Shown here: in pieces, positions 1 through 64,000 of the stretch
Layout of the letters: every line of letters begins with the position of its first letter
Numbering within the stretch: the first letter of the stretch is position 1
Assembly: GCF_011009015.1 (NCBI RefSeq)
Contig: NZ_CP048878.1
Span: 3,378,354 to 3,442,353 of the forward strand
Direction of reading: 5' to 3'
DNA from: Spartinivicinus ruber
Lineage (GTDB): Bacteria > Pseudomonadota > Gammaproteobacteria > Pseudomonadales > Zooshikellaceae
Length of the DNA stretch: 64,000 nt
Notes under the pieces: generated by a model
Told to the model about the DNA's origin: nothing
What the model saw: the letters and a program-made list of their open reading frames with translations, nothing else
Databases searched by the model: none
Position numbers and translations under genes: made by a program

Positions 1-84
1 CAGTTTTTGTTGCTGACGCTGTGCGATCAGCTGCTGCCACTGAGCTAGTTGCCAGGGTAATGGTTGCGGCTCAAAGGCTAACAT
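1..84 (-). CDS. holB: DNA polymerase III delta' subunit, N-terminal fragment
   Basis: The gene starts at ATG 84 and runs off the left edge, so only 28 codons are visible. The peptide has a PWQ..QWQQL pattern like the start of HolB, the clamp-loader delta' subunit. Its start overlaps the end of tmk by 14 bases, which is the usual tmk-holB arrangement and implies translational coupling. The assignment rests on the start pattern and on position, because the ATPase-like domain lies outside the window. Confidence 0.7.
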   Translation of the reverse strand, partial: MLAFEPQPLPWQLAQWQQLIAQRQQQKL

Positions 85-718
85 ATTGGCTTATAACCTT
101 AGCTAATATCTGTTCCACTTGTTGCTTAACCTGCTCTAACGGCTGACTAGCATCAACTAGGTGAAACTGTTCAGGGTATTGCTCTGCTCTTTTTAGATAT
201 ACCTGCCTAACTCGTTCAAAGAAATCAATAGTTTGGCTTTCTATACGGTCTAACTCGCCCCGCTTAGCTGCCCTCTGTAATGCATCTGCCACTGGCATAT
301 CCAACAGCAAAGTGACATGGGGTCGTAATGCACCTTGTACTAGCTGCTCCAATTGAGCAATCTGCTGAAAATCCACACCACGTCCACCGCCTTGATAGGC
401 ATAAGTAGCATCCGTAAACCGGTCACAGACCACCACCTTTTGCTCTGCTAAAGCAGGCTTAATCACCTGCTCGATATGCTGCGCACGAGCCGCAAACATC
501 AATAACAACTCAGTAATATCAGCAACTGGCTCCTGCTGTGGTGTTAATAACAAGTCTCGAACCGCTTCAGCAAAAGGTGTTCCACCAGGCTCTCTGGTGG
601 TTACTAGGGGTAAGTTTTCAGCCTGCAGCCAGGCTTGAATAAAAGCTATACAGGTAGACTTGCCTACCCCTTCAGAGCCCTCCACTGTAATGAACAGGCC
701 TGATTTCAACTCTGACAT
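71..718 (-). CDS. tmk: Thymidylate kinase
   Basis: The 215-residue protein phosphorylates dTMP to dTDP in the cytoplasm, an essential step of dTTP synthesis. A Walker A loop GSEGVGKST is at residues 14-22, the DR(Y/F)xxS/T-like motif DRFTDATYAYQGGGRG is in the middle, and length is normal for the family. It lies between mltG and holB in a leftward group, the standard pabC-mltG-tmk-holB order. The start at 718 is directly before the conserved strand that leads into the P-loop, and no better start is seen. Confidence 0.97.
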   Translation of the reverse strand: MSELKSGLFITVEGSEGVGKSTCIAFIQAWLQAENLPLVTTREPGGTPFAEAVRDLLLTPQQEPVADITELLLMFAARAQHIEQVIKPALAEQKVVVCDRFTDATYAYQGGGRGVDFQQIAQLEQLVQGALRPHVTLLLDMPVADALQRAAKRGELDRIESQTIDFFERVRQVYLKRAEQYPEQFHLVDASQPLEQVKQQVEQILAKVISQYVSL

Positions 719-739
719 GATATATCGCTTGAAATTTCG

Positions 740-1792
740 TTAGTTATTAACAGGTTGTGAACGATAGTTATTGTTACGACTTAACTGATATTTACGCACT
801 GCCTGGTTATGCTCTGCCAAAGTCTTAGAAAAGTAATGACTACCATCCCCTTTAGCAACAAAGTATAGAGATTTCCCTGATGCAGGGTTTAACACAGCTT
901 TGATAGCAGCTTTCCCTGGCAATGCAATGGGTGTAGGTGGTAAGCCGCTGATGGTATAGGTGTTATAAGGAGTGGGCTGGCGTAAATGTTTTCTAGTTAG
1001 ATTACCCTGGTATTTATCCCCTAGCCCATAGATAACGGTAGGATCGGTTTGGAGTCGCATACCCTTTTCTAGCCGACGGGTAAATACCCCGGCTATTTGT
1101 GGCCTTTCGCCCGCTGCGCCTGTTTCTTTCTCCACAATTGAAGCCATGATTAGTGCCTCGTAAGGCGACTGATAAGGCAACCCTTCATCCCGTTTTTGCC
1201 ACTCTTTTGACAACACATTATCCATCTTTTGGTAAGCCCGCCGCAGCAAGGCTTTATCATTCATACCCGCGGTAAAAAAGTAGGTATCCGGAAAAAACAA
1301 CCCTTCAGCATGTTTGCTAGGCAACCCTAGCACTTCTAATAAATTGTTCCGGTCAACTGATACAGGTAGTGTGTGAGTAATTTGTGGGTGCTTGGCCAAG
1401 GCATCCAGCATTTGCTTAACACTCCAGCCTTCTACAAAAGTAACACTATATTGGCGCTGCTTGCCGTTAACCAAGGCTTCCAATAAGTTTTCATGGTTTG
1501 CGTTAGCTTGTAACTCGAACTCACCAGCCTTTAATTGCTGCGCTTTGCCTTTTGCTCGAATATAAAGTGCAAACAGCCAGTCATACTCAACCAGCCCTTG
1601 AGACTGTAACTGCTGGGTAATTTGCTTAACCGAAGAGCCACTGGCAATGGACAAGGTAGCTGACTGCTGATGTTTTAAAGGTTGTTTACCATATAAATCA
1701 ACCCCATAGATCAATGTCCAAGTAGCGGCAAGTAGCCCAACTCCAATCAAAAAAAACAAAAAAGTCAGTGTTCTGAAAATAAACGTTCGCAT
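740..1792 (-). CDS. mltG: Endolytic murein transglycosylase MltG
   Basis: MltG (YceG family) is an inner-membrane lytic transglycosylase that cuts nascent glycan strands and helps to terminate peptidoglycan synthesis. The start chosen (ATG 1792, 350 residues) begins with a short basic segment and one membrane helix at about residues 8-30. The longer open frame to 1879 would add 29 residues read inside pabC and is unlikely. The catalytic motif IVEKETG is present, with Glu221 matching the catalytic Glu of E. coli MltG, and a LysM-like N-terminal part precedes it. The start overlaps the end of pabC by 28 bases. Confidence 0.95.
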   Translation of the reverse strand: MRTFIFRTLTFLFFLIGVGLLAATWTLIYGVDLYGKQPLKHQQSATLSIASGSSVKQITQQLQSQGLVEYDWLFALYIRAKGKAQQLKAGEFELQANANHENLLEALVNGKQRQYSVTFVEGWSVKQMLDALAKHPQITHTLPVSVDRNNLLEVLGLPSKHAEGLFFPDTYFFTAGMNDKALLRRAYQKMDNVLSKEWQKRDEGLPYQSPYEALIMASIVEKETGAAGERPQIAGVFTRRLEKGMRLQTDPTVIYGLGDKYQGNLTRKHLRQPTPYNTYTISGLPPTPIALPGKAAIKAVLNPASGKSLYFVAKGDGSHYFSKTLAEHNQAVRKYQLSRNNNYRSQPVNN

Positions 1793-2613
1793 GGCATTAC
1801 TGCATTTATCAACGCCTGTAACTGCTGAGTCAGTTTTCCAACTGGCCAATTCCAGTGCCGGTAACCAGTTACCGGCCAAACCCCTATTACACTATTACAG
1901 ACAAATACTTCTTTGGCCCTAGCAAGTGCTGCAACTTTATACTCACCTGGTTTAACTGTTAAACCAAGCTGTGCTGCTTGCTCCAACACAAACTGACGAC
2001 AAACCCCAGCAACACCACTATAGGTTAATGCAGGGGTTTGCACTTCACTCTCGGCCACCCAAAAAATATTAGTCATTGTGCCTTCAACAATATGCTGGTT
2101 CAAATCCAGCATAAGCCCTTCTGCAAACTGGTTATCAGTCCACTCTTGTCTTGCTAATATTTGCTCAAGCCTATTAAGGTGCTTTAAACCCGCCAGCACT
2201 GGCTGCTGCCCTAAGCGGGTTTGGCAATCATAAAGTTTAATACCTTGCAGGAAATAGCTGACAGGATATTTTGGCAGCGGATACCAAAGCAGTAGCCGGT
2301 TGGGATGATTCGCTCCTGTAGAATTGTAACCGCGTCCACCAGAGCCACGGGTAACCATTAGCTTAACAATGCCATGACTGGCTATCTGACTAGTGATAAA
2401 CGCCTTCAACTCTTGCTCAACTACGCCTGATTCAATGACGATAGATAGACATCGACAGCCTTTCAACAGACGCTCGAGGTGTTGCAGCCACCAAACAGGC
2501 TGATTATTTTCAACTCGAATGGTTTCAAATAAGCCATCACCGTAATGAAGCCCCCGATCTGTGGCTGGAAGCGTTGCTACAACTTCACCATTTAACCAGC
2601 AATGACCAGCCAC
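1765..2613 (-). CDS. pabC: 4-amino-4-deoxychorismate lyase
   Basis: The 282-residue protein is a class IV PLP-dependent aminotransferase-fold enzyme. It releases pyruvate from aminodeoxychorismate to give p-aminobenzoate for folate. The N-terminal DRGLHYGDGLFETIRV pattern and the LKHLNRLEQ motif with the probable PLP lysine at residue 144 are characteristic of PabC. It sits between fabF and mltG, its usual gammaproteobacterial place. D-amino-acid and branched-chain aminotransferases share the fold, but KHLNR and the context favour PabC. Confidence 0.95.
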   Translation of the reverse strand: MAGHCWLNGEVVATLPATDRGLHYGDGLFETIRVENNQPVWWLQHLERLLKGCRCLSIVIESGVVEQELKAFITSQIASHGIVKLMVTRGSGGRGYNSTGANHPNRLLLWYPLPKYPVSYFLQGIKLYDCQTRLGQQPVLAGLKHLNRLEQILARQEWTDNQFAEGLMLDLNQHIVEGTMTNIFWVAESEVQTPALTYSGVAGVCRQFVLEQAAQLGLTVKPGEYKVAALARAKEVFVCNSVIGVWPVTGYRHWNWPVGKLTQQLQALINAVMPCERLFSEH

Positions 2614-2687
2614 CTATACCTCTTTACTGCTAACAAAAATGATCACACCCACTACCCTATAAGCTGACAGCTAAATGGCTCTATTTG

Positions 2688-3926
2688 TTAAACCTTGGCA
2701 AACACTAATGACGCATTAGTACCACCAAAGCCAAAAGAGTTCGATAATGCATAGTCTATAGAAATGGAGCGGGGCTCATGGGGTACATAATCAAGTGTGC
2801 ACTCAGGGTCTGGGTTATCCAAATTAATGGTTGGTGGCGCAACTTGGTCACGAATAGCCAGAGCTGTAAATGCTGCTTCAATGGCTCCAGCAGCACCCAG
2901 CAAATGCCCTGTCATTGACTTGGTAGAACTCATGACTACTTGTTTGGCGCTATTTCCCATCAACCGGGTTACTGCTCTTGACTCAGCAATATCACCTGCA
3001 GGGGTCGAAGTACCATGGGCATTGATATAGTCAATTTGATCTGCCGTTAGCTTCGCATCTCTAACTGCATTCTCCATAGCTTTTAGTGCACCTCGACCAT
3101 CTTCAGGGGGAGCAGTCACATGAAAAGCATCAGCGCTCATACCAAAGCCAACTAGCTCAGCATAAATAGTGGCACCACGACGCTTAGCATGCTCGTATTC
3201 TTCTAGTACAACTACTCCAGCACCATCACTAAGAACAAAACCATCACGGTCTTGATCCCAGGGGCGACTAGCTTTTTCTGGTGCATCATTACGTGTCGAT
3301 AATGCTCTAGCTGCACTAAAACCGGCCATACCAATGGCAGCCGAGGCTTTTTCTGCACCACCCGCCACCATAATATCTGCTTCATCGAAAGCAATGTTGC
3401 GCGCGGCTAGGCCAATACAGTGTGTTCCCGTGGTACAAGCAGTGCTAACAGCATAGTTTGGGCCACGCAGATTAAACATCATGGACAATTGACCGCTGAC
3501 CATGTTGACGATGGAGGCAGGCACAAAGAAAGGAGAAATACGCCTTGGCCCTGACTGGTTTAAAGTTTGTACATTTTGCTCAATGGTGGAGATACCCCCA
3601 ATACCTGAGCCAATGACTGTTCCAACACGATCAGCATTTGCATCGGATACTTCAAAGCCAGCATCTTTGATTGCTTGAATAGCAGCAACCAATCCATACT
3701 GAATGAACATATCCATTTTTCGTGCTTGTTTAGCAGGCATGTATTCAGCAATATCTAAGTCTCTAATAATACCAGCAAACTTAGTGGGCAAGTTTGCTAC
3801 ATCCATAAAATCAATAGCGCTTATACCACTTTGACCAGATAGTATCTTTTGCCATGCTGTAGAAACAGAGTTTCCTAATGGAGTCACAAGTCCTAAACCA
3901 GTAATCACCACTCGTCTGCGAGACAC
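2688..3926 (-). CDS. fabF: Beta-ketoacyl-ACP synthase II
   Basis: FabF condenses malonyl-ACP with acyl-ACP in fatty-acid elongation. I chose GTG 3926 as the start. It gives 412 residues, the normal size, begins with the usual SRRRVVITG segment, and has a strong GGGGAGAG ribosome site just upstream; an in-frame ATG at 3986 would add 20 atypical residues. The Cys-His-His triad is present: Cys164 in STACTTGTH, His in [11 protein letters not shown], and His in [14 protein letters not shown]. It lies downstream of acpP but is separated from it by 450 bases with a terminator, so it probably has its own promoter as well. Confidence 0.97.
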
Positions 3927-4376
3927 TAATGCTCTCCCCAAAATAAATCGATAACAATATAACGAAGACCTAACATAATTAACCACACATGCTTTACTTC
4001 TTCGGTATTACAAACTGCTTAAATCAATGAAACGTTACTACTGTTCAGTGATACACTAGATAGAAATTAGTGAGACGTTGCAATTGTTTAATAATATTAC
4101 ACATCACATGACAGGCATATCTTAGTTTGTGTACCCGCCATTTTAGCCAGAAAAATAATTGGCTAACTTAATTAAACTTTTTCCGCAAACTCCCAAAATT
4201 AGCAAAGCCCCACCTGTTGTTTTCAGCAAACAGCATGCCTAGTTATCAGTTAATTACATCCGTTTTACTCTGACTGCATAAAAAGCTAGCCACTGTACTC
4301 GAAATTAAGCTCACAAAGAAAAAGCCGTTCAGGATATGAACGGCTTTTTCTTAAAACAAACAAGAAGCAAATAAAA
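3927..4376. other. fabF-acpP intergenic region
   Basis: This 450-base stretch holds the acpP terminator near its right end and presumably the fabF promoter. I see no credible open frame or RNA gene in it. It is AT-rich. Confidence 0.6.
4318..4350 (-). terminator. Rho-independent terminator after acpP
   Basis: A perfect 13-bp stem (GAAAAAGCCGTTC and its complement) encloses a 7-base loop. It lies 26 bases past the acpP stop codon, and on the leftward strand the stem ends in a T-run. It would allow acpP to make a short, abundant mRNA of its own, as is common for this gene. Confidence 0.9.
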
Positions 4377-4610
4377 TTACTGATGATTAATAACGTAATC
4401 AATAGCTTCTTGAACAGTAGTAATTTTTTCAGCTTCTTCGTCAGGAATCTCGGTCTCAAACTCTTCTTCTAGCGCCATTACCAGCTCAACAGTGTCTAGA
4501 GAATCAGCGCCAAGATCGTCAACAAAAGATGCGCCATTTGTCACTTCTTCTTCTTTAACGCCCAATTGTTCGCAAACGATTTTTTTGACGCGTTCATCAA
4601 TGGTACTCAT
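4377..4610 (-). CDS. acpP: Acyl carrier protein
   Basis: The 77-residue acidic protein carries growing acyl chains on a 4'-phosphopantetheine arm. The attachment site is Ser37 in the motif [10 protein letters not shown]. It lies between fabG and fabF, the usual cluster order. A TAGGAG ribosome site is about 11 bases upstream of the ATG, a good promoter lies in the 144-base gap to fabG, and a terminator follows. Together these indicate a separate, strongly expressed transcript. Confidence 0.98.
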
Positions 4611-4658
4611 ACCTTGTTCTGCTCCTATCTAGTTATGCAGTCTCGCTGCAGAGGTAAG

Positions 4659-4686
4659 TGTATAAAAACGTTTGTGATGAAAGCAA
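4659..4686 (-). promoter_or_regulatory. Candidate sigma-70 promoter of acpP
   Basis: On the leftward strand a -35-like TTGCTT (4681-4686) and a -10-like TATACA (4659-4664) are separated by 16 bases, about 50 bases ahead of the acpP start. This is a match by eye to the consensus, not a mapped start site. Confidence 0.5.
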
Positions 4687-4754
4687 GTTCACCACCCCCA
4701 AAAATTACCGGGTATTCTAGCAGTACTTTCAGGGAGTACAATGGGAATTATCAA

Positions 4755-5501
4755 TTATCCCATGTACATGCCCCCATTTACATGGAGGGTCTCACCAGTA
4801 ATGTAGCCTGCTGGCTCACTGGCAAGGAATTTAACAGCTGCCGCAATTTCCTCTGGCTGTCCCAGTCGCGCTAATGGAATTTGCCCTAATAACGTCTCTT
4901 TGTGTGCCTCTGGCAGCTCACGGGTCATATCAGTATCAATAAAGCCAGGCGCTACTGCATTTACTGTAATATTTCTTGCCCCTAATTCACGTGCCAATGA
5001 CCGAGTAAAGCCCTCAAGTCCCGCCTTAGCCGCTGCATAATTGGTTTGCCCTGCATTGCCCATTGAGCCAACGACTGAGCTGACATTAATAATGCGCCCC
5101 CAACGGGCTTTTGTCATTGCTCTCAAGCAAGCTTTACTCACTCGATATAATGAAGTGAGGTTTGTATTGATAACGGATTCCCATTCGTCTGCTTTCATCC
5201 GCATCAAAATATTATCCCGGGTAATACCTGCATTATTTATCACGACTAACGGACTACCACCGAGTGTTTCAGCAATTGTCTTTATGCTTTGTTCAACAGA
5301 GGCATCGTCACCGACATCTAACACAAAACCTTGCCCTGAATTATTGACTTCTTTCAGGTAAGCCGTAATTGCTTCAGCTCCCCTTTCTGAAGTAGCTGTT
5401 CCAGCAACAGTGGCTCCTGCTTCAGCAAGTGCTTTGGCAATAGCTTGCCCAATACCTCGGCTTGCCCCTGTCACTAGGGCGATTTTTCCAGTTAAATCCA
5501 T
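4755..5501 (-). CDS. fabG: 3-oxoacyl-ACP reductase
   Basis: The 248-residue short-chain dehydrogenase reduces 3-oxoacyl-ACP with NADPH in fatty-acid elongation. The cofactor motif TGASRGIG is at residues 11-18, NNAG at 89-92, and the catalytic Ser-Tyr-Lys set is visible as SSV (142), Tyr155 and Lys159 in NYAAAKAG. Its place between fabD and acpP makes FabG far more likely than another SDR enzyme. Confidence 0.97.
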   Translation of the reverse strand: MDLTGKIALVTGASRGIGQAIAKALAEAGATVAGTATSERGAEAITAYLKEVNNSGQGFVLDVGDDASVEQSIKTIAETLGGSPLVVINNAGITRDNILMRMKADEWESVINTNLTSLYRVSKACLRAMTKARWGRIINVSSVVGSMGNAGQTNYAAAKAGLEGFTRSLARELGARNITVNAVAPGFIDTDMTRELPEAHKETLLGQIPLARLGQPEEIAAAVKFLASEPAGYITGETLHVNGGMYMG

Positions 5502-5550
5502 TGTTTCTCTCGATTATTAAATGCGTTTAACTAACTATTAACTTAATGTG

Positions 5551-6495
5551 CTAATTAACATTTAAAGCTGCAAGTGCTGCATCAAAGGCATCAGACTGCT
5601 CTAAAGAAGCTACAGCTAAGCGGCGATGAATACGCTTATTTAAACCAGACAACACTTTGCCAGGTCCACATTCATAAATAGCCTCAATACCCGCATTAAC
5701 CATAGACTGCACAGTATCCACCCATAACACTGGACTATATAACTGCTTAACTAAGTTGCCCTGCAACTGCTCGACCGTCTCAGCTGCTGCTGCAGTAACA
5801 TTCTGTAATACGGGAATTTTTGGCTGACTTAAATCAATTTCAGCTAGTGCTTCAGCTAACTGCTCTGCAGCAGGTTTCATCAGCAAGCAATGTGAAGGCA
5901 CACTCACAGGCAATGAGATGACTTTTTTCGCCCCTTTTTCTTTGGCGACTGCCATCGCACGTTCTACCGCTTCATACTGTCCTGCAATCACAACCTGGCC
6001 CGGCGAGTTGTAGTTAACTGGCGCAACAATTTGTTGCTCAGCTGATTCTATGCAGACAGCAGCCACTGCTTCATCATCAAGTCCTATGACAGCCGCCATC
6101 GCTCCCTCACCTTCAGCTACCGCATCCTGCATCAACTGCCCCCTTAACCTGACCAGTTTGACAGCATCAACTAGTGACATTGCTTCAGCACAAACAAGTG
6201 CCGAGTATTCTCCCAAGCTATGTCCAGCCATTAACTCAGGCTTTAATGCAGTTTCAGATTGCCATAAACGCCATAAGGCAACGCTGGCAGTTAAAATTGC
6301 AGGCTGAGTGCGTTCTGTTTTATTTAACACTTCAGCCGGCCCTTGCTGTACGAGCTCCCACAGGTCATAACTCAATGCAGCTGAAGCCTCAGCAAATGTA
6401 TCCTTAATCACTGACTGCTCAGCAGCAATTGCTGACAGCATACCCACTTGTTGCGAACCCTGTCCGGGAAAAGCAAAGGCAAATTGTGTCGTCAT
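5551..6495 (-). CDS. fabD: Malonyl-CoA:ACP transacylase
   Basis: FabD moves the malonyl group from CoA to ACP, supplying the extender unit for the fatty-acid cycle. The 314-residue protein has the N-terminal FAFPGQGSQ motif, the nucleophile elbow GHSLGEYSAL with Ser93, and a PSHCLLM segment with the partner His. It is 49 bases from fabG on the same strand and is probably cotranscribed with it. Confidence 0.97.
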   Translation of the reverse strand: MTTQFAFAFPGQGSQQVGMLSAIAAEQSVIKDTFAEASAALSYDLWELVQQGPAEVLNKTERTQPAILTASVALWRLWQSETALKPELMAGHSLGEYSALVCAEAMSLVDAVKLVRLRGQLMQDAVAEGEGAMAAVIGLDDEAVAAVCIESAEQQIVAPVNYNSPGQVVIAGQYEAVERAMAVAKEKGAKKVISLPVSVPSHCLLMKPAAEQLAEALAEIDLSQPKIPVLQNVTAAAAETVEQLQGNLVKQLYSPVLWVDTVQSMVNAGIEAIYECGPGKVLSGLNKRIHRRLAVASLEQSDAFDAALAALNVN

Positions 6496-6600
6496 TTAAA
6501 TTGCAACCCTCTGACTTATCAGTCAATAAAAAGCCGCCATTATAAGCGAAATATTAAAAAAAGTATCTGAGAAATTATTAATCTAAACAATGTGCCTTAT

Positions 6601-6622
6601 TTAACAGTTTAACAACTGTTAA
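6601..6622. repeat. Perfect AT-rich inverted repeat between plsX and fabD
   Basis: TTAACAGTT and its exact complement are separated by TAAC, giving a 9-bp palindromic hairpin about 106 bases ahead of fabD. It has no GC-rich stem or T-run, so it looks more like an operator than a terminator. The binding protein, if any, is unknown. Confidence 0.35.
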
Positions 6623-6738
6623 GCTTCATCCTAACCGCACCTTAACAAAACTACCCAGTCAGCACTTACAATAAACTGAAATACTATTAACAATGTACTG
6701 CATCTGCTTACTTTTTTTGCAACAGCCAAAACAAAAAT

Positions 6739-7764
6739 TCAGTCAACTTCTAGCCAAGCCTCTAACGCTTCATTTAGCACCTGAGGTAATTTAAGCTGTG
6801 CTTGTTGATAGGCTTGCTCAATTGCCCAACTGAAGCCCAAGCTATCTGCATGACCATGGCTTTTTATCACTGTTCCCTGCAAACCTAGCAGACTCGCACC
6901 GTTATATATACGAGGATCAATTTGCTGATGCAGTTTATGAAAAATACGTTTCGTAAGCCAACGAGTCAGAGGATTTCGCAACCAAGAGCCGGCCATTTCC
7001 TGTATCGACGCTAAAATAAACTCTGCTAGCCCTTCACTGGTTTTTAATGCCACATTACCAACAAAACCATCACAAACGACTACTGATGTATGACCTTGAA
7101 ACAGCTGATTACCTTCTACGTACCCCGTAAAGTTCAGCTTTGAATTACTTTCAATTAATTGCCTTGCGAGTCGAACCTGCTCGTTCCCCTTGATTGCCTC
7201 ACTTCCTACATTCAATAAACCAACCGTAGGGGAACTTATGCCATGTAAGCATTCAACCAATAAAGCCGCCAATACCGCAAATTGATATAAATGCTCAGAG
7301 TGACAATCAACATTAGCACCTAAATCCAGCAGATAACTGACTCCTTGCTGAGTAGGAAGTCGACTCACAATAGCAGGCCGATCAATACCTGGCAGTGTTT
7401 TTAACACATATCGCCCGATTACCATCAAGGCACCGGTATTACCTGCACTCACACATGCCTCCGCCTGCCCTGACGCTACCAAATCAATCGCCTGACGCAT
7501 GGATGCTTTTGGCTTGGCACGTAAAGCCCAGGTAGGCTTATCCGCCATCGTAATAACATCAGGTGCATGAACAATATCAAACTGGGATGAGCAATCAGGA
7601 AAGGTTTTTAATTGGTTTTGAATGAGGGCGCGATCACCCACCAATATCAATTGACAAGAACGTTTCGGTTGGAGGTTTAACCACTGAACAGCAGCAGCAA
7701 TGGCACTGCGGGGACCCAGGTCCCCACCCATTACGTCAAGCGCAATGGTCGTCAACTGGGTCAA
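6739..7764 (-). CDS. plsX: Phosphate acyltransferase PlsX
   Basis: PlsX makes acyl-phosphate from acyl-ACP, the first step towards phosphatidic acid through PlsY. The 341-residue sequence begins with the typical IALDVMGGDLGPR segment and contains VSAGNTGALMVIG and the VVCDGFVGNVALKTSEG motif. It is 3 bases downstream of rpmF, in the standard yceD-rpmF-plsX-fab cluster that links ribosome and membrane synthesis. Confidence 0.97.
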   Translation of the reverse strand: MTQLTTIALDVMGGDLGPRSAIAAAVQWLNLQPKRSCQLILVGDRALIQNQLKTFPDCSSQFDIVHAPDVITMADKPTWALRAKPKASMRQAIDLVASGQAEACVSAGNTGALMVIGRYVLKTLPGIDRPAIVSRLPTQQGVSYLLDLGANVDCHSEHLYQFAVLAALLVECLHGISSPTVGLLNVGSEAIKGNEQVRLARQLIESNSKLNFTGYVEGNQLFQGHTSVVVCDGFVGNVALKTSEGLAEFILASIQEMAGSWLRNPLTRWLTKRIFHKLHQQIDPRIYNGASLLGLQGTVIKSHGHADSLGFSWAIEQAYQQAQLKLPQVLNEALEAWLEVD

Positions 7765-7767
7765 GGA

Positions 7768-7950
7768 TTACTCGTCGTCTGTGCTAGCTACGACTTTACG
7801 ACCACGGTAGAAGCCATCAGGTGACACGTGATGACGACGATGGGTTTCACCCGTAGTAGAATCCACAGTTAACGCAGCACCAGTCAAGCCATCGTGCGCA
7901 CGACGCATACCACGCTTAGACCGAGTTTTACGGTTTTGCTGAACAGCCAT
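7768..7950 (-). CDS. rpmF: 50S ribosomal protein L32
   Basis: The 60-residue basic protein begins [21 protein letters not shown], the family signature, and contains the HRRHHV segment. The zinc-binding cysteines found in some L32 proteins are absent, as in other gammaproteobacterial versions. It lies 10 bases after yceD and 3 bases before plsX, so the three are almost certainly one transcript. Confidence 0.97.
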
Positions 7951-7960
7951 GAAAAGCTCC

Positions 7961-8494
7961 TTAAGTCTTCGACTTTTTCAAGGAAGCCAACACAGCGAAT
8001 GGGTTTTTGGGCTGCTCTGATATAGTAGAATCATCTACAGCATCAGGATCTAACCACTCCATTTGCGGCTGGCAAATTGGATCCTCGTGAGCAGGCACAA
8101 TAGGTAAATTAAGAATTAACTCTTCATCTATCAGCCTAGCTAATGAAAGGTGTTCATCAGCAACCACGATAGGGTCCAGATAATCTGGTAATTGCTTACC
8201 AGACTCATCACTCCAGACGACTGCCAACAGCACTTCAACCGTTACTCCAAGTGTAACTGGCTCCAAGCACCGCTGACAGGTCATCTGTACTTGGGCAACT
8301 AACTGCCCAGATATCACAAAGTGACCTTCTGCATCTTGAGTAAAAGCTAAGTCAACCTCTACTTCCCCCTCAGGGTTAGTGAGATAGTTAGCTACCTGCT
8401 CAAGATCAGCAACAGGCCACCCCCCTTTTAAACTGACATGCTGTTTGGCAAGTTTACGGGGGTCAATTGTTTTGGGTAAATGACCTTCTAACAT
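7961..8494 (-). CDS. yceD: YceD family (DUF177) protein, 23S rRNA accumulation protein
   Basis: The 177-residue acidic protein belongs to the YceD/DUF177 family, which is linked to 23S rRNA accumulation in other bacteria. The conserved CQRCLEPV motif is visible in the middle. It is the first gene of the leftward yceD-rpmF-plsX group and is divergent from maf, with the two starts 127 bases apart. The exact biochemical role is not settled for the family. Confidence 0.93.
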
Positions 8495-8621
8495 AAGCGC
8501 GCAATAATAGGCATAGTAATGCTAGCTGTCAAAGGGTTTATTGCTGATTCTGGTGTAAACGAACAACACGCATTATTATCTAGTGCCATTAAAGTTAAGC
8601 TGCTAACTATTAACACTGCAA

Positions 8622-9212
8622 ATGACTGATTTTCAACTAATCCTAGCTTCTAGCTCCCCTTATCGGAAAGCCCTTTTAAACAAGCTTCAACTCCCATTTC
8701 GTTGTCATTCACCAGATATTGATGAGCAACCTCTAGTAGGTGAGCCACCTAGCCAACTGACTAAACGCTTAACCATTACAAAAGCAGCTGTAGTTGCTGA
8801 AAGCTATGAAAATACCAACCACTTAATTATCAGTTCTGATCAGGTGGCGAGCCTTAATGGCAAAATTTTAGATAAACCGGGTAACTTTCAAAATGCTCAA
8901 CAACAGCTTAAAGCAAGCAGCGGCAATCGCGTTATTTTTTATACTGGGTTATGCATCTGGAACAGTGCTAATGGGCACCATCTGTATGAGGTTTCTCAAA
9001 CCCAGGTACTTTTTAGAAAACTGACTGACCAAGCAATTGACCACTATTTACAAGCTGATCAACCATTTGACTGTGCAGGTAGCTTTAAATGTGAGTCACT
9101 AGGAATTGCACTATTTAGCAAACTAGAAACTGATGACCCAAATAGTCTGGTGGGATTGCCGCTGATTAAGCTAGTGAGTTTGCTGGAAGAGATGGGAGTA
9201 AAAGTATTATAA
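8622..9212 (+). CDS. maf: Maf/YceF nucleotide pyrophosphatase
   Basis: The 196-residue cytoplasmic protein begins with FQLILASSSPYRKALLNKL, the Maf signature, and contains an ISSDQVA segment with a catalytic Asp. Proteins of the YceF branch hydrolyse modified nucleotides such as 7-methyl-GTP. It is the only rightward gene in this part of the window, next to yceD and convergent with sppA, as in related genomes. Confidence 0.93.
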   Translation: MTDFQLILASSSPYRKALLNKLQLPFRCHSPDIDEQPLVGEPPSQLTKRLTITKAAVVAESYENTNHLIISSDQVASLNGKILDKPGNFQNAQQQLKASSGNRVIFYTGLCIWNSANGHHLYEVSQTQVLFRKLTDQAIDHYLQADQPFDCAGSFKCESLGIALFSKLETDDPNSLVGLPLIKLVSLLEEMGVKVL

Positions 9213-9218
9213 AAATTT

Positions 9219-9242
9219 TAGGAAGGCAAAATAGCCTTCCTA
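9219..9242. terminator. Terminator between maf and sppA
   Basis: A perfect 9-bp stem (TAGGAAGGC and its complement) encloses the loop AAAATA between the convergent ends of maf and sppA. A T-run follows on the leftward strand, so it mainly suits sppA but can serve both genes. Confidence 0.75.
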
Positions 9243-9261
9243 GAAAAAAGCTAGATTTAAT

Positions 9262-10239
9262 TTATTGAAGTTTTATAGTGCTATTTACACCAAGTGACTG
9301 GCTAATACCTGCCCCAATACTAGCACCTAATTGTTTCGCAAAACGCTCAAATGGGTTTTCTTGCGGAGTAAAGTCAACAATTTCTTCAACACCAACTACC
9401 TCTCTGGCTACATAACTAGTACTACCAAGACCATCAATCAGTCCCAGTGATACAGCCTGTTCACCAGACCAAACTAAACCACTGAATAGCTTTGGATCAT
9501 CTTTCAGGCGATCCCCCCTACCCTCTTTGACACTATTAATAAACTGCTGATGCGTAGTGTTAAGTACGTCTTGCCAAAACTCAGTTTCATCTTCTTTAGG
9601 AGGCAAGAATGGATCAAGAAAGCCTTTATGCTGACCGGCAGTATAAACCCGACGGGTTACACCTACTTTATCAATAGCCTCAACAAAACCAAAACCAGAA
9701 GCCACTACCCCAATCGAACCAACCAGACTGGCTTTATCCGCATAAATTTCATCTGTCGCAGAAGCAATATAATAAGCCCCCGACGCCCCTAAATCAGCAA
9801 TAACAGCATACACTTTTTTATTTGGATGCAACTCACGCAGCCGCTTAATTTCATCATAAACATAACCAGATTGGACCGGGCTACCACCTGGACTATTAAT
9901 ACGCAGCACTACCGCTTTAGCCTTTTTATCTTTAAATGCAGCACGCAGCCCTGTAACAATATTGTCTGCACTGGCCTGCTCATCGGCGGCAATCACTCCG
10001 TTAACATTAATCACTGCGGTATATTCACCACCTTTTGCCGCTTTACTGATATTCATATTGGCAGCCATAGCGATGACATAAACCAGGAATAAAAATAAAT
10101 AAAAAAAGGTTAACAACTTAAAGAAAATCCCCCAGCGACGGGAGCGGCGTTGCTCAACTAAAATTCCACCCACTAAATTTTCAATTAACGCCCATTGGCG
10201 ATCTTTTTCAGGTGGTAGACCCAGTTTCTCTTCACTCAT
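9262..10239 (-). CDS. sppA: Signal peptide peptidase SppA, short form
   Basis: This is an S49 family inner-membrane serine protease that degrades cleaved signal peptides. The 325-residue chain has a cytoplasmic head, one membrane helix at about residues 37-60, and a single periplasmic protease domain. The nucleophile is Ser153 in DLGASGAYYIAS and the general base is probably Lys205 in AGQHKGFLDPF. It is about half the length of E. coli SppA (a tandem-domain protein) and is the short type found in pseudomonads. Confidence 0.94.
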   Translation of the reverse strand: MSEEKLGLPPEKDRQWALIENLVGGILVEQRRSRRWGIFFKLLTFFYLFLFLVYVIAMAANMNISKAAKGGEYTAVINVNGVIAADEQASADNIVTGLRAAFKDKKAKAVVLRINSPGGSPVQSGYVYDEIKRLRELHPNKKVYAVIADLGASGAYYIASATDEIYADKASLVGSIGVVASGFGFVEAIDKVGVTRRVYTAGQHKGFLDPFLPPKEDETEFWQDVLNTTHQQFINSVKEGRGDRLKDDPKLFSGLVWSGEQAVSLGLIDGLGSTSYVAREVVGVEEIVDFTPQENPFERFAKQLGASIGAGISQSLGVNSTIKLQ

Positions 10240-10256
10240 TCGTAATAGAACTCCAT

Positions 10257-10949
10257 TTAATCTACTAGCCAGTTTACCAGTTCTTGAAATTGATCAACAC
10301 ACTTTACCGGTGAATGATCCATTAAACGTTGCTTAGTGTGAACCCCATAGGTCACTGCTACACGATCAATATTAGCGGCTGCCGCCATTGCCACATCATA
10401 TTCTGAGTCTCCTACCATCAAGACCTGATCAGCGGCTAAATCAGTGGCAACCAAGATTTCTCTTAACATTAGCGGATTGGGCTTAGAGCAGGTTTCATCT
10501 GCACAACGAGTCACTTCAAACAAGTCATGCCATTTTCGCTGATCCAGCATTCTATCCAAACCACGGCGACTTTTCCCAGTAGCAACTGCTAATCGATAGC
10601 CTGCTTGTTTTAAAACACTCAGCCCTTGCTCAACGCCTGAATACAATGGTGCTGGCTTGGCTTCTGCCATTAAATAAGATTCTCGATATTGATTACGAAA
10701 ATACTCATGGCTATCAGGATGCTCTGGATATAATCTCATGGTGGCTTCAGGCATACCAAGGCCAATAACATCCTGATAAGCAGCTTCAGTTAATACAGGC
10801 AGCTGACTTGCTTCTGCGGCTATTCTCAGGCTATGGACAATACGACTAATTGAATTAACCAGAGTACCATCCCAATCAAATACAATTAATGAATAGTGCT
10901 TAGCTTTTTCTTTTACACTTAATTCAGCTTGAAACAACAGCTTATCCAT
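10257..10949 (-). CDS. HAD-family hydrolase, phosphoglycolate phosphatase-like
   Basis: The 230-residue protein has the HAD motif I FDWDGTLVNS, with the nucleophile Asp25 and acid Asp27, a TGKSRRGLDRML motif II region, and the motif IV segment VGDSEYDVAMAAAA. It belongs to the Gph-like branch. The true substrate cannot be told from sequence. It is 17 bases from sppA and 30 from rluC on the same strand, in the same order as in Pseudomonas. Confidence 0.9.
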   Translation of the reverse strand: MDKLLFQAELSVKEKAKHYSLIVFDWDGTLVNSISRIVHSLRIAAEASQLPVLTEAAYQDVIGLGMPEATMRLYPEHPDSHEYFRNQYRESYLMAEAKPAPLYSGVEQGLSVLKQAGYRLAVATGKSRRGLDRMLDQRKWHDLFEVTRCADETCSKPNPLMLREILVATDLAADQVLMVGDSEYDVAMAAAANIDRVAVTYGVHTKQRLMDHSPVKCVDQFQELVNWLVD

Positions 10950-10979
10950 TACAACCTCTAAAAACTCTACCCATTGACT

Positions 10980-11912
10980 TTATAGCTGAGCAAGTGTCTG
11001 CTGTATCGACTCAGGCAACGGAGCTTCAATATTAAATAACGTTCCATCAGGCAGCTCGAAAATTAACTGGGCAGCATGTAAGCACAGCCGATTAAATCCT
11101 TTGCTTTTCAACTGACGATTAACTGCGAAGTCACCATATTTCTCATCCCCCACAATGGGATGCCCTGCATACTGTGTATGCACTCTAATTTGATGGGTCC
11201 TGCCTGTGATAGGCTTTGCTTGCACCAAGGTTAGCTCAGGATAATACTGTATTACTTCAAACTCAGTTAAAGCCTGTTTGCCCTCTGGGTCTACTTTTAC
11301 AATCCGCTCACCTGCTCTTGGTTCATTTTTGCGCAAGGGGGCTGATATTTGCTTACGGCGTTTTGACCAGCGACCAAGCACTACTGCTTGATAAATCTTA
11401 TCAATATGGCCTTCGCGAATAATCTCATGCAGATAGCGTAGCATGCTACGCCGCTTAGCAACGAGCAAACAGCCAGAGGTATCTCTATCCAAGCGGTGAA
11501 CCAACTCTAAACTTTTAATGTTGGGACGTAGTTTTCTTAGTCCTTCAATCACGCCATAACTAATGCCACTCCCGCCATGTACTGCCAGCCCTGAGGGCTT
11601 ATTCAGCACTAAAAACTGACTATCTTCATACAAAATCGACTGCTCTAAATCCTGCAAAACCTTTTGATGTGGCTGTGCTTTAGGCGTAGTTTGACTGACT
11701 CGAACCGGTGGGACTCGCACTATATCACCGGCAACTACTCGATATTCAGGCTTTACCCTTGCTTTATTTACTCGGACTTCGCCTTTGCGAATGATCCGAT
11801 AAATTTTGCCTTTAGGAACACCTTTCAAGCGAGTTGTTAGCCAATTATCGAGCCGCTGACCAGCTTGCTCAGAATCAATCGTTAAATATTGGACGGTTTG
11901 GTTAGGGTTCAC
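10980..11912 (-). CDS. rluC: 23S rRNA pseudouridine synthase RluC
   Basis: The 310-residue enzyme isomerises uridines in 23S rRNA (955, 2504 and 2580 in E. coli). It has an N-terminal S4 RNA-binding domain (about residues 18-75) and the RluA-family catalytic domain, with HRLDRDTSG and catalytic Asp142. It is divergent from rne, the usual rne-rluC pairing. The related RluD is a possible alternative, but position favours RluC. Confidence 0.95.
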   Translation of the reverse strand: MNPNQTVQYLTIDSEQAGQRLDNWLTTRLKGVPKGKIYRIIRKGEVRVNKARVKPEYRVVAGDIVRVPPVRVSQTTPKAQPHQKVLQDLEQSILYEDSQFLVLNKPSGLAVHGGSGISYGVIEGLRKLRPNIKSLELVHRLDRDTSGCLLVAKRRSMLRYLHEIIREGHIDKIYQAVVLGRWSKRRKQISAPLRKNEPRAGERIVKVDPEGKQALTEFEVIQYYPELTLVQAKPITGRTHQIRVHTQYAGHPIVGDEKYGDFAVNRQLKSKGFNRLCLHAAQLIFELPDGTLFNIEAPLPESIQQTLAQL

Positions 11913-12583
11913 GTACGACTCTTGGATAGCTAAACCATATTGACGGCGCTAGTTTAGCATTTTTTGTATTAATTGAAGCACTTATAAATTACTGATATAT
12001 TTGGCCCCTGCTATAATTAGGTCACTGGTTAAACGTTATGGCAATCACTCAAGATTTAAGACCATAGTAACCAGTTGCAGAAATCTGTTGCATGAGCTTA
12101 TTACTTACTATTACATAACTAATAGTGTTAATACTGCAACCGATTGAAAGCATGTAAGTAATTGAAACTATTAAGATTAGGGCATGCACACCGAGTAATA
12201 TCACCCTATATAAGGTGTGTATTATAAATGTGCTACTAATCAATAGACGCACCATATCAGATTCTGTGTACGTGTGGAGCCAGGTTGTCGTTAATAAGCA
12301 GACCAAATGGCTAGCAACTTCAACAATATTTAGTTGCGCATTGAGAAAAGCTCCGCACAGGTGATTAGCCCGATAAGTAAGGGTCGCTTGGTAAAAGCAG
12401 CAAAGCTAGGTCGTTACAACGTTACGCAAGTGTTAAATCGTAACCCTAAAGCTAACCTGACAACCAATCATAGAAGGAAAAGTGACAGCCAGCGGTATAG
12501 CGCCTACACAACAAAATGATAGGTGGTGCCTGACCTATTGAATTAGCTAGCATTTAATTAATAAACAGGTACTACAAAACTCT
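11913..12583 (+). promoter_or_regulatory. Long rne leader and divergent rluC/rne promoter region
   Basis: This 671-base stretch has no convincing gene. It must hold the rluC promoter and the rne promoter and 5' leader. In other gammaproteobacteria a long rne leader lets RNase E control its own mRNA. Visible structure includes an inverted repeat GTTACG/CGTAAC (12421-12444) and a CACC/GGTG repeat around a TATA-rich segment near 12210-12225. A 61-codon open frame at 12334-12519 has no ribosome site or recognisable content and is rejected as a gene. Confidence 0.5.
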
Positions 12584-15337
12584 ATGAAGAGAATGTTAAT
12601 CAACGCAACTCAGCAGGAAGAGCTAAGAGTTGCCCTCGTTGATGGTCAGCGGTTATATGATTTAGATATTGAGTCTGGTTCTAGAGAACAAAAAAAAGCC
12701 AATATATACAAAGGAAAAATAACCCGTATTGAGCCAAGCTTAGAAGCAGCGTTTGTTGACTTTGGCGCTGAACGGCATGGTTTTCTTCCTCTCAAAGAAA
12801 TTGCCAGAGAATACTTTGTTAACCCACCCCAAGGTCCTGGTCGCCTTAACATCAAAGATGTTGTGACCGAAGGCCAGGAGATTATTGTTCAGGTAGACAA
12901 AGAAGAACGTGGTAATAAAGGAGCTGCTTTAACTACCTTGGTAAGTTTGGCGGGTCGCTATTTAGTCCTCATGCCAAACAACCCTCGCGCCGGAGGTATT
13001 TCAAGACGGATTGAAGGGGATGAGCGCGCTGAGCTGAGAGAAGCCAAAAGCAAGCTGGAAATCCCAGCTGAGATGGGTGTCATTATCAGAACTGCAGGCT
13101 TGGGACGTACCCATGAGGAACTTCAATGGGACCTAAACTACTTGCTGAGAATCTGGCAGTCCATCAAAGAAGCCTCAGCAGAGCAACCGGCTCCCTTCTT
13201 AGTCTTTCAGGAAAGCAATGTCATCATTCGCGCTATCCGTGATTACCTGCGCCAGGATATTGGTGAAGTATTAATTGATGACCCGACTGTTCACCAAGAG
13301 GCTCTTAAGTTTGTTCAGCAAGTGATTCCGCAATACCAAAACCGGATTAAGCTATATGATGACAGCACGCCTCTATTTAATCGCTTCCAAATTGAAAGCC
13401 AAATTGAAACTGCCTTTCAACGGGAAGTGAAGCTACCTTCTGGTGGCTCGATTGTCATTGACCCCACTGAAGCGTTAGTATCGATTGATATTAACTCAGC
13501 TCGAGCAACCCGTGGCGGTGATATTGAAGAAACTGCTCTACAAACTAACTTGGAAGCCGCAGAGGAAATTACCCGTCAACTACGGTTAAGAGACATTGGT
13601 GGCTTGGTAGTTATCGATTTCATTGATATGGGGCCTATTCGCAATCAACGGGAAGTTGAAAATCGCATGCGCGAATTTCTTCAAGTCGATCGCGCTCGAG
13701 TGCAAGTCAGCCGGATTTCTCGCTTTGGTTTGATGGAAATGTCCCGTCAGCGACTCCGCCCATCTTTGGGTGAAACCAGCGGTGTAGTTTGCCCCCGCTG
13801 TAATGGCCAAGGCTCAATCCGTGATATCAGCTCACTGTCACTTTCAATACTCCGTGTGGTTGAAGAAGAAGCCCAAAAAGAACGTACCTCAGAGATTCGC
13901 ACCCAGGTACCTATCACTATTGCTGCTTTCTTGCTCAATGAAAAACGCTCACTGATTACTGACATTGAGCAGCGGTATGACATTCGAGTTGTCGTTATTC
14001 CTAACCCTAACTTGGATACTCCTCACTTTGAGGTTCAACGTCTTAGAGAGGATCATGTACAAGCCCAAACGACAGAAAGCAGCTATGAAATCGTTAGCGA
14101 TTTAGAGCCTGTCGAAGTGGAGTTTTCTACAGTTCGCAACACACCTAAGCCTGAGGCGGCGGTTAAAAACATTGAGCCGACTGAGCCAGCACCCGTGCCT
14201 GCGAAGCCTAGCCTATTTAAGTCTATCGTTAGCTCTTTATCAGGCATTTTCAGCTCTGAAGAAGCAGCCAAATCAGCACAACCACCAGTAAAAGAACAAC
14301 GTAGCTATAATCAGCAGCGCCCCCAGCAACGCCAGCAGCAGCAAAAGCCTCGTTCAGAGCGCCCAGCTGCTCGCCGTAATCGCCCAGATTATGATAATAA
14401 ACCAAGCCGAGGCCGCCAGGACTACGACAGCAAACCAAACCGCGATCGCGATAATAGCACAGACGCGACGGCTGATACTGGTTACAAAAAAGAGCGCCCC
14501 ACCCGCCGGCAGCAATCCCCTCGCTATGATGAAAAAGTGCAGCCAGCTCCTCAAAGTCGTCACGAAGAAGCTGCTTCACAGTCAGTAGAAAGTGAAGCAC
14601 CTAAACGCCGTCCTAGAAATGGTAACACTAATAAGCGTCGCAGCAATCGACCTTCACAACGAGGCCGAGACTTTGGTGAAACGACAACTCAAGCTGTTGA
14701 GGAAAAACAAGATGCTCAACCGGTAGTTGCCAGTGAGGCTAGTGAACCAGCTAAAGCTAAGGCCATTTCAACTGAAGCACCAACTATTGCTGATGTACAG
14801 CGACCTGTAAAATCAGAGGAAACTGCGGTAGCTTCTGCAACAACTGCTGCAGCAAAGCCAACGACTACTGAGCAGCAAACACAGCCAGAGGTTGTAGAGA
14901 CAGCTGTTCAACAGCCAGAAAAATCAGCAGAGCAGCCAGCTTCCGCTTCCATAACCGAAGAAATCCAGTCTACTGATGCTGCAGACTCTAGAAGACGTCG
15001 CAGACGCCGTGCTTTAAACGACCCACGGGAGGCTCGTCGCCAACAGCAGGCTAAACAAGAAGCTGTAGCTCAAAAATCTGAGCCCTCTTCTCAAGAAGCA
15101 GTAAACGTTACATTTAAGCCAGAAACAGGAGATGCAGCAAATACAGCGCCAGCTAAAGCAGAGCAAACGTCTAGCGATGAACAAGAAGCACGTATTAACT
15201 TCACCACTTCTTTAGTTACTGAAATCAAGACACCTAGTGAAGATGAACCAAAGCCTGCCAAAAAAGAAGCAACGGCAGACAAAGGCACAAGCGGTGATGC
15301 TCAACAGCCGACAGTGAATTCTGAAGAAACAGGCTGA
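12584..15337 (+). CDS. rne: Ribonuclease E
   Basis: RNase E is the essential endonuclease of mRNA decay and rRNA/tRNA processing and the scaffold of the degradosome at the inner membrane. The 917-residue protein has an S1 domain (about 37-120), the RNase H-like and 5'-sensor parts, the DNase I-like catalytic core with [13 protein letters not shown] and VVIDFIDMG, and the Zn-link CPRCNGQG near residue 404. After about residue 520 it becomes a low-complexity Q/R/E/A-rich tail with arginine-rich RNA-binding stretches and an RRRRRR run. Confidence 0.97.
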
Positions 15338-15358
15338 GATATTTGAGTAGCAAAAACT

Positions 15359-15389
15359 AAATCAGGAGGGCATGCCCTCCTGATTTTTT
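15359..15389. terminator. Bidirectional terminator between rne and murB
   Basis: A palindromic stem AAATCAGGAGGG/CCCTCCTGATTT around CATG is followed by a T-run on the rightward strand. It lies between the convergent ends of rne and murB and can serve both. Confidence 0.92.
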
Positions 15390-15432
15390 ATCTCTGTCAA
15401 AAAATAATATAATTAGACATTTTACAGAAATA

Positions 15433-16443
15433 TCAGTAAACCCTCGGCTCAATCTCAAGCTGAACCCCAAACTGCTCACTTACCTTTTTAGCAATCTGGC
15501 TTGCCAGCGCCATTACCTCACGACCTGTGCCATTTCCTTTATTGACGATCACCAGCGCCTGCTTTTCATGCACACCGATATCACCTTGATATAACCCTTT
15601 AAAGTCACATTGCTCAATTAACCAACCTGCAGCCAACTTAATTTGGTGGCTTCCTGCCTGGTAATGAGGCATTTCAGGATAAGCCTGATAGATAGCCTTA
15701 AATTGCTCCAAAGAAATAACTGGGTTTTTAAAAAAGCTTCCTGCATTACCTAAAACAGAGGGGTCTGGTAACTTGCTTGCACGAATATGGCAAACCGTAT
15801 CACTGACTTGTTGTGGGGTAACTGATTTTCCATCCAATAACTGCTTTAGGGGTTGATAATGAAGCTTTGGCTGAAATTTAGCGCTTAACTTAAAAGCAAC
15901 TTTAGCAATGATCCAAGGGGAACTTGGCTGTTTAAAAATACTATCTCGATAGTCAAACTGGCACTCATCAACAGAAAACTGCTTAATTTGCTCGGTTTCC
16001 CTATTAAATGCCCACAGTTTATCCATCACTTCCTTCAACTCAACACCATATGCGCCGATATTTTGAATCGGTGCTGCTCCCACCGTGCCCGGGATCAATG
16101 ACAGATTTTCCAGTCCAGAAAGCCCTTGCTGCAAGGTCCAGCAAACAAACTGGTGCCAGTTTTCGCCAGCACCAGCCTCAACTATCACCTTACCACCCTG
16201 GTTGTTACCTATTTGCTTGCCTAAAATTGCTATTTTGGCGATTAACCCTTCGAAGGGTTGAGTAAACACCACATTGCTGCCTCCTCCCAAAGGAAGAAGG
16301 TTCAGCTGATGCGTTTTTGCATACCGGCAAGCTTCTACTAGTTCATTAAGAGAGCGTACTTCAGTCCAATATTCTGTAGTCGCAGGACAGCCCAACGTAT
16401 GATGAGACTGCAAAGCGACCTGACGCTTTACTGACAAGGTCAT
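15433..16443 (-). CDS. murB: UDP-N-acetylenolpyruvoylglucosamine reductase
   Basis: MurB reduces UDP-GlcNAc-enolpyruvate to UDP-MurNAc with NADPH and FAD in peptidoglycan synthesis. The 336-residue type I protein shows the FAD segment LPLGGGSNVVF, PGTVGAAPIQNIGAYG, the YRDSIFK motif, and GNAGSFFKNP with the catalytic Ser. Its ATG overlaps the stop of the upstream phosphatase gene by one base (TAATG), so it is the last gene of the comEC-to-murB operon. Confidence 0.97.
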   Translation of the reverse strand: MTLSVKRQVALQSHHTLGCPATTEYWTEVRSLNELVEACRYAKTHQLNLLPLGGGSNVVFTQPFEGLIAKIAILGKQIGNNQGGKVIVEAGAGENWHQFVCWTLQQGLSGLENLSLIPGTVGAAPIQNIGAYGVELKEVMDKLWAFNRETEQIKQFSVDECQFDYRDSIFKQPSSPWIIAKVAFKLSAKFQPKLHYQPLKQLLDGKSVTPQQVSDTVCHIRASKLPDPSVLGNAGSFFKNPVISLEQFKAIYQAYPEMPHYQAGSHQIKLAAGWLIEQCDFKGLYQGDIGVHEKQALVIVNKGNGTGREVMALASQIAKKVSEQFGVQLEIEPRVY

Positions 16444-16922
16444 TACAACTGATATTCCTGCCTGATTTGCTGCAACAACCCTTGTGCAGCCACTTCCACT
16501 AAATCCAGCACCTGAGCAAAACCATCTGTTCCGCCATAATAGGGGTCTGGTACTTCCTGAGTATGAGGCTGTAGCTGAGCAAAGCTCATAAACAGCTTGA
16601 GCTTTCTATGGTGATTAACCGGTGCTAACTGCTTCAACGCAGTTAGGTTACTTTTATCCATTGCCAGAATATAGTCGAAGGTTTCAAGATCATCTAAGCT
16701 CACCTGCTGAGCACTGATCCCACTCAGATTATAGCCCCGCTGCTTTGCTGCCTGCTGAGCCCGCCGGTCAGGTGGTTCGCCAATATGGTAAGCAGACGTT
16801 CCAGAAGAAGCTACCTGGATATGCGCTGCTAATCCTGCCGTCTCTACCATCTGTTGAAATACACCATGAGCCGTTGGAGAACGACAGATATTGCCCAGAC
16901 AAACAAACATCACACTAACCAT
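16443..16922 (-). CDS. Low-molecular-weight protein tyrosine phosphatase
   Basis: The protein has the N-terminal P-loop CLGNICRS (Cys8 to Arg14, C-X5-R) and the DPYYGG motif with the general-acid Asp. The start at ATG 16922 gives 159 residues, a typical size; an open frame to 17012 adds 30 atypical residues inside kdsB. It overlaps kdsB by 8 bases and murB by 1. The same order is found in pseudomonads. The target is unknown; tyrosine-kinase control of surface polysaccharide is one possibility by analogy. Confidence 0.93.
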   Translation of the reverse strand: MVSVMFVCLGNICRSPTAHGVFQQMVETAGLAAHIQVASSGTSAYHIGEPPDRRAQQAAKQRGYNLSGISAQQVSLDDLETFDYILAMDKSNLTALKQLAPVNHHRKLKLFMSFAQLQPHTQEVPDPYYGGTDGFAQVLDLVEVAAQGLLQQIRQEYQL

Positions 16923-17691
16923 GACTTGAGCTTCCCTCCACCCATTGCCGTACCTTAGCCAAATCCTCTTCAGTATCAACTCCTGGAGGAGGCACCACTT
17001 CCGCCTGAGCAACGGCTATTTTGATGCCCTGCCATAAAGCTCGTAATTGCTCTAAGCATTCCAGCTGCTCAGTAGGTGCTACAGGCCAGTTAACATAGCG
17101 ATGCAGCAACCCAGCCCGATAACCATAAATACCAATGTGCCGATAAAATGGTCCAACAGGTAGTTTTTTAGGCAGTTCGGATAGGCTAAAGTGCTCTCGT
17201 CCCCAAGGTATGGGGGCACGGCTGAAGTAACTGGCTTCTCCGTGTGCATTTAATACCACTTTTACAACATTCGGATTGAACAAGTCATCAACTTCAGTAA
17301 TCTGATCCACCAATGTTGCCATTTCGCACTCAAGTTGTGAGCCAAGCAAGCTAGCCACCTGATTGATCACCACTGGCGGAATTAACGGCTCATCCCCTTG
17401 AATATTAACCACCACCTCATCATCAGTCAGGGCCAGTTTTCTAGCCACCTCTTCGACTCGATCAGTGCCTGAGGGGTGGTTATCCGCTGTTAAGCAAACC
17501 TCACCACCAAAACCGTTAACAATATCCGCAATCCCCTGGTGATCAGTAGCAACCACCACTCGAGTGGCTTGGCTTTGTAGTGCTTGTTGGTAAACATGCT
17601 GAATCATTGGCTTTTCGCCAATACGCAATAAAGGTTTACCAGGTAACCGCGTTGATGCATAGCGAGCAGGGATAACAACCGTAAATGTCAT
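16915..17691 (-). CDS. kdsB: 3-deoxy-manno-octulosonate cytidylyltransferase
   Basis: KdsB activates Kdo as CMP-Kdo for lipopolysaccharide inner-core synthesis. The 258-residue protein has the nucleotide-binding start IPARYASTRLPGKPL, the INIQGDEPLI-type segment VNIQGDEPLIPP, and the HIGIYGYR motif. It lies in the envelope operon near lpxK, which makes the lipid A acceptor of Kdo. Confidence 0.97.
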   Translation of the reverse strand: MTFTVVIPARYASTRLPGKPLLRIGEKPMIQHVYQQALQSQATRVVVATDHQGIADIVNGFGGEVCLTADNHPSGTDRVEEVARKLALTDDEVVVNIQGDEPLIPPVVINQVASLLGSQLECEMATLVDQITEVDDLFNPNVVKVVLNAHGEASYFSRAPIPWGREHFSLSELPKKLPVGPFYRHIGIYGYRAGLLHRYVNWPVAPTEQLECLEQLRALWQGIKIAVAQAEVVPPPGVDTEEDLAKVRQWVEGSSSHG

Positions 17692-17730
17692 AAGAGAAAT
17701 AACTTTAACTAGCTAAAATAACTGATTGAA

Positions 17731-17919
17731 CTATTTACTTAATCTTTCATCTGTGGTGAGAGTTCGCGCTTCATGTTCTAGCATAACCGGGATTCCATCA
17801 TGAATAGGGTAAGCCAGTGCATCATGACGACAAACCAGCTCTTGGTGCTCGTCATCGTACTTTAACTCCCCTTTACATAAGGGGCAGGCAAGAATCTCAA
17901 GCAGTTTCTTATCCAACAT
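17731..17919 (-). CDS. Trm112/YcaR family small zinc-ribbon-like protein
   Basis: The 62-residue protein (start ATG 17919) begins [22 protein letters not shown], the YcaR/UPF0434 family signature, with a CPLC knuckle and a later [19 protein letters not shown] segment. The family is related to Trm112, an activator of methyltransferases, but the bacterial role is unclear. It overlaps the lpxK stop by 11 bases and lies between lpxK and kdsB, its conserved position. An in-frame ATG at 17958 lies inside lpxK and is less likely. Confidence 0.92.
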
Positions 17920-18943
17920 ATTCTTTGTGGTTAACCTTTTTCGATCGTACTTGTTCAACCTTTACCTTTAGTTGTTGCCAAAAGGTATCAGGCAGTTTGG
18001 CTGTTACCATCAAACTCCAATGGTTGGCGGATACAAAAGGCCTGCACTTCACAGCATCTTTAGTGGTCATTATCACAGGCAAGTCGTCATCAAAATGAAT
18101 ATCTTTTGCTGCTAGTGGTGCATGATCAGCTTTAGAATGAGGTATCACCCGCATTCCCAACGATTCACAGGTTGTAAAAAAACGAGCAGGATTTCCGATG
18201 CCCGCCACTCCGTGCACTAGCTTAAAATCACTCATGTTTACTTCAGCCAGCGGGTATTTTTTTCCATTTTGTAACTGTACTAAATATTCCGGTAATAATG
18301 TCATTGACTGCTGAGCTAACGGAACACTTAATAACGGTTTGGAGCCATTAACAACCACAAAATCTACTGTCTCAAGCCGCTTTGGAGACTCACGTAGTGG
18401 TCCTTGGGGCAAGCAATAGCCATTTCCCAGACCTCGATCGCCATCAATCACTACCAGTTCAATATCCCGGCCTAATGAATAATGCTGCAGACCATCATCA
18501 GCAACAATGATATCAGTCTCAGGAAACTGGGTCAGCAACCCTTTAGCTGCTTCTACGCGCTGAGGTGCAACCATGACTGGTACTTCCGTCAGTTGCGCAA
18601 GCATAACGGGTTCATCTCCTGCCAGCATGGGATTGCTATCAGAATTAACAAACAGCGGGTAATGATCGACTTTCCCTCCATAACCCCGGCTGATAATACC
18701 TGGCGTATAGCCCCACTCTTTCAACTGCTCAACAATAGCCACCACTAAAGGCGTTTTGCCTGTTCCTCCAACAGTAATATTACCCACTACAATTATAGGC
18801 ACCGGAGGTTGCCAAACAGCTACTGTCCCACAAAGAAAACGCTGTCTTTTATGTTTCACAACCTGCTGATACAGCAGCCTTAAAGGAGCTAACCAATACA
18901 GATGACGATCCGGTTGATACCAGGCATTCACTAGCCAGTTCAT
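17909..18943 (-). CDS. lpxK: Tetraacyldisaccharide 4'-kinase
   Basis: LpxK phosphorylates the 4' position of the lipid A disaccharide at the cytoplasmic face of the inner membrane. The 344-residue protein has an N-terminal membrane-associated helix, the Walker-type loop [15 protein letters not shown], and the [19 protein letters not shown] segment typical of LpxK. It precedes the Trm112-like gene and kdsB. An intrinsic terminator lies upstream between it and exbD, so part of its expression may come from its own promoter or from read-through. Confidence 0.96.
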
Positions 18944-18961
18944 GGATTCACCAAAATTATA

Positions 18962-18991
18962 AAAAGCTTAGGCCAGCACAAGGCTGGCCTA
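18962..18991 (-). terminator. Intrinsic terminator between exbD and lpxK
   Basis: A 9-bp stem TAGGCCAGC/GCTGGCCTA with loop ACAAG is followed on the leftward strand by AGCTTTTTA. It lies in the 83-base gap inside an otherwise tight operon and would reduce transcription of lpxK relative to exbBD. Confidence 0.7.
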
Positions 18992-19026
18992 TATCGACTG
19001 AGGTAATAAGAAAATCAGCTAGCCAG

Positions 19027-19452
19027 TTATTCGTCTTTATCTGATTGTTCTTGGGTAGTAATACTTAAATGAACAAACCCGAGTTGACCTGCAGCATCCA
19101 TTGCTGTCACTACCGCCTGATAAGGTGCATTGGCATCAGAGGTGATAACTAAAGGTAACTTATTGTTGCCTTTAGACACCTTCCGTAAAGCCGTTTTCAG
19201 CGTTTTAATTGACGTATTAACTAGTGATTTAGCATTTACAGCATACTCGCCTGTTTTGCTGATCAAAATTTCAATCTGATCAGGTTGGTTTTCAACAGGC
19301 TCACCAGTAGCTTCTGGTAAATCAACACTTAAGTGGGTTTCTTTGGTAAATGTGGTGGTTACCATAAAGAAAATCAGCAGCAAAAACACCACATCAATTA
19401 ATGGGGTGAGGTTAACAGAAACCTCTTCGGCTGCTTGCCTACGAAACTTCAC
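19027..19452 (-). CDS. exbD: ExbD/TolR family biopolymer transporter
   Basis: The 141-residue inner-membrane protein has a short cytoplasmic head, one membrane helix (about residues 17-36) with the proton-pathway Asp in PLIDVVFLLLIFFM, and a periplasmic domain. It works with the ExbB-type channel to use proton motive force at the envelope. It starts at GTG 19452, overlapping the exbB stop (GTGA). No TonB gene is nearby, so the partner process is not shown. Members at this locus are often just called ExbD or TolR. Confidence 0.92.
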   Translation of the reverse strand: MKFRRQAAEEVSVNLTPLIDVVFLLLIFFMVTTTFTKETHLSVDLPEATGEPVENQPDQIEILISKTGEYAVNAKSLVNTSIKTLKTALRKVSKGNNKLPLVITSDANAPYQAVVTAMDAAGQLGFVHLSITTQEQSDKDE

Positions 19453-20081
19453 TTGCCTACCTCACTGTAATCCACTTCACGTTCGCCGTGGAGAACTTCC
19501 ACCAACTTAGTGGCTTCTTGCTCCATAGCGATGACCAGCTCATCAACCCGGCGCACATAAAAACGGTGCATAATCATTGCCGGAATAGCAATGGTCAGCC
19601 CCGCTGCAGTTGTGATCAGGGCTTCTGAAATGCCACCAGCCAAGGCATCAGCATTACCTGTACCTGAAATCTGAATTTCGGCAAATACTTTAATCATGCC
19701 GATAACAGTCCCTAGCAAACCAAGTAATGGTGTGATCACTGCAATGGTGCCCAGACTATTGAGAAAACGCTCTAGGTCATGAATAACCCCCGAAGCCGCC
19801 TCCTCAATACTTTCTTTCATAATTTCACGTCCATGCTTGGAGTTACTTAACCCTGCAGCCAGGATTTGCCCTAATGGAGAACTTCCCTTAAGTTCTTTTA
19901 AGCGTTTGCTGTCAAGCTGTTTATTTTTAATCCATTTCCAAACCAAGGCTAACGTATGTTTTGGTGCAATTTTTGAGGGCCTTAACGTCCAGGCACGTTC
20001 GATAATAATAGCCAAGGCAAGAATAGAACAAATAAGAATTGGCAGCATCAACCAGCCACCGGCTACAATGAGTTCTTTCAC
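19449..20081 (-). CDS. exbB: ExbB/TolQ/MotA family proton channel
   Basis: The 210-residue protein has three membrane helices, a long cytoplasmic loop, and the conserved TPLLGLLGTVIGMIKVF and ISEALITTAAGLTIAIPAMI segments of the MotA/TolQ/ExbB channel domain. It pairs with the overlapping exbD. The same pair between comEC and lpxK is known from pseudomonads, where its energised partner is not defined. Confidence 0.93.
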   Translation of the reverse strand: MKELIVAGGWLMLPILICSILALAIIIERAWTLRPSKIAPKHTLALVWKWIKNKQLDSKRLKELKGSSPLGQILAAGLSNSKHGREIMKESIEEAASGVIHDLERFLNSLGTIAVITPLLGLLGTVIGMIKVFAEIQISGTGNADALAGGISEALITTAAGLTIAIPAMIMHRFYVRRVDELVIAMEQEATKLVEVLHGEREVDYSEVGK

Positions 20082-20123
20082 GACATCTCCCCTTATGAAT
20101 GTTGGGCCAACTCTAACATAAAG

Positions 20124-22457
20124 TTATAAGCGACCGAATAGCCTAGCGCTAACTTTTTGTGACCAATATCTAGGATAATCAAGGCGATAGCGCATTATTA
20201 AAGCAGGCTTTGTTGCTTTATCAAACAACCACTGAATTGACCCTTCATCTGCTGTATTGTAGGTAACGATTCCTGACTGTTGCAGCCGCTTGACTAATTT
20301 TTTATTCGGGTGACCATAACTGTTTTGATAACCCGCCGAAAACAATACAACCACTGGTTTAACCTGATTAACAAAGGATACACTTGTAGCATAATAACTG
20401 CCATGATGAGCAGCGACCAACACTGTAGATTGTAATTGCTGCCGCCAGTTATTTATCAGTTGATTTTCTAGTCGTGTGGAAATATCTCCTGTCAGTAGCA
20501 GCTGGCTATTCCCCGCTATTATTTGCAATACACAGGATTGCTCGTTCCGATTATTACCTTCAGACCCTGCTAGATAACGAAAAGTAACTTCATCCCACTG
20601 CCAGCTTTGCCCTGCCTGACAGGATTGCACTGACTTACTCATAGTTATTTCTGAAGCTGTACCTGACTCAACAGCTTTAATCAATGCAGCCTTATTTAAC
20701 TCTGTTAATCCACCACTATGGTCTTGATCAGCATGACTAATCACTAGCTTATCCAGTTGATTGATTTGTTTTTGTTTAAAAAAAGGCAAAATAACCGCAC
20801 CCACAGTACTAAAGCGAGGGTTCCATTGTGGCCCAGTATCATAAATCAACCGATGATTTTTCGTTTCAATCAGGGCCGCCAATCCCTGCCCCACATCAAA
20901 CAGCGTGAAACGAAACTGGCCGGTTTGCAAAATGGCCGTCATGGGCTTGAAACAGCTTACCAAAACCCCTGTTAATAACAGCCCAGCACGGCCAGGTAAT
21001 CCTGCTGGTAATAGCCAGGCCAGTGCGAATAACACAACTCCCAGTGGTACTAAACTCAGCACAGTTTGATCGGTCGTTGACAGTTGAGCCAACTGGGCCA
21101 GCATATTAACACCTTCCGCCAACCCCAAGTTGATCACTTTCAAGCCAACCCAGCCCCATTCAGAAAAACTGGCCACCACTATTGCACACAGCAAAGCAGG
21201 CATTACCACAAACCCCAAAAGGGGGATGACCAGTAAGTTAATTAAAGGGGAAAACCAAACACTGACTTGCTGCCAGTGTATAAATAATGGCAGTAAAACA
21301 ATCCAAACAATCCACTGGGGTTTAATCCATACAGGCACAATGCCACTAACCAGTCTACGATGACTGAATGCCAGCAATAGCGCGGCAACAGCAACAAAAG
21401 AGTACCAAAACCCTGCACTAATGACCGCGAGTGGCTGCCATAGCAATACAAAAAATAAAGCTACCCACCAATAGCTCAATGGTTGAAATTGCCAACGCCC
21501 GACAAAAGCAATAGCCCCAATAGTCAACATAATCCAGGCGCGTTGAACAGGTAGCTGAAAACCACTTAGTAAGGCATACCCAGTTGCTAATAGCCAACCA
21601 GTACCAATCGCCCATTGCCTGGCTGTAATAACTAAAGGCAATAGTCTTACCTTGACTAGCACTGAGGCAACCAGCCCCCCTAACAGCGCACATAGGCCAA
21701 TATGTAACCCAGATACAACCACCAAATGTGTCGTACCTGTCTTATTTAGAGCACTCCACTGATTGGGGAGAATTGCAGACTGGTCGCCCAGTAATAATGC
21801 CAGGATTAACCCCGGCTCTTCTTCTAATTGCTGGGTAAAGTGCTGCTTCAGCTGCCAGCGCCACTGATCAAACCAGGTTAGCCATTCACAACAAGCCAAG
21901 AGTTTATTTTGCTTGCTGCGACTAACATAACCCGTGGCATCAATACCTAACCGAAATAAATAACCTTCATAGTCAAAGGCACCAGGCGAAGCAAAGCCGT
22001 GGGGACGCTTGAGTTTGACTAACAACTGCCAGCGTTGCCCTGGCATTAATGTTTGATATTGTTGATACCAGTACAGTCTTAGTTTGTTAGGAGGAAAGTA
22101 GGCATCAACCACTGGCTGTCGGCTAGGACTTGCAATATTCACCACTTTAAAATCAAAGCGATATCCATGGGCTCGCTGTTGGGGCATCCCGACAATGTGG
22201 CCAGTGATGAGTAAAGATTGACGCTCAAGTGAATTTGGTAACCGTTCTGCTAGCCCTATCAGTCCATAAGTTACTCCCCAGCAATACCCCAATACAAAAC
22301 TGACTAGGCTCACCAACCAACCACGGCGAATTCGCAAACTAATTACAACCACTACAATTAAAGAGAACAAACCCGTAAACAGATACCATTGATTAAGGGA
22401 AGGTAAAGCAGCCACCAGTACACAGCCAAAAGAAAATGCAATCAGACTTCTGTGCAT
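20124..22457 (-). CDS. comEC: ComEC/Rec2 DNA internalization protein
   Basis: The 777-residue polytopic protein forms the inner-membrane channel for single-stranded DNA in natural transformation. It has an N-terminal DUF4131 part, the competence domain with GTTHLVVVSGLHIG and many membrane helices, and a C-terminal metallo-beta-lactamase-like domain with SHADQDHSGG, which may degrade one strand. It is the first gene of the leftward envelope operon. No other uptake gene lies in the window. Confidence 0.95.
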   Translation of the reverse strand: MHRSLIAFSFGCVLVAALPSLNQWYLFTGLFSLIVVVVISLRIRRGWLVSLVSFVLGYCWGVTYGLIGLAERLPNSLERQSLLITGHIVGMPQQRAHGYRFDFKVVNIASPSRQPVVDAYFPPNKLRLYWYQQYQTLMPGQRWQLLVKLKRPHGFASPGAFDYEGYLFRLGIDATGYVSRSKQNKLLACCEWLTWFDQWRWQLKQHFTQQLEEEPGLILALLLGDQSAILPNQWSALNKTGTTHLVVVSGLHIGLCALLGGLVASVLVKVRLLPLVITARQWAIGTGWLLATGYALLSGFQLPVQRAWIMLTIGAIAFVGRWQFQPLSYWWVALFFVLLWQPLAVISAGFWYSFVAVAALLLAFSHRRLVSGIVPVWIKPQWIVWIVLLPLFIHWQQVSVWFSPLINLLVIPLLGFVVMPALLCAIVVASFSEWGWVGLKVINLGLAEGVNMLAQLAQLSTTDQTVLSLVPLGVVLFALAWLLPAGLPGRAGLLLTGVLVSCFKPMTAILQTGQFRFTLFDVGQGLAALIETKNHRLIYDTGPQWNPRFSTVGAVILPFFKQKQINQLDKLVISHADQDHSGGLTELNKAALIKAVESGTASEITMSKSVQSCQAGQSWQWDEVTFRYLAGSEGNNRNEQSCVLQIIAGNSQLLLTGDISTRLENQLINNWRQQLQSTVLVAAHHGSYYATSVSFVNQVKPVVVLFSAGYQNSYGHPNKKLVKRLQQSGIVTYNTADEGSIQWLFDKATKPALIMRYRLDYPRYWSQKVSARLFGRL

Positions 22458-22567
22458 CTGTAGAGAACCATTTAAAATAAATGCATAATACGCGTGTTTA
22501 AGAAGGCCATGCAGTTAACACCTTAAAATAGGCTTCTTACTTTGTAGTGATCTAGCAGAGCCCATCA

Positions 22568-23107
22568 ATGCCCAAAAAACTAATCAAGCGCTACCTACCC
22601 CATCCAGACATTATTAAAGGTAATAAGTCTCTTCAGCGATTTTTAGGTCACCGAATTCACGACCCTAATCTTTGGCATTTAAACCGCCGTTCTGTTTCAA
22701 TGGCTTTTTTTGTGGGAGTATTTTGTGCTTTTATTCCAATTCCTTTCCAAATGGTCGTTGCTGCTTTTTTAGCCTTTATTTTTCGCTGTAATTTACCTAT
22801 TTCTGTGGTACTGGTTTGGATAACCAACCCGTTAACCATGCCAGCTATTTTTTACTTTACCTATAAGATAGGCTGTTATTTACTGAATACGCCAGTACTT
22901 GAATTGGAAATGGAATTCACGACAGAATGGATCAGTAAACAGTTTGCTAATATATGGCAACCATTATATTTCGGCTCTATTATTAGTGGCATCCTGTTAG
23001 GGCTGGTCAGCTATTTATTAGTTCGTTTGTATTGGCGCTGGCATGTCACCAAGTCATGGTTACATCGCAAAAAAAAGCGGCAACCTAATCAACACGACAA
23101 GAACTAA
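22568..23107 (+). CDS. DUF2062 membrane protein
   Basis: The 179-residue protein matches the DUF2062 pattern: a basic N-terminus with SVSMAFFVGVFCAFIPIPFQM, then PISVVLVWITNPLTMPAIFYFTYKIG, and a C-terminal helix. Two or three membrane segments are visible. The function of the family is unknown. It is divergent from comEC and followed 45 bases later by a small conserved-looking gene. Confidence 0.85.
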   Translation: MPKKLIKRYLPHPDIIKGNKSLQRFLGHRIHDPNLWHLNRRSVSMAFFVGVFCAFIPIPFQMVVAAFLAFIFRCNLPISVVLVWITNPLTMPAIFYFTYKIGCYLLNTPVLELEMEFTTEWISKQFANIWQPLYFGSIISGILLGLVSYLLVRLYWRWHVTKSWLHRKKKRQPNQHDKN

Positions 23108-23152
23108 TCACCCAACCATTAAATTTTTCTGAACTCTAGAAGTTATTGCATT

Positions 23153-23461
23153 ATGAATAAGCGTTTTAATCCGAGGCGTAAAAACCCTAAACAACAAGGC
23201 CGAGGCACTCTAGAAAATATTGTGACTGATGGGCCTCATAATGAATGGCTAGGCATGCCAGATTATTATATTCATACATTAACGGTGGATGGAGAAGAAT
23301 ATAACTACTTAAGCCCCGAAGAAGTACTTGATGTTAATGTGGGTGATAAAGTTGTTTTTCGTTACCAACAGGTAGGTAAAATTAAACGAATTGATAAACG
23401 TTCACTGGGCATTGCCATTGACCCAAGTACTTACTTGAATCAGCCCACTGATGATGAATAA
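23153..23461 (+). CDS. Small protein of unknown function (102 aa)
   Basis: I do not recognise this protein. It has a basic N-terminus (MNKRFNPRRKNPKQQG), a central part with VDGEEYNYLSPEEVLDVNVGDKVVFRYQ, and an acidic tail. The middle suggests a small beta-barrel fold and the basic head could bind nucleic acid; both are inferences. It lies 45 bases after the DUF2062 gene and ends at a shared terminator with lolD. Confidence 0.7.
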   Translation: MNKRFNPRRKNPKQQGRGTLENIVTDGPHNEWLGMPDYYIHTLTVDGEEYNYLSPEEVLDVNVGDKVVFRYQQVGKIKRIDKRSLGIAIDPSTYLNQPTDDE

Positions 23462-23463
23462 CA

Positions 23464-23499
23464 AAAAAAGGGCCGTTAGCTTTTGCTGACAGCCCTTTT
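23464..23499. terminator. Bidirectional terminator between the 102-aa gene and lolD
   Basis: The stem AAAAAAGGGC...GCCCTTTT with a second paired part GT.AGC/GCT.AC around TTTT lies between two convergent genes. A-run and T-run flanks suit both strands. Confidence 0.85.
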
Positions 23500-23513
23500 C
23501 AATAAGAAAGCAT

Positions 23514-24215
23514 CTACTCCTGATGTGTTTTAACTGGTACTAACTGCCCATCTTCCAGCTTTAATACTCGATCCATTTGTTGGGCCAACCCTAAATCATG
23601 GGTAACCACTACAAAAGCCGTATTCACCGAATGACTAAGATCATGCATCAACCGATGGATACTATGTGCTGTATGCTGATCCAAGTTTCCTGTCGGTTCA
23701 TCTAGCAATACACACTTTGGCTGAGTGACTAAAGCACGCGCTATTGCTACCCGTTGCCGCTCACCGCCCGACAACTCACCAGGTTTATGCTGTAGCCTGT
23801 GGGATAGTCCCACCTGTTCCAGCAGCTTGATTGAACCTGCTTTGGCTTCCTTTACAGACACTTCTTTGCGCATCAATAATGGCATGGCAACATTTTCGAC
23901 AGCAGAAAATTCTGGCAATAAATGGTGAAATTGATATACAAACCCCAAGCTACGATTACGAACCAACCCTCTCTGGTTTTCATTAAGCAGAGTAATATCC
24001 TGGTTATCGAGCAATACCCTTCCTTTAGAAGGGGTATCCAACCCTCCTAGTAAATTTAACAACGTGGTTTTACCTGAGCCAGAACTACCCACAATACTGA
24101 CCCGCTCTCCAACCTCTAACTGAAAGTTAACGTTTTTGATTACTTCAACTGTTGCAGGGCCTTCCTGGTAGTACTTGGCTAAGTCCTGACACACTAGTAC
24201 TGAATGACTACTCAT
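23514..24215 (-). CDS. lolD: Lipoprotein-releasing ABC transporter ATPase LolD
   Basis: LolD drives release of outer-membrane lipoproteins from the inner membrane to LolA. The ATPase has Walker [10 protein letters not shown], the signature [15 protein letters not shown], Walker [12 protein letters not shown], and the H-loop VVTHD. ATG 24215 gives 233 residues and overlaps the lolC stop by 8 bases; an open frame to 24251 adds 12 atypical residues. One LolC/E-type permease gene precedes it. Confidence 0.96.
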
Positions 24216-25452
24216 AACGCAAAGCCTCTGCAGGTTGGGTGTTAGCGGCACGGAATGCAGGATAAATAGTGGCTAAAAAGCTCAGTAGCAGGGTTGCACA
24301 GGCAATCAAGCCAACATCCTGCCACTGTAATTCGGAGGGTAAATAGCTAATAAAATACACACTTGAGTCTAAAAATTTAAAGTTTAACAACTCTTCAATG
24401 GCTTTAATCCAGGAGGGCAAATTAAGCGCAGTAATTACCCCAGTAACTACTCCCAGCAAAGTGCCTAATACTCCAATGACAGCGCCTTGAACCATAAATA
24501 TGGCCATGACTGTGCGAGTGGTCGCGCCAAGGGTTCTTAAAATAGCAATATCTGACTGCTTATCATTTACTACCATCACCAGAGTGGCGACTATGTTAAA
24601 GGAAGCCACTGCAATTATGAGGGTCAACAAAAGTCCTACGATTGTTTTTTCCATTTGGATCGCTTGAAATAGGCTACCATGGGTACGCGTCCAGTCCCGC
24701 ACGTAATAGCGACCAGGTAACTCACTCGCTACATTCCAAGCGACCTCACGAGCCTTAAATAAGTCGTTAAGCTGTAAACGAATACCTAAAACGCCTTTCT
24801 CAATTCTCATTAATTTGGCTGCATCTTTGTAATGGATATAGGCCAAGCTGGCATCCAACTCGGCACCCACACTAAAGATACCGACCACATTGAATCGCTT
24901 TAGCCTAGGGAAAATACCCGCAGGGTTAATGGACGCTTCAGGTAGGATTAACGTCACCTTATCCCCAACACTCACCCCCAACTGGCGAGATAAAATATCC
25001 CCTAAAACGATGCCAAACTCACCAGGCGCTAGATCAGCTAACTTGCCTGCATCCATATGCTCATCAATAATTGAGACTTTACTTTCATCATCAGGACTAA
25101 TCCCTTGAATATAGGCACCTTTTACATGACCACCTTGAGTAAGCATGGCCTGAGCGCTAATAAAAGGGGCTGCTCCCACCACATCAGGTGACTGTTCAAC
25201 CTGTTTAATCAGCTCAGGCCAATTTTCAATGGTACCTTGGGCTGTCGTGATGGAGGCATGGGGGACCATACCCAGAATGCGTTGTTTCAGTTCCCGGTCA
25301 AATCCGTTCATCACTGATAACACGACAATCAATACCCAAACCCCCAGGGCTAAGCCTAAAAAGGAAATAAGCGAGGTAAAGGAAATAAAACGATTGCGTC
25401 GCTTGGCTGCGGTGTAACGCAAGCCAATAAAAAACGGTAATGGTTTGAACAT
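24208..25452 (-). CDS. lolC: Lipoprotein-releasing system permease LolC/LolE
   Basis: The 414-residue permease (start ATG 25452) has one N-terminal membrane helix, a large periplasmic domain, and three C-terminal helices, with [31 protein letters not shown] at the start and [18 protein letters not shown] in the FtsX-like domain. Only one permease is linked to lolD. It may work as a homodimer (LolF-type systems are known) or a second permease gene may lie elsewhere. Confidence 0.93.
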
Positions 25453-25577
25453 GAAGTCTTTTGCCTTACAGCCCAGATATTTCACAATCAACGACTAAGC
25501 GAGATTGAGCAAAACGTTATGAAAGATTCGGGCTAAAATGTTAATGGAGTTACCAAATAATTAACAGGGCGGTTATT

Positions 25578-26171
25578 ATGCCAGAAGAACTGGCGGATCG
25601 GCGCGATTTTTATCGAATCGATGACATTGTTGCAATGAGTTATCAGGTGATGGATGACAGCTATCAGCCTGACTCAAAGCACTTCCCTTTTAATGGCGAA
25701 GCTGAAATCTTTCACTTATCCAGCAACCTGCAAACTCTAGAGAGTGAAGCCCATCACTTATTGAGAATTATTAATGATAAGAATCGTGCGATCGCTCAAT
25801 ACTTAAAGAATATAGACCGGCGCCTTCAACTCATGGGTAATGCCGTCGCCTCCTGTAGTAGCGAACTACTCAACTTACCTAAAGTAAAAGTTAGTCTTAG
25901 TGAAAGTGGTATTAGCTTTGATCACGCAGAGTCTCTGCCTGCAGATCAATTTATTGCGATTAAATTGGTCTTATTGCCTAGTCATACTGGCTTGTTGATC
26001 TCAGGGAAAGTAGTAAAATGTGACAAAATTAAAACTGGTTATCACTACAGAATCACATTTAAACATATACTTGAGCCCGATCGCCAGTTGCTGGCTAAAC
26101 ACATCATTCAATACCAAGCCAAGCAACGGCGACAGCAACTGGAACACTCTAAGCAGGAGTCGTCATCATGA
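25578..26171 (+). CDS. PilZ-domain protein
   Basis: The 197-residue cytoplasmic protein starts with DRRDFYRIDD, like the RxxxR arm of PilZ domains, and its C-terminal half contains SLSESGISFDHAESL, which aligns with the (D/N)xSxxG motif but has Ser in place of the Asp/Asn. PilZ domains often bind cyclic di-GMP; the altered motif makes binding uncertain. Its stop overlaps the next ATG (ATGA), so the two genes are coupled. Confidence 0.75.
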   Translation: MPEELADRRDFYRIDDIVAMSYQVMDDSYQPDSKHFPFNGEAEIFHLSSNLQTLESEAHHLLRIINDKNRAIAQYLKNIDRRLQLMGNAVASCSSELLNLPKVKVSLSESGISFDHAESLPADQFIAIKLVLLPSHTGLLISGKVVKCDKIKTGYHYRITFKHILEPDRQLLAKHIIQYQAKQRRQQLEHSKQESSS

Positions 26172-26455
26172 AAACACTTATTCAGGCCACCCTAGCCAGT
26201 GGACTTTTATGCCTGGCATGTGTCACTAGCGCTCAAGAACTCACCGTCGGCCAACATGCCCAAGTCAGCCAAAACCAATCACAACCACGTCATGGCATGA
26301 AGCAACAAGATGTTCTTACGCAATATGGCCAACCCTCTGAAAAAACGGCTGTTGGCAACCCAGTTATTTCAACCTGGCGCTATGCTAATTTTACCGTCTA
26401 TTTTGAAAATGATACGGTGCTGCACAGCGTAGCTAATCGAACCTCACAAGAGTAG
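26168..26455 (+). CDS. Small secreted protein of unknown function
   Basis: The 95-residue protein has a Sec signal peptide (about residues 1-22, ending near TSAQE). The mature part has QQDVLTQYGQPSEKTAVGNPVISTWRYANFTVYFENDTVLHSV, a pattern of small SmpA/OmlA-like beta folds in which a GxP turn and a W-R-Y strand recur. It is coupled to the PilZ gene and 9 bases before the GDPD gene. The function is unknown. Confidence 0.75.
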   Translation: MKTLIQATLASGLLCLACVTSAQELTVGQHAQVSQNQSQPRHGMKQQDVLTQYGQPSEKTAVGNPVISTWRYANFTVYFENDTVLHSVANRTSQE

Positions 26456-26464
26456 CGAACCTCT

Positions 26465-27193
26465 ATGAAACTAATTGGTCATCGCGGTGCCCGAGACGAG
26501 GCTCCAGAAAATACCATCGCTGGGTTTAAACACGGCATTAGCCTAGGAATACTCGATTTCGAGCTAGACTTACGACTGAGTAAAGATGGCCAACTAGTGG
26601 TAATCCATGACGCTACTGTCGATCGCACCACCAACAGTAGTGGTAAAGTGGCAAAATTAACTGCAAAAGAACTAAGCCAGCTAAATGCTCAGTTTGCCCA
26701 CCCGCTCTGGGACCAGGCATGCCCTGTGCCGCTACTGAAAGACCTACTTAATGCATGCCCTGAAATCAACAGTATCCAGCTAGAAATGAAAGCAGATAAT
26801 CGCGCTGAGGCGTACGCAGTGGCAGAAGCGACCCATGAATTTTGTCAACAATATAAGGGCAAAACTAACTTAATTTTAACGTCACTTAACCGCCACTGTT
26901 TGACAACCTTAGTTCGACTGAAAAGCCCTCAGCCACGTGGTTTAGTAGTCGAGTATTCCTTCCCTCCCCCCATCCACACCGCTAAAAAACTTGGTTGCCA
27001 GTATTTATGCCTTGATCAGATACTCTGCTCTTCAGCTCGAGTCAAAGCCGCCACTAATGCAGGTTTAACCGTATCAGTATGGACAGTCAATGAATTAGAG
27101 GTAGCAAGGAAGTTAGCAGCTATTCGAGGGGTCAGTAGTTTAATTACTGACCGTCCTAGTGAGCTAATGGAATTGTTTCAGGACGCAGCATAG
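26465..27193 (+). CDS. Glycerophosphodiester phosphodiesterase
   Basis: The 242-residue protein has the GDPD family start LIGHRGARDEAPENTIAGF, with His6 and Arg7, the ELDLRLSKDGQLVVIHDATVDRTTN segment with catalytic acid and His residues, and a final VWTVNELE motif. It splits glycerophosphodiesters to glycerol-3-phosphate and an alcohol. No signal peptide is seen, so it is the cytosolic UgpQ-like type. It is the last gene of a three-gene rightward group. Confidence 0.92.
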   Translation: MKLIGHRGARDEAPENTIAGFKHGISLGILDFELDLRLSKDGQLVVIHDATVDRTTNSSGKVAKLTAKELSQLNAQFAHPLWDQACPVPLLKDLLNACPEINSIQLEMKADNRAEAYAVAEATHEFCQQYKGKTNLILTSLNRHCLTTLVRLKSPQPRGLVVEYSFPPPIHTAKKLGCQYLCLDQILCSSARVKAATNAGLTVSVWTVNELEVARKLAAIRGVSSLITDRPSELMELFQDAA

Positions 27194-27236
27194 TTTTGCC
27201 TCCTCCTCTTTTTTTATCTAGAGGGAGAGGCAAAAA
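27194..27236. terminator. Bidirectional terminator between the GDPD gene and sthA
   Basis: An imperfect stem TTTTGCCTC..TCT / AGAGGGAGAGGCAAAA around a T-rich loop lies between the two convergent genes. Two positions in the 16-bp stem do not pair. Confidence 0.7.
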
Positions 27237-27262
27237 ATAGCTAAAAGTTATTATAAGGTGCT

Positions 27263-28657
27263 TTAAAACAGTCGATTCAACCCATTCAACGCTGCCACCC
27301 GATAAGCTTCCGCCATCGTAGGATAATTAAAGGTCGTATTCACAAAATAATTCAGGGTATTAGCTTCACCTTTTTGACTCATAATAGCTTGACCGATATG
27401 GACAATTTCAGAGGCCCGATCACCAAAGCAGTGAATTCCTAATACTTCCAATGTTTCCCGGTGGAATAAAATTTTCAGCATCCCTACAGGTTCATTACTG
27501 ATTTGTGCTCTAGCCATGGATCTGAAGTTAGCTTGCCCTACTTCATAAGGTACTTTTTCTGCCGTTAAGTCCTGTTCTGTTTTGCCCACTGAGCTAATTT
27601 CTGGAATGGTGTAAATGCCAGTAGGTACATCATCAACAAACCGCCAGTCATTCTCTGCCGCAATATTGCCTGCAGCTGAGCGCCCCTGATCAAAAGCTGC
27701 ACTGGCTAAACTAGGCCAACCAATCACATCACCTGCTGCATAAATATTTTCAACAGAGGTTTGATAATGTTTATTGACCTCCAACTGCCCACGACTATTA
27801 GGCTCTATTCCGACATTTTCCAGCCCCATTTCTTGCGTATTACCCGTCCGGCCATTAGCCCACAACAAAGCATCGGATTTTACTTTTTTACCTGATTTTA
27901 AGTACAACACCACGCCATCATCAGTACCTTCGATTTTGTCATACTCTTCTCGGTGGCGAATCAGTACTCCTTGATGACGCAAGTGATAACTGAGTGCGTC
28001 AGAAATTTCATCATCCAAAAAGGACAGCAAACGATCACGGGTATTAATTAAATCAACCTTAACCCCAAGGCCACTGAAAATAGAGGCATATTCACAGCCA
28101 ATAACCCCAGCACCATAAATAATAATACGACGAGGGGTGTGCTTCAGTTGCAAGATAGTATCACTGTCATAAATCCGCTCATGGTTAAAATCCACATTGC
28201 TAGGTCGATAAGGCCTTGAGCCAGTGGCAATTACGATATCCTTGGTTACCAGTCGCTCAATAGAGCCATTATGTTGCACCACTTCAACCGTGTTTTGATC
28301 AATTAAACTACCATGCCCAAATAAAATATTAATCCGGTTCCGTGCATAATATTGGGTTCGTGACTTTACTTGCTTGCTGATGACACTTTCTGCTTTTTTC
28401 AGCACATTGGGAAAACTGAACCAACGAGGTTCACCAATGGCTCTAAACATCGGATCCGTGTTAAATGATATAATTTCTTTGACTGAGTGGCGCAATGCCT
28501 TCGATGGTATCGTCCCTAAATGAGTGCAGTTCCCCCCCACCAGTGCTGACTGCTCCACCACGGCCACTCGCTTACCTAGCTTAACAGCATTCATTGCTGC
28601 CCCTTCGCCAGCAGGCCCGGAACCTAGCACCACCACATCATAGTTCGTTACACCCAT
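27263..28657 (-). CDS. sthA: Soluble pyridine nucleotide transhydrogenase
   Basis: SthA transfers hydride between NADPH and NAD+ in the cytoplasm and balances the two pools. The 464-residue flavoprotein has the FAD loop [13 protein letters not shown], the [14 protein letters not shown] segment in which the second redox Cys of related disulfide reductases is replaced (a mark of Sth), the NAD loop [11 protein letters not shown], and the C-terminal interface domain. It is downstream of the nqr operon on the same strand, in the same order as in Pseudomonas. Confidence 0.96.
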
Positions 28658-28993
28658 GATTATAAAAACTCCAACATCAATTAATTGTTACTGATTTCTT
28701 TTTATTTGTTGTCTTATAGCCCAACTTTAAACATCGCGAGTGATCTTTAGGGTTTATTATCGTCGCTCAGCCCAAGGATGGTGTAAATGCAGCTTATACA
28801 GCATTAAACAATCATTTATAAAAATATAAACTCATGGAGCTTCATCGCTCGACAGCCACCCTAAAAATCATTCGCATTGGCTATATTTCATCAGCTATCA
28901 ATAGCTTTAAATTTGATTAACCAGCACAAGGGCATAACGGAGGCTTACATCCCAAGTGTCAGCTACTGATGACTTAGGCTATACACAAATAAA
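28658..28993. other. sthA-nqrM intergenic region
   Basis: This 336-base stretch has no credible gene. It should hold the sthA promoter and the end of the nqr transcript. I see no clear terminator hairpin. Confidence 0.5.
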
Positions 28994-29248
28994 TTAGCGT
29001 TCTGGTGAGCGACTTGGGCTGGCATTGTAAAACAAGTCATCTTCTATGCTGGACTGGGCAAGCTGTTGCTGTTGTTTTTCTTTATCGCACTTCGCCTGAT
29101 CACCACCACAAATATCACAGGCAGTTCCCATGCCCAAAGCGCTGATACCCCCACAAGAGCCTTTAATAGGCTTGTTTGCCATGATCACACCCACAGCCAT
29201 AGCAACTACAATCAGCAGCATCAAACAAAATGCCAGAAAGATAGTCAT
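28994..29248 (-). CDS. nqrM: Na+-NQR maturation protein NqrM
   Basis: The 84-residue protein has one N-terminal membrane helix (about residues 4-24) and four cysteines, Cys32, Cys44, Cys47 and Cys54, in the KGSCGG...GTACDICGGD...KCD pattern of NqrM (DUF539). In Vibrio, NqrM delivers iron to the Cys-ligated Fe centre between NqrD and NqrE. It is the last gene of the nqr operon here, 14 bases after apbE. Confidence 0.95.
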   Translation of the reverse strand: MTIFLAFCLMLLIVVAMAVGVIMANKPIKGSCGGISALGMGTACDICGGDQAKCDKEKQQQQLAQSSIEDDLFYNASPSRSPER

Positions 29249-29262
29249 CTTTAATACCTCAA

Positions 29263-30291
29263 TTAATTGCTGTTAGTGGCAAGATACGCCTTAAATGCTT
29301 CGCTTGCTAGCGATTTAAAACCCTGTTCTGTTTTGACAATAAAATAAGCAGCGATGTTTTCCTGGTTAGCAATTGCCAGTCCTTGCTCTGGCCCCAACAC
29401 CATAAACATAGTGGATAAGCCATCCGCTTTTGCAACAGTTTTATCAATCACCGTTACTGAAGCCAGTCGATGGGTAATTGGGTAGCCAGTCCGTGGATCA
29501 ATGGTATGGGAATAACGCTTACCACCTGCTTCAAAGTAATTGCGGTAATCACCCGACGTCGCTACGCCTTTGTCATTAACTGGGATCACCATATTAGCCT
29601 CACGCTTTAATAGCTCCGGCTGTTCAATACCAATTTGCCAATGCTGACCATTAGGTTTAATACCCTTTGCTTTAATTTCTCCACCTACTTCTACCATGTA
29701 ACTGTTTACAGAAAGCCCTTCCAGTGCTTTAGCAACCTGATCAACTGCATAACCTTTCGCAATTGATGATAAGTCCACAAACACTGGCTTACGCTTAGTC
29801 AGCTGACTTTGTTGCTTATCTACTTCAACGCTGTCATAACCTACCTTGGCAAAAGCCGCCTTTATCTCCTGCTCAGCGGGTACCTGATCGGGGCGATGAT
29901 CCGGACCAAACCCCCATAGGTTGACTAACGGCCCTACTGTCACATCATAGGCACCTGAGGATAGCCTGGACAGTTGCTGACTTAATACAACTAATTCAAC
30001 AATATCCGCTGAAAGAGTATAAGACTGGTTAATTGCAGCAGCATTGAACTGCATTAATTCAGAATGATTAATATAAGTCGACATTCGGGCATTAATATCA
30101 TCCAACACCTGTTGTACAGCCTGTTGAACCTGCTTTTTGGTTGCTTTTGTATTGCTATCGGCTACATATTTCACATGATAGCGAGTCCCCATCGTGGGAC
30201 CTGCTACTTGTTCTATTTTGGCTGAATTACAACCTGTCAATAAAAATAACAATCCACAAATAACAACTGAAAGCCTAATTGCTCTCTGCAC
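29263..30291 (-). CDS. apbE: FAD:protein FMN transferase, lipoprotein
   Basis: ApbE covalently links FMN to threonines of NqrB and NqrC from FAD in the periplasm. The 342-residue protein has a lipoprotein signal with lipobox LLTGC (Cys21), the GTRYHVKYV start, the DLSSIAKGYAVDQVA motif, and the C-terminal DPRTGYP segment. Its place in the nqr operon matches its role. A terminator lies between it and nqrF, so it may be expressed at a lower level by read-through. Confidence 0.96.
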   Translation of the reverse strand: MQRAIRLSVVICGLLFLLTGCNSAKIEQVAGPTMGTRYHVKYVADSNTKATKKQVQQAVQQVLDDINARMSTYINHSELMQFNAAAINQSYTLSADIVELVVLSQQLSRLSSGAYDVTVGPLVNLWGFGPDHRPDQVPAEQEIKAAFAKVGYDSVEVDKQQSQLTKRKPVFVDLSSIAKGYAVDQVAKALEGLSVNSYMVEVGGEIKAKGIKPNGQHWQIGIEQPELLKREANMVIPVNDKGVATSGDYRNYFEAGGKRYSHTIDPRTGYPITHRLASVTVIDKTVAKADGLSTMFMVLGPEQGLAIANQENIAAYFIVKTEQGFKSLASEAFKAYLATNSN

Positions 30292-30318
30292 TACTTACCT
30301 CACATTAGCCTGAAAAAC

Positions 30319-30353
30319 AAAAGGGTTCAGAAGCACACCTCTGAACCCTTTTT
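30319..30353 (-). terminator. Rho-independent terminator after nqrF
   Basis: A perfect 13-bp stem AAAAGGGTTCAGA/TCTGAACCCTTTT around an 8-base loop lies between nqrF and apbE, with T-rich ends on both strands. It probably limits read-through into apbE-nqrM. Confidence 0.88.
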
Positions 30354-30371
30354 GACTCCACTTAGTGGTGT

Positions 30372-31604
30372 TTAACCACCAAAGTCATCAAGCAGAATAT
30401 TATCTCGCTCAACCCCAAGATCTTCTAGCATCTTGATTACTGCAGCATTCATCATGGGTGGACCACACATATAGAACTCACAGTCTTCGGGTGCTGGATG
30501 GTCTTTCAAGTAGTTTTCATACAACACCTGATGGATAAACCCTGTATAACCTTCCCAGTTGTCTTCAGGTAATGGATCAGACAGTGCCAAGTGCCATTTA
30601 AAGTTCTCGTTTTCTTCCTGTAATTGGTCATATTCTTCTGTATAAAACGCTTCACGTAGTGAACGTGCACCATACCAGAAAGAAATTTTCCGCTTAGAGC
30701 TAAGACGCTTCAACTGGTCAAAAATATGTGACCGCATAGGAGCCATACCGGCACCACCACCTACAAAGACCATTTCGGCATCAGTCTCTTTGGCAAAAAA
30801 CTCACCAAATGGGCCATAAACAGAGATTTTGTCACCCGGTTTCAAATTAAATACAAAAGATGACATTTGCCCAGGTGGATGCTTAGTGCCAGGAGGTGGT
30901 GAAGCAATTCGAATATTGAACTTCAAGATACCCTTCTCTTCCGGGTAGTTTGCCATGGAGTAAGCACGAATCACGGTTTCATCAACCTTTGACTCATACT
31001 TAAACTGATCAAAGCGATCCCAATCACCTCGATACTCTTCTGGAATATCAAAGTCTTTGTAATAGACATGATGAGGTGGTGCTTCTAACTGCACATATCC
31101 CCCCGCTCGGAAGTCAACGTTTTCACCTTCAGGCAACTTCAACGTCAGCTCTTTAATGAAAGTTGCCACGTTGTCATTAGCAACAACCTCACACTCCCAT
31201 TTTTTGACCCCAAAGAACTCTTCTGGCACTTCAATTTTCATGTCGTGTTTAACAGCTACCTGGCAGGCCAAGCGCCAGCCTTCTTTAGCATCACGGCGAG
31301 TAAAGTGCGGCTCTTCCGTTGGCAGCATTGAACCACCACCATCAAGCACTTTACATTTACACTGAGCACAGGTACCACCCCCACCACAGGCTGAGGAAAG
31401 AAAGATATTCTGTGCTGCCAACGTTTGCAGGAGTTTACTCCCCGCTGGCACCTTAACTGCCTTATCAGGATCATCATTGATACTAATGGTGACATCACCT
31501 GAACTCACCAATTTCGAACGAGCAACCAAAATTACCGCAACCAACACCAATACGATTACGGTGAACATGGTTACTCCGGTAAGAATTACACCCGTTTCAC
31601 TCAT
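30372..31604 (-). CDS. nqrF: Na+-NQR subunit F (NADH dehydrogenase, FAD and 2Fe-2S)
   Basis: NqrF is the electron entry of the sodium pump: NADH gives electrons to FAD and then to a 2Fe-2S centre. The 410-residue protein has an N-terminal membrane helix, the ferredoxin cluster motif with Cys73, Cys79 and Cys82 in [14 protein letters not shown] plus a later Cys in WRLACQVAV, the FAD motif [11 protein letters not shown], and the NADH motif [13 protein letters not shown]. Length is normal. Confidence 0.98.
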
Positions 31605-31628
31605 CGTTCAAAACCTTCTTTTTGTGTC

Positions 31629-32240
31629 TTAAAGCTGCACGCCTGAGAAAGACATAAACCCAAGTGACATCAAACCTACGGTTATGAAAGTCACCCCCAG
31701 ACCACGCAAGCCAGCTGGTACATCGCTATATTTGAGCTTTTCACGAATACCTGCCAATGCAGTAATCGCTAGTGCCCAACCTAAACCAGCACCCATGCCA
31801 TACACAGCACTTTCACCAAAGGTATAATCACGCTCTACCATAAACAGTGAAGCCCCCATAATGGCGCAGTTTACGGTTATTAGCGGTAGGAATACGCCCA
31901 GCGCGTTATAAAGAGCAGGCACATAGCGGTCTAAGAACATTTCCAGGATTTGCACGATAGCAGCGATTACGCCAATGTAGCTCAGCAGGCCTAAAAAGCT
32001 TAAGTCCACATCAGGTAAGCCTGCCCAAGCTAAAGCCCCATCTTTCAGCACATGCTGGTAAATCAGGTTGTTAACTGGAACAGTAATCGCTAATACCACA
32101 ATGACCGCAATACCAAGACCAATCGCTGTTTGAATTTTCTTGGAAATTGCCAGAAAGGTACACATTCCCAAGAAAAAGGCTAATGCCATGTTTTCAATAA
32201 AAACAGCTTTAACAAACAGGCTTAAATAATGTTCTAACAT
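31629..32240 (-). CDS. nqrE: Na+-NQR subunit E
   Basis: The 203-residue polytopic protein has six membrane helices and starts [27 protein letters not shown], the family signature. NqrD and NqrE are inverted-topology homologues that hold an Fe centre and form part of the ion path. Its ATG shares one base with the nqrD stop. Confidence 0.97.
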
Positions 32241-32905
32241 TACATCGCCTCCTTAAACTGGCTTTGAGGCGCCATTTTGTACTCAGGCTCTTCCACTTGG
32301 TCTTTTTTCCAAGTCCGTAACGCCCAGATAAGCAAGCCAATCAGGAAGAAAGCGCTTGGTGGTAACAACAATAAGCCATTGGGCTGATACCAACCGCCTT
32401 CATTAACTACTGGCAAGATTTCAATACCCAGTAGTTTGCCTGCACCAAACAACTCACGAATCGTACCTACAATAATCAGGATAACGCTGTAACCTAAGCC
32501 ATTACCGATACCATCCAAAAAGCTGGGTAATGGAGGGTTTTTCATGGCAAACGCTTCTGCACGACCCATTACAATACAGTTGGTAATAATCAAGCCAACG
32601 AATACTGACAACTGCTTACTGATGCTATAGGCATAAGCTTTTAGTAACTGATCAACCACAATTACCAACGAGGCAATAATGGTCATCTGCACGATGATCC
32701 GAATATTGTTTGGAATTTGAGTACGAATTAGAGAAATAAACAGGTTAGAAAAAGCCGTTACCGAGGTAAGGGCAATACACATTACCAACGTCACCTGCAA
32801 ACTGGTGGTAACGGCTAACGCAGAACAAATACCTAGTATTTGCAAAGCAATTGGGTTGTTATTGAAAATCGGCGTTAGCAGAATTTCTTTTGCTTTAACA
32901 GTCAT
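32240..32905 (-). CDS. nqrD: Na+-NQR subunit D
   Basis: The 221-residue polytopic protein has six membrane helices and the NqrD segment [20 protein letters not shown], with the Cys that helps to bind the Fe centre shared with NqrE. It is 2 bases after nqrC, within the nqrABCDEF order. Confidence 0.97.
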
Positions 32906-32907
32906 TG

Positions 32908-33684
32908 CTATGCCTCCCCTTTCCTAAAGTTGGTTAAGAAAGGTCCAAAACCGTTTTCACCCAGCCAGAAGTGCAATAAGTTTTGCAAGCCTCGGCTCGT
33001 TAATGTTGCACCAGCCAGTCCGTCTACCTGATGTTTAAAGCGAGGGCTTTCTGGGTTGGCGCCACCTTTGACAATGGAAATATCCACTGCAAACTGGTCA
33101 CTGTAGACTTCCTTACCAGGCCATTGCGCTTTCCATTTAGGGTTATCCACTTCCCCACCTAAACCCGGTGTTTCACCGTGGTCATAAAAGCCTAAGCCGA
33201 CCACAGTTCTAGTATCCCCTTCCAAAGCAAGAAAACCGTACAAAGTTGACCATAAACCATAGCCATGAACAGGCAGAATCAACTTCTCAATTTTTCCCTG
33301 CTTTTCCACCAAGTAAATCGTGGCATAGTGAGCACGACGTTTAATACTGGCTATGTCGTCTTCACCACTGAGTACTTCAGATAACTTAGGGTTCTTAGCT
33401 GCCGAGCGCTGCTCATAAGATTTAGCATCCACAGCATCAGAGAACTTACCCGTACGTAGGTCAACAATTTTAGTTTTGATTTGCTTGAACTGTTCTTTTA
33501 CAGATGATCCTTCTTCCATTAATCCAGCAATTTCAAGAATACTGCGCTGCATTGACAGCTTCTTGTTTTCAGTTTGAGCCGGTTTTAGGAAAACTGCAGC
33601 ACTGGATACGACAATGGAGCAAACCAAACAGAGCAATACGGTAACAATGACCGTTCTTTGAATGGTATCGTTATTAGCTGACAT
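32908..33684 (-). CDS. nqrC: Na+-NQR subunit C (covalent FMN)
   Basis: Start ATG 33684 gives 257 residues and overlaps the nqrB end by 11 bases; an open frame to 33735 adds 17 residues inside nqrB. One N-terminal membrane helix anchors a periplasmic domain with the flavinylation motif [12 protein letters not shown], whose last Thr is the FMN acceptor placed by ApbE. Confidence 0.97.
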
Positions 33685-34882
33685 TGGCTCTTGCCTCCCG
33701 ACGCTTGATATTGGCCTGAACCACGAAGTGGTCAATCAAGGGTGCAAATAAGTTGGCAAACAAAATGGCCAGCATCATGCCTTCTGGAAAGGCTGGGTTA
33801 ATCACCCGGATCAACACTACCATCACCCCAATCAAACCACCAAAATACCATTTACCTTTATCCGTCATTGCTGCAGACACAGGGTCAGTGGCCATAAAGA
33901 ACATACCAAAGGCAAATCCACCCAGCACTAAATGCCAGTACCAGGGCATGGAAAACATAGCATTGGTATCAGAACCTACCAGGTTGAAGAGCAAAGAAGT
34001 GGCAATCATGCCAATCATCACCCCAGCGACAATCCGCCAGGAGGCAATGCCCATCACTAGAAGCACAATGCCACCAAGTGCAATGGCAAAGGTTGAGGTC
34101 TCACCAATAGACCCTTGCATAAAGCCAAAGAATGCATTGGACCAGTTAAGCTGTTGCTGTAACACATTCATGCCTTCAGAAGCAGCTACACTCAAGGCAG
34201 TCGCGCCACTAAAGCCGTCAACAGCAGTCCACACAGAATCACCGGACATTTCAGCGGGGTAAGCAAAGAACAAGAAAGCCCGTCCTGTCAGTGCAGGGTT
34301 CAAGAAGTTCTTGCCAGTACCACCAAACACTTCCTTACCAATGACAACACCAAAGCTAATACCTAAAGCGGCTTGCCATAAAGGAATATCAGGCGGAAGG
34401 ATTAGAGCAAATAGTACAGAGGTTACGAAGAAGCCTTCGTTAACTTCATGCCCCCTAATGGAAGCAAACAGCACCTCCCAAAAGCCGCCCACTATAAACA
34501 CTACAAAATAAATGGGGATAAAATAAGCGGCACCATGAATGAAGCAGTCCCAGATACTATCAGCTGAGTAGCCTGCAAACATTTCAATAAAGCCAGCACG
34601 CCAGCCTTCCATTGCAGCCAATCCTAAGTCTGCCATGGCTGTATTGGCCTGTAGACCCACGTTGTACATACCAAAGAACATGGCTGGGAAAGTACAAAAC
34701 CAAACGGTAATCATCATCCGTTTCAGGTCTATACCATCTCGGACGTGGGAGGTAGTGGCTGTTACCTTACCTGGGGTATAAAAAATGGTGTCCACCGCCT
34801 CATATAAGGCATACCATTTTTCGTATTTACCCCCTTTGTGAAAGTTAGGTTCAATTTTGTCTAAAAGCTGTCTTAATCCCAT
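33674..34882 (-). CDS. nqrB: Na+-NQR subunit B (covalent FMN, riboflavin, ubiquinone site)
   Basis: The 402-residue polytopic protein is the central ion-conducting subunit. It has about ten membrane helices and the flavinylation motif [10 protein letters not shown], whose Thr carries FMN. It lies 3 bases after nqrA on the same strand and is of normal length. Confidence 0.97.
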
Positions 34883-34885
34883 GGC

Positions 34886-36229
34886 TTACCCCTCCACTTC
34901 AATTCGTGTCAGGTTATCGCGCAGGATGGGACCATATTCGTACTTACCTGCACACACATAGCTGCACAAGGAAAGGTCTTCTTCATCCAGCTCCAAACAA
35001 CCCAGTTGTTGAGCTACCACGGTATCACCAACAATCAGTGCCCGTAATAATTGGGTAGGCAGAATATCCAGTGGCATGACTTTCTCGTAATTGCCCACTG
35101 GCACCATGGCCCGCGCACTACCATTAGTGGTAGTGGTAAAATTAAGCAGCCGGCTAGGTGACAGCTTAGAAAGGAAAATACCTAACACAGAGTGCTTGTT
35201 TGTACCTGGAGATAACCACCCCATGAACTCCCGCTGGCTACCTTCCAACAAAATAGAAACTTGAACATGATAGCGGCCCAGATAAGCAAAAGGCCCTTTA
35301 CCACTGCGACCACCAAAGACAGAACCTGAAATCAAGCGGTTTTCACCAGCTTTTTGCTCACCAGCACAAAGTTCATCAAAGCTTGCACCCACCCGGGTTC
35401 TCACCAGACGTGGTTTCTCAGCTTGAGGGCCCCCTAGTGCCACCACCCGGTCAACATATAATTTACCGGTAGTGAACAGTTTGCCGATAGCAATCACATC
35501 TTGATAACCCACATACCAAACGGATTTATGGGCGTTAACAGGGTCTAAATGGTGAATATGGGTACCCGGTAAACCTGCAGGATGAGGCCCCGCAAAGGTT
35601 TCAGTGACTACCTTGGCATTCCCTGTTGGAATTTGCTTATCAGGCGCATGACAAACAAACACTTTACCTTCAGTCAACCGACTGATGACTTCCAACCCTT
35701 CGCCAAAGGCTTCCGCTTGCTCAGCAATAATTAATGCTGGGTCAGCCGCTAATGGATTGGTATCAATGGCAGTGACAAAAATAGAATGAGGCACTGCATC
35801 TACCGCAGGCACTTTGCTATAAGGACGGGTTCGAAATGCGGTCCATTGTCCAGACTTAAGCAAATTATCAACCACTTGCTCACGACTTAGCGTGGACAGT
35901 TGGCTTGCCTCATATTGAGTAAAGGTTACTTCCTCATCACCTTCGATATTAATGACAAGGGACTGGAACACCCGTTTCTCGCCACGATTAATTGCAGCGA
36001 CTACGCCTGCAGCAGGTGCTGTATAAAAGATACCAGGGGATTTTTTATCCTCGAAAAGAATTTGGCCTTTTTTGACACGATCTCCCTCCGCCACTTGCAT
36101 GGTCGGTTTCATGCCAGGATAGTCAAAGCCAACAACTGCCACGGATGTTACTTGGCGGCCATCGTCAGCAATCACCTGTTCTGGTGAACCGGTTATGGGT
36201 AGATCAAGGCCCCGTTTGATATTGATCAT
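34886..36229 (-). CDS. nqrA: Na+-NQR subunit A
   Basis: NqrA is the large membrane-attached cytoplasmic subunit that helps to form the quinone site. I chose ATG 36229 (447 residues) because it gives the conserved start [18 protein letters not shown]; the frame to 36247 adds 6 residues. The [16 protein letters not shown] segment is a lipoyl-like domain. It is the first gene of the leftward nqrABCDEF-apbE-nqrM operon. Confidence 0.97.
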
Positions 36230-36626
36230 ACGTCGATGCCTAATCACTAGTTAACGATGAAGGTCAGCTCTAAATAGCCCTCCTTCACCAAACTGACGTT
36301 TATTTGTTATTAGATCAGTCTAGTGAAAATAAGGAATATTGTATTAACAAAATATAAGACCAGTGTTTCCATCCCGTTTCTGGGGATTGGTGACTTATAT
36401 GATCTTAATACAACAACAAGCTAATTTTTCGCCCATCAAGCTAATTTAGAGTATGAACCCAGGAAAAAAACGGCCACATTATAATGAGCGGCTTGCAAAT
36501 ATGCCACCTATCATCATGGTTTGGTTGGTTTTTTTTATTTAAGATAGAACATTCAAGATTATTTTTTACCCAAACATAAAAAAACGCTCCAATTGGGAGC
36601 GTTTTTTTAGTCAACCAGTTTAAACA
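36230..36626. other. nqr promoter region and gap terminator
   Basis: This 397-base gap upstream of nqrA should hold the operon promoter. It also contains the terminator of the GAPDH gene (36578-36608). I see no gene in it, and the promoter elements are not clear enough to place. Confidence 0.5.
36578..36608 (-). terminator. Rho-independent terminator after the GAPDH gene
   Basis: A 13-bp stem of A7 plus CGCTCC with its complement and a 5-base loop lies 18 bases past the GAPDH stop, with a T7 run. It separates this gene from the nqr operon. Confidence 0.92.
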
Positions 36627-38078
36627 TCATTCATTTTTAGGTAGCACGGGTTGGTTAACCCCTGCCAACATTTGCAGCACGCGGTTAACCTGACAGCTAT
36701 AGCCAAACTCGTTGTCATACCACACATAAAGTACACAACGATCTTCATCAACTATTGTGGCTTCAGCATCAACAATTCCCGCATACCGGGAACCCACAAA
36801 GTCTGATGACACTACTTCGGGAGAATTCACAAAATCTATTTGACGTCTTAAGTCAGAATAAAGAGACACATGACGCAGGTAGTCATTGAGTCCTTCAACA
36901 GAGGTATTTTCTGTCAAATTCAGATTTAAAATAGCTAACGACACATTAGGAGTAGGTACTCGAATGGCATTACCTGTCAACTTACCTTTTAACTCAGGTA
37001 ATGCTTTTGCTACTGCCTTGGCAGCTCCCGTTTCAGTGATGACCATATTAAGTGCAGCACTGCGGCCACGGCGATCACCTTTGTGATAGTTATCAATTAA
37101 GTTTTGGTCGTTGGTATAAGAATGTACCGTTTCAACATGGCCATTTTTGATTCCAAACTTATCATTAATAGCTTTCAGTACAGGGGTAATGGCATTCGTT
37201 GTACAAGAAGCTGCAGAAAGAATTCTATCATCCTCATTCACCAAATGGTGGTTGACGCCATAAACAATATTCTTAATTTCGCCTTTACCTGGAGCCGTCA
37301 ACAGTACTCGATCAATTCCAGGACACTTAAGGTGCATCCCTAAACTTTCTTCATCCCGCCAGATGCCCGTGTTATCCACCACAATAGCATTTTGAATGCC
37401 ATATTGGGTGTAATCCACTGAATCTGGGGAGTTAGAATAAATTACTTTTACATAACTACCATTGATAATCAGTGCCGTATTTTCTTCATCAATGGTAATC
37501 GTACCAGCAAAAGAGCCATGAATAGAGTCACGACGCAACAGGCTGGCACGCTTCAATAGGTCATTTTTAGCACCACCTTTACGCACTACAATGGCACGTA
37601 AGTTTAAGCCTTCACCACCACCAGCACGTTCGATAAGGATCCGGGCCATCAAACGACCAATTCGGCCAAACCCGTAAAGCACTACATCCTGGCCTTTCTG
37701 CTCATCTAAGCCTTTTTTTCCAACCACGTCCGCAACTTCATCACGGACAAAGGCTTCCAGGTCCTGGCCCTGACCTTGAGTTTTATATTTGATAGCCAGT
37801 TTACCAATATCAATCCGCGCAGGCCCCAGGTCTAACTCCGTCAACAATTTTAAAATAGGGTAACTGTCTTCTACCGATAACTCTTCTTTTTCGAGTTGGC
37901 GAACAAAACGGTGGGCTTTAATAATATCAATAACAGAGCGGTTAATGACTGGACGGCTGTAAACGGAAGTAATGACATGGTTTTCCCGATACAGTTTTCC
38001 AATCAGCGGAATCATCGACTCGGCAATGGCTTCTCGGTTTTTCCACTGCTGGAAGTAATCGTTTTGCTGTTGCTTCAC
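36627..38078 (-). CDS. gap: Glyceraldehyde-3-phosphate dehydrogenase, long form
   Basis: The 483-residue protein has a GAPDH core with the Rossmann loop GFGRIGR (136-142) and the catalytic Cys292 in SAASCTTNAITP. About 130 residues precede the core, an N-terminal extension of unknown role that is found in GAPDH homologues at this place in pseudomonads and other marine gammaproteobacteria. It may act in gluconeogenesis, as such second GAPDHs do. The cofactor cannot be told from sequence. Confidence 0.93.
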   Translation of the reverse strand: MKQQQNDYFQQWKNREAIAESMIPLIGKLYRENHVITSVYSRPVINRSVIDIIKAHRFVRQLEKEELSVEDSYPILKLLTELDLGPARIDIGKLAIKYKTQGQGQDLEAFVRDEVADVVGKKGLDEQKGQDVVLYGFGRIGRLMARILIERAGGGEGLNLRAIVVRKGGAKNDLLKRASLLRRDSIHGSFAGTITIDEENTALIINGSYVKVIYSNSPDSVDYTQYGIQNAIVVDNTGIWRDEESLGMHLKCPGIDRVLLTAPGKGEIKNIVYGVNHHLVNEDDRILSAASCTTNAITPVLKAINDKFGIKNGHVETVHSYTNDQNLIDNYHKGDRRGRSAALNMVITETGAAKAVAKALPELKGKLTGNAIRVPTPNVSLAILNLNLTENTSVEGLNDYLRHVSLYSDLRRQIDFVNSPEVVSSDFVGSRYAGIVDAEATIVDEDRCVLYVWYDNEFGYSCQVNRVLQMLAGVNQPVLPKNE

Positions 38079-38342
38079 GGATTTATACCTTTATATCCTA
38101 AATTACTTAAGCTCAAACTTACGGACACTTATATTTTAGAGGCGCCCTGATGTTTATTGATCATTTGGAAGCTTTTTTCTCTTAGAGCTGATCAAACTCT
38201 AGGGCTTCTTTAGTGCAAGGGCTCTCTATTATCCTGGTAGTGATTGACTTTCGCAACTTATCTCAAAAGCACTTACCCTCTTATCCTCGACTAAACTCTG
38301 ATCAAAATCACAATAAAACCCATTACCGAGTTTATAAGCACC

Positions 38343-39365
38343 ATGGGCCTACGAATTATAGAACTGCTATTACCTGAAGGATGTGAAGATAAAGTAACAA
38401 GCATTACTGAAACACTCCCTATCATTGATAACTGGCAAGGTCCTCCCCAAACCAAGCGACAGTGCTTTCGCTTTTTGGTGACCACAGAGCAAACTGAAGC
38501 CATTTGCGATGCATTTCACAAGCATTTTGCAGGGTTTGAGCGGTTTCGCATGATTATCTTTCGTGCTGATGCAGCACTGCCACTGGCGGAAACCCATCAA
38601 CCAAAATCACCAGGTCCCAAAAACTTCTGGCATTATTTCAAGCCAGAAGGCAAAGAACGCGTTAGTCGCGAAGAGATTTATCATGATATAGCCAAAGGCT
38701 GCCAGCTTAACTGGATGTTTATTGCAAACGTCATTTTATCTGCATTAGTGGCTGCCATTGGACTGATGCGAAATGATGTGGCCATTATTATCGGCGCCAT
38801 GGTTATCGCACCACTGTTAAAACCCAACGTGGCCATCGCGTTGGGTGTGATTTTGCACGAAGGTGGTTTAGCACTCAGGGCGTTGTTAACCAATTTAACT
38901 GGGATGTTAATTGGCTTGGTAATAGCCATTCTTATTGGTTTAACAATGGAAATTGACCCCACTATTCCAGAAATTAGTGCCCGCACTCATGTGGCATTAG
39001 CCAATGTAGTATTAGCCTTAGCGGCTGGTATGGCAGGCGCCCTATCATTTACCAGTAGCGCGGCCAGCACTTTAATCGGGGTTATGGTCGCCGTGGCATT
39101 AATGCCACCACTAGTCACTATTGGTCTTATGATGGGGAGTGGGCACTGGCTGGAAGCGATGGGAGCGGCAGTATTATTTCTCGCCAATATTATTGCCGTG
39201 AATCTCTCTGCACTGTTAGCGTTTAAGTGGCAGGGACTTCACCCCCGCCACTGGTGGCATCATGAGGCCGCCTGGAAAAACCTCAAGGCCAGTGTTGTAT
39301 TTTGGGTGATGCTGCTGCTGACTATTTGTGCATTGATTGGATTGTGGTTTGGGAAGATGAATTAA
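38343..39365 (+). CDS. DUF389 / TIGR00341 family membrane protein
   Basis: The 340-residue protein has a cytoplasmic N-terminal domain (about residues 1-110) and a membrane part of about six helices, with NDVAIIIGAMVIAPLLKPNVAIALG and the SAASTLIGVMVAVALMPPLVTIG segment typical of DUF389. The transport role of the family is not established. The next gene is convergent and overlaps its end by 44 bases. Confidence 0.88.
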   Translation: MGLRIIELLLPEGCEDKVTSITETLPIIDNWQGPPQTKRQCFRFLVTTEQTEAICDAFHKHFAGFERFRMIIFRADAALPLAETHQPKSPGPKNFWHYFKPEGKERVSREEIYHDIAKGCQLNWMFIANVILSALVAAIGLMRNDVAIIIGAMVIAPLLKPNVAIALGVILHEGGLALRALLTNLTGMLIGLVIAILIGLTMEIDPTIPEISARTHVALANVVLALAAGMAGALSFTSSAASTLIGVMVAVALMPPLVTIGLMMGSGHWLEAMGAAVLFLANIIAVNLSALLAFKWQGLHPRHWWHHEAAWKNLKASVVFWVMLLLTICALIGLWFGKMN

Positions 39366-40527
39366 CACAATCCAATGTTGCTGCTTTATCAGCCAGTTGT
39401 CGGGCTTTAGTATTTTGAGAGCCATCCTGCTGCGGAGGGATCTTCCCTACGACACAGGCTTGGTCTGCCAAAATTTTACTGACCACTAAATAGGATTTCA
39501 CTTTTCCTGGCTGCTCAGAGTTATCAGAAACATTCAAGCGCGCAATCATGCTGACCACCTGATCAGGGTTGTTCCCTTGATAACGCCACTCAACTTTTGA
39601 GCCTAACTCACTAAAGCTTGAGCTGACAGTATCACTGAAGTGTAAAGGAAATTCTCTGTTATTTTGAACCAAGGTAATACTCTGCCGTAAATCAAAATCA
39701 GTTACTTTGACCACTATATTGGCAAAACCTTGGCAGGACTGAACGCTACTATGATTATCAAGTTCTAATGTTTTACAATGTTGCTCATCAATTGATGTAT
39801 AGTGACTTTGAAACTGGCTTATCCGAGTTTTTGCCTCAGTTGAAGGTTTTGATTGAATAAGGCCATCCAGTATTTCCTGACTTAAGCCTGGCTTGAGCGC
39901 TGCATGGGTGCCATTTTGCTTAGCATCATTAATAGTTGAAGCTTTACACTGATAAGGAATATTGGGGATTACAGTATCCAAAGTGCACATAAAATCACCG
40001 GGCTTATAAGCAACTCCTTTTGCAGTCAGCACTTTAAACCAATGATAGCCAGTTCCATCTGCCGCTTGAAAGACACCGGTATCCTGCAACAAATAAACCG
40101 GCACTATTTTGTTGAGTGCAAACGGTTGATTATAAGAAGTATCAGGCCCAGCTCGGAACCTCCCACCATAAGAAATCGCCTTAACCGGCCTGCCTGATAA
40201 AGCCGAATAAGTAATAAAGTTCAGGTAATCACAAGAGTACTCTTGCTGGGCTTTTGGATAACGCAACAAGCCCTTATTACCTGTAGAGACTATTTCAATG
40301 GAATTATCTGCCGTAACATAAGTATTATTATTCTGCCAATTCGCATAACCTAAATTTTTCTCATTAGCCGTTAGCTGAAAAGAGCCACCTTCACCTAAAT
40401 AAGCCAAAATTGTTGTTTTATCGGTTATACAGCGATAAGCCACATGCTCAAAGCCACCTTCTTCTGAATATGCCAGTGTAGATGAAAGAGCAGTGAGAGC
40501 AAAACAAGCAATTACAACGTTTCTCAT
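39322..40527 (-). CDS. Secreted protein of unknown function with an SH3-like segment
   Basis: I do not recognise a family. The 401-residue protein has a Sec signal peptide (about residues 1-21, ALSSTLAYS). A stretch from about residue 115 to 175 (GGRFRAGPDTSYN...GYHWFKVL...GVAY) looks like a bacterial SH3-type fold, often used for cell-wall contact. Several Cys pairs (for example CMCTLDTVIPNIPYQC-like spacing) suggest disulfides in the periplasm. Its 3' end overlaps the convergent DUF389 gene by 44 bases. Confidence 0.75.
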   Translation of the reverse strand: MRNVVIACFALTALSSTLAYSEEGGFEHVAYRCITDKTTILAYLGEGGSFQLTANEKNLGYANWQNNNTYVTADNSIEIVSTGNKGLLRYPKAQQEYSCDYLNFITYSALSGRPVKAISYGGRFRAGPDTSYNQPFALNKIVPVYLLQDTGVFQAADGTGYHWFKVLTAKGVAYKPGDFMCTLDTVIPNIPYQCKASTINDAKQNGTHAALKPGLSQEILDGLIQSKPSTEAKTRISQFQSHYTSIDEQHCKTLELDNHSSVQSCQGFANIVVKVTDFDLRQSITLVQNNREFPLHFSDTVSSSFSELGSKVEWRYQGNNPDQVVSMIARLNVSDNSEQPGKVKSYLVVSKILADQACVVGKIPPQQDGSQNTKARQLADKAATLDCVNSSSQTTIQSMHK

Positions 40528-41119
40528 AAGTGATCTGACCTATTGAGGATATCGAGGAAGGAAGAATCAACATTATTGCAAATTGCTTGTGTCAGTTAAA
40601 CGTCAAATTTGTTGCGCTAACAGGTTAAAACAGTAAAAGTTAATGCATCGCGTCACAATTCCAGCACTAAAAAGTATACATGTTATAGCTAAACAGCTAC
40701 TGTCTTTTCTAATCACGTCAGTCTTCATTGACGAAGCTGTGGTTAATCAGAGGAAGTAGCCCTGTTTTACAGGGCTAATACCTTTATACTGAGAAGGCTT
40801 TCAACTGTAAAAATTCCCATTCATTCTTTTCGGCAAGTACCGGTCTTTTCACAACGCCTAGTCGACTCTAAATTACATTGATACCCCCCTCACGAATGAG
40901 TTTCAAGCTTTGTTATCGTTGCTCTTCACCTAAAAGTGAATCGTGCGTGGTATACAATAAAATTATCTAATTAGCCGTCAATAAATTGTAACAAGCAACT
41001 TAATACGACTAGCGTACACTAACAGCCCCCTAGCTAATCCTGTCAGTATCAGCTTTCAGAAATAATGGCCAATTTTATGCATATAAAAACTAAAGACAGA
41101 TGATGTTTAGTTGGTTCCT
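40528..41119. other. Intergenic region with two adjacent hairpins
   Basis: This 592-base gap between divergent genes has no credible protein gene. It contains an imperfect hairpin at 40710-40745 and a perfect 7-bp hairpin at 40758-40776 (AGCCCTG/CAGGGCT, loop TTTTA). They could belong to a small RNA or a long leader of the FimV-like gene. No T-run follows, so they are not plain terminators. Confidence 0.4.
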
Positions 41120-42028
41120 ATGCATATGGCACAAAAACATGAAGCATCCCGTGTAAAGTGTTTTAATCACTTTACAGAAGCCCTCCGAAAACAATCAAAA
41201 TTTTTATCCGCCCTATTGGCTTGTGGCGTTTTTTGTTGTGAATCAGTAAGTGCGCTGGGATTGGGGCAACTTTCTCTCAACTCAGGACTTCATCAACCAT
41301 TAGATGCTGAAATTGAGCTAATTAAAATTAGAGAGCTCAACCAAGAAGAAATCCTCGCTGGTTTAGCTACCTATAAAACATTTGATCAAGCAGGCATTCA
41401 GCGCACCGCTTTTTTAGCCAATATGCAATTTAAAACTCAATTTCGAGGGGATGGCACTGCCTACATAAAAGTCACGAGCAGCAGCCCCGTGCGAGAACCT
41501 TATTTAGACTTTCTAGTTGAAGTTTACTGGCCCAAAGGACGCTTGCAACGGGAATATATTGCTTTATTGGATCCCCCCCACTTTACTCGCTACCAGTCAA
41601 GCAAAAAAACAGCATTTCGTACAGCATCATCAACAGCCTACACTCACACTAGAACAAGCTCTAGCTACCAAACCAAAGGGACTGACAAACCAGTAGCCAG
41701 TAAAGTAAATACAACTTCTATAACCAGTAACAAACAGCAGTCATCATCAACAACAGCCAGACAAGATGACCAACTCAATATTGTCACTGCTAATCTCAAT
41801 CGCAATACAGTGACAAAACAAGTTGCCAACCGAGCAGAAGAAGTCGCAGAACTAAAAAATGAGCTCGCTATGACCCAGGAACGACTCGATAAATCACAGC
41901 GAGAAAGAAACGAGATTAACGATAGGCTGCAAGAATTAACTAACCAAGTGAATACATTAAAACGGCTCATTACGTTAAAAGATGACCAAATTAAAGACTT
42001 AAAAGAGCAGCTGAAAGAATTCCAATGA
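41120..42028 (+). CDS. Short FimV-like protein
   Basis: A signal peptide (hydrophobic stretch SALLACGVFCCESVSA) is followed by the FimV N-terminal core, LGLGQLSLNSGLHQPLDAEIELIKI...LDFLVEVYWPKGRLQREYIALLDPP, which resembles the periplasmic part of the pilus and polarity factor FimV. A Ser/Thr-rich linker and a coiled coil (about residues 225-302) end the protein. It lacks the membrane helix, long acidic region and TPR end of full FimV. Start is unclear: ATG 41120, ATG 41126, or TTG 41111; I use 41120. It stands upstream of mfd. Confidence 0.8.
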   Translation: MHMAQKHEASRVKCFNHFTEALRKQSKFLSALLACGVFCCESVSALGLGQLSLNSGLHQPLDAEIELIKIRELNQEEILAGLATYKTFDQAGIQRTAFLANMQFKTQFRGDGTAYIKVTSSSPVREPYLDFLVEVYWPKGRLQREYIALLDPPHFTRYQSSKKTAFRTASSTAYTHTRTSSSYQTKGTDKPVASKVNTTSITSNKQQSSSTTARQDDQLNIVTANLNRNTVTKQVANRAEEVAELKNELAMTQERLDKSQRERNEINDRLQELTNQVNTLKRLITLKDDQIKDLKEQLKEFQ

Positions 42029-42155
42029 TCCGTGATTTTTAGCTGCCTTCAATATACAGCTCATACTAAGCTTGCTAGCAAGCCGTTTATTGCTTGACGG
42101 TTTCATCTCCCCCCCATCCAAGCTAGAATCTGCTGCATTGGAATTTTGCTAGCAG

Positions 42156-45100
42156 ATGCGTTTCATGAACGATACAAGACAATTACTGGCTATTGACTTA
42201 CCGCGTAAAGCAGGTGATCGACGGGTATGGGGTTCTCTTTCCGGGTCGGGTTTGGGGCTGGCGTTAAGCCAGGCCTGTTTACAACATGGCTCCCTGAGTT
42301 TGATGATCACTCCCAATTCTGCAATGGCAGACCAGCTGGAACAGGAACTGCGATTTTTTCTCAAGCACCGGGATGACATCGATATCCTTAGTTTTCCCGA
42401 CTGGGAAACACTCCCTTATGACAGCTTCTCCCCTCACCAGGATATTATCTCCCAACGACTGCTAACCCTGTATCAGTTACCCACCATCAGTCGTGGTGTG
42501 TTAATTGTCCCTATCACTACTCTGATGCACCGCTTAACCCCTCAACACTATTTACACGGCAATAGCCTGGTAATCAGCAAAGGGGACCGAATGGACTTGG
42601 ATCAGCAACGTCAAGTTCTGGAACAAGCGGGATACCGTTGTGTAGACACAGTTTATGAGCATGGTGAGTTTGCCATTCGGGGTGCATTGATTGATATTTT
42701 CCCCATGGGTAGTCAGGTGCCCTACCGGATTGATTTGTTTGATGACGAGGTTGATACCTTACGTACCTTCGACCCCGAAACCCAACGCTCCCACCAAACG
42801 GTAGATAAAATACAACTGTTGCCGGCTAAAGAATTTCCATTAACCAAAGAAGCTATTACCACGTTTATGCAACGGTTTAGGGATAGCTTCGATGTGGATT
42901 TTCGTCGCAGCCCGATTTATAAAGATGTTAAGGAAGGCCTCAGCCCTGCTGGGATTGAATATTATCTGGCATTATTTTTTGAGCAATGTGCACTGTTGTT
43001 CGACTACCTGCCAAAAGATACCCTGGTGCTAACCACTGACCAGATTGAGCCTGCTATTCAACGATTTTGGCAAGATGCTAATGACCGTTACGAAAATAGA
43101 CGCTACGACCCAGAACGCCCTATTCTGCCTCCTCATCAGGTGTTTGTACCCGTTGAAGAATTAAATCAAAAATTAAAAACATTCCCTCGGGTGGTATTGT
43201 TCGATACACCTATTGCAGATAAAGCAGGCTTCACTAATTTCCCCGTCAACCCAGTCCCTAGTTTGCCAGTCGATGCCCGGGCCGAGCAACCATTAGCCAG
43301 TTTACAAACATTTATGCTGGAACAGCAAAATAGCAAAATACTGTTTTGTGCTGAATCAGCAGGGCGTCGTGAAACACTGTTGGAGCTGCTGTCAAAAGTC
43401 AATTGCCGCCCAGAAGAATACAGCAATTTACACCAATTTATGGTCAGCGAGCAGGCTATCGGTATTACAGTTGCCCCTGTTGAAAACAGTCTTTGGTTAA
43501 CCCAGCCCGGTTTAGTGGTAATAGCTGAAACTACTCTATTTGGCCAACGGGTCATGCAACGGCGACGTCGTAAGAAAACTCAGGATCAGTCCGACCAGGT
43601 AATTAAAAATCTTACTGAATTACGGATTGGCGCACCTGTCGTACATATTGATCATGGGGTTGGGCGTTATCGGGGTTTAGAAAAACTCAATATTGATAAT
43701 CAAGAAGCTGAGTTTTTAATGCTGGAGTATGCTGATGAAGCCAAACTGTATGTACCAGTCTCTTCATTACACTTAATCAGTCGTTATACCGGTGCTGATG
43801 ATGCGCTAGCCCCACTTCATAAGTTAGGCAGCGAAAAATGGAGTCAAGCTAAACGTAAAGCTGCCGAAAAAGCCCGTGATGTTGCTGCTGAATTATTAGA
43901 TATTTACGCCCGCCGGGCAGCTCGTCAAGGCTTCACTTTCACTAATCCCGATGATAACTATGAAATGTTTTGTGCCGGATTTCCTTTCGAAGAAACGCCT
44001 GATCAACAAGCCGCCATTGAAGCTGTTATTAAAGATATGACCGCCAAACAGCCTATGGACCGATTAGTCTGTGGTGACGTGGGGTTTGGTAAAACCGAAG
44101 TGGCCATGCGTGCGGCTTTTTTAGCTGTACAAAGCCAGAAACAGGTCGCCGTTTTAGTCCCCACTACGCTGCTGGCACAACAACATTATGAAAGTTTTAA
44201 AGACCGCTTTGCTGATTGGCCCGTTAATGTTGAAGTAATTTCCCGCTTTAAAACCAGTAAAGAAACTCAAGCCGTACAACAACATGTAGCTGATGGTAAA
44301 GTAGATATTCTAATTGGTACCCACAAACTATTACAAAGTGATCTTAATTTTAAAGCCCTGGGTTTATTGATTATTGATGAAGAACACCGCTTTGGAGTAC
44401 GGCAAAAAGATAAGCTAAAAGCATTGCGTGCTGAGGTGGATATTTTAACCTTAACCGCCACCCCAATTCCTCGAACCCTGAATATGTCCATTGCCGGTAT
44501 GCGCGATCTGTCGATTATTGCCACCCCACCGGCACGCCGCTTATCCGTAAAAAGCTTTGTTCGTCCCTCAGATAAAGCTGTCACCAAAGAAGCCATTTTG
44601 CGGGAACTACTACGCGGTGGTCAGGTTTATTACCTGCATAACGAAGTGAAAACTATTGAAAAAACGGCTGCCGAATTATCCGAGTTAGTGCCCGAAGCCA
44701 GAATTGCCGTTGGCCATGGGCAAATGCGTGAGCGGGAATTAGAGCAAGTGATGTCAGACTTTTATCATAAACGCTTTAATCTATTAGTCTGCACTACCAT
44801 TATCGAAACCGGAATCGATATTCCCAGTGCTAATACCATTATCATCGACCGGGCCGATAAATTTGGCTTAGCCCAATTGCACCAATTAAGAGGCCGGGTA
44901 GGCCGTTCCCACCACCAGGCTTACGCCTATTTATTAACCCCTGCATCAAAGAAAAACATGACGACAGATGCGGTAAAACGCTTGGAAGCCATTGCCAATG
45001 CCCAAGAATTAGGCGCTGGCTTTACTCTAGCTACGCATGACTTGGAAATTCGTGGGGCGGGTGAATTATTAGGTGAAGAGCAAAGCGGTCAAATTCAAGC

Positions 45101-45635
45101 CATTGGCTTTTCCTTGTATATGGAGATGCTGAACCGAGCAGTTAAGGCGATTCAGCAAGGTAAAACCCCGAACTTGGATAAGCCCTTAGATCAAGGGCCA
45201 GAAGTCAATCTACGTTTACCTGCTTTAATTCCAGATGAATATATTCATGACGTCCATACCCGACTGATTATGTACAAACGGATTGCTAATGCCACATCCG
45301 AGTCAGAGCTGGATGAGTTACAAGTTGAGTTGATTGACCGCTTTGGTTTATTGCCAGATCCCACTAAACATTTATTCCGCCTTACCCAGTTAAAATTACA
45401 GGCATCTGAAATAGGGGTTGAGAAAATTGATGTTGGTGCCCAAGTCGGCAGACTAGAATTTTCTGCCGAGGCAAAAGTTGACCCATTAACCATTGTTAAA
45501 ATGGTGCAAAATCAACCGCAACGCTACCGTTTAGAAGGGGCCACTATCCTAAAATATTTCGAAACTATGGATGAACCTGACCAGCGATTAAAATACACAG
45601 AAAGATTATTAAATGAATTAAAACCTGCTGCTTAA
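42156..45635 (+). CDS. mfd: Transcription-repair coupling factor
   Basis: Mfd removes RNA polymerase stalled at DNA lesions and recruits UvrA. The 1159-residue protein has an N-terminal UvrB-like part, the RNA-polymerase interaction domain (VVHIDHGVGRYRGL), and a RecG-like translocase with Walker A GDVGFGKTEVAMRA at about residue 640, IIDEEHRFGV, TATPIPRTLNMS and ETGIDIPSANT, then a C-terminal TRCF domain. Length is normal. An ATG at 42165 is an alternative start. Confidence 0.97.
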   Translation: MRFMNDTRQLLAIDLPRKAGDRRVWGSLSGSGLGLALSQACLQHGSLSLMITPNSAMADQLEQELRFFLKHRDDIDILSFPDWETLPYDSFSPHQDIISQRLLTLYQLPTISRGVLIVPITTLMHRLTPQHYLHGNSLVISKGDRMDLDQQRQVLEQAGYRCVDTVYEHGEFAIRGALIDIFPMGSQVPYRIDLFDDEVDTLRTFDPETQRSHQTVDKIQLLPAKEFPLTKEAITTFMQRFRDSFDVDFRRSPIYKDVKEGLSPAGIEYYLALFFEQCALLFDYLPKDTLVLTTDQIEPAIQRFWQDANDRYENRRYDPERPILPPHQVFVPVEELNQKLKTFPRVVLFDTPIADKAGFTNFPVNPVPSLPVDARAEQPLASLQTFMLEQQNSKILFCAESAGRRETLLELLSKVNCRPEEYSNLHQFMVSEQAIGITVAPVENSLWLTQPGLVVIAETTLFGQRVMQRRRRKKTQDQSDQVIKNLTELRIGAPVVHIDHGVGRYRGLEKLNIDNQEAEFLMLEYADEAKLYVPVSSLHLISRYTGADDALAPLHKLGSEKWSQAKRKAAEKARDVAAELLDIYARRAARQGFTFTNPDDNYEMFCAGFPFEETPDQQAAIEAVIKDMTAKQPMDRLVCGDVGFGKTEVAMRAAFLAVQSQKQVAVLVPTTLLAQQHYESFKDRFADWPVNVEVISRFKTSKETQAVQQHVADGKVDILIGTHKLLQSDLNFKALGLLIIDEEHRFGVRQKDKLKALRAEVDILTLTATPIPRTLNMSIAGMRDLSIIATPPARRLSVKSFVRPSDKAVTKEAILRELLRGGQVYYLHNEVKTIEKTAAELSELVPEARIAVGHGQMRERELEQVMSDFYHKRFNLLVCTTIIETGIDIPSANTIIIDRADKFGLAQLHQLRGRVGRSHHQAYAYLLTPASKKNMTTDAVKRLEAIANAQELGAGFTLATHDLEIRGAGELLGEEQSGQIQAIGFSLYMEMLNRAVKAIQQGKTPNLDKPLDQGPEVNLRLPALIPDEYIHDVHTRLIMYKRIANATSESELDELQVELIDRFGLLPDPTKHLFRLTQLKLQASEIGVEKIDVGAQVGRLEFSAEAKVDPLTIVKMVQNQPQRYRLEGATILKYFETMDEPDQRLKYTERLLNELKPAA

Positions 45636-45711
45636 GGGCTATAGTGAATATAATAATATTAAAATTTTAGTGCCTAATATGGAATAACACCCACATAGCA
45701 AGGAATGCTAA

Positions 45712-46395
45712 ATGGTCAATAAAAAACGACTGATGATTCATTTAATAAGTACAGGTCTTTTTCTGTTAAGTACTTGTTACTCAATTGCACAGGAAAATCA
45801 TCTAGCAATAGAACTAATGCAGCCTTTTCAAGTGGAAATGATTGTATTTCAACATGAAACCAAACCTGATCACCAATGGTGGCCACCAGTGAAGGTGGAT
45901 CCTTTTGCTCAGTTAATTAACCCACCAACTATTACTGTAAATGATATTGAACAATTAAACCCAACCCAAGTAAACCAACTGACAGACAGTCTAAAGAAAC
46001 TCAAGCAGAGTCATAAATATAATGTGTTATTTTATTCTAACTGGCTGCAGCCAGTACAAACCAACCCTGCCATACCCCCTACCCTGTTAAAAGCCGGCGG
46101 AAAATACGGTGAGCACCATGAGCTACTTGGCAGTGTGGGACTGGTTGCAGATAAAGAGCTGAAATTAACACTCGATTTCTGGTGGCGAGAATTTGAACCT
46201 ATTAGGCCAAAACAGCGGATAAATATTAATCCAAGATTTTTGGTAACAGCAGGACCTGACCAAACGGAATATCAAATTTCCCGCAATTTTCACTTACGCC
46301 AGCAACAACCATTAAAACCTAATCAGATTTATTATGTGGATAGCCCTGTACTAGGTATGTTAGTACTACTCACCCCTAGCCCCAAAAATAAATAA
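45712..46395 (+). CDS. CsiV family periplasmic protein
   Basis: The 227-residue protein has a signal peptide (about residues 1-26) and begins its mature part with MQPFQVEMIVFQHE, the opening of the CsiV family (described in Shewanella peptidoglycan work). It ends with a YYVDSPVLGMLVLLTP segment. It is 76 bases after mfd on the same strand, the place it also has in pseudomonads. Its function here is inferred from the family only. Confidence 0.8.
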   Translation: MVNKKRLMIHLISTGLFLLSTCYSIAQENHLAIELMQPFQVEMIVFQHETKPDHQWWPPVKVDPFAQLINPPTITVNDIEQLNPTQVNQLTDSLKKLKQSHKYNVLFYSNWLQPVQTNPAIPPTLLKAGGKYGEHHELLGSVGLVADKELKLTLDFWWREFEPIRPKQRININPRFLVTAGPDQTEYQISRNFHLRQQQPLKPNQIYYVDSPVLGMLVLLTPSPKNK

Positions 46396-46512
46396 TATTT
46401 TAAAGCGACTCATCATTCAACAGTACTCGACTCTACTGCTGCAAGGCTTTTGTTTCAATTTTAATCCACCCATGTTATATACCGCAAAGGATTTTTAGGA
46501 GTCAGTCAGTGA

Positions 46513-47058
46513 ATGGATAACCAACCAATATCAAAAAAACCAGTACCTTCAGCAAAATCGTTACTTGTCATAGACAGCGTTAATCAGTGGGTACGCCGCC
46601 TGGGAGAACTGATCTCCTGGGTTTATGCCTTATTAATACTGACTATTGTTTTACAGGTTATTTTGCGCAAAGGTTTTGCTAGCGGTTTGATTATCCTGGA
46701 AGAATTACAATGGCATTTATACGCCATTGGTTTTATGTTTGGCATGGCCTATGCCCAAGTGCAAGACTCCCATATTCGGGTTGACTTGTTTTACCAGCGT
46801 TTTTCCAAAAAAACCCAACATCTGATAGAAATTTTTGGTTTACTGTTACTGGTGATGCCTTTTATCACCATCGTTTTTCTTCATAGTCTGGATTTTGTCG
46901 AAGACTCCTGGCGTATTAATGAATCTTCTCCAGCCCCTGCCGGATTGCCTTATCGATGGTTAATCAAATCGATTATTCCTACTGCTTTTTTATTACTCGC
47001 CATCACAGTGTTAGCCCGTATTTACCGTGAATTACTGTTGTTAGTTAGGAGCCAATGA
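46513..47058 (+). CDS. TRAP transporter small permease (DctQ family)
   Basis: The 181-residue protein has four membrane helices and the DctQ pattern (VILRKGFASGLIILEELQWHLYAIGFMFGMAYAQVQDSHIRVDLFYQRFSKK). TRAP systems import small organic anions with an ion gradient. Its TGA overlaps the start of the large permease (ATGA). It lies in a region downstream of csiV and upstream of the large permease and a binding protein. Confidence 0.92.
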   Translation: MDNQPISKKPVPSAKSLLVIDSVNQWVRRLGELISWVYALLILTIVLQVILRKGFASGLIILEELQWHLYAIGFMFGMAYAQVQDSHIRVDLFYQRFSKKTQHLIEIFGLLLLVMPFITIVFLHSLDFVEDSWRINESSPAPAGLPYRWLIKSIIPTAFLLLAITVLARIYRELLLLVRSQ

Positions 47059-48443
47059 TGGAAATCAATGAAATTTTAGTCATTGGTATGCTGGTTAGTT
47101 TTATTATTTTATTATTTAGCGGTTTTCCCGTGGCTTATGTATTAGCAGGTATAGGCACGTTATTTGCCGCCGCTGGTTATTTCGCTGATCAGTATTTTGG
47201 CGCATTTACCGGCTTAGACTTTATGACGCTGGGCCTTGCAGTAAACCGTATTTTTAAAATAATGGATAACTGGATTTTAGTGGCCTTACCCATGTTTGTA
47301 TTTATGGGACATATGCTGGATAAGTCAGGTGTGGCAGAAAAACTGATGCACGCATTACAGTCACTGTTTGGCCAGGTACGAGGGGGGCTTGCTATCACCG
47401 TTACCTTAATCGGCATTATTCTGGCCGCTTCAACGGGTATTATCGGTGCGTCAGTTGTTCTACTCGCGATAATTTCAATGCCAGCGATGAAAACCCAACA
47501 ATATAAAGATACTGTTGCCTTAGGTACTATTGCATCAGCAGGCACTTTGGGTATTTTAATTCCCCCCTCCATTATGCTAGTCATTATGGCAGATCAACTG
47601 GCCTTATCAGTGGGTGATTTATTTATGGGGGCTGTGTTTCCAGGCATTTTATTGGGTATTTTATATATTGGCTACCTATTAATTTATGGTTATTTGCGCA
47701 AAGATCATTTCCCATTACCCAACAATCTTCAACCCATTACTCTAACCATCTGGCTTAATGTATTAAAAGCCACTTTACCCACCCTTTTATTAATTTTGGC
47801 AGTATTAGGCTCTATTTTTTCAGGCTGGGCAACACCAACTGAAGCCTCTGGCGTTGGAGCACTGGGGGCTATTTTATTAGCCTGGTGGAATAACAAACTG
47901 ACTGTTACCGTTTTTCGTGAGTGTTTACATAACACAATGAATGTTACTGCTTATATTTTTATGATTTTTATTGGTGCCTCTTTTTTTGCTTTAGTCCTTC
48001 GAGAACTAGGAGGAGATGAACTTATTGAGTCATTTTTTACCGGGCTACCCTTTAGTGATTATGGGATTATTCTGGTCATCCTTAGCATTATTTTTTTATT
48101 GGGCTTTATATTGGACTGGATTGAAATCACTCTGATTATATTACCTTTACTTGCCCCTGTTATTTCCACACTCAATTTGGATATTTCAGGCTATGGTGTC
48201 ATTGATAATCCTGAACTGATTTGGTTTGTCATGTTAATTGCCGTAACCTTACAAACCTCATTTCTTACCCCACCGGTCGGCTTTGCCTTATTTTATCTAA
48301 AAGGGGTTTGTCCACCTGACATTCAGCTCAGCACTATTTATCGTGGGGTTATTCCCTTTATTTTCCTACAGTTAGTGGGATTAATCATCATTCTACTCTT
48401 TCCTGGGTTGGTTAATTGGTTTCCTGCAATGGTATATCGCTAG
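47055..48443 (+). CDS. TRAP transporter large permease (DctM family)
   Basis: The 462-residue protein has about twelve membrane helices with FPVAYVLAGIGTLFAA, WILVALPMFVFMGHML and FILDWIEITLIILPLLAPV, which resembles the branch of DctM proteins annotated for mannitol/chloroaromatic substrates. The substrate cannot be told here. It overlaps the small permease by 4 bases. No DctP-type solute-binding gene is adjacent; the next gene encodes a different binding-protein family. Confidence 0.93.
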   Translation: MMEINEILVIGMLVSFIILLFSGFPVAYVLAGIGTLFAAAGYFADQYFGAFTGLDFMTLGLAVNRIFKIMDNWILVALPMFVFMGHMLDKSGVAEKLMHALQSLFGQVRGGLAITVTLIGIILAASTGIIGASVVLLAIISMPAMKTQQYKDTVALGTIASAGTLGILIPPSIMLVIMADQLALSVGDLFMGAVFPGILLGILYIGYLLIYGYLRKDHFPLPNNLQPITLTIWLNVLKATLPTLLLILAVLGSIFSGWATPTEASGVGALGAILLAWWNNKLTVTVFRECLHNTMNVTAYIFMIFIGASFFALVLRELGGDELIESFFTGLPFSDYGIILVILSIIFLLGFILDWIEITLIILPLLAPVISTLNLDISGYGVIDNPELIWFVMLIAVTLQTSFLTPPVGFALFYLKGVCPPDIQLSTIYRGVIPFIFLQLVGLIIILLFPGLVNWFPAMVYR

Positions 48444-48562
48444 CCTTGCAGCAGCAGGTTAGCCTCCTAAAAACCCTACGCATTGACTATATTCCTTAGG
48501 CTATCCCAAATAGTTGCTAAACTTATTGAAATGCCAGTCATTGAGAAGTAGGAGTAGCAACC

Positions 48563-49333
48563 ATGTTCCGCTCATTTATCCAATGCATACTATTAATCAC
48601 TTGCTTAACAAGTGCAACTGTGTGGGCTGCCGATACCGTGAAATTAACCAACGGTGAATGGCCACCTTATTTATCGAAAGAATATAAACACCACGGGCTT
48701 ATTTCTCATATTGTTACCGAAGCCTTTAAACAATCTGGGGTAACCGTCGAATATGGTTTTTTTCCTTGGAAACGGGCATTTAAAGAAGCACAAGAAGGTA
48801 AAAAATGGGCAGGGTCTGTGGTTTGGACAAAAAACCCAGACAGAGAAGCAGATTTTGTATTTAGCGATGCCGTTATCGAACTTAAAGAAGTGTTTTTTCA
48901 TCGGAAAGACCTCCAGTTCGACTGGAGCACGATGAAAGACTTAAGCAAATATAAAATTGGCGCATCAATTGGTTACAGTTATGGCGATGCATTTGCTAAG
49001 GCAGAAGCGGATAAACTCATCAACGTTGCACGAACAGCTAAAGATGAGACCAGCTTAAAAAAATTAGCTGCAGGCCGTATTGACTTATTCCCAGCCACCT
49101 TAGAAGTTGGCTATGCCTTAATCGCTGACAAGCTGGACGAAGCTTCAGGAAAGCTTTTAACTAATCATCCTAAACCATTACGCGAAACCAGTTACCATTT
49201 AATTCTCAGCAAAAAAGTAGCCAATAGCGAAGAGCTAATCAAAAAATTTAATGAAGGCTTGGCAAAAATCAAAAGCTCTGGTGCTTACGATAAGATGCTA
49301 ACAGATAGTATTGATGGTAAGTATCGTCCATAA
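48563..49333 (+). CDS. Periplasmic substrate-binding protein, SBP_bac_3-like
   Basis: The 256-residue protein has a Sec signal peptide (about residues 1-22) and a family-3 solute-binding fold: LTNGEWPPYLSKEYKHHGLISHIVTEAFKQSG, then FFPWKRAFKEAQEGKK and NPDREADFVFSDAVIELKEVFFHRKD. It resembles the amino-acid-type binding proteins that are common in marine gammaproteobacteria and often stand alone. It lies 119 bases after the TRAP permease; whether it feeds that permease is not known. Confidence 0.85.
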   Translation: MFRSFIQCILLITCLTSATVWAADTVKLTNGEWPPYLSKEYKHHGLISHIVTEAFKQSGVTVEYGFFPWKRAFKEAQEGKKWAGSVVWTKNPDREADFVFSDAVIELKEVFFHRKDLQFDWSTMKDLSKYKIGASIGYSYGDAFAKAEADKLINVARTAKDETSLKKLAAGRIDLFPATLEVGYALIADKLDEASGKLLTNHPKPLRETSYHLILSKKVANSEELIKKFNEGLAKIKSSGAYDKMLTDSIDGKYRP

Positions 49334-49434
49334 CCACCTTCATTGAACGTTGTTGGTGTTCAACACTAGAAGCTGTTTGATATCCTTATCCAACCACTCC
49401 TAGAAGTTGGCGTCTCCTCAACAACCTGTTAGCA

Positions 49435-49454
49435 TACTGTATAGATTCACAGTA
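49435..49454 (+). promoter_or_regulatory. LexA (SOS) box at the start of the topB remnant
   Basis: The 20-bp sequence fits TACTGT-N8-ACAGTA, with the invariant CTGT-N8-ACAG of the gammaproteobacterial LexA operator and the spacer ATAGATTC. It begins 33 bases ahead of the topB remnant ATG. A longer inverted repeat, GCATACTGTAT (49432-49442) and ATACAGTATGC (49461-49471), reaches across the start codon. By established knowledge LexA bound here would repress; DNA damage would release it. Confidence 0.75.
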
Positions 49455-49467
49455 ACAAGAATACAGT

Positions 49468-49830
49468 ATGCGTTTGTTTATTGCCGAAAAGCCCAGTTTA
49501 GGCAGAGCCATTGCCGAGGTACTCCCCAAGCCCCACCAAAAAGGCGACGGTTATATCCAGGTCGGCAATGGTGATTACGTCAGTTGGTGTATTGGCCATT
49601 TACTTGAACAGGCACAGCCTGATGCCTATGACCCAGCCTATAAACAGTGGAAGCTGGAACACTTACCGATTATTCCAAAACAATGGCAGCTAACCCCTAA
49701 AGCAAAAACTAAAAAGCAGCTGGGAGTCTTACGCAAATTAATTAAACAAGCCGACCAACTCATTCATGCTGGCGATCCCGATCGAGCACTGTTACGGTTA
49801 AAGACTGAATTTCATATCTTACATCTTTAG
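49468..49830 (+). pseudogene. topB: Truncated topB, 5' remnant cut by an integrative element
   Basis: The 120-residue frame starts like topoisomerase III ([19 protein letters not shown]) and follows TopB up to GDPDR at residue 106, where similarity stops; 14 unrelated residues precede the stop. About three quarters of residues 1-106 equal those of the full topB at 55450-57384, while its DNA is more GC-rich. It is read as the original 5' end of the host gene, cut inside the Toprim metal motif. A LexA box lies just upstream. Confidence 0.9.
49774..49785 (+). repeat. Left attachment core (attL candidate)
   Basis: GATCCCGATCGA inside the topB DPDR codons is the last sequence shared by the remnant and full topB. 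The same 12 bases with one mismatch occur at 55756-55767. It overlaps the CGATCG palindrome. Confidence 0.6.
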
Positions 49831-49840
49831 TTGTATGAAA
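49810..49840. repeat. Inverted TTTCATA repeat near the left end of the element
   Basis: TTTCATA (49810-49816) and TATGAAA (49834-49840) form an inverted pair, and a further TGTGAAATA follows at 49842-49850. They lie between the left core and the first recombinase ribosome site and may be recombinase arm sites or an operator. Confidence 0.35.
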
Positions 49841-49882
49841 ATGTGAAATACGATAGTTTGAACCTAAACAGAGGCTTGTGGC

Positions 49883-51226
49883 ATGGAATACATACTATGG
49901 GATCTACCAAACTTAACTATTGATAAGCAACCTTGCTTTGAGATTGACTTAAACGGTGAGTTAAAACTTAGATGGAGTGGGACCGGCAATGCGTTAGGTC
50001 GTTTGCCACTGTTATACGATGAGAGAGGGAAATCTATCGAGGTTGTCAATCAATGGCTTATTCACCTTAAAGCTAACAACCACAGAAAACAAGTTAGCAC
50101 TCAAGCCCAAGCACTACTGCATTACTTTATTTTCTTGGATGATCTCAATCTCAAGTGGGATGAAATGCCCATCCCCCCTCGAAACAGGCCAACCTACAGG
50201 TTTAAAAAGCATCTTAAGGAAGTATTCAAAAATGGAGGTATCGCTAGGACTACAGCTAATAACTACATGGGAGTGGTAGTTAACTTCTACAAGTATTACT
50301 TAGCAAGGCGCCACCCTTTTTCTAACCCTCCTTTTAGATACGAAGAAGTTAAAATCAAGCTAACTGGTAACCATCAGTTCATGCGACAAGGGTTTATTCA
50401 TGTAGACACAACAGACCTTCGGCTAAACCTACCTAAAGACACAAGTTTCGGAGGATTGTCCAGAAAACTCATTCCCTTGAGTGAAGAAGAGTGGTCATTA
50501 GTCGATGATATATACCGAAATCAAGGTGAAGCTATCTCTTACACGAATGGAGAAAAGAAAAAGGTAAGCATCTCAGTTGAATTCAAGCTGATACTGGCAT
50601 TAGCTAGATATACAGGTATGCGACGGGAGGAGTTAGCCACATTTCGCTCAAATATGGTTTTTAAGCCTAACGCAGAGCAACTAATAAAAAAATACTTAAT
50701 ACATAATAATGGAATACTCATCTCCCCTGCCGTTGGAGTGAACACAAAAGGGGCAGGGGCTAGAAGAGTGGAAATACCTACTCTATTAATGCTCAATTTA
50801 CATAAATATATTAACTCACCACGATATATTGAACGCCGTAATAAATACCTGAAAAAGAACCCTGATGAGCCATTTGGAGCCCCACTTTTTATTACTCAAA
50901 AAGGAAATAAATACTCCGGAAAAACCTTTGATGCTCGTTGGGGGGAAATCCGAAACGCTGCAAGAATCAAGTACAAAAACTTCGATCACAAGTTTCATAA
51001 CTTAAGATCAACCTATGCTGTATTTCGTCTCAAGTCTTTACTAAGCAATGAAAAGCTTACTGAAGGAGAAGCTCTAGATTATCTACAAGCAGTCATGGGA
51101 CATAAAAATCGATCTTCACTGTTATCTTATTTAAAGTTCTCTAAGTTTGAATTAGAAGCTAATGAGATATATGAGCAAGCCGTAGATGTTTTACTTGGTA
51201 GTGATAATGACTTCAACCTGGTATAA
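49883..51226 (+). CDS. Tyrosine recombinase, first of three
   Basis: The 447-residue protein is a complete tyrosine recombinase. An N-terminal SAM-like DNA-binding part (about 45-165) precedes the catalytic domain with Arg247 (TGMRREEL), His372 and Arg375 (HNLR), His407 (MGHKN) and the nucleophile Tyr416 (LLSYLKF). AGAGG is a good ribosome site 7 bases upstream. It lies 53 bases after the remnant's stop and 14 bases ahead of the second gene. It is the likely main strand-transfer enzyme and could correspond to the TnpA/GmtY role, an inference. Confidence 0.93.
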   Translation: MEYILWDLPNLTIDKQPCFEIDLNGELKLRWSGTGNALGRLPLLYDERGKSIEVVNQWLIHLKANNHRKQVSTQAQALLHYFIFLDDLNLKWDEMPIPPRNRPTYRFKKHLKEVFKNGGIARTTANNYMGVVVNFYKYYLARRHPFSNPPFRYEEVKIKLTGNHQFMRQGFIHVDTTDLRLNLPKDTSFGGLSRKLIPLSEEEWSLVDDIYRNQGEAISYTNGEKKKVSISVEFKLILALARYTGMRREELATFRSNMVFKPNAEQLIKKYLIHNNGILISPAVGVNTKGAGARRVEIPTLLMLNLHKYINSPRYIERRNKYLKKNPDEPFGAPLFITQKGNKYSGKTFDARWGEIRNAARIKYKNFDHKFHNLRSTYAVFRLKSLLSNEKLTEGEALDYLQAVMGHKNRSSLLSYLKFSKFELEANEIYEQAVDVLLGSDNDFNLV

Positions 51227-51240
51227 CTGAGTAAATCACC

Positions 51241-53052
51241 ATGGCTTTCAAAAGACAAAAAACAAGAAAAACTGTAAAAGCTAAAGACAATAGTTCTGCA
51301 GAAGTATATCCAATATCCGTTGAATCGATGGTCATAAATGATAGCTACAGGACTGTACACTTCAAACGATTAGGCTATAAAGGATGTCCTAACCTTTCAC
51401 CAGGCAGCAAAAATAAATCGTTTAAATCTAAAAGACCGGAAGATTTAGTCGATATGAACAGGTGGGATCTTGTTCAAAGCCTGTATATAAATATCAAGGG
51501 TATGGATAAGAGCGAAAGGACAAAAACAAATATTTATCAAGATCTATGTAAACTCATAAAAGCTTGCGATGAAGCTAATATCAGCGATATTTTTTCTGTT
51601 CCAGCTATTGAAAAATTTGTATCAACTTTAAAAACTAAGTATACTCGGGGGGCAAAAGGTAAAACTCAAAACTCAATCCAATACTCTATAAAAACTCTCA
51701 TAGCAGAGATGGCTTTACCTAACGAGAGACAAGTTTTAGATTGTTTTTACAAATTCCCAAATGACTCTACACCAACTGAACCATATACTGATGACGAGCT
51801 CAAAGTAATTTTACGAAATTTATATAAGATTCTAAATTCATATAAAAGTCACTTATTAGAAAAAACCACTCCTGACACATTTCCTCTATTCAATGATAAA
51901 AATACAGAGTCTAATGACAAAATATCACGTTATATACGGTTTTCCTCATCAAGAAAAATAAGCTATAAAAGGAATTCATCAACTTGGAAACAAGATTTAG
52001 TTATATGTGGGTATTTCATTACCTGTTTCTTTACCGGTGTAAACCAATCGTCACTATTAAACTTAAAACACTCTGATATCAAAGGCTGTAGTTTCATTGA
52101 GTCGTCAAAAGGAAAATACCTACTCCAAACAACTAAGGGAAGACAAAATTACCAGCGCAACTTACATGGAGTAGGCTTTACAGCAAGAGGAAAAGATTTT
52201 TTTGAAACATGGCTACGACTCAGTAAATTAATCACCTCGAATAGTTCTGGATATGTTTTTCCAAAAGTAACTAATGATGTTTGTAGTAAGATGAATAATA
52301 GTCATCTGTATAGTGGAATCAATACAACATTTAAAATGTTAGGGCTTCCAGCTCTGAGTGCAAAACGATTTAGAAAGACTAAAGCTTCTATTATAATGAG
52401 AGCTACAAATAGTATCTTTTCTGTTGCAGAAAGCCTCAATAACTCACCCTCTACAGTTGACAAGCACTACTCCGATGGAGATCAAGTGACTAACCAGATC
52501 ACTTTAGCAAAAGCGTTGGAAGTGCGGGAAAGATCTGCTAAAGGGGAACCAATTAGAGAAGTCATTCATAATATCAGGTTTCAATTCAAAGATCCCGTTA
52601 GAGAATATAACTACCAGAAAAATGGACTAACTACTCCACCACTTTCTCCTTGTGGCTTACGCTGCGAAAGCCCTTTTGGTAAAAAGGCTGAACAGCTGAA
52701 AAAAACTCTTCAGGAAGTTAGTTTAGCCACTAAGCGAGATCGTGTTGCTTGTTATAAATTTCTTGAATGTTTTGGATGCGAGCATCATGCAGTTATCGCT
52801 GAAGTTGAAGACATATGGATGATACTTTCATTTCGTGATGTTATCGACGAGTCTCTAGCCAGACCATCAGTAAATAGTATCCCTACTAGCTTACTTACAA
52901 AAGTCCTAAATACTATTAATTATTTATTAAAAAGGTTAGAAAAAGATCACAACAAAACTTATATGTTAGCACTTGAGCAGTATAATGATGAGCCTCACCC
53001 TTTATGGTCTGATTATAACGACTTGGGTATGTTAATGGAGGTTTGGTCATGA
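51241..53052 (+). CDS. Degenerate tyrosine recombinase-like protein, second of three
   Basis: The 603-residue protein keeps the recombinase layout but has lost key residues: the TGxR motif is TGVN (Asn268), and the HxFR His is Lys375, though Arg378 and Tyr410 (DKHYSDG) remain. A C-terminal cysteine-rich segment (CGLRCESPF...CYKFLECFGCEHH) probably binds zinc. It is unlikely to cut DNA alone and may help target choice or assembly. Its TGA overlaps the next ATG (ATGA). Codon use is AT-rich. Confidence 0.88.
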   Translation: MAFKRQKTRKTVKAKDNSSAEVYPISVESMVINDSYRTVHFKRLGYKGCPNLSPGSKNKSFKSKRPEDLVDMNRWDLVQSLYINIKGMDKSERTKTNIYQDLCKLIKACDEANISDIFSVPAIEKFVSTLKTKYTRGAKGKTQNSIQYSIKTLIAEMALPNERQVLDCFYKFPNDSTPTEPYTDDELKVILRNLYKILNSYKSHLLEKTTPDTFPLFNDKNTESNDKISRYIRFSSSRKISYKRNSSTWKQDLVICGYFITCFFTGVNQSSLLNLKHSDIKGCSFIESSKGKYLLQTTKGRQNYQRNLHGVGFTARGKDFFETWLRLSKLITSNSSGYVFPKVTNDVCSKMNNSHLYSGINTTFKMLGLPALSAKRFRKTKASIIMRATNSIFSVAESLNNSPSTVDKHYSDGDQVTNQITLAKALEVRERSAKGEPIREVIHNIRFQFKDPVREYNYQKNGLTTPPLSPCGLRCESPFGKKAEQLKKTLQEVSLATKRDRVACYKFLECFGCEHHAVIAEVEDIWMILSFRDVIDESLARPSVNSIPTSLLTKVLNTINYLLKRLEKDHNKTYMLALEQYNDEPHPLWSDYNDLGMLMEVWS

Positions 53053-54968
53053 GTATCTTTTCTATGAAAGATATAGACCCAAATGTTCGTAAGCCAAAGT
53101 ATAGTGCTGATTTCTCAAAAAACGAAGAAAAAACTATAATATCATATGACTCTGCAAATAAGCCATACAGCCTATACTCTGATGACAAATGGAAATTTAT
53201 TAGTGCAAGAGACTTAAATTTTCAAGGGTTGACAGGATATTTTAAAGAAACAACAAAAAAATTGATCTATGGAGTACTTTTTACTGAAAAAAAACTCTAT
53301 AGTAGTAACTTTATCCAGAAAAACATAATAGAAAGCGCTATAAATTTTCAAAAACTAATCATAAAGACTGGCGGAAGTAGCTTTACATTCATAGATGATG
53401 ACAGTAATTTTAGAAAGCTAGTTATCGAGGCCAAGAAAAAAAAATTAAAACTCAAAACCTGGAAAAATTATTTAGTTTTCATATCCAAACTCCACGAAAA
53501 ATCATTTATATGTCGTGACATAGGAAATGCTGAAAAATTAGCAATAGAGTTAGCTGGCCATAACCTTTCAGTACAACAATCAATGGCTATTCCAGAAAGG
53601 ATAGCAGCTAAGTATTTTGATTATGCTTTAAAGGTTATTACTAGGTATCACCCTTACAGATATGCTATTAGCAGAGCATATCAAAATTTATTCATCGAAT
53701 ATAAAAAATCCTCATCTATTTGGAAAACACAAGCAAATTCAAAAAAATATGCTGTTAGAAATGTTGAACACAACATTCCATTCAGTGACTTTGTATTAGA
53801 CTTATCAGGAAGTTGGCTTTCCTGGCTTAGAGGTGCCTGTTACTTTGTGATAGCAGGTTTCACAGGGTGTAGGGATGGAGAAATAAAGTCATTTAACTTG
53901 GCATCATATGAAGAGAAGCAATATGCAGACGTAACGATACCCATTGTATATGGTGAAGACTCTAAGCCCAATCATGCGGGTATTTCTAGACGGATATCTT
54001 GGGTAACTATACCTGCTGTCAAGCTTGCAATAGAACTGTTATGGTACAGTTTTGAGTTTGCAAGAAATGAATGGAGGGAAAAAGGAAAAAATATTACGCA
54101 CCTTGATGATAGAAAGAAATTTTTACAGAAGGTTGATAAAATATTTTTAACATTACCTCATATTGCAACTACACACCCCTCAGCTGGAAGGCAAGCATTA
54201 AGCAACTCATTAGAAAATTTTGCGAAGTCAGTAGATTGCAGGTTAACGAAAGAAGATATTGAAGAGTTTAATCGACTAAACCCTACACGAAAAGGACAAC
54301 TCAAGGTTGGTGATATACTAATACCACATCCTCATGGGTTCAGAAGAACATTTGCTGTATTTTTAGTCAGGAATCGCCTCGGTTCACTAATGGAACTGAA
54401 ATATCAGTTTAAACACATGAATGTTGCAATGACAGCTTGGTACTCTAATCAAGCAGAAATTGCTGGTTATTTTGATATGATGACTGATAGAGACCTGATC
54501 AATATCATAGAAGAAGAAAACCATGAGTTTATGACTGATACTCTTTACTATATTTACAATGAAGCGGAAACACTCTCAGGCATAGAGGGTAAAAGAATTT
54601 TAGATGCCAGGCTGAGCAGCCCTACTACCATATACCTCAGTAGAGATGAAATATCACGTCAGGTTAAAGAAGGGCAAATGTCAATAATTGAGCACCCTGG
54701 TGGACATTGTACAAACCCAAGTTGTAATCGAATTTGTAATATGCAAACTTGCCGATTCAAAGTGGTTACCAAGGAAAAAGCTATTAATTTAGTACCTGAA
54801 CGAGAGCGATTAGTAAAGAAGTTCCTTACCCTAAAAAAATGGCAGGTAAAACAACCCAATATCATGTCAAAAATATATTATGATATTAAGTCCATTGAAC
54901 AATGCTTCAAAGACCATGATATTCCATTTACTCCTTTTATTGACACCATTGATGTTACAATGCTATAG
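53049..54968 (+). CDS. Large tyrosine recombinase, third of three
   Basis: The 639-residue protein (ATG 53049, with a GGAGG site 7 bases upstream; TTG 53043 is less likely) has a full catalytic set: Arg275 (GCRDGE), His429 and Arg432 (HGFRRT), His456 (KHMNVAM) and Tyr465 in MTAWYS. The C-terminal part has a cysteine cluster GGHCTNPSCNRICNMQTC that probably binds zinc. It is like the large partner recombinases TnpB (Tn554) and GmtZ. Nine residues separate its stop and the next gene. Confidence 0.9.
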   Translation: MSIFSMKDIDPNVRKPKYSADFSKNEEKTIISYDSANKPYSLYSDDKWKFISARDLNFQGLTGYFKETTKKLIYGVLFTEKKLYSSNFIQKNIIESAINFQKLIIKTGGSSFTFIDDDSNFRKLVIEAKKKKLKLKTWKNYLVFISKLHEKSFICRDIGNAEKLAIELAGHNLSVQQSMAIPERIAAKYFDYALKVITRYHPYRYAISRAYQNLFIEYKKSSSIWKTQANSKKYAVRNVEHNIPFSDFVLDLSGSWLSWLRGACYFVIAGFTGCRDGEIKSFNLASYEEKQYADVTIPIVYGEDSKPNHAGISRRISWVTIPAVKLAIELLWYSFEFARNEWREKGKNITHLDDRKKFLQKVDKIFLTLPHIATTHPSAGRQALSNSLENFAKSVDCRLTKEDIEEFNRLNPTRKGQLKVGDILIPHPHGFRRTFAVFLVRNRLGSLMELKYQFKHMNVAMTAWYSNQAEIAGYFDMMTDRDLINIIEEENHEFMTDTLYYIYNEAETLSGIEGKRILDARLSSPTTIYLSRDEISRQVKEGQMSIIEHPGGHCTNPSCNRICNMQTCRFKVVTKEKAINLVPERERLVKKFLTLKKWQVKQPNIMSKIYYDIKSIEQCFKDHDIPFTPFIDTIDVTML

Positions 54969-54976
54969 GAACAATA

Positions 54977-55441
54977 ATGAGTGGAAAAATGAACAGAAGT
55001 GAGTTAACTGAAATCAGGCTTAAAGAGGCACTACAAAGACTCTTAGATGGTAAGCCAATAAATACCCCGTGTGATGGCAGGATTAATCTAAAACGAATTA
55101 ATGATGAGGCAAAACTCAGTTCAGGTGGCATATACTACTATAAAGACTTCATCACTAAAGCTCGCAGTATAATTGATAAAGATATTTCCAACAATAAACA
55201 ATATCTAAATAGCAGCAATGCTGAAGAAAAAATTAGTAAACTCAGAAAACAGAGAGATAAAGAAAAACAACTAAAAGTCATATATAGGGAGCAAAGAGAT
55301 AAAATGAAGCAGTTTGCCGACAGTGTAGTTGAAGAAAATGCTCGTTTATCTTTTGCTATTCATGAAGCATACACAAAAATTAATGAACTAGAACAGCAAA
55401 TCCTACAAAATAAACTAGTTCCAATTCACAAGCCAGATTAG
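54977..55441 (+). CDS. Small HTH and coiled-coil protein of the recombinase operon
   Basis: The 154-residue basic protein has a helix-turn-helix-like first half (ELTEIRLKEALQRLLDGKP...INLKRINDEAKLSSGGIYYYKDF) and a long coiled coil (about residues 75-147). The fold plan resembles TnpC of Tn554-type elements (DUF6262-like) and could match GmtX. It is the last element gene and lies 8 bases before topB. Its job may be to help the recombinases or to control the operon. Confidence 0.8.
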   Translation: MSGKMNRSELTEIRLKEALQRLLDGKPINTPCDGRINLKRINDEAKLSSGGIYYYKDFITKARSIIDKDISNNKQYLNSSNAEEKISKLRKQRDKEKQLKVIYREQRDKMKQFADSVVEENARLSFAIHEAYTKINELEQQILQNKLVPIHKPD

Positions 55442-55449
55442 TAGTATAT

Positions 55450-57384
55450 ATGATTTTATACATAGCAGAAAAACCTAGTTTGGGTCATGCAGTTGCTGAA
55501 GTATTACCAAAACCTCACCAAAGGAAAGATGGATATATTATTGTAGGTAATGGCGATATTGTCAGCTGGTGTATTGGTCATTTATTAGAACAAGCAGAGC
55601 CCGATGCTTATGATCCCATTTACAAACAATGGAAACTAGAGCATTTACCTATTATCCCAAAAAAATGGAAATTAGTCGTTAGTAGCAAAACAAAAAAGCA
55701 ATTTTTAACACTAAAAAAACTAATTAACAAAGCTGACAACTTGACTCATATTGGAGATCCGGATCGAAATGGTCAGTTAATAATAGATGAAATAATTAAT
55801 TATTGTAATGTTCCTATTGAAAAGCGTAATGCAGTTAAACGCTGCTTAATTAATGATTTAAACCCAAACTCAATAAAAAAATCACTAACCAGTTTACGTA
55901 ATAATCAGGAATTTATCCCATTATCTACTTCAGCTTTAGCAAGAGCTAGAGCCGACTGGTTATATGGCATTAATATGAGCCGCGTCTGTTCGATTCAAGG
56001 CAGAAAAGCCGGTTATCAAGGGGTTCTCTCTGTTGGGCGTGTTCAAACTCCCCTGTTAGGGTTAGTGGTTCGACGTGATCAAGATATCGAAAACTTCCAA
56101 CCTAAACCTTATTTTGAGGTGTTCGCTTTATTAGAAACAGGCAAAGGCGAACAATTTAGAGCTAAGTGGCAACCCAGCGAAGCCTGCCAGCCTTATCAAG
56201 ATGAAGAAGGCCGAGTACTCTCCAAAAAGCTGGCTGAAACAGTCGTCAATCGTATTACCGGCCAACCTGGATTAATTACCGCTGCTACCAAAAAACGCAA
56301 ACAACAAGTGGCTCCCCTCCCCTATAATTTATCCTCTCTTCAAATTGATTCAGCCAGACATTATGGGTTAAATGCCCAACAGGTGCTGAGTACCTGCCAG
56401 GATTTATACGAAAAACATAAGCTGATTACCTACCCGCGCTCAGACTGCCGTTATTTACCTAAAGAACACTTAAACCAAATAAATACTGTCACCACAGCCA
56501 TTAATCAGGTATGCGAGCCACTACAAAAAGCTGTCGCTGAGGCTGATTTATCCTTAAAAAGCAAAGCCTGGAATGATAAAAAGGTGGAAGCTCACCATGC
56601 CATCATTCCCACCGAACGAAAGCTCGATCCTAGTCGTTTATCTAAAACCGAGTTACAAATCTATGAGTTAATTGCAAGACAATACCTCGCCCAATTTTAC
56701 CCTGCTTGGCAATACGATGATCGAAGAATAGAAGTAGAAATCAGTGGTGGGCTGTTTGTTGCGACTGCAAGGCAAACGGTGGATTTAGGCTGGAAAAAAA
56801 TATTTAGCAAAAGTAATGAAAACAAAGGCGATGACAATAACCCCAATCAAGAAGAACAACAGAAATTACCTAATTTAAAAAAAGGTGATGTGGTCCAGTG
56901 CCTAAAAGGTGAGTTAGCTGAACGAATGACCCAGCCTCCCAAACCTTTTAGTGACGCAACCTTATTATCTGCCATGACCGGCATCGCCCGATTTGTCAAA
57001 GACCCCGAAATTAAAAAAATATTAAGAGAAACCGATGGACTGGGTACCGAAGCCACTCGCGCAGGGATTATTGAACTGCTATTTAAACGCCAATTTCTCA
57101 CCCGACAAGGCAAACAAATCCGCTCGACTGAAACAGGCCGCCAGCTTATCCAAAGCTTGCCAGAAGTGGCTACCACACCGGATATGACAGCTCAATGGGA
57201 ATCACAACTAACATCCATCAGTAACAAAGAAGCCAGCTATAAAAGCTTTATCGAGCCAATGATTAATAGCCTTCATTACTTATTAACCCAGGTAGATGCA
57301 AGTGCCTTTAGTCAACTAAAAGGAAAAGGACAAACCGTAAAAAAGCAACCAAAGAGAAATTATAAAAAAAGAAAAAAAGCTTAA
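55450..57384 (+). CDS. topB: DNA topoisomerase III, full length, with replaced 5' part
   Basis: The 644-residue type IA topoisomerase relaxes and decatenates DNA. The Toprim domain starts with IAEKPSLG; the metal motif is GDPDRNGQ, with Asn where Glu is usual. The active-site tyrosine lies in the ITYPRSDCRYLP segment, and a basic tail ends the protein. The first 170 codons are AT-rich like the element, the rest resembles the host. It begins 8 bases after the element operon with a weak ribosome site, so it may be translated by coupling and transcribed from the element. Confidence 0.93.
   Translation: MILYIAEKPSLGHAVAEVLPKPHQRKDGYIIVGNGDIVSWCIGHLLEQAEPDAYDPIYKQWKLEHLPIIPKKWKLVVSSKTKKQFLTLKKLINKADNLTHIGDPDRNGQLIIDEIINYCNVPIEKRNAVKRCLINDLNPNSIKKSLTSLRNNQEFIPLSTSALARARADWLYGINMSRVCSIQGRKAGYQGVLSVGRVQTPLLGLVVRRDQDIENFQPKPYFEVFALLETGKGEQFRAKWQPSEACQPYQDEEGRVLSKKLAETVVNRITGQPGLITAATKKRKQQVAPLPYNLSSLQIDSARHYGLNAQQVLSTCQDLYEKHKLITYPRSDCRYLPKEHLNQINTVTTAINQVCEPLQKAVAEADLSLKSKAWNDKKVEAHHAIIPTERKLDPSRLSKTELQIYELIARQYLAQFYPAWQYDDRRIEVEISGGLFVATARQTVDLGWKKIFSKSNENKGDDNNPNQEEQQKLPNLKKGDVVQCLKGELAERMTQPPKPFSDATLLSAMTGIARFVKDPEIKKILRETDGLGTEATRAGIIELLFKRQFLTRQGKQIRSTETGRQLIQSLPEVATTPDMTAQWESQLTSISNKEASYKSFIEPMINSLHYLLTQVDASAFSQLKGKGQTVKKQPKRNYKKRKKA
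55756..55767 (+). repeat. Right attachment core (attR candidate)
   Basis: GATCCGGATCGA in the same codons of the full topB matches 11 of 12 bases of the left core. It contains the palindrome GATCCGGATC. Part of the match is due to the shared coding motif. Confidence 0.55.
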
Positions 57385-57415
57385 CTAATCAAGACTTTTA
57401 ACTTATATAATTCAA

Positions 57416-57442
57416 GGGCTTTTCTTTTTATGATGAAAGCCC
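57416..57442. terminator. Weak hairpin between topB and the antitoxin gene
   Basis: A 7-bp stem GGGCTTT/AAAGCCC with a 13-base T-rich loop lies between the convergent ends of topB and the antitoxin gene. No strong T-run follows on either strand, so the call is tentative. Confidence 0.4.
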
Positions 57443-57480
57443 AGTTAATTCTAAGGTATAAATTTTTTACAGATTATGCA

Positions 57481-57735
57481 CTATAACTTATCTATACTAA
57501 TTTCAACTTCATTTTGCCCCTTACGAGCCGCTATAAGCTCACCCAACTCTACATCTTCTAGCTTATCCATTAACAACTCATAAGCGTCAGCAGGCACACA
57601 ATAAAACACCGGCTGATTATGATTGAGTACGACGACTGCTTCCCCTTCAGCCTGTTCAACCACTGCCATGGGGTTCTGCTTAAATTCTGTAATGCTCACT
57701 GAAAAATCTGCATGTATAGGCTTAACTGTTTTCAT
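57481..57735 (-). CDS. Orphan type II antitoxin, Phd/YefM family
   Basis: The 84-residue protein begins with SVSITEFKQNPMAVVEQAEGEAVVVLNHNQPVFYCVPADAYE, the DNA-binding part of Phd/YefM antitoxins, and ends in an acidic helix. These antitoxins normally precede a toxin gene. Here the next 96 bases lead directly into the end of topB, and no toxin frame is present, so it is an orphan or the toxin was lost. Confidence 0.85.
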   Translation of the reverse strand: MKTVKPIHADFSVSITEFKQNPMAVVEQAEGEAVVVLNHNQPVFYCVPADAYELLMDKLEDVELGELIAARKGQNEVEISIDKL

Positions 57736-58040
57736 TATGATAACTTATTTAGATAAATACCTTTATCTTACACTAAAGTTTAGTGCCGCTTAACTTGTCA
57801 TGTGCTGAATGGCACTGAATAAAAGGCCTTACTGTTCCAGTCTCCCGGCACCAATCAATGCCTTGATGATAGCACCACAAACGAATGAGATCGACTGCCC
57901 CAGCACAACAGGAAAATAGCCTACCAACCAGCTCAAGTTCGAATGCTAACGTCACTGACAATATACTCGCCTTGATCTACTATCTGAGCGGTTGGGGAGG
58001 AAGCTTAGGATGCCATACCATCCAGTTGTATCTTTGCCCT

Positions 58041-58067
58041 ATCTGTATTATCTGTATTATCTGTATC
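58041..58067. repeat. Short tandem repeat, 9-bp unit
   Basis: Three copies of ATCTGTATT in a row, the last with one change (C for T). No function is evident. Confidence 0.8.
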
Positions 58068-58192
58068 CCCAGATTGATTGGGACTGTTTTTGAAGGATTA
58101 ACGAAGGCACGTAATCAATTTTTCTACAATGTAAATAAACGAATGGGTCAGTTTATGGTGAATGGAACTACTTTATGAGGGCTATCCAGCCA

Positions 58193-58238
58193 TCAACCTT
58201 CCTGCTAAACGCCAACAGGAGTTTAGCAGGAAGGTTGA
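58193..58238. repeat. Long perfect inverted repeat (18-bp stem)
   Basis: TCAACCTTCCTGCTAAAC and its exact complement flank a 10-base loop (GCCAACAGGA). No T-run follows on either strand. It may be a strong factor-independent stop, an extragenic repeat or a recombination hairpin; it does not fit the integron attC consensus closely. Confidence 0.75.
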
Positions 58239-58369
58239 GCTTCTATTAATTTGCAGATCAAGGCCCGATGATTTAGTTTATGCGCAGCTGCTTAGATGTT
58301 CGTTTGATTAATATTGTACATGAGTAATCGATAACGAATTACCCCTTTTTCAGAGGAAAAAAAACACGA

Positions 58370-58861
58370 ATGCCAATCCACTACAAAACAGTATCTGTAA
58401 AAGAACCAGATAAATTTACCTGCGACAAGTGCTCTAAAATATATGAAATGCACACTTGTGTCCGTATTAAGCATACCTTTGGCTATGATGCCCCACCAGA
58501 GTGGGATATGAAAGCTATTGATATTTCACTGTGTGAAACATGCCTGATTGACATAGGCACCTTTATGAAGATTATTCAAGGTCAAGCTAATGATCATAGC
58601 GAACATAAAGGCTCTGAAAGACTATCTCATGCCCTTGAATGTGCAAGTTCATTTTCTGATGAACCACCCAACTTTGATAGTCACCCAGACAATGGAAAGT
58701 ACGGCTTTTGGAAGGTTGTAGGGATGCGTCACCAAGCACTTGTTCAAACAGATCATGCGCAAAAGGCTCGAGAGCTCGCAGTCAATATCGTTAATGATTG
58801 GGAGCTTTGCAGTATAGAGTACCTTGGCCCTCACCTGCCAAAACTAATGAGCATTGTTTAG
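58370..58861 (+). CDS. Small CxxC protein of unknown function
   Basis: I do not recognise this 163-residue protein. It has two CxxC knuckles (CDKC at residues 18-21 and CETC at about 57-60), a layout that could bind one zinc ion as a zinc ribbon. The rest is rich in acidic and His residues, with PDNGKYGFWKVVGMRHQAL in the middle. AGAGGAA lies upstream as a ribosome site. It is between the antitoxin and the restriction gene, in an accessory region. Confidence 0.7.
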   Translation: MPIHYKTVSVKEPDKFTCDKCSKIYEMHTCVRIKHTFGYDAPPEWDMKAIDISLCETCLIDIGTFMKIIQGQANDHSEHKGSERLSHALECASSFSDEPPNFDSHPDNGKYGFWKVVGMRHQALVQTDHAQKARELAVNIVNDWELCSIEYLGPHLPKLMSIV

Positions 58862-59406
58862 CTATTAACTTGCTACTACCATTCCTTTGAGTGCATTTCT
58901 GCAAGGACTGTTGCTTATCGCCATTTTCAAACAAATATTTTGCCTTACTTCGAGACATCCTGAGAGCACAAGCATTCAAAGTAAATACTACCAAACACGG
59001 TATCAGTATTGTGCATAAAAAGCTCATTAGCAGGATAGGCAGATCGATTTATACGGCTGAACTGATGTATGGGAAACTTTCCAGCTCTTGACTCAAAACC
59101 ATTAATACGTTTATTGGACATTTTGAAAGCGAAGTCAGGTTCTACTATTTTTCTGGTAAACAGCAAAATATAGATCATCTTGGGCATATCATTTTCTAAT
59201 TCTAACGATAGTTTGATCTAAGCTTTAGGTAGTTTGTTTCCCTGCAGTATGAAAAGGAGTTTACTTTCTTTGTGTCATCTAAAATAGCAAAAAGCTTGCT
59301 CGACACTAGAAAGTACATCATTGGCAACAACGATGATTCTCTTGATTCAGCAATTCTTAATCAGTCTGATATCAACTGTTGATAGGATTTTTAAGGCAGG
59401 ATGCCC
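58862..59406. other. Gap before the restriction-modification gene
   Basis: This 545-base stretch has short open frames on both strands (up to 80 codons), none of which has a recognisable family or ribosome site. It may be a remnant of lost genes. It should hold the promoter of the restriction-modification gene. Confidence 0.45.
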
Positions 59407-62400
59407 ATGGGTTCAGCATTAAATCGCTTGTTAGAAACCTACCGTTCACATGCTAAAACGCCGCGTGAGCTAGGTAGTTACTTTGAAAGTATTTCCAAAG
59501 CCTATTTAGAAAACGATGATATCCAGAGGCAGCTGTACAGTAAAATCTGGAGATATGCCGACTGGGCCGCAGAGCAGGGACTCAGCAAGGCAGATACTGG
59601 GATTGATTTGGTTGCACAAATGGCTGATGATGCTGGCTTGTGTGCTATCCAGTGCAAGTTTTACGATAAAGATTATCGTCTTCAAAGAAAAGATCTTGAC
59701 TCATTTTTCTCTGCTTCAGGTAAAAAGCCATTTTCCCGTCGTATTGTCATTGATACAACGCTAGGTGATTTAGGTAAAAATGCTCAAAGTGCCTTTGAGG
59801 GACAGCAAATAGAAACCTTGAGGATTGGGCTTTCTGCCTTAGAAGAAAGTCGCATCGATTGGTTGACATTTGTATCTGATGATGAAGTAAGGCTATGCCC
59901 TAAAAAACAGATACTTCCACATCAAAAAGAAGCATTGAAAGCCGTTAAAGCTGGGTTAGCAACCACCTCTCGTGGCAAGCTGATCATGGCCTGTGGGACA
60001 GGAAAGACCTTTACAGGCCTCAAAATAGCCGAGAACCTTGCGGGATTGGGCAAGCGGGTTCTATTTTTGGTACCTTCACTGTCCTTGATGTCCCAAACCG
60101 TAACCAAGTGGACCAATGATACTGTATTAGCATTGCGTTCCTTCGCTGTGTGCTCTGATACTCAGGTTGGCAAGCGCCGGAAGGAAGATGTGGCAGACTT
60201 GGAAAAGCAAGATTTGGTTTTTCCTGCCACAACTCACGCGGAGACATTGGCTAAAAAAGCCAGCTCTGATGCTCCAGACAAAATGACCGTTGTATTTTCC
60301 ACTTACCAATCTATCCAAGCAATCTCTGATGCCCAGTTGCTCTATGGCCTGCCTGAGTTTGACTTGATTATATGTGATGAAGCACACCGCACCACCGGCG
60401 CAACCCTTATGGGGGAGGCAGAATCCAGTTTTGTTAAGGTCCATAACCAAGACTTTATCCAGGGTAAAAAGCGCCTCTATATGACGGCCACTCCACGTAT
60501 TTTTGGAGATGCAGCCAAAGTTAAAGCTAACGAGGCCGCTGCAGTGCTTTGTTCGATGGATGACACAGCACTCTTTGGAGAAAAGCTATTCGAGCTTACT
60601 TTTTCCCAGGCTGTGCAGACCAACCTCTTGAGTGACTATAAAGTGGTTGTCTTAGCTGTGGACGAGGGTTTGGTGAGCCAAAATGTTCAGCGGCGTTTAG
60701 CTTCAGAAGACAATGAACTGAAGCTAGACGATGCCACCAAAATCATTGGGTGTTACAAAGCTTTGGCCAAGAAGAATTTGGCCTCAGATATAGAGGATGA
60801 CGTCCAGCCTATGCGTCGTGCTCTTGCCTTCTGTAGGGATATTAAAAGCTCAAAATTGATCGAAAGTGAGTTTGGCAAGGTAGTTGAGGAATATCTTAAT
60901 CATCATCCGGATCAGGTGCAGGACTTGCGATGTGGAGTTCGTCATGTGGACGGCACCTTCAATACCAAGGCTCGCAATCAACAACTTGAATGGCTCAAGG
61001 AGAATACTGAAAAACAGGAAGCCCGCCTTCTCACGAATGCGCGTTGTCTTTCTGAAGGTGTGGATGTACCAGAACTAGATGCCATCATTTTTATGCATCC
61101 CCGTAAGTCACAGATTGATGTGGTGCAATCAGTGGGACGTGTAATGCGAAAAGCGGAAGGCAAGGAAATGGGGTATGTTATTTTGCCCGTTGGTATTCCC
61201 GCTGGTGTTGAGCCAGAAGAAGCCCTTAATAATAACGAAAAATATGAAGTCATCTGGCAGATACTCAATGCTTTGCGTGCCCATGATGATCGCTTTGATG
61301 CCATGATTAACAAAGCGGGATTGGGGGAGGATGTGAGCTCTAACATTCAAATTGTTGGTATTTCCAGTGAGGAATCTACGGCCACCACGGCTGTGGTACA
61401 GGAACTTCCTAGTCGTAACCAGCAAGAAGAGAAACGGATTAATATTGGAGGTTCAAACCATTATGAAACTGAGGGGGATGGCAAGTCTGTTGTAGATGTA
61501 AGAGGTCCCCAGCAATTTAGCTTTATTTTTGATGAGCTTTCCAAGGCCGTCATGGCGAAGATTGTTAAGAAATGCGGTACTCGCCTTTATTGGGAAGACT
61601 GGGCCAAGGATATTGCCAAGATTGCACAAGCTCATGTCACTCGTATAGCGACTGTGGTAGAACAGCTTGGTACTAAAGAGCGTAATGCATTCGAAAAGCT
61701 TTTGGAGGAGTTGCGTGATGATCTCAATGACAGCATCACCGAAGCTGAAGCAATTGAAATGCTGGCACAACATCTCATCACCAAACCTGTGTTTGATGTG
61801 TTGTTTGAAGGCCATAGTTTTACTCAAGAAAATCCTGTATCAAAAGCGATCCAGGGAGTTCTGGATGTGCTGGAAGAACAGCATCTGGAGAAAGAATCTC
61901 AGTCTCTGAAAAAGTTCTACGACAGCGTTAAACAACGAGCACAAGGTGTAGAAACCATTCAAGGCAAACAGCATCTAGTGGTAGAGCTCTACAACAAATT
62001 TTTCCGCAAAGCTTTTCCCCTCATGGCTAATAGACTGGGTATTGTTTACACCCCAGTTGAAGTAGTGGACTTCATTATTCATTCCGTTAATGACGTATTA
62101 AAAGATGAGTTTGGGCTGACATTGGGCAGTAAAGGAGTCCATATACTTGATCCTTTTACCGGTACTGGTACTTTCATCACGCGTCTCATGCAATCCGGGC
62201 TGATAACCCTTGAAGAGCTAGTTTACAAGTACACTCATGAGATACATGCCAACGAAATTGTGCTATTGGCCTATTATATTGCAGCCATTAACATTGAGGC
62301 AGTCTATCACGATCTTTCAGCGGGCGAATACGTGCCTTTCAAGGGGATTTGCCTCACTGATACCTTTCACATGCATGAAAAAGAGGATTTAATATCCCAC

Positions 62401-64000
62401 CTGATGGCTGATAACTCTGGTCGTCGTAAGCGTCAGAAGAAACTGGATATTAAGGTGATTATGAGTAATCCACCCTACTCCTCTGGTCAAAAAAGGCAGA
62501 ATGATAATAATTCCAACATTCCTTATCATGAATTAGATGAAAGCATTCGATCGACTTATGCACAAAAATCAAGGTCAGGACTTCATAAATATTTATATGA
62601 TAGTTACATCCGAGCAATCCGCTGGGGAAGTGACCGCTTAGGCAAGAGTGGTGTTATGGCCTATGTATCTGGTAATGCTTGGATAGAACGGTCCTTTGCA
62701 GATGGAATGCGTAAATGCTTGGCTAATGAATTTACTAAGATCTACGTTTTTAATCTGCGCGGCGATATTCGAAAAAATATGTTAAGTAAGGGAAGAGCTA
62801 AAGAAGGAAGTAACATCTTTGGTTCTTCAAGTATGACAGGCATAGTGATTACCTTGCTCATTAAAAACCCCAATGCGACTTCATTTGGAAACATCTTTTA
62901 TTATGATATTGGGGAGGATCTAAATAGTAAAGAAAAATTAGCGCTCATAAGCAGTTTTGTCAGTATTAATGGTATTACTGAAAAAAAAGCTTGGCGAACT
63001 ATTACTCCAGATGACTATGGTGACTGGTTAAACCAGAGGGATAAAAGTTTTGACGAATTTATTTCCCTTGGAGATAAGAAAAATAAAACTACTGCTACAG
63101 TATTTGAAAACTATTCTCTAGGTGTTGTCACCAACCGTGATGCATGGTGTTATAATGCTTCAAAAAGCGAGTTATCCAGAAATATCAGTCGTATGATTAA
63201 TTATTATAACTCAGAAGTTGATCGTTACCTTGCTGAGACACTTGGTCAGAAACAGATTAAAATCGACGATTTTGTTCACAGTGATGCGAAGAAAATAAGC
63301 TGGTCCCGGTCACTAAAAGGAGATTTGAAAAAAAGAAAACTTTTAGAGTTTCAAGCAGAATGCCTAGTTCAAAGTTCCTATAGGCCTTTTAGCAAACAGT
63401 GGGTTTATTTTAACCGCCAATTAAATGAAATGGTTTGTCAAATACCTCAAATTTTTCCAAAGGCCGAGATTGATAACAGAGTGATTATTGTAACAGGAGT
63501 CGGTGCCAGATCGGGTTTTTCTGTACTGATGATAAATACGCTCCCAAATCTTCACACAATGGACACTGGTCAGTGTTTTCCCCTAAAACTCTACGAGCCT
63601 GTTAAAAAAAATGCAACTATCGATTTGGTTTCCAAAGAATCAAGTCTTCTTGATGAATACACAATGAGAGATGGTATTTCGGATGCAGGGCTTTCTCATT
63701 TCCAAATAGCTTATCCAGGCGAAAAAATTCGAAAAGAGGATATTTTTTATTACCTCTATGGACTGCTTCATTCCGAAGATTATTATAATCGTTATGCCAA
63801 CAATATTTCCAAGCAGTTACCTCGTATCCCCTGTGTGAAAAAAGCAGAAAATTTTTGGGCTTTTGCTAAAGCAGGAAAAGCTCTAGCTGAGCTACATGTT
63901 AACTATGAAACCGTTGAACCTTATCCTGTTGAATATAAAGGTGGGCGTTTGCTTTGGGATGAGTTAACTAAGGATGATTTCTGTGTGGACAAAAAATGGA
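59407..64000 (+). CDS. Single-chain restriction-modification enzyme (nuclease, helicase, N6-adenine methyltransferase), Type ISP-like, partial at 3' end
   Basis: One frame is open from ATG 59407 (AAGGCAGG site 6 bases upstream) to the window end, 1531 codons, with no stop. Domains in order: an Mrr-like nuclease with Asp63/Asp67 and Gln82-x-Lys84; a superfamily 2 translocase with ACGTGKT (195-201), DEAH (324-327) and a TATPR motif; a gamma-type methyltransferase with DPFTGTGTF (914) and NPPYS (1021); then a specificity domain. This is the order of Type ISP enzymes such as LlaGI (about 1570 residues). It would cut foreign DNA and protect host DNA without other subunits. Confidence 0.92.
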   Translation, partial: MGSALNRLLETYRSHAKTPRELGSYFESISKAYLENDDIQRQLYSKIWRYADWAAEQGLSKADTGIDLVAQMADDAGLCAIQCKFYDKDYRLQRKDLDSFFSASGKKPFSRRIVIDTTLGDLGKNAQSAFEGQQIETLRIGLSALEESRIDWLTFVSDDEVRLCPKKQILPHQKEALKAVKAGLATTSRGKLIMACGTGKTFTGLKIAENLAGLGKRVLFLVPSLSLMSQTVTKWTNDTVLALRSFAVCSDTQVGKRRKEDVADLEKQDLVFPATTHAETLAKKASSDAPDKMTVVFSTYQSIQAISDAQLLYGLPEFDLIICDEAHRTTGATLMGEAESSFVKVHNQDFIQGKKRLYMTATPRIFGDAAKVKANEAAAVLCSMDDTALFGEKLFELTFSQAVQTNLLSDYKVVVLAVDEGLVSQNVQRRLASEDNELKLDDATKIIGCYKALAKKNLASDIEDDVQPMRRALAFCRDIKSSKLIESEFGKVVEEYLNHHPDQVQDLRCGVRHVDGTFNTKARNQQLEWLKENTEKQEARLLTNARCLSEGVDVPELDAIIFMHPRKSQIDVVQSVGRVMRKAEGKEMGYVILPVGIPAGVEPEEALNNNEKYEVIWQILNALRAHDDRFDAMINKAGLGEDVSSNIQIVGISSEESTATTAVVQELPSRNQQEEKRINIGGSNHYETEGDGKSVVDVRGPQQFSFIFDELSKAVMAKIVKKCGTRLYWEDWAKDIAKIAQAHVTRIATVVEQLGTKERNAFEKLLEELRDDLNDSITEAEAIEMLAQHLITKPVFDVLFEGHSFTQENPVSKAIQGVLDVLEEQHLEKESQSLKKFYDSVKQRAQGVETIQGKQHLVVELYNKFFRKAFPLMANRLGIVYTPVEVVDFIIHSVNDVLKDEFGLTLGSKGVHILDPFTGTGTFITRLMQSGLITLEELVYKYTHEIHANEIVLLAYYIAAINIEAVYHDLSAGEYVPFKGICLTDTFHMHEKEDLISHLMADNSGRRKRQKKLDIKVIMSNPPYSSGQKRQNDNNSNIPYHELDESIRSTYAQKSRSGLHKYLYDSYIRAIRWGSDRLGKSGVMAYVSGNAWIERSFADGMRKCLANEFTKIYVFNLRGDIRKNMLSKGRAKEGSNIFGSSSMTGIVITLLIKNPNATSFGNIFYYDIGEDLNSKEKLALISSFVSINGITEKKAWRTITPDDYGDWLNQRDKSFDEFISLGDKKNKTTATVFENYSLGVVTNRDAWCYNASKSELSRNISRMINYYNSEVDRYLAETLGQKQIKIDDFVHSDAKKISWSRSLKGDLKKRKLLEFQAECLVQSSYRPFSKQWVYFNRQLNEMVCQIPQIFPKAEIDNRVIIVTGVGARSGFSVLMINTLPNLHTMDTGQCFPLKLYEPVKKNATIDLVSKESSLLDEYTMRDGISDAGLSHFQIAYPGEKIRKEDIFYYLYGLLHSEDYYNRYANNISKQLPRIPCVKKAENFWAFAKAGKALAELHVNYETVEPYPVEYKGGRLLWDELTKDDFCVDKKW

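Follow-up and report, generated by a model that had tools for sequence, protein, structure and literature searches.

A strand-biased circularizing integrative element splits host topB in Spartinivicinus ruber and carries a complete topB that may rescue it

In SXT, which resides in prfC, and in the islands of dusA, a 5' part brought by the element is fused to the host gene, the function of which is thereby kept. Strand-biased circularizing integrative elements (SEs), of which SE-6283, SE-6945 and SE-Pda04Ya311 are examples, are characterized in the main text of PMC10214605 by the gene order intA-tfp-intB-srap, imperfect inverted ends, a 6-bp spacer and site specificity; an SE on plasmid pAQU1 is also named there, and the published SEs are described as leaving no empty site behind after circle formation. 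Tn552-II, a Tn554-type element (tnpABC) of Staphylococcus, carries a target-gene-like (tgl) gene, for which rescue is suggested by the authors in the passages of PMC12486829 devoted to it. Here we analyzed a stretch of 64,000 nucleotides of Spartinivicinus ruber (the window) and found an SE that splits the host topB and brings a topB of its own; we consider it probable (roughly 0.8) that the carried copy rescues the target gene, perhaps in a form that cannot be hit again.

Searching the window genome for topB returned five matches, the fifth of which is distant (28% identity) and lies elsewhere in the genome. The other four are on the plus strand of the locus: a host 5' remnant with the Toprim domain only (49468..49786; residues 1-106), collinear with the host flank of a relative of the same genus (G002); a complete gene of 644 aa (55450-57384), which matches topoisomerase III models and is the sole intact copy in the genome; a host 3' half (73779-75392; residues 103-643, 91% identity to the full copy); and, about 8 kb past this half, a decayed fragment (about 81902-82109; residues 532-630), coordinates beyond the window being continued through L021 and L022. 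The preliminary description had noted that remnant and full gene share about three quarters of their protein sequence and diverge in DNA, and that a 12-bp core with one mismatch is common to both. Our alignments agree with it, giving 76% protein identity over residues 1-107, DNA alignable over only 127 bp at 79%, and cores reading GATCCCGATCGA vs GATCCGGATCGA. The topB sequence of the remnant ends directly after GATCCCGATCGA(G).

The empty-site relative that this description had advised to look for was found in G002, where topB is uninterrupted and the upstream genes are as in the window. The window flanks match G002 at 91% (left) and 87% (right) and meet there at neighbouring bases, a single 6-bp spacer lying between the two matches, and the right junction is thereby placed before the host 3' half. 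The empty site (attB) reads GGCGATCCCG-ATCGAG-AAGGTCAG, attL reads GGCGATCCCG-ATCGAG-CACTGTTACGG with its spacer at 49781..49786, and attR reads CTTGTAACAGTG-ATGAAG-AAGGTCAG. The left end of the element (CACTGTTACGG, 49787..49797) and its right end (CTTGTAACAGTG, L021:9761-9772) are inverted matches of each other. These junctions, compared with attB, therefore delimit an element of 23,986 bp (49787-73772) that ends 9.8 kb right of the window and holds the complete topB; its cargo part begins at 57385, fills the window up to 64000 and continues to L021:9772. The pattern search for attR required AAGG, and the identical junctions were also read without that requirement. No tRNA or Rfam family was found in the window.

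The earlier proposal of recombinase genes between the two copies can now be specified as four recombination genes (49883-55441), all on the plus strand. They are intA (49883..51226; tyrosine recombinase, 447 aa), tfp (51241..53052; tyrosine-recombinase-fold protein of SEs, 603 aa), intB (53043..54968; tyrosine recombinase, 641 aa as listed) and srap (54977..55441; auxiliary protein, 154 aa). In the domain search PF00589 was present in IntA, below cut-off in IntB and absent from Tfp. The four products show 31, 28, 28 and 29% identity, respectively, to those of the pAQU1 SE, with the order conserved. The element thus has the core genes of SEs in their order, imperfect inverted ends and a 6-bp spacer, and the split attB is retained in attL plus attR, with G002 as reference. 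By these features it is recognizable as a 24-kb SE seated in the DPDR|EGQ codons of the host topB, and the empty site and junctions bear out the earlier suggestion of an insertion in the conserved Toprim motif.

The same arrangement occurs in other bacteria. When genome contigs were scanned with a Tfp alignment, 50 loci were obtained, among which the closest Tfps (41-47%) belong to Photobacterium sp. SKA34, Pseudoalteromonas sp. Z1A8, Pantoea sp. WMus005 and P. endophytica. At these four loci (L043-L046) a complete topB lies behind srap; the DNA examined at the 46 other contig loci and at eight plasmid loci had no topB match (4/58 positive). In each of these four genomes the topB of the element is the one intact copy, and it is accompanied by a host 5' remnant (residues 1-107) and a host 3' piece, which in two of them contains a stop; in Z1A8 the host pieces sit on separate contigs. 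The alignment outperformed a single-protein query: the window Tfp by itself found only its own genome among 56 relatives and 369 class genomes. Family searches yielded Tfp matches in 2/324, 28/325 and 11/325 genomes, and these 41 genomes comprise three search centres, three new close relatives with the full split-plus-carried layout (G1046, G1142, G1317), nine weaker matches with no topB in the stretches fetched, and 26 others. In total, seven further SEs interrupt the host gene at the Toprim codons hit in the window and have an entire topB following srap. A tree of 38 Tfp proteins groups all eight topB elements in one clade (100/100). A repeat test with 57 loci as input (L076 and L080 left out), seven of which were too short, showed a topB repeat at four of the 50 remaining loci, an inverted repeat at one (L054) and nothing at 45. 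An order-wide census gave a topB match in 173 of 391 genomes; among the matches listed, short topB frames occurred in the window genome (G000), G001, G475 and G473 (354 aa). The G475 frame stops at its contig end and is no evidence of a broken topB.

Some of these loci have more than one layer. In the window genome a 206-bp right-end repeat precedes both topB 3' pieces, it is the decayed piece that is joined to the host downstream flank, and the second junction, itself decayed, reads ATCGAG-GTATAAGC with its arm lost. In G1142 an inner right end precedes a decayed topB piece with 94% identity to the carried copy of that element and 48% to the host gene. With second right ends beside decayed pieces, the window and G1142 loci thus record more than one insertion, and part of the older layer has been deleted. 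The simplest sequence of events for the window would be that an older SE with its own topB arrived first and that the present SE then entered that topB.

What the carried topB does is the question on which the readings divide. The preliminary description favoured a replacement of the 5' end, in which the element would supply a divergent topB segment that continues into the interrupted 3' part of the host gene, and the carried gene is indeed a chimera: about 130 divergent 5' codons are followed by a host-like 3' part, identity to the host gene shifting near codon 130 (about 55838) from 50-82% by segment over residues 1-135 to 90-98% over residues 136-630. In trees the C part of the window copy is sister to the host-type 3' piece (96), and its N part is on a long branch of unsure placement. 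However, the host 3' half is a separate piece that starts right behind the right end of the element, a finding named in the description itself as one that would refute this mechanism, so that the divergent 5' part stands as an observation but its joining to the interrupted half does not; moreover, the complete carried genes of L043 and G1142 are distant from their host genes over the 3' part as well. We thus regard 5'-end replacement as very improbable, and the option named beside it in that description, a full topB as cargo with the host 3' part beyond the window, fits this locus and its seven relatives. The chimera would most simply have arisen by later homologous recombination. It has also to be considered that the carried gene may serve the element's own recombination, for example by resolving copy-out intermediates, and not the host. 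Its position is suggestive, since it lies directly behind srap (8 bp apart in the window), with a start codon overlapping the srap stop in L043, L044 and L045 and a start that looks alike in the local sequence of G1046, G1142 and G1317 (L046 was left out of this comparison). Yet among the 58 loci searched only the four SEs inserted in topB had a topB match, and the nine weaker family matches had none in the stretches fetched; SEs outside topB, having no topB match, argue that SEs in general manage without it. A role limited to the element is therefore unlikely in our opinion, and both uses could hold together. Under host rescue, which we prefer, SE insertion would break the host topB and the complete copy of the element would restore topoisomerase III. 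The core genes and the carried topB point in the same direction as the host gene in all eight elements, so that transcripts started at the old topB promoter could run through the core genes and perhaps reach the carried gene. As published SEs leave no empty site after circle formation, damage to the target would be lasting unless repaired by the carried copy. What speaks against this reading is that topB is dispensable in E. coli K-12, that the attR spacer of three of the eight elements is unlike topB, and that the window and G1142 loci were hit more than once. The carried copies retain the AEKPS and GDPDR motifs, and the two pairs of them that the dN/dS figures cover gave dN / dS values of 0.018 / 0.333 and 0.005 / 0.133, low ratios that speak for a working enzyme.

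Whether the carried copy is also protected from its own element may depend on the insertion-site arm. To the right of the spacer, AAGG (Glu107 as GAA) is present in 8/8 interrupted genes and 0/8 carried copies: that of the window, whose counterpart of the site is GGAGATCCGG-ATCGAA-ATGGTCAG (55753..55776, plus strand), has ATGG with Asn at codon 107, and the other seven have TTGG or TCGG (Val107). In a non-random survey of 18 genes from one topB search and 60 of the best order-census matches, leaving out L015, the element copy of G001, the motif was found in 77/78, with AAGG in 56, AGGG (Glu as GAG) in 16 and TTGG or TCGG (Val) in five. Fisher's test of AAGG in 0/8 carried vs 56/77 surveyed genes gave p 9e-5, kinship ignored. 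Aligned with topoisomerase III of E. coli, residue 107 corresponds to the Glu that follows DPDR, and the conserved acidic residues, as given in passages of PMC6101483 and PMC7587558, are the Toprim Glu and the DxD aspartates. Since the carried copies retain these, the arm could be lost without loss of catalysis. It is possible, if less sure than the rescue itself, that carried copies escape their own element through the lost right arm while keeping the catalytic Glu7 and DxD; arm loss might block insertion. The competing account keeps the rescue and denies arm loss any part, the donor lineage having simply happened to possess Val107. Val-type topBs do exist without adjoining SE genes (no SE gene match in the 16.5-20 kb fetched around the five), which weakened the idea that Val107 originated inside the element, and in the C-part tree they share a clade of 11 (100) with four of the seven Val carried copies; given this shared clade, there may have been only two independent changes, and the difference in the arm is weak evidence for immunity. 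Against an accident of descent, the window copy reached the same effect on the arm by a different change (Asn), and AAGG is missing from all eight carried copies but present in 56/77 surveyed genes. We give the accident of descent slightly less than an even chance. The fuller account, in which an SE lineage present in at least four families would break topB at its active-site motif and at once supply a copy without the arm and with the catalytic residues, so that the host would rely on the element to provide topoisomerase III while the locus became a landing place for changing anti-phage cargo, is likewise tentative and falls a little short of even odds.

Several other features of these sites were noted. 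The attR spacer is the same as the attL spacer in 5/8 elements and unlike topB in the other three (window ATGAAG, L165 ATGCCT, L203 ATCAAG); the deviating spacers may be the fingerprint of an earlier donor site. The host topBs of G003 (L002) and G507 (L121) have N and C parts that are placed differently in the two trees and look as if swapped near the insertion site; the G003 stretch fetched had no SE gene match. In G001, of the same genus, a different multi-recombinase module (L023:5717-15828) splits topB near residue 206, in the SVGRVQ motif. This module encodes proteins of 778, 173 and 460 aa, the last with PF00589, and has a broken frame of about 640 aa; a complete topB of its own follows, with 55% identity to that of the window. 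The window Tfp found no match in G001, being a query that is weak on distant relatives. This makes G001 another example of a split topB accompanied by an intact one, and one that looks unrelated to the SEs.

PADLOC models were run against selected large ORFs from all eight elements, with strong matches in six of them. The window element has Dsr1 (L021:4565-8380, minus strand, 2278 bits), L043 a type II-A retron and ThsA-Macro (16409-19230), L045 a DRT UG10 by a partial model (18798-21731), L046 a GajB/RTasHel-like helicase (17768-20635), G1142 ThsA and ThsB, and G1317 PD-T7-1, Hp1 and mad6-like matches; the coordinates recorded for the cargo of the six elements include L200:3902-8478, L202:11255-15382 and L203:2445-3512. 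The ORFs scanned in L044 and G1046 gave no strong match. Beyond the window border, L021:867-4238 encodes a 1124-aa protein with leucine-rich repeats, strong at the DNA level too, and Roc-COR domains, and a PTH2-type peptidyl-tRNA hydrolase (L021:9046-9411) is close to the right end of the element. Further on, past the topB 3' half, an MFS transporter gene and a thioesterase gene are flanked by two IS1595-type copies with 99.9% identity over 1,037 bp (L021:12816-17429).

Taken as an SE with its own topB, this locus shows how a conserved housekeeping gene, hit at its active-site codons, can be the target of an element reported to leave no empty site, the whole gene being carried along. With eight pairs of broken and carried genes at hand, single-codon swaps could be used to test how SEs choose their targets and whether they are immune to themselves. 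These pairs are also a warning that the sole intact topB in a genome may reside on a mobile element, and they point to topB as a place where defence genes can land.

With SXT and the dusA islands the topB SE has in common that the function of the interrupted gene would be kept by DNA of the element. Unlike them, it carries the whole gene and leaves the host 3' half over, behind attR and away from the carried gene, and we therefore did not class it with the islands that replace a 5' end. GInt islands also have four recombination genes, and their targets are probably not fully inactivated according to the authors (PMC5385486), whose main text contains neither 'topB' nor 'topoisomerase'; GInt proteins form clusters distinct from those of SEs in the account of PMC10214605. 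Among the papers that our literature searches listed, none describes an SE in topB, and the main text of that SE paper does not contain the word 'topB'. Tn552-II, as far as PMC12486829 describes it in the passages concerned, is likewise a tyrosine-recombinase element with a homolog of its target gene adjoining the core genes, and such a homolog is carried by the window element too. However, Tn552-II has another target and a three-gene core without Tfp, and its carried gene keeps a copy of att, whereas the carried copies of the topB elements have lost the arm. Membership in the Tn554 type, with its TnpA, TnpB, TnpC core lacking Tfp, was rejected for the window element, which has a full-length Tfp. 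The closest likeness is to the SEs of PMC10214605, whose described features of intA-tfp-intB-srap order, inverted ends, 6-bp spacers, one target site and an empty-site relative are all found here; what sets the window element apart is the entire copy of its target gene that follows srap, and topB as that target. Thus SEs were already known, as was a rescue-like target copy in a Tn554-type element, and what appears to be new is an SE in topB that carries a topB.
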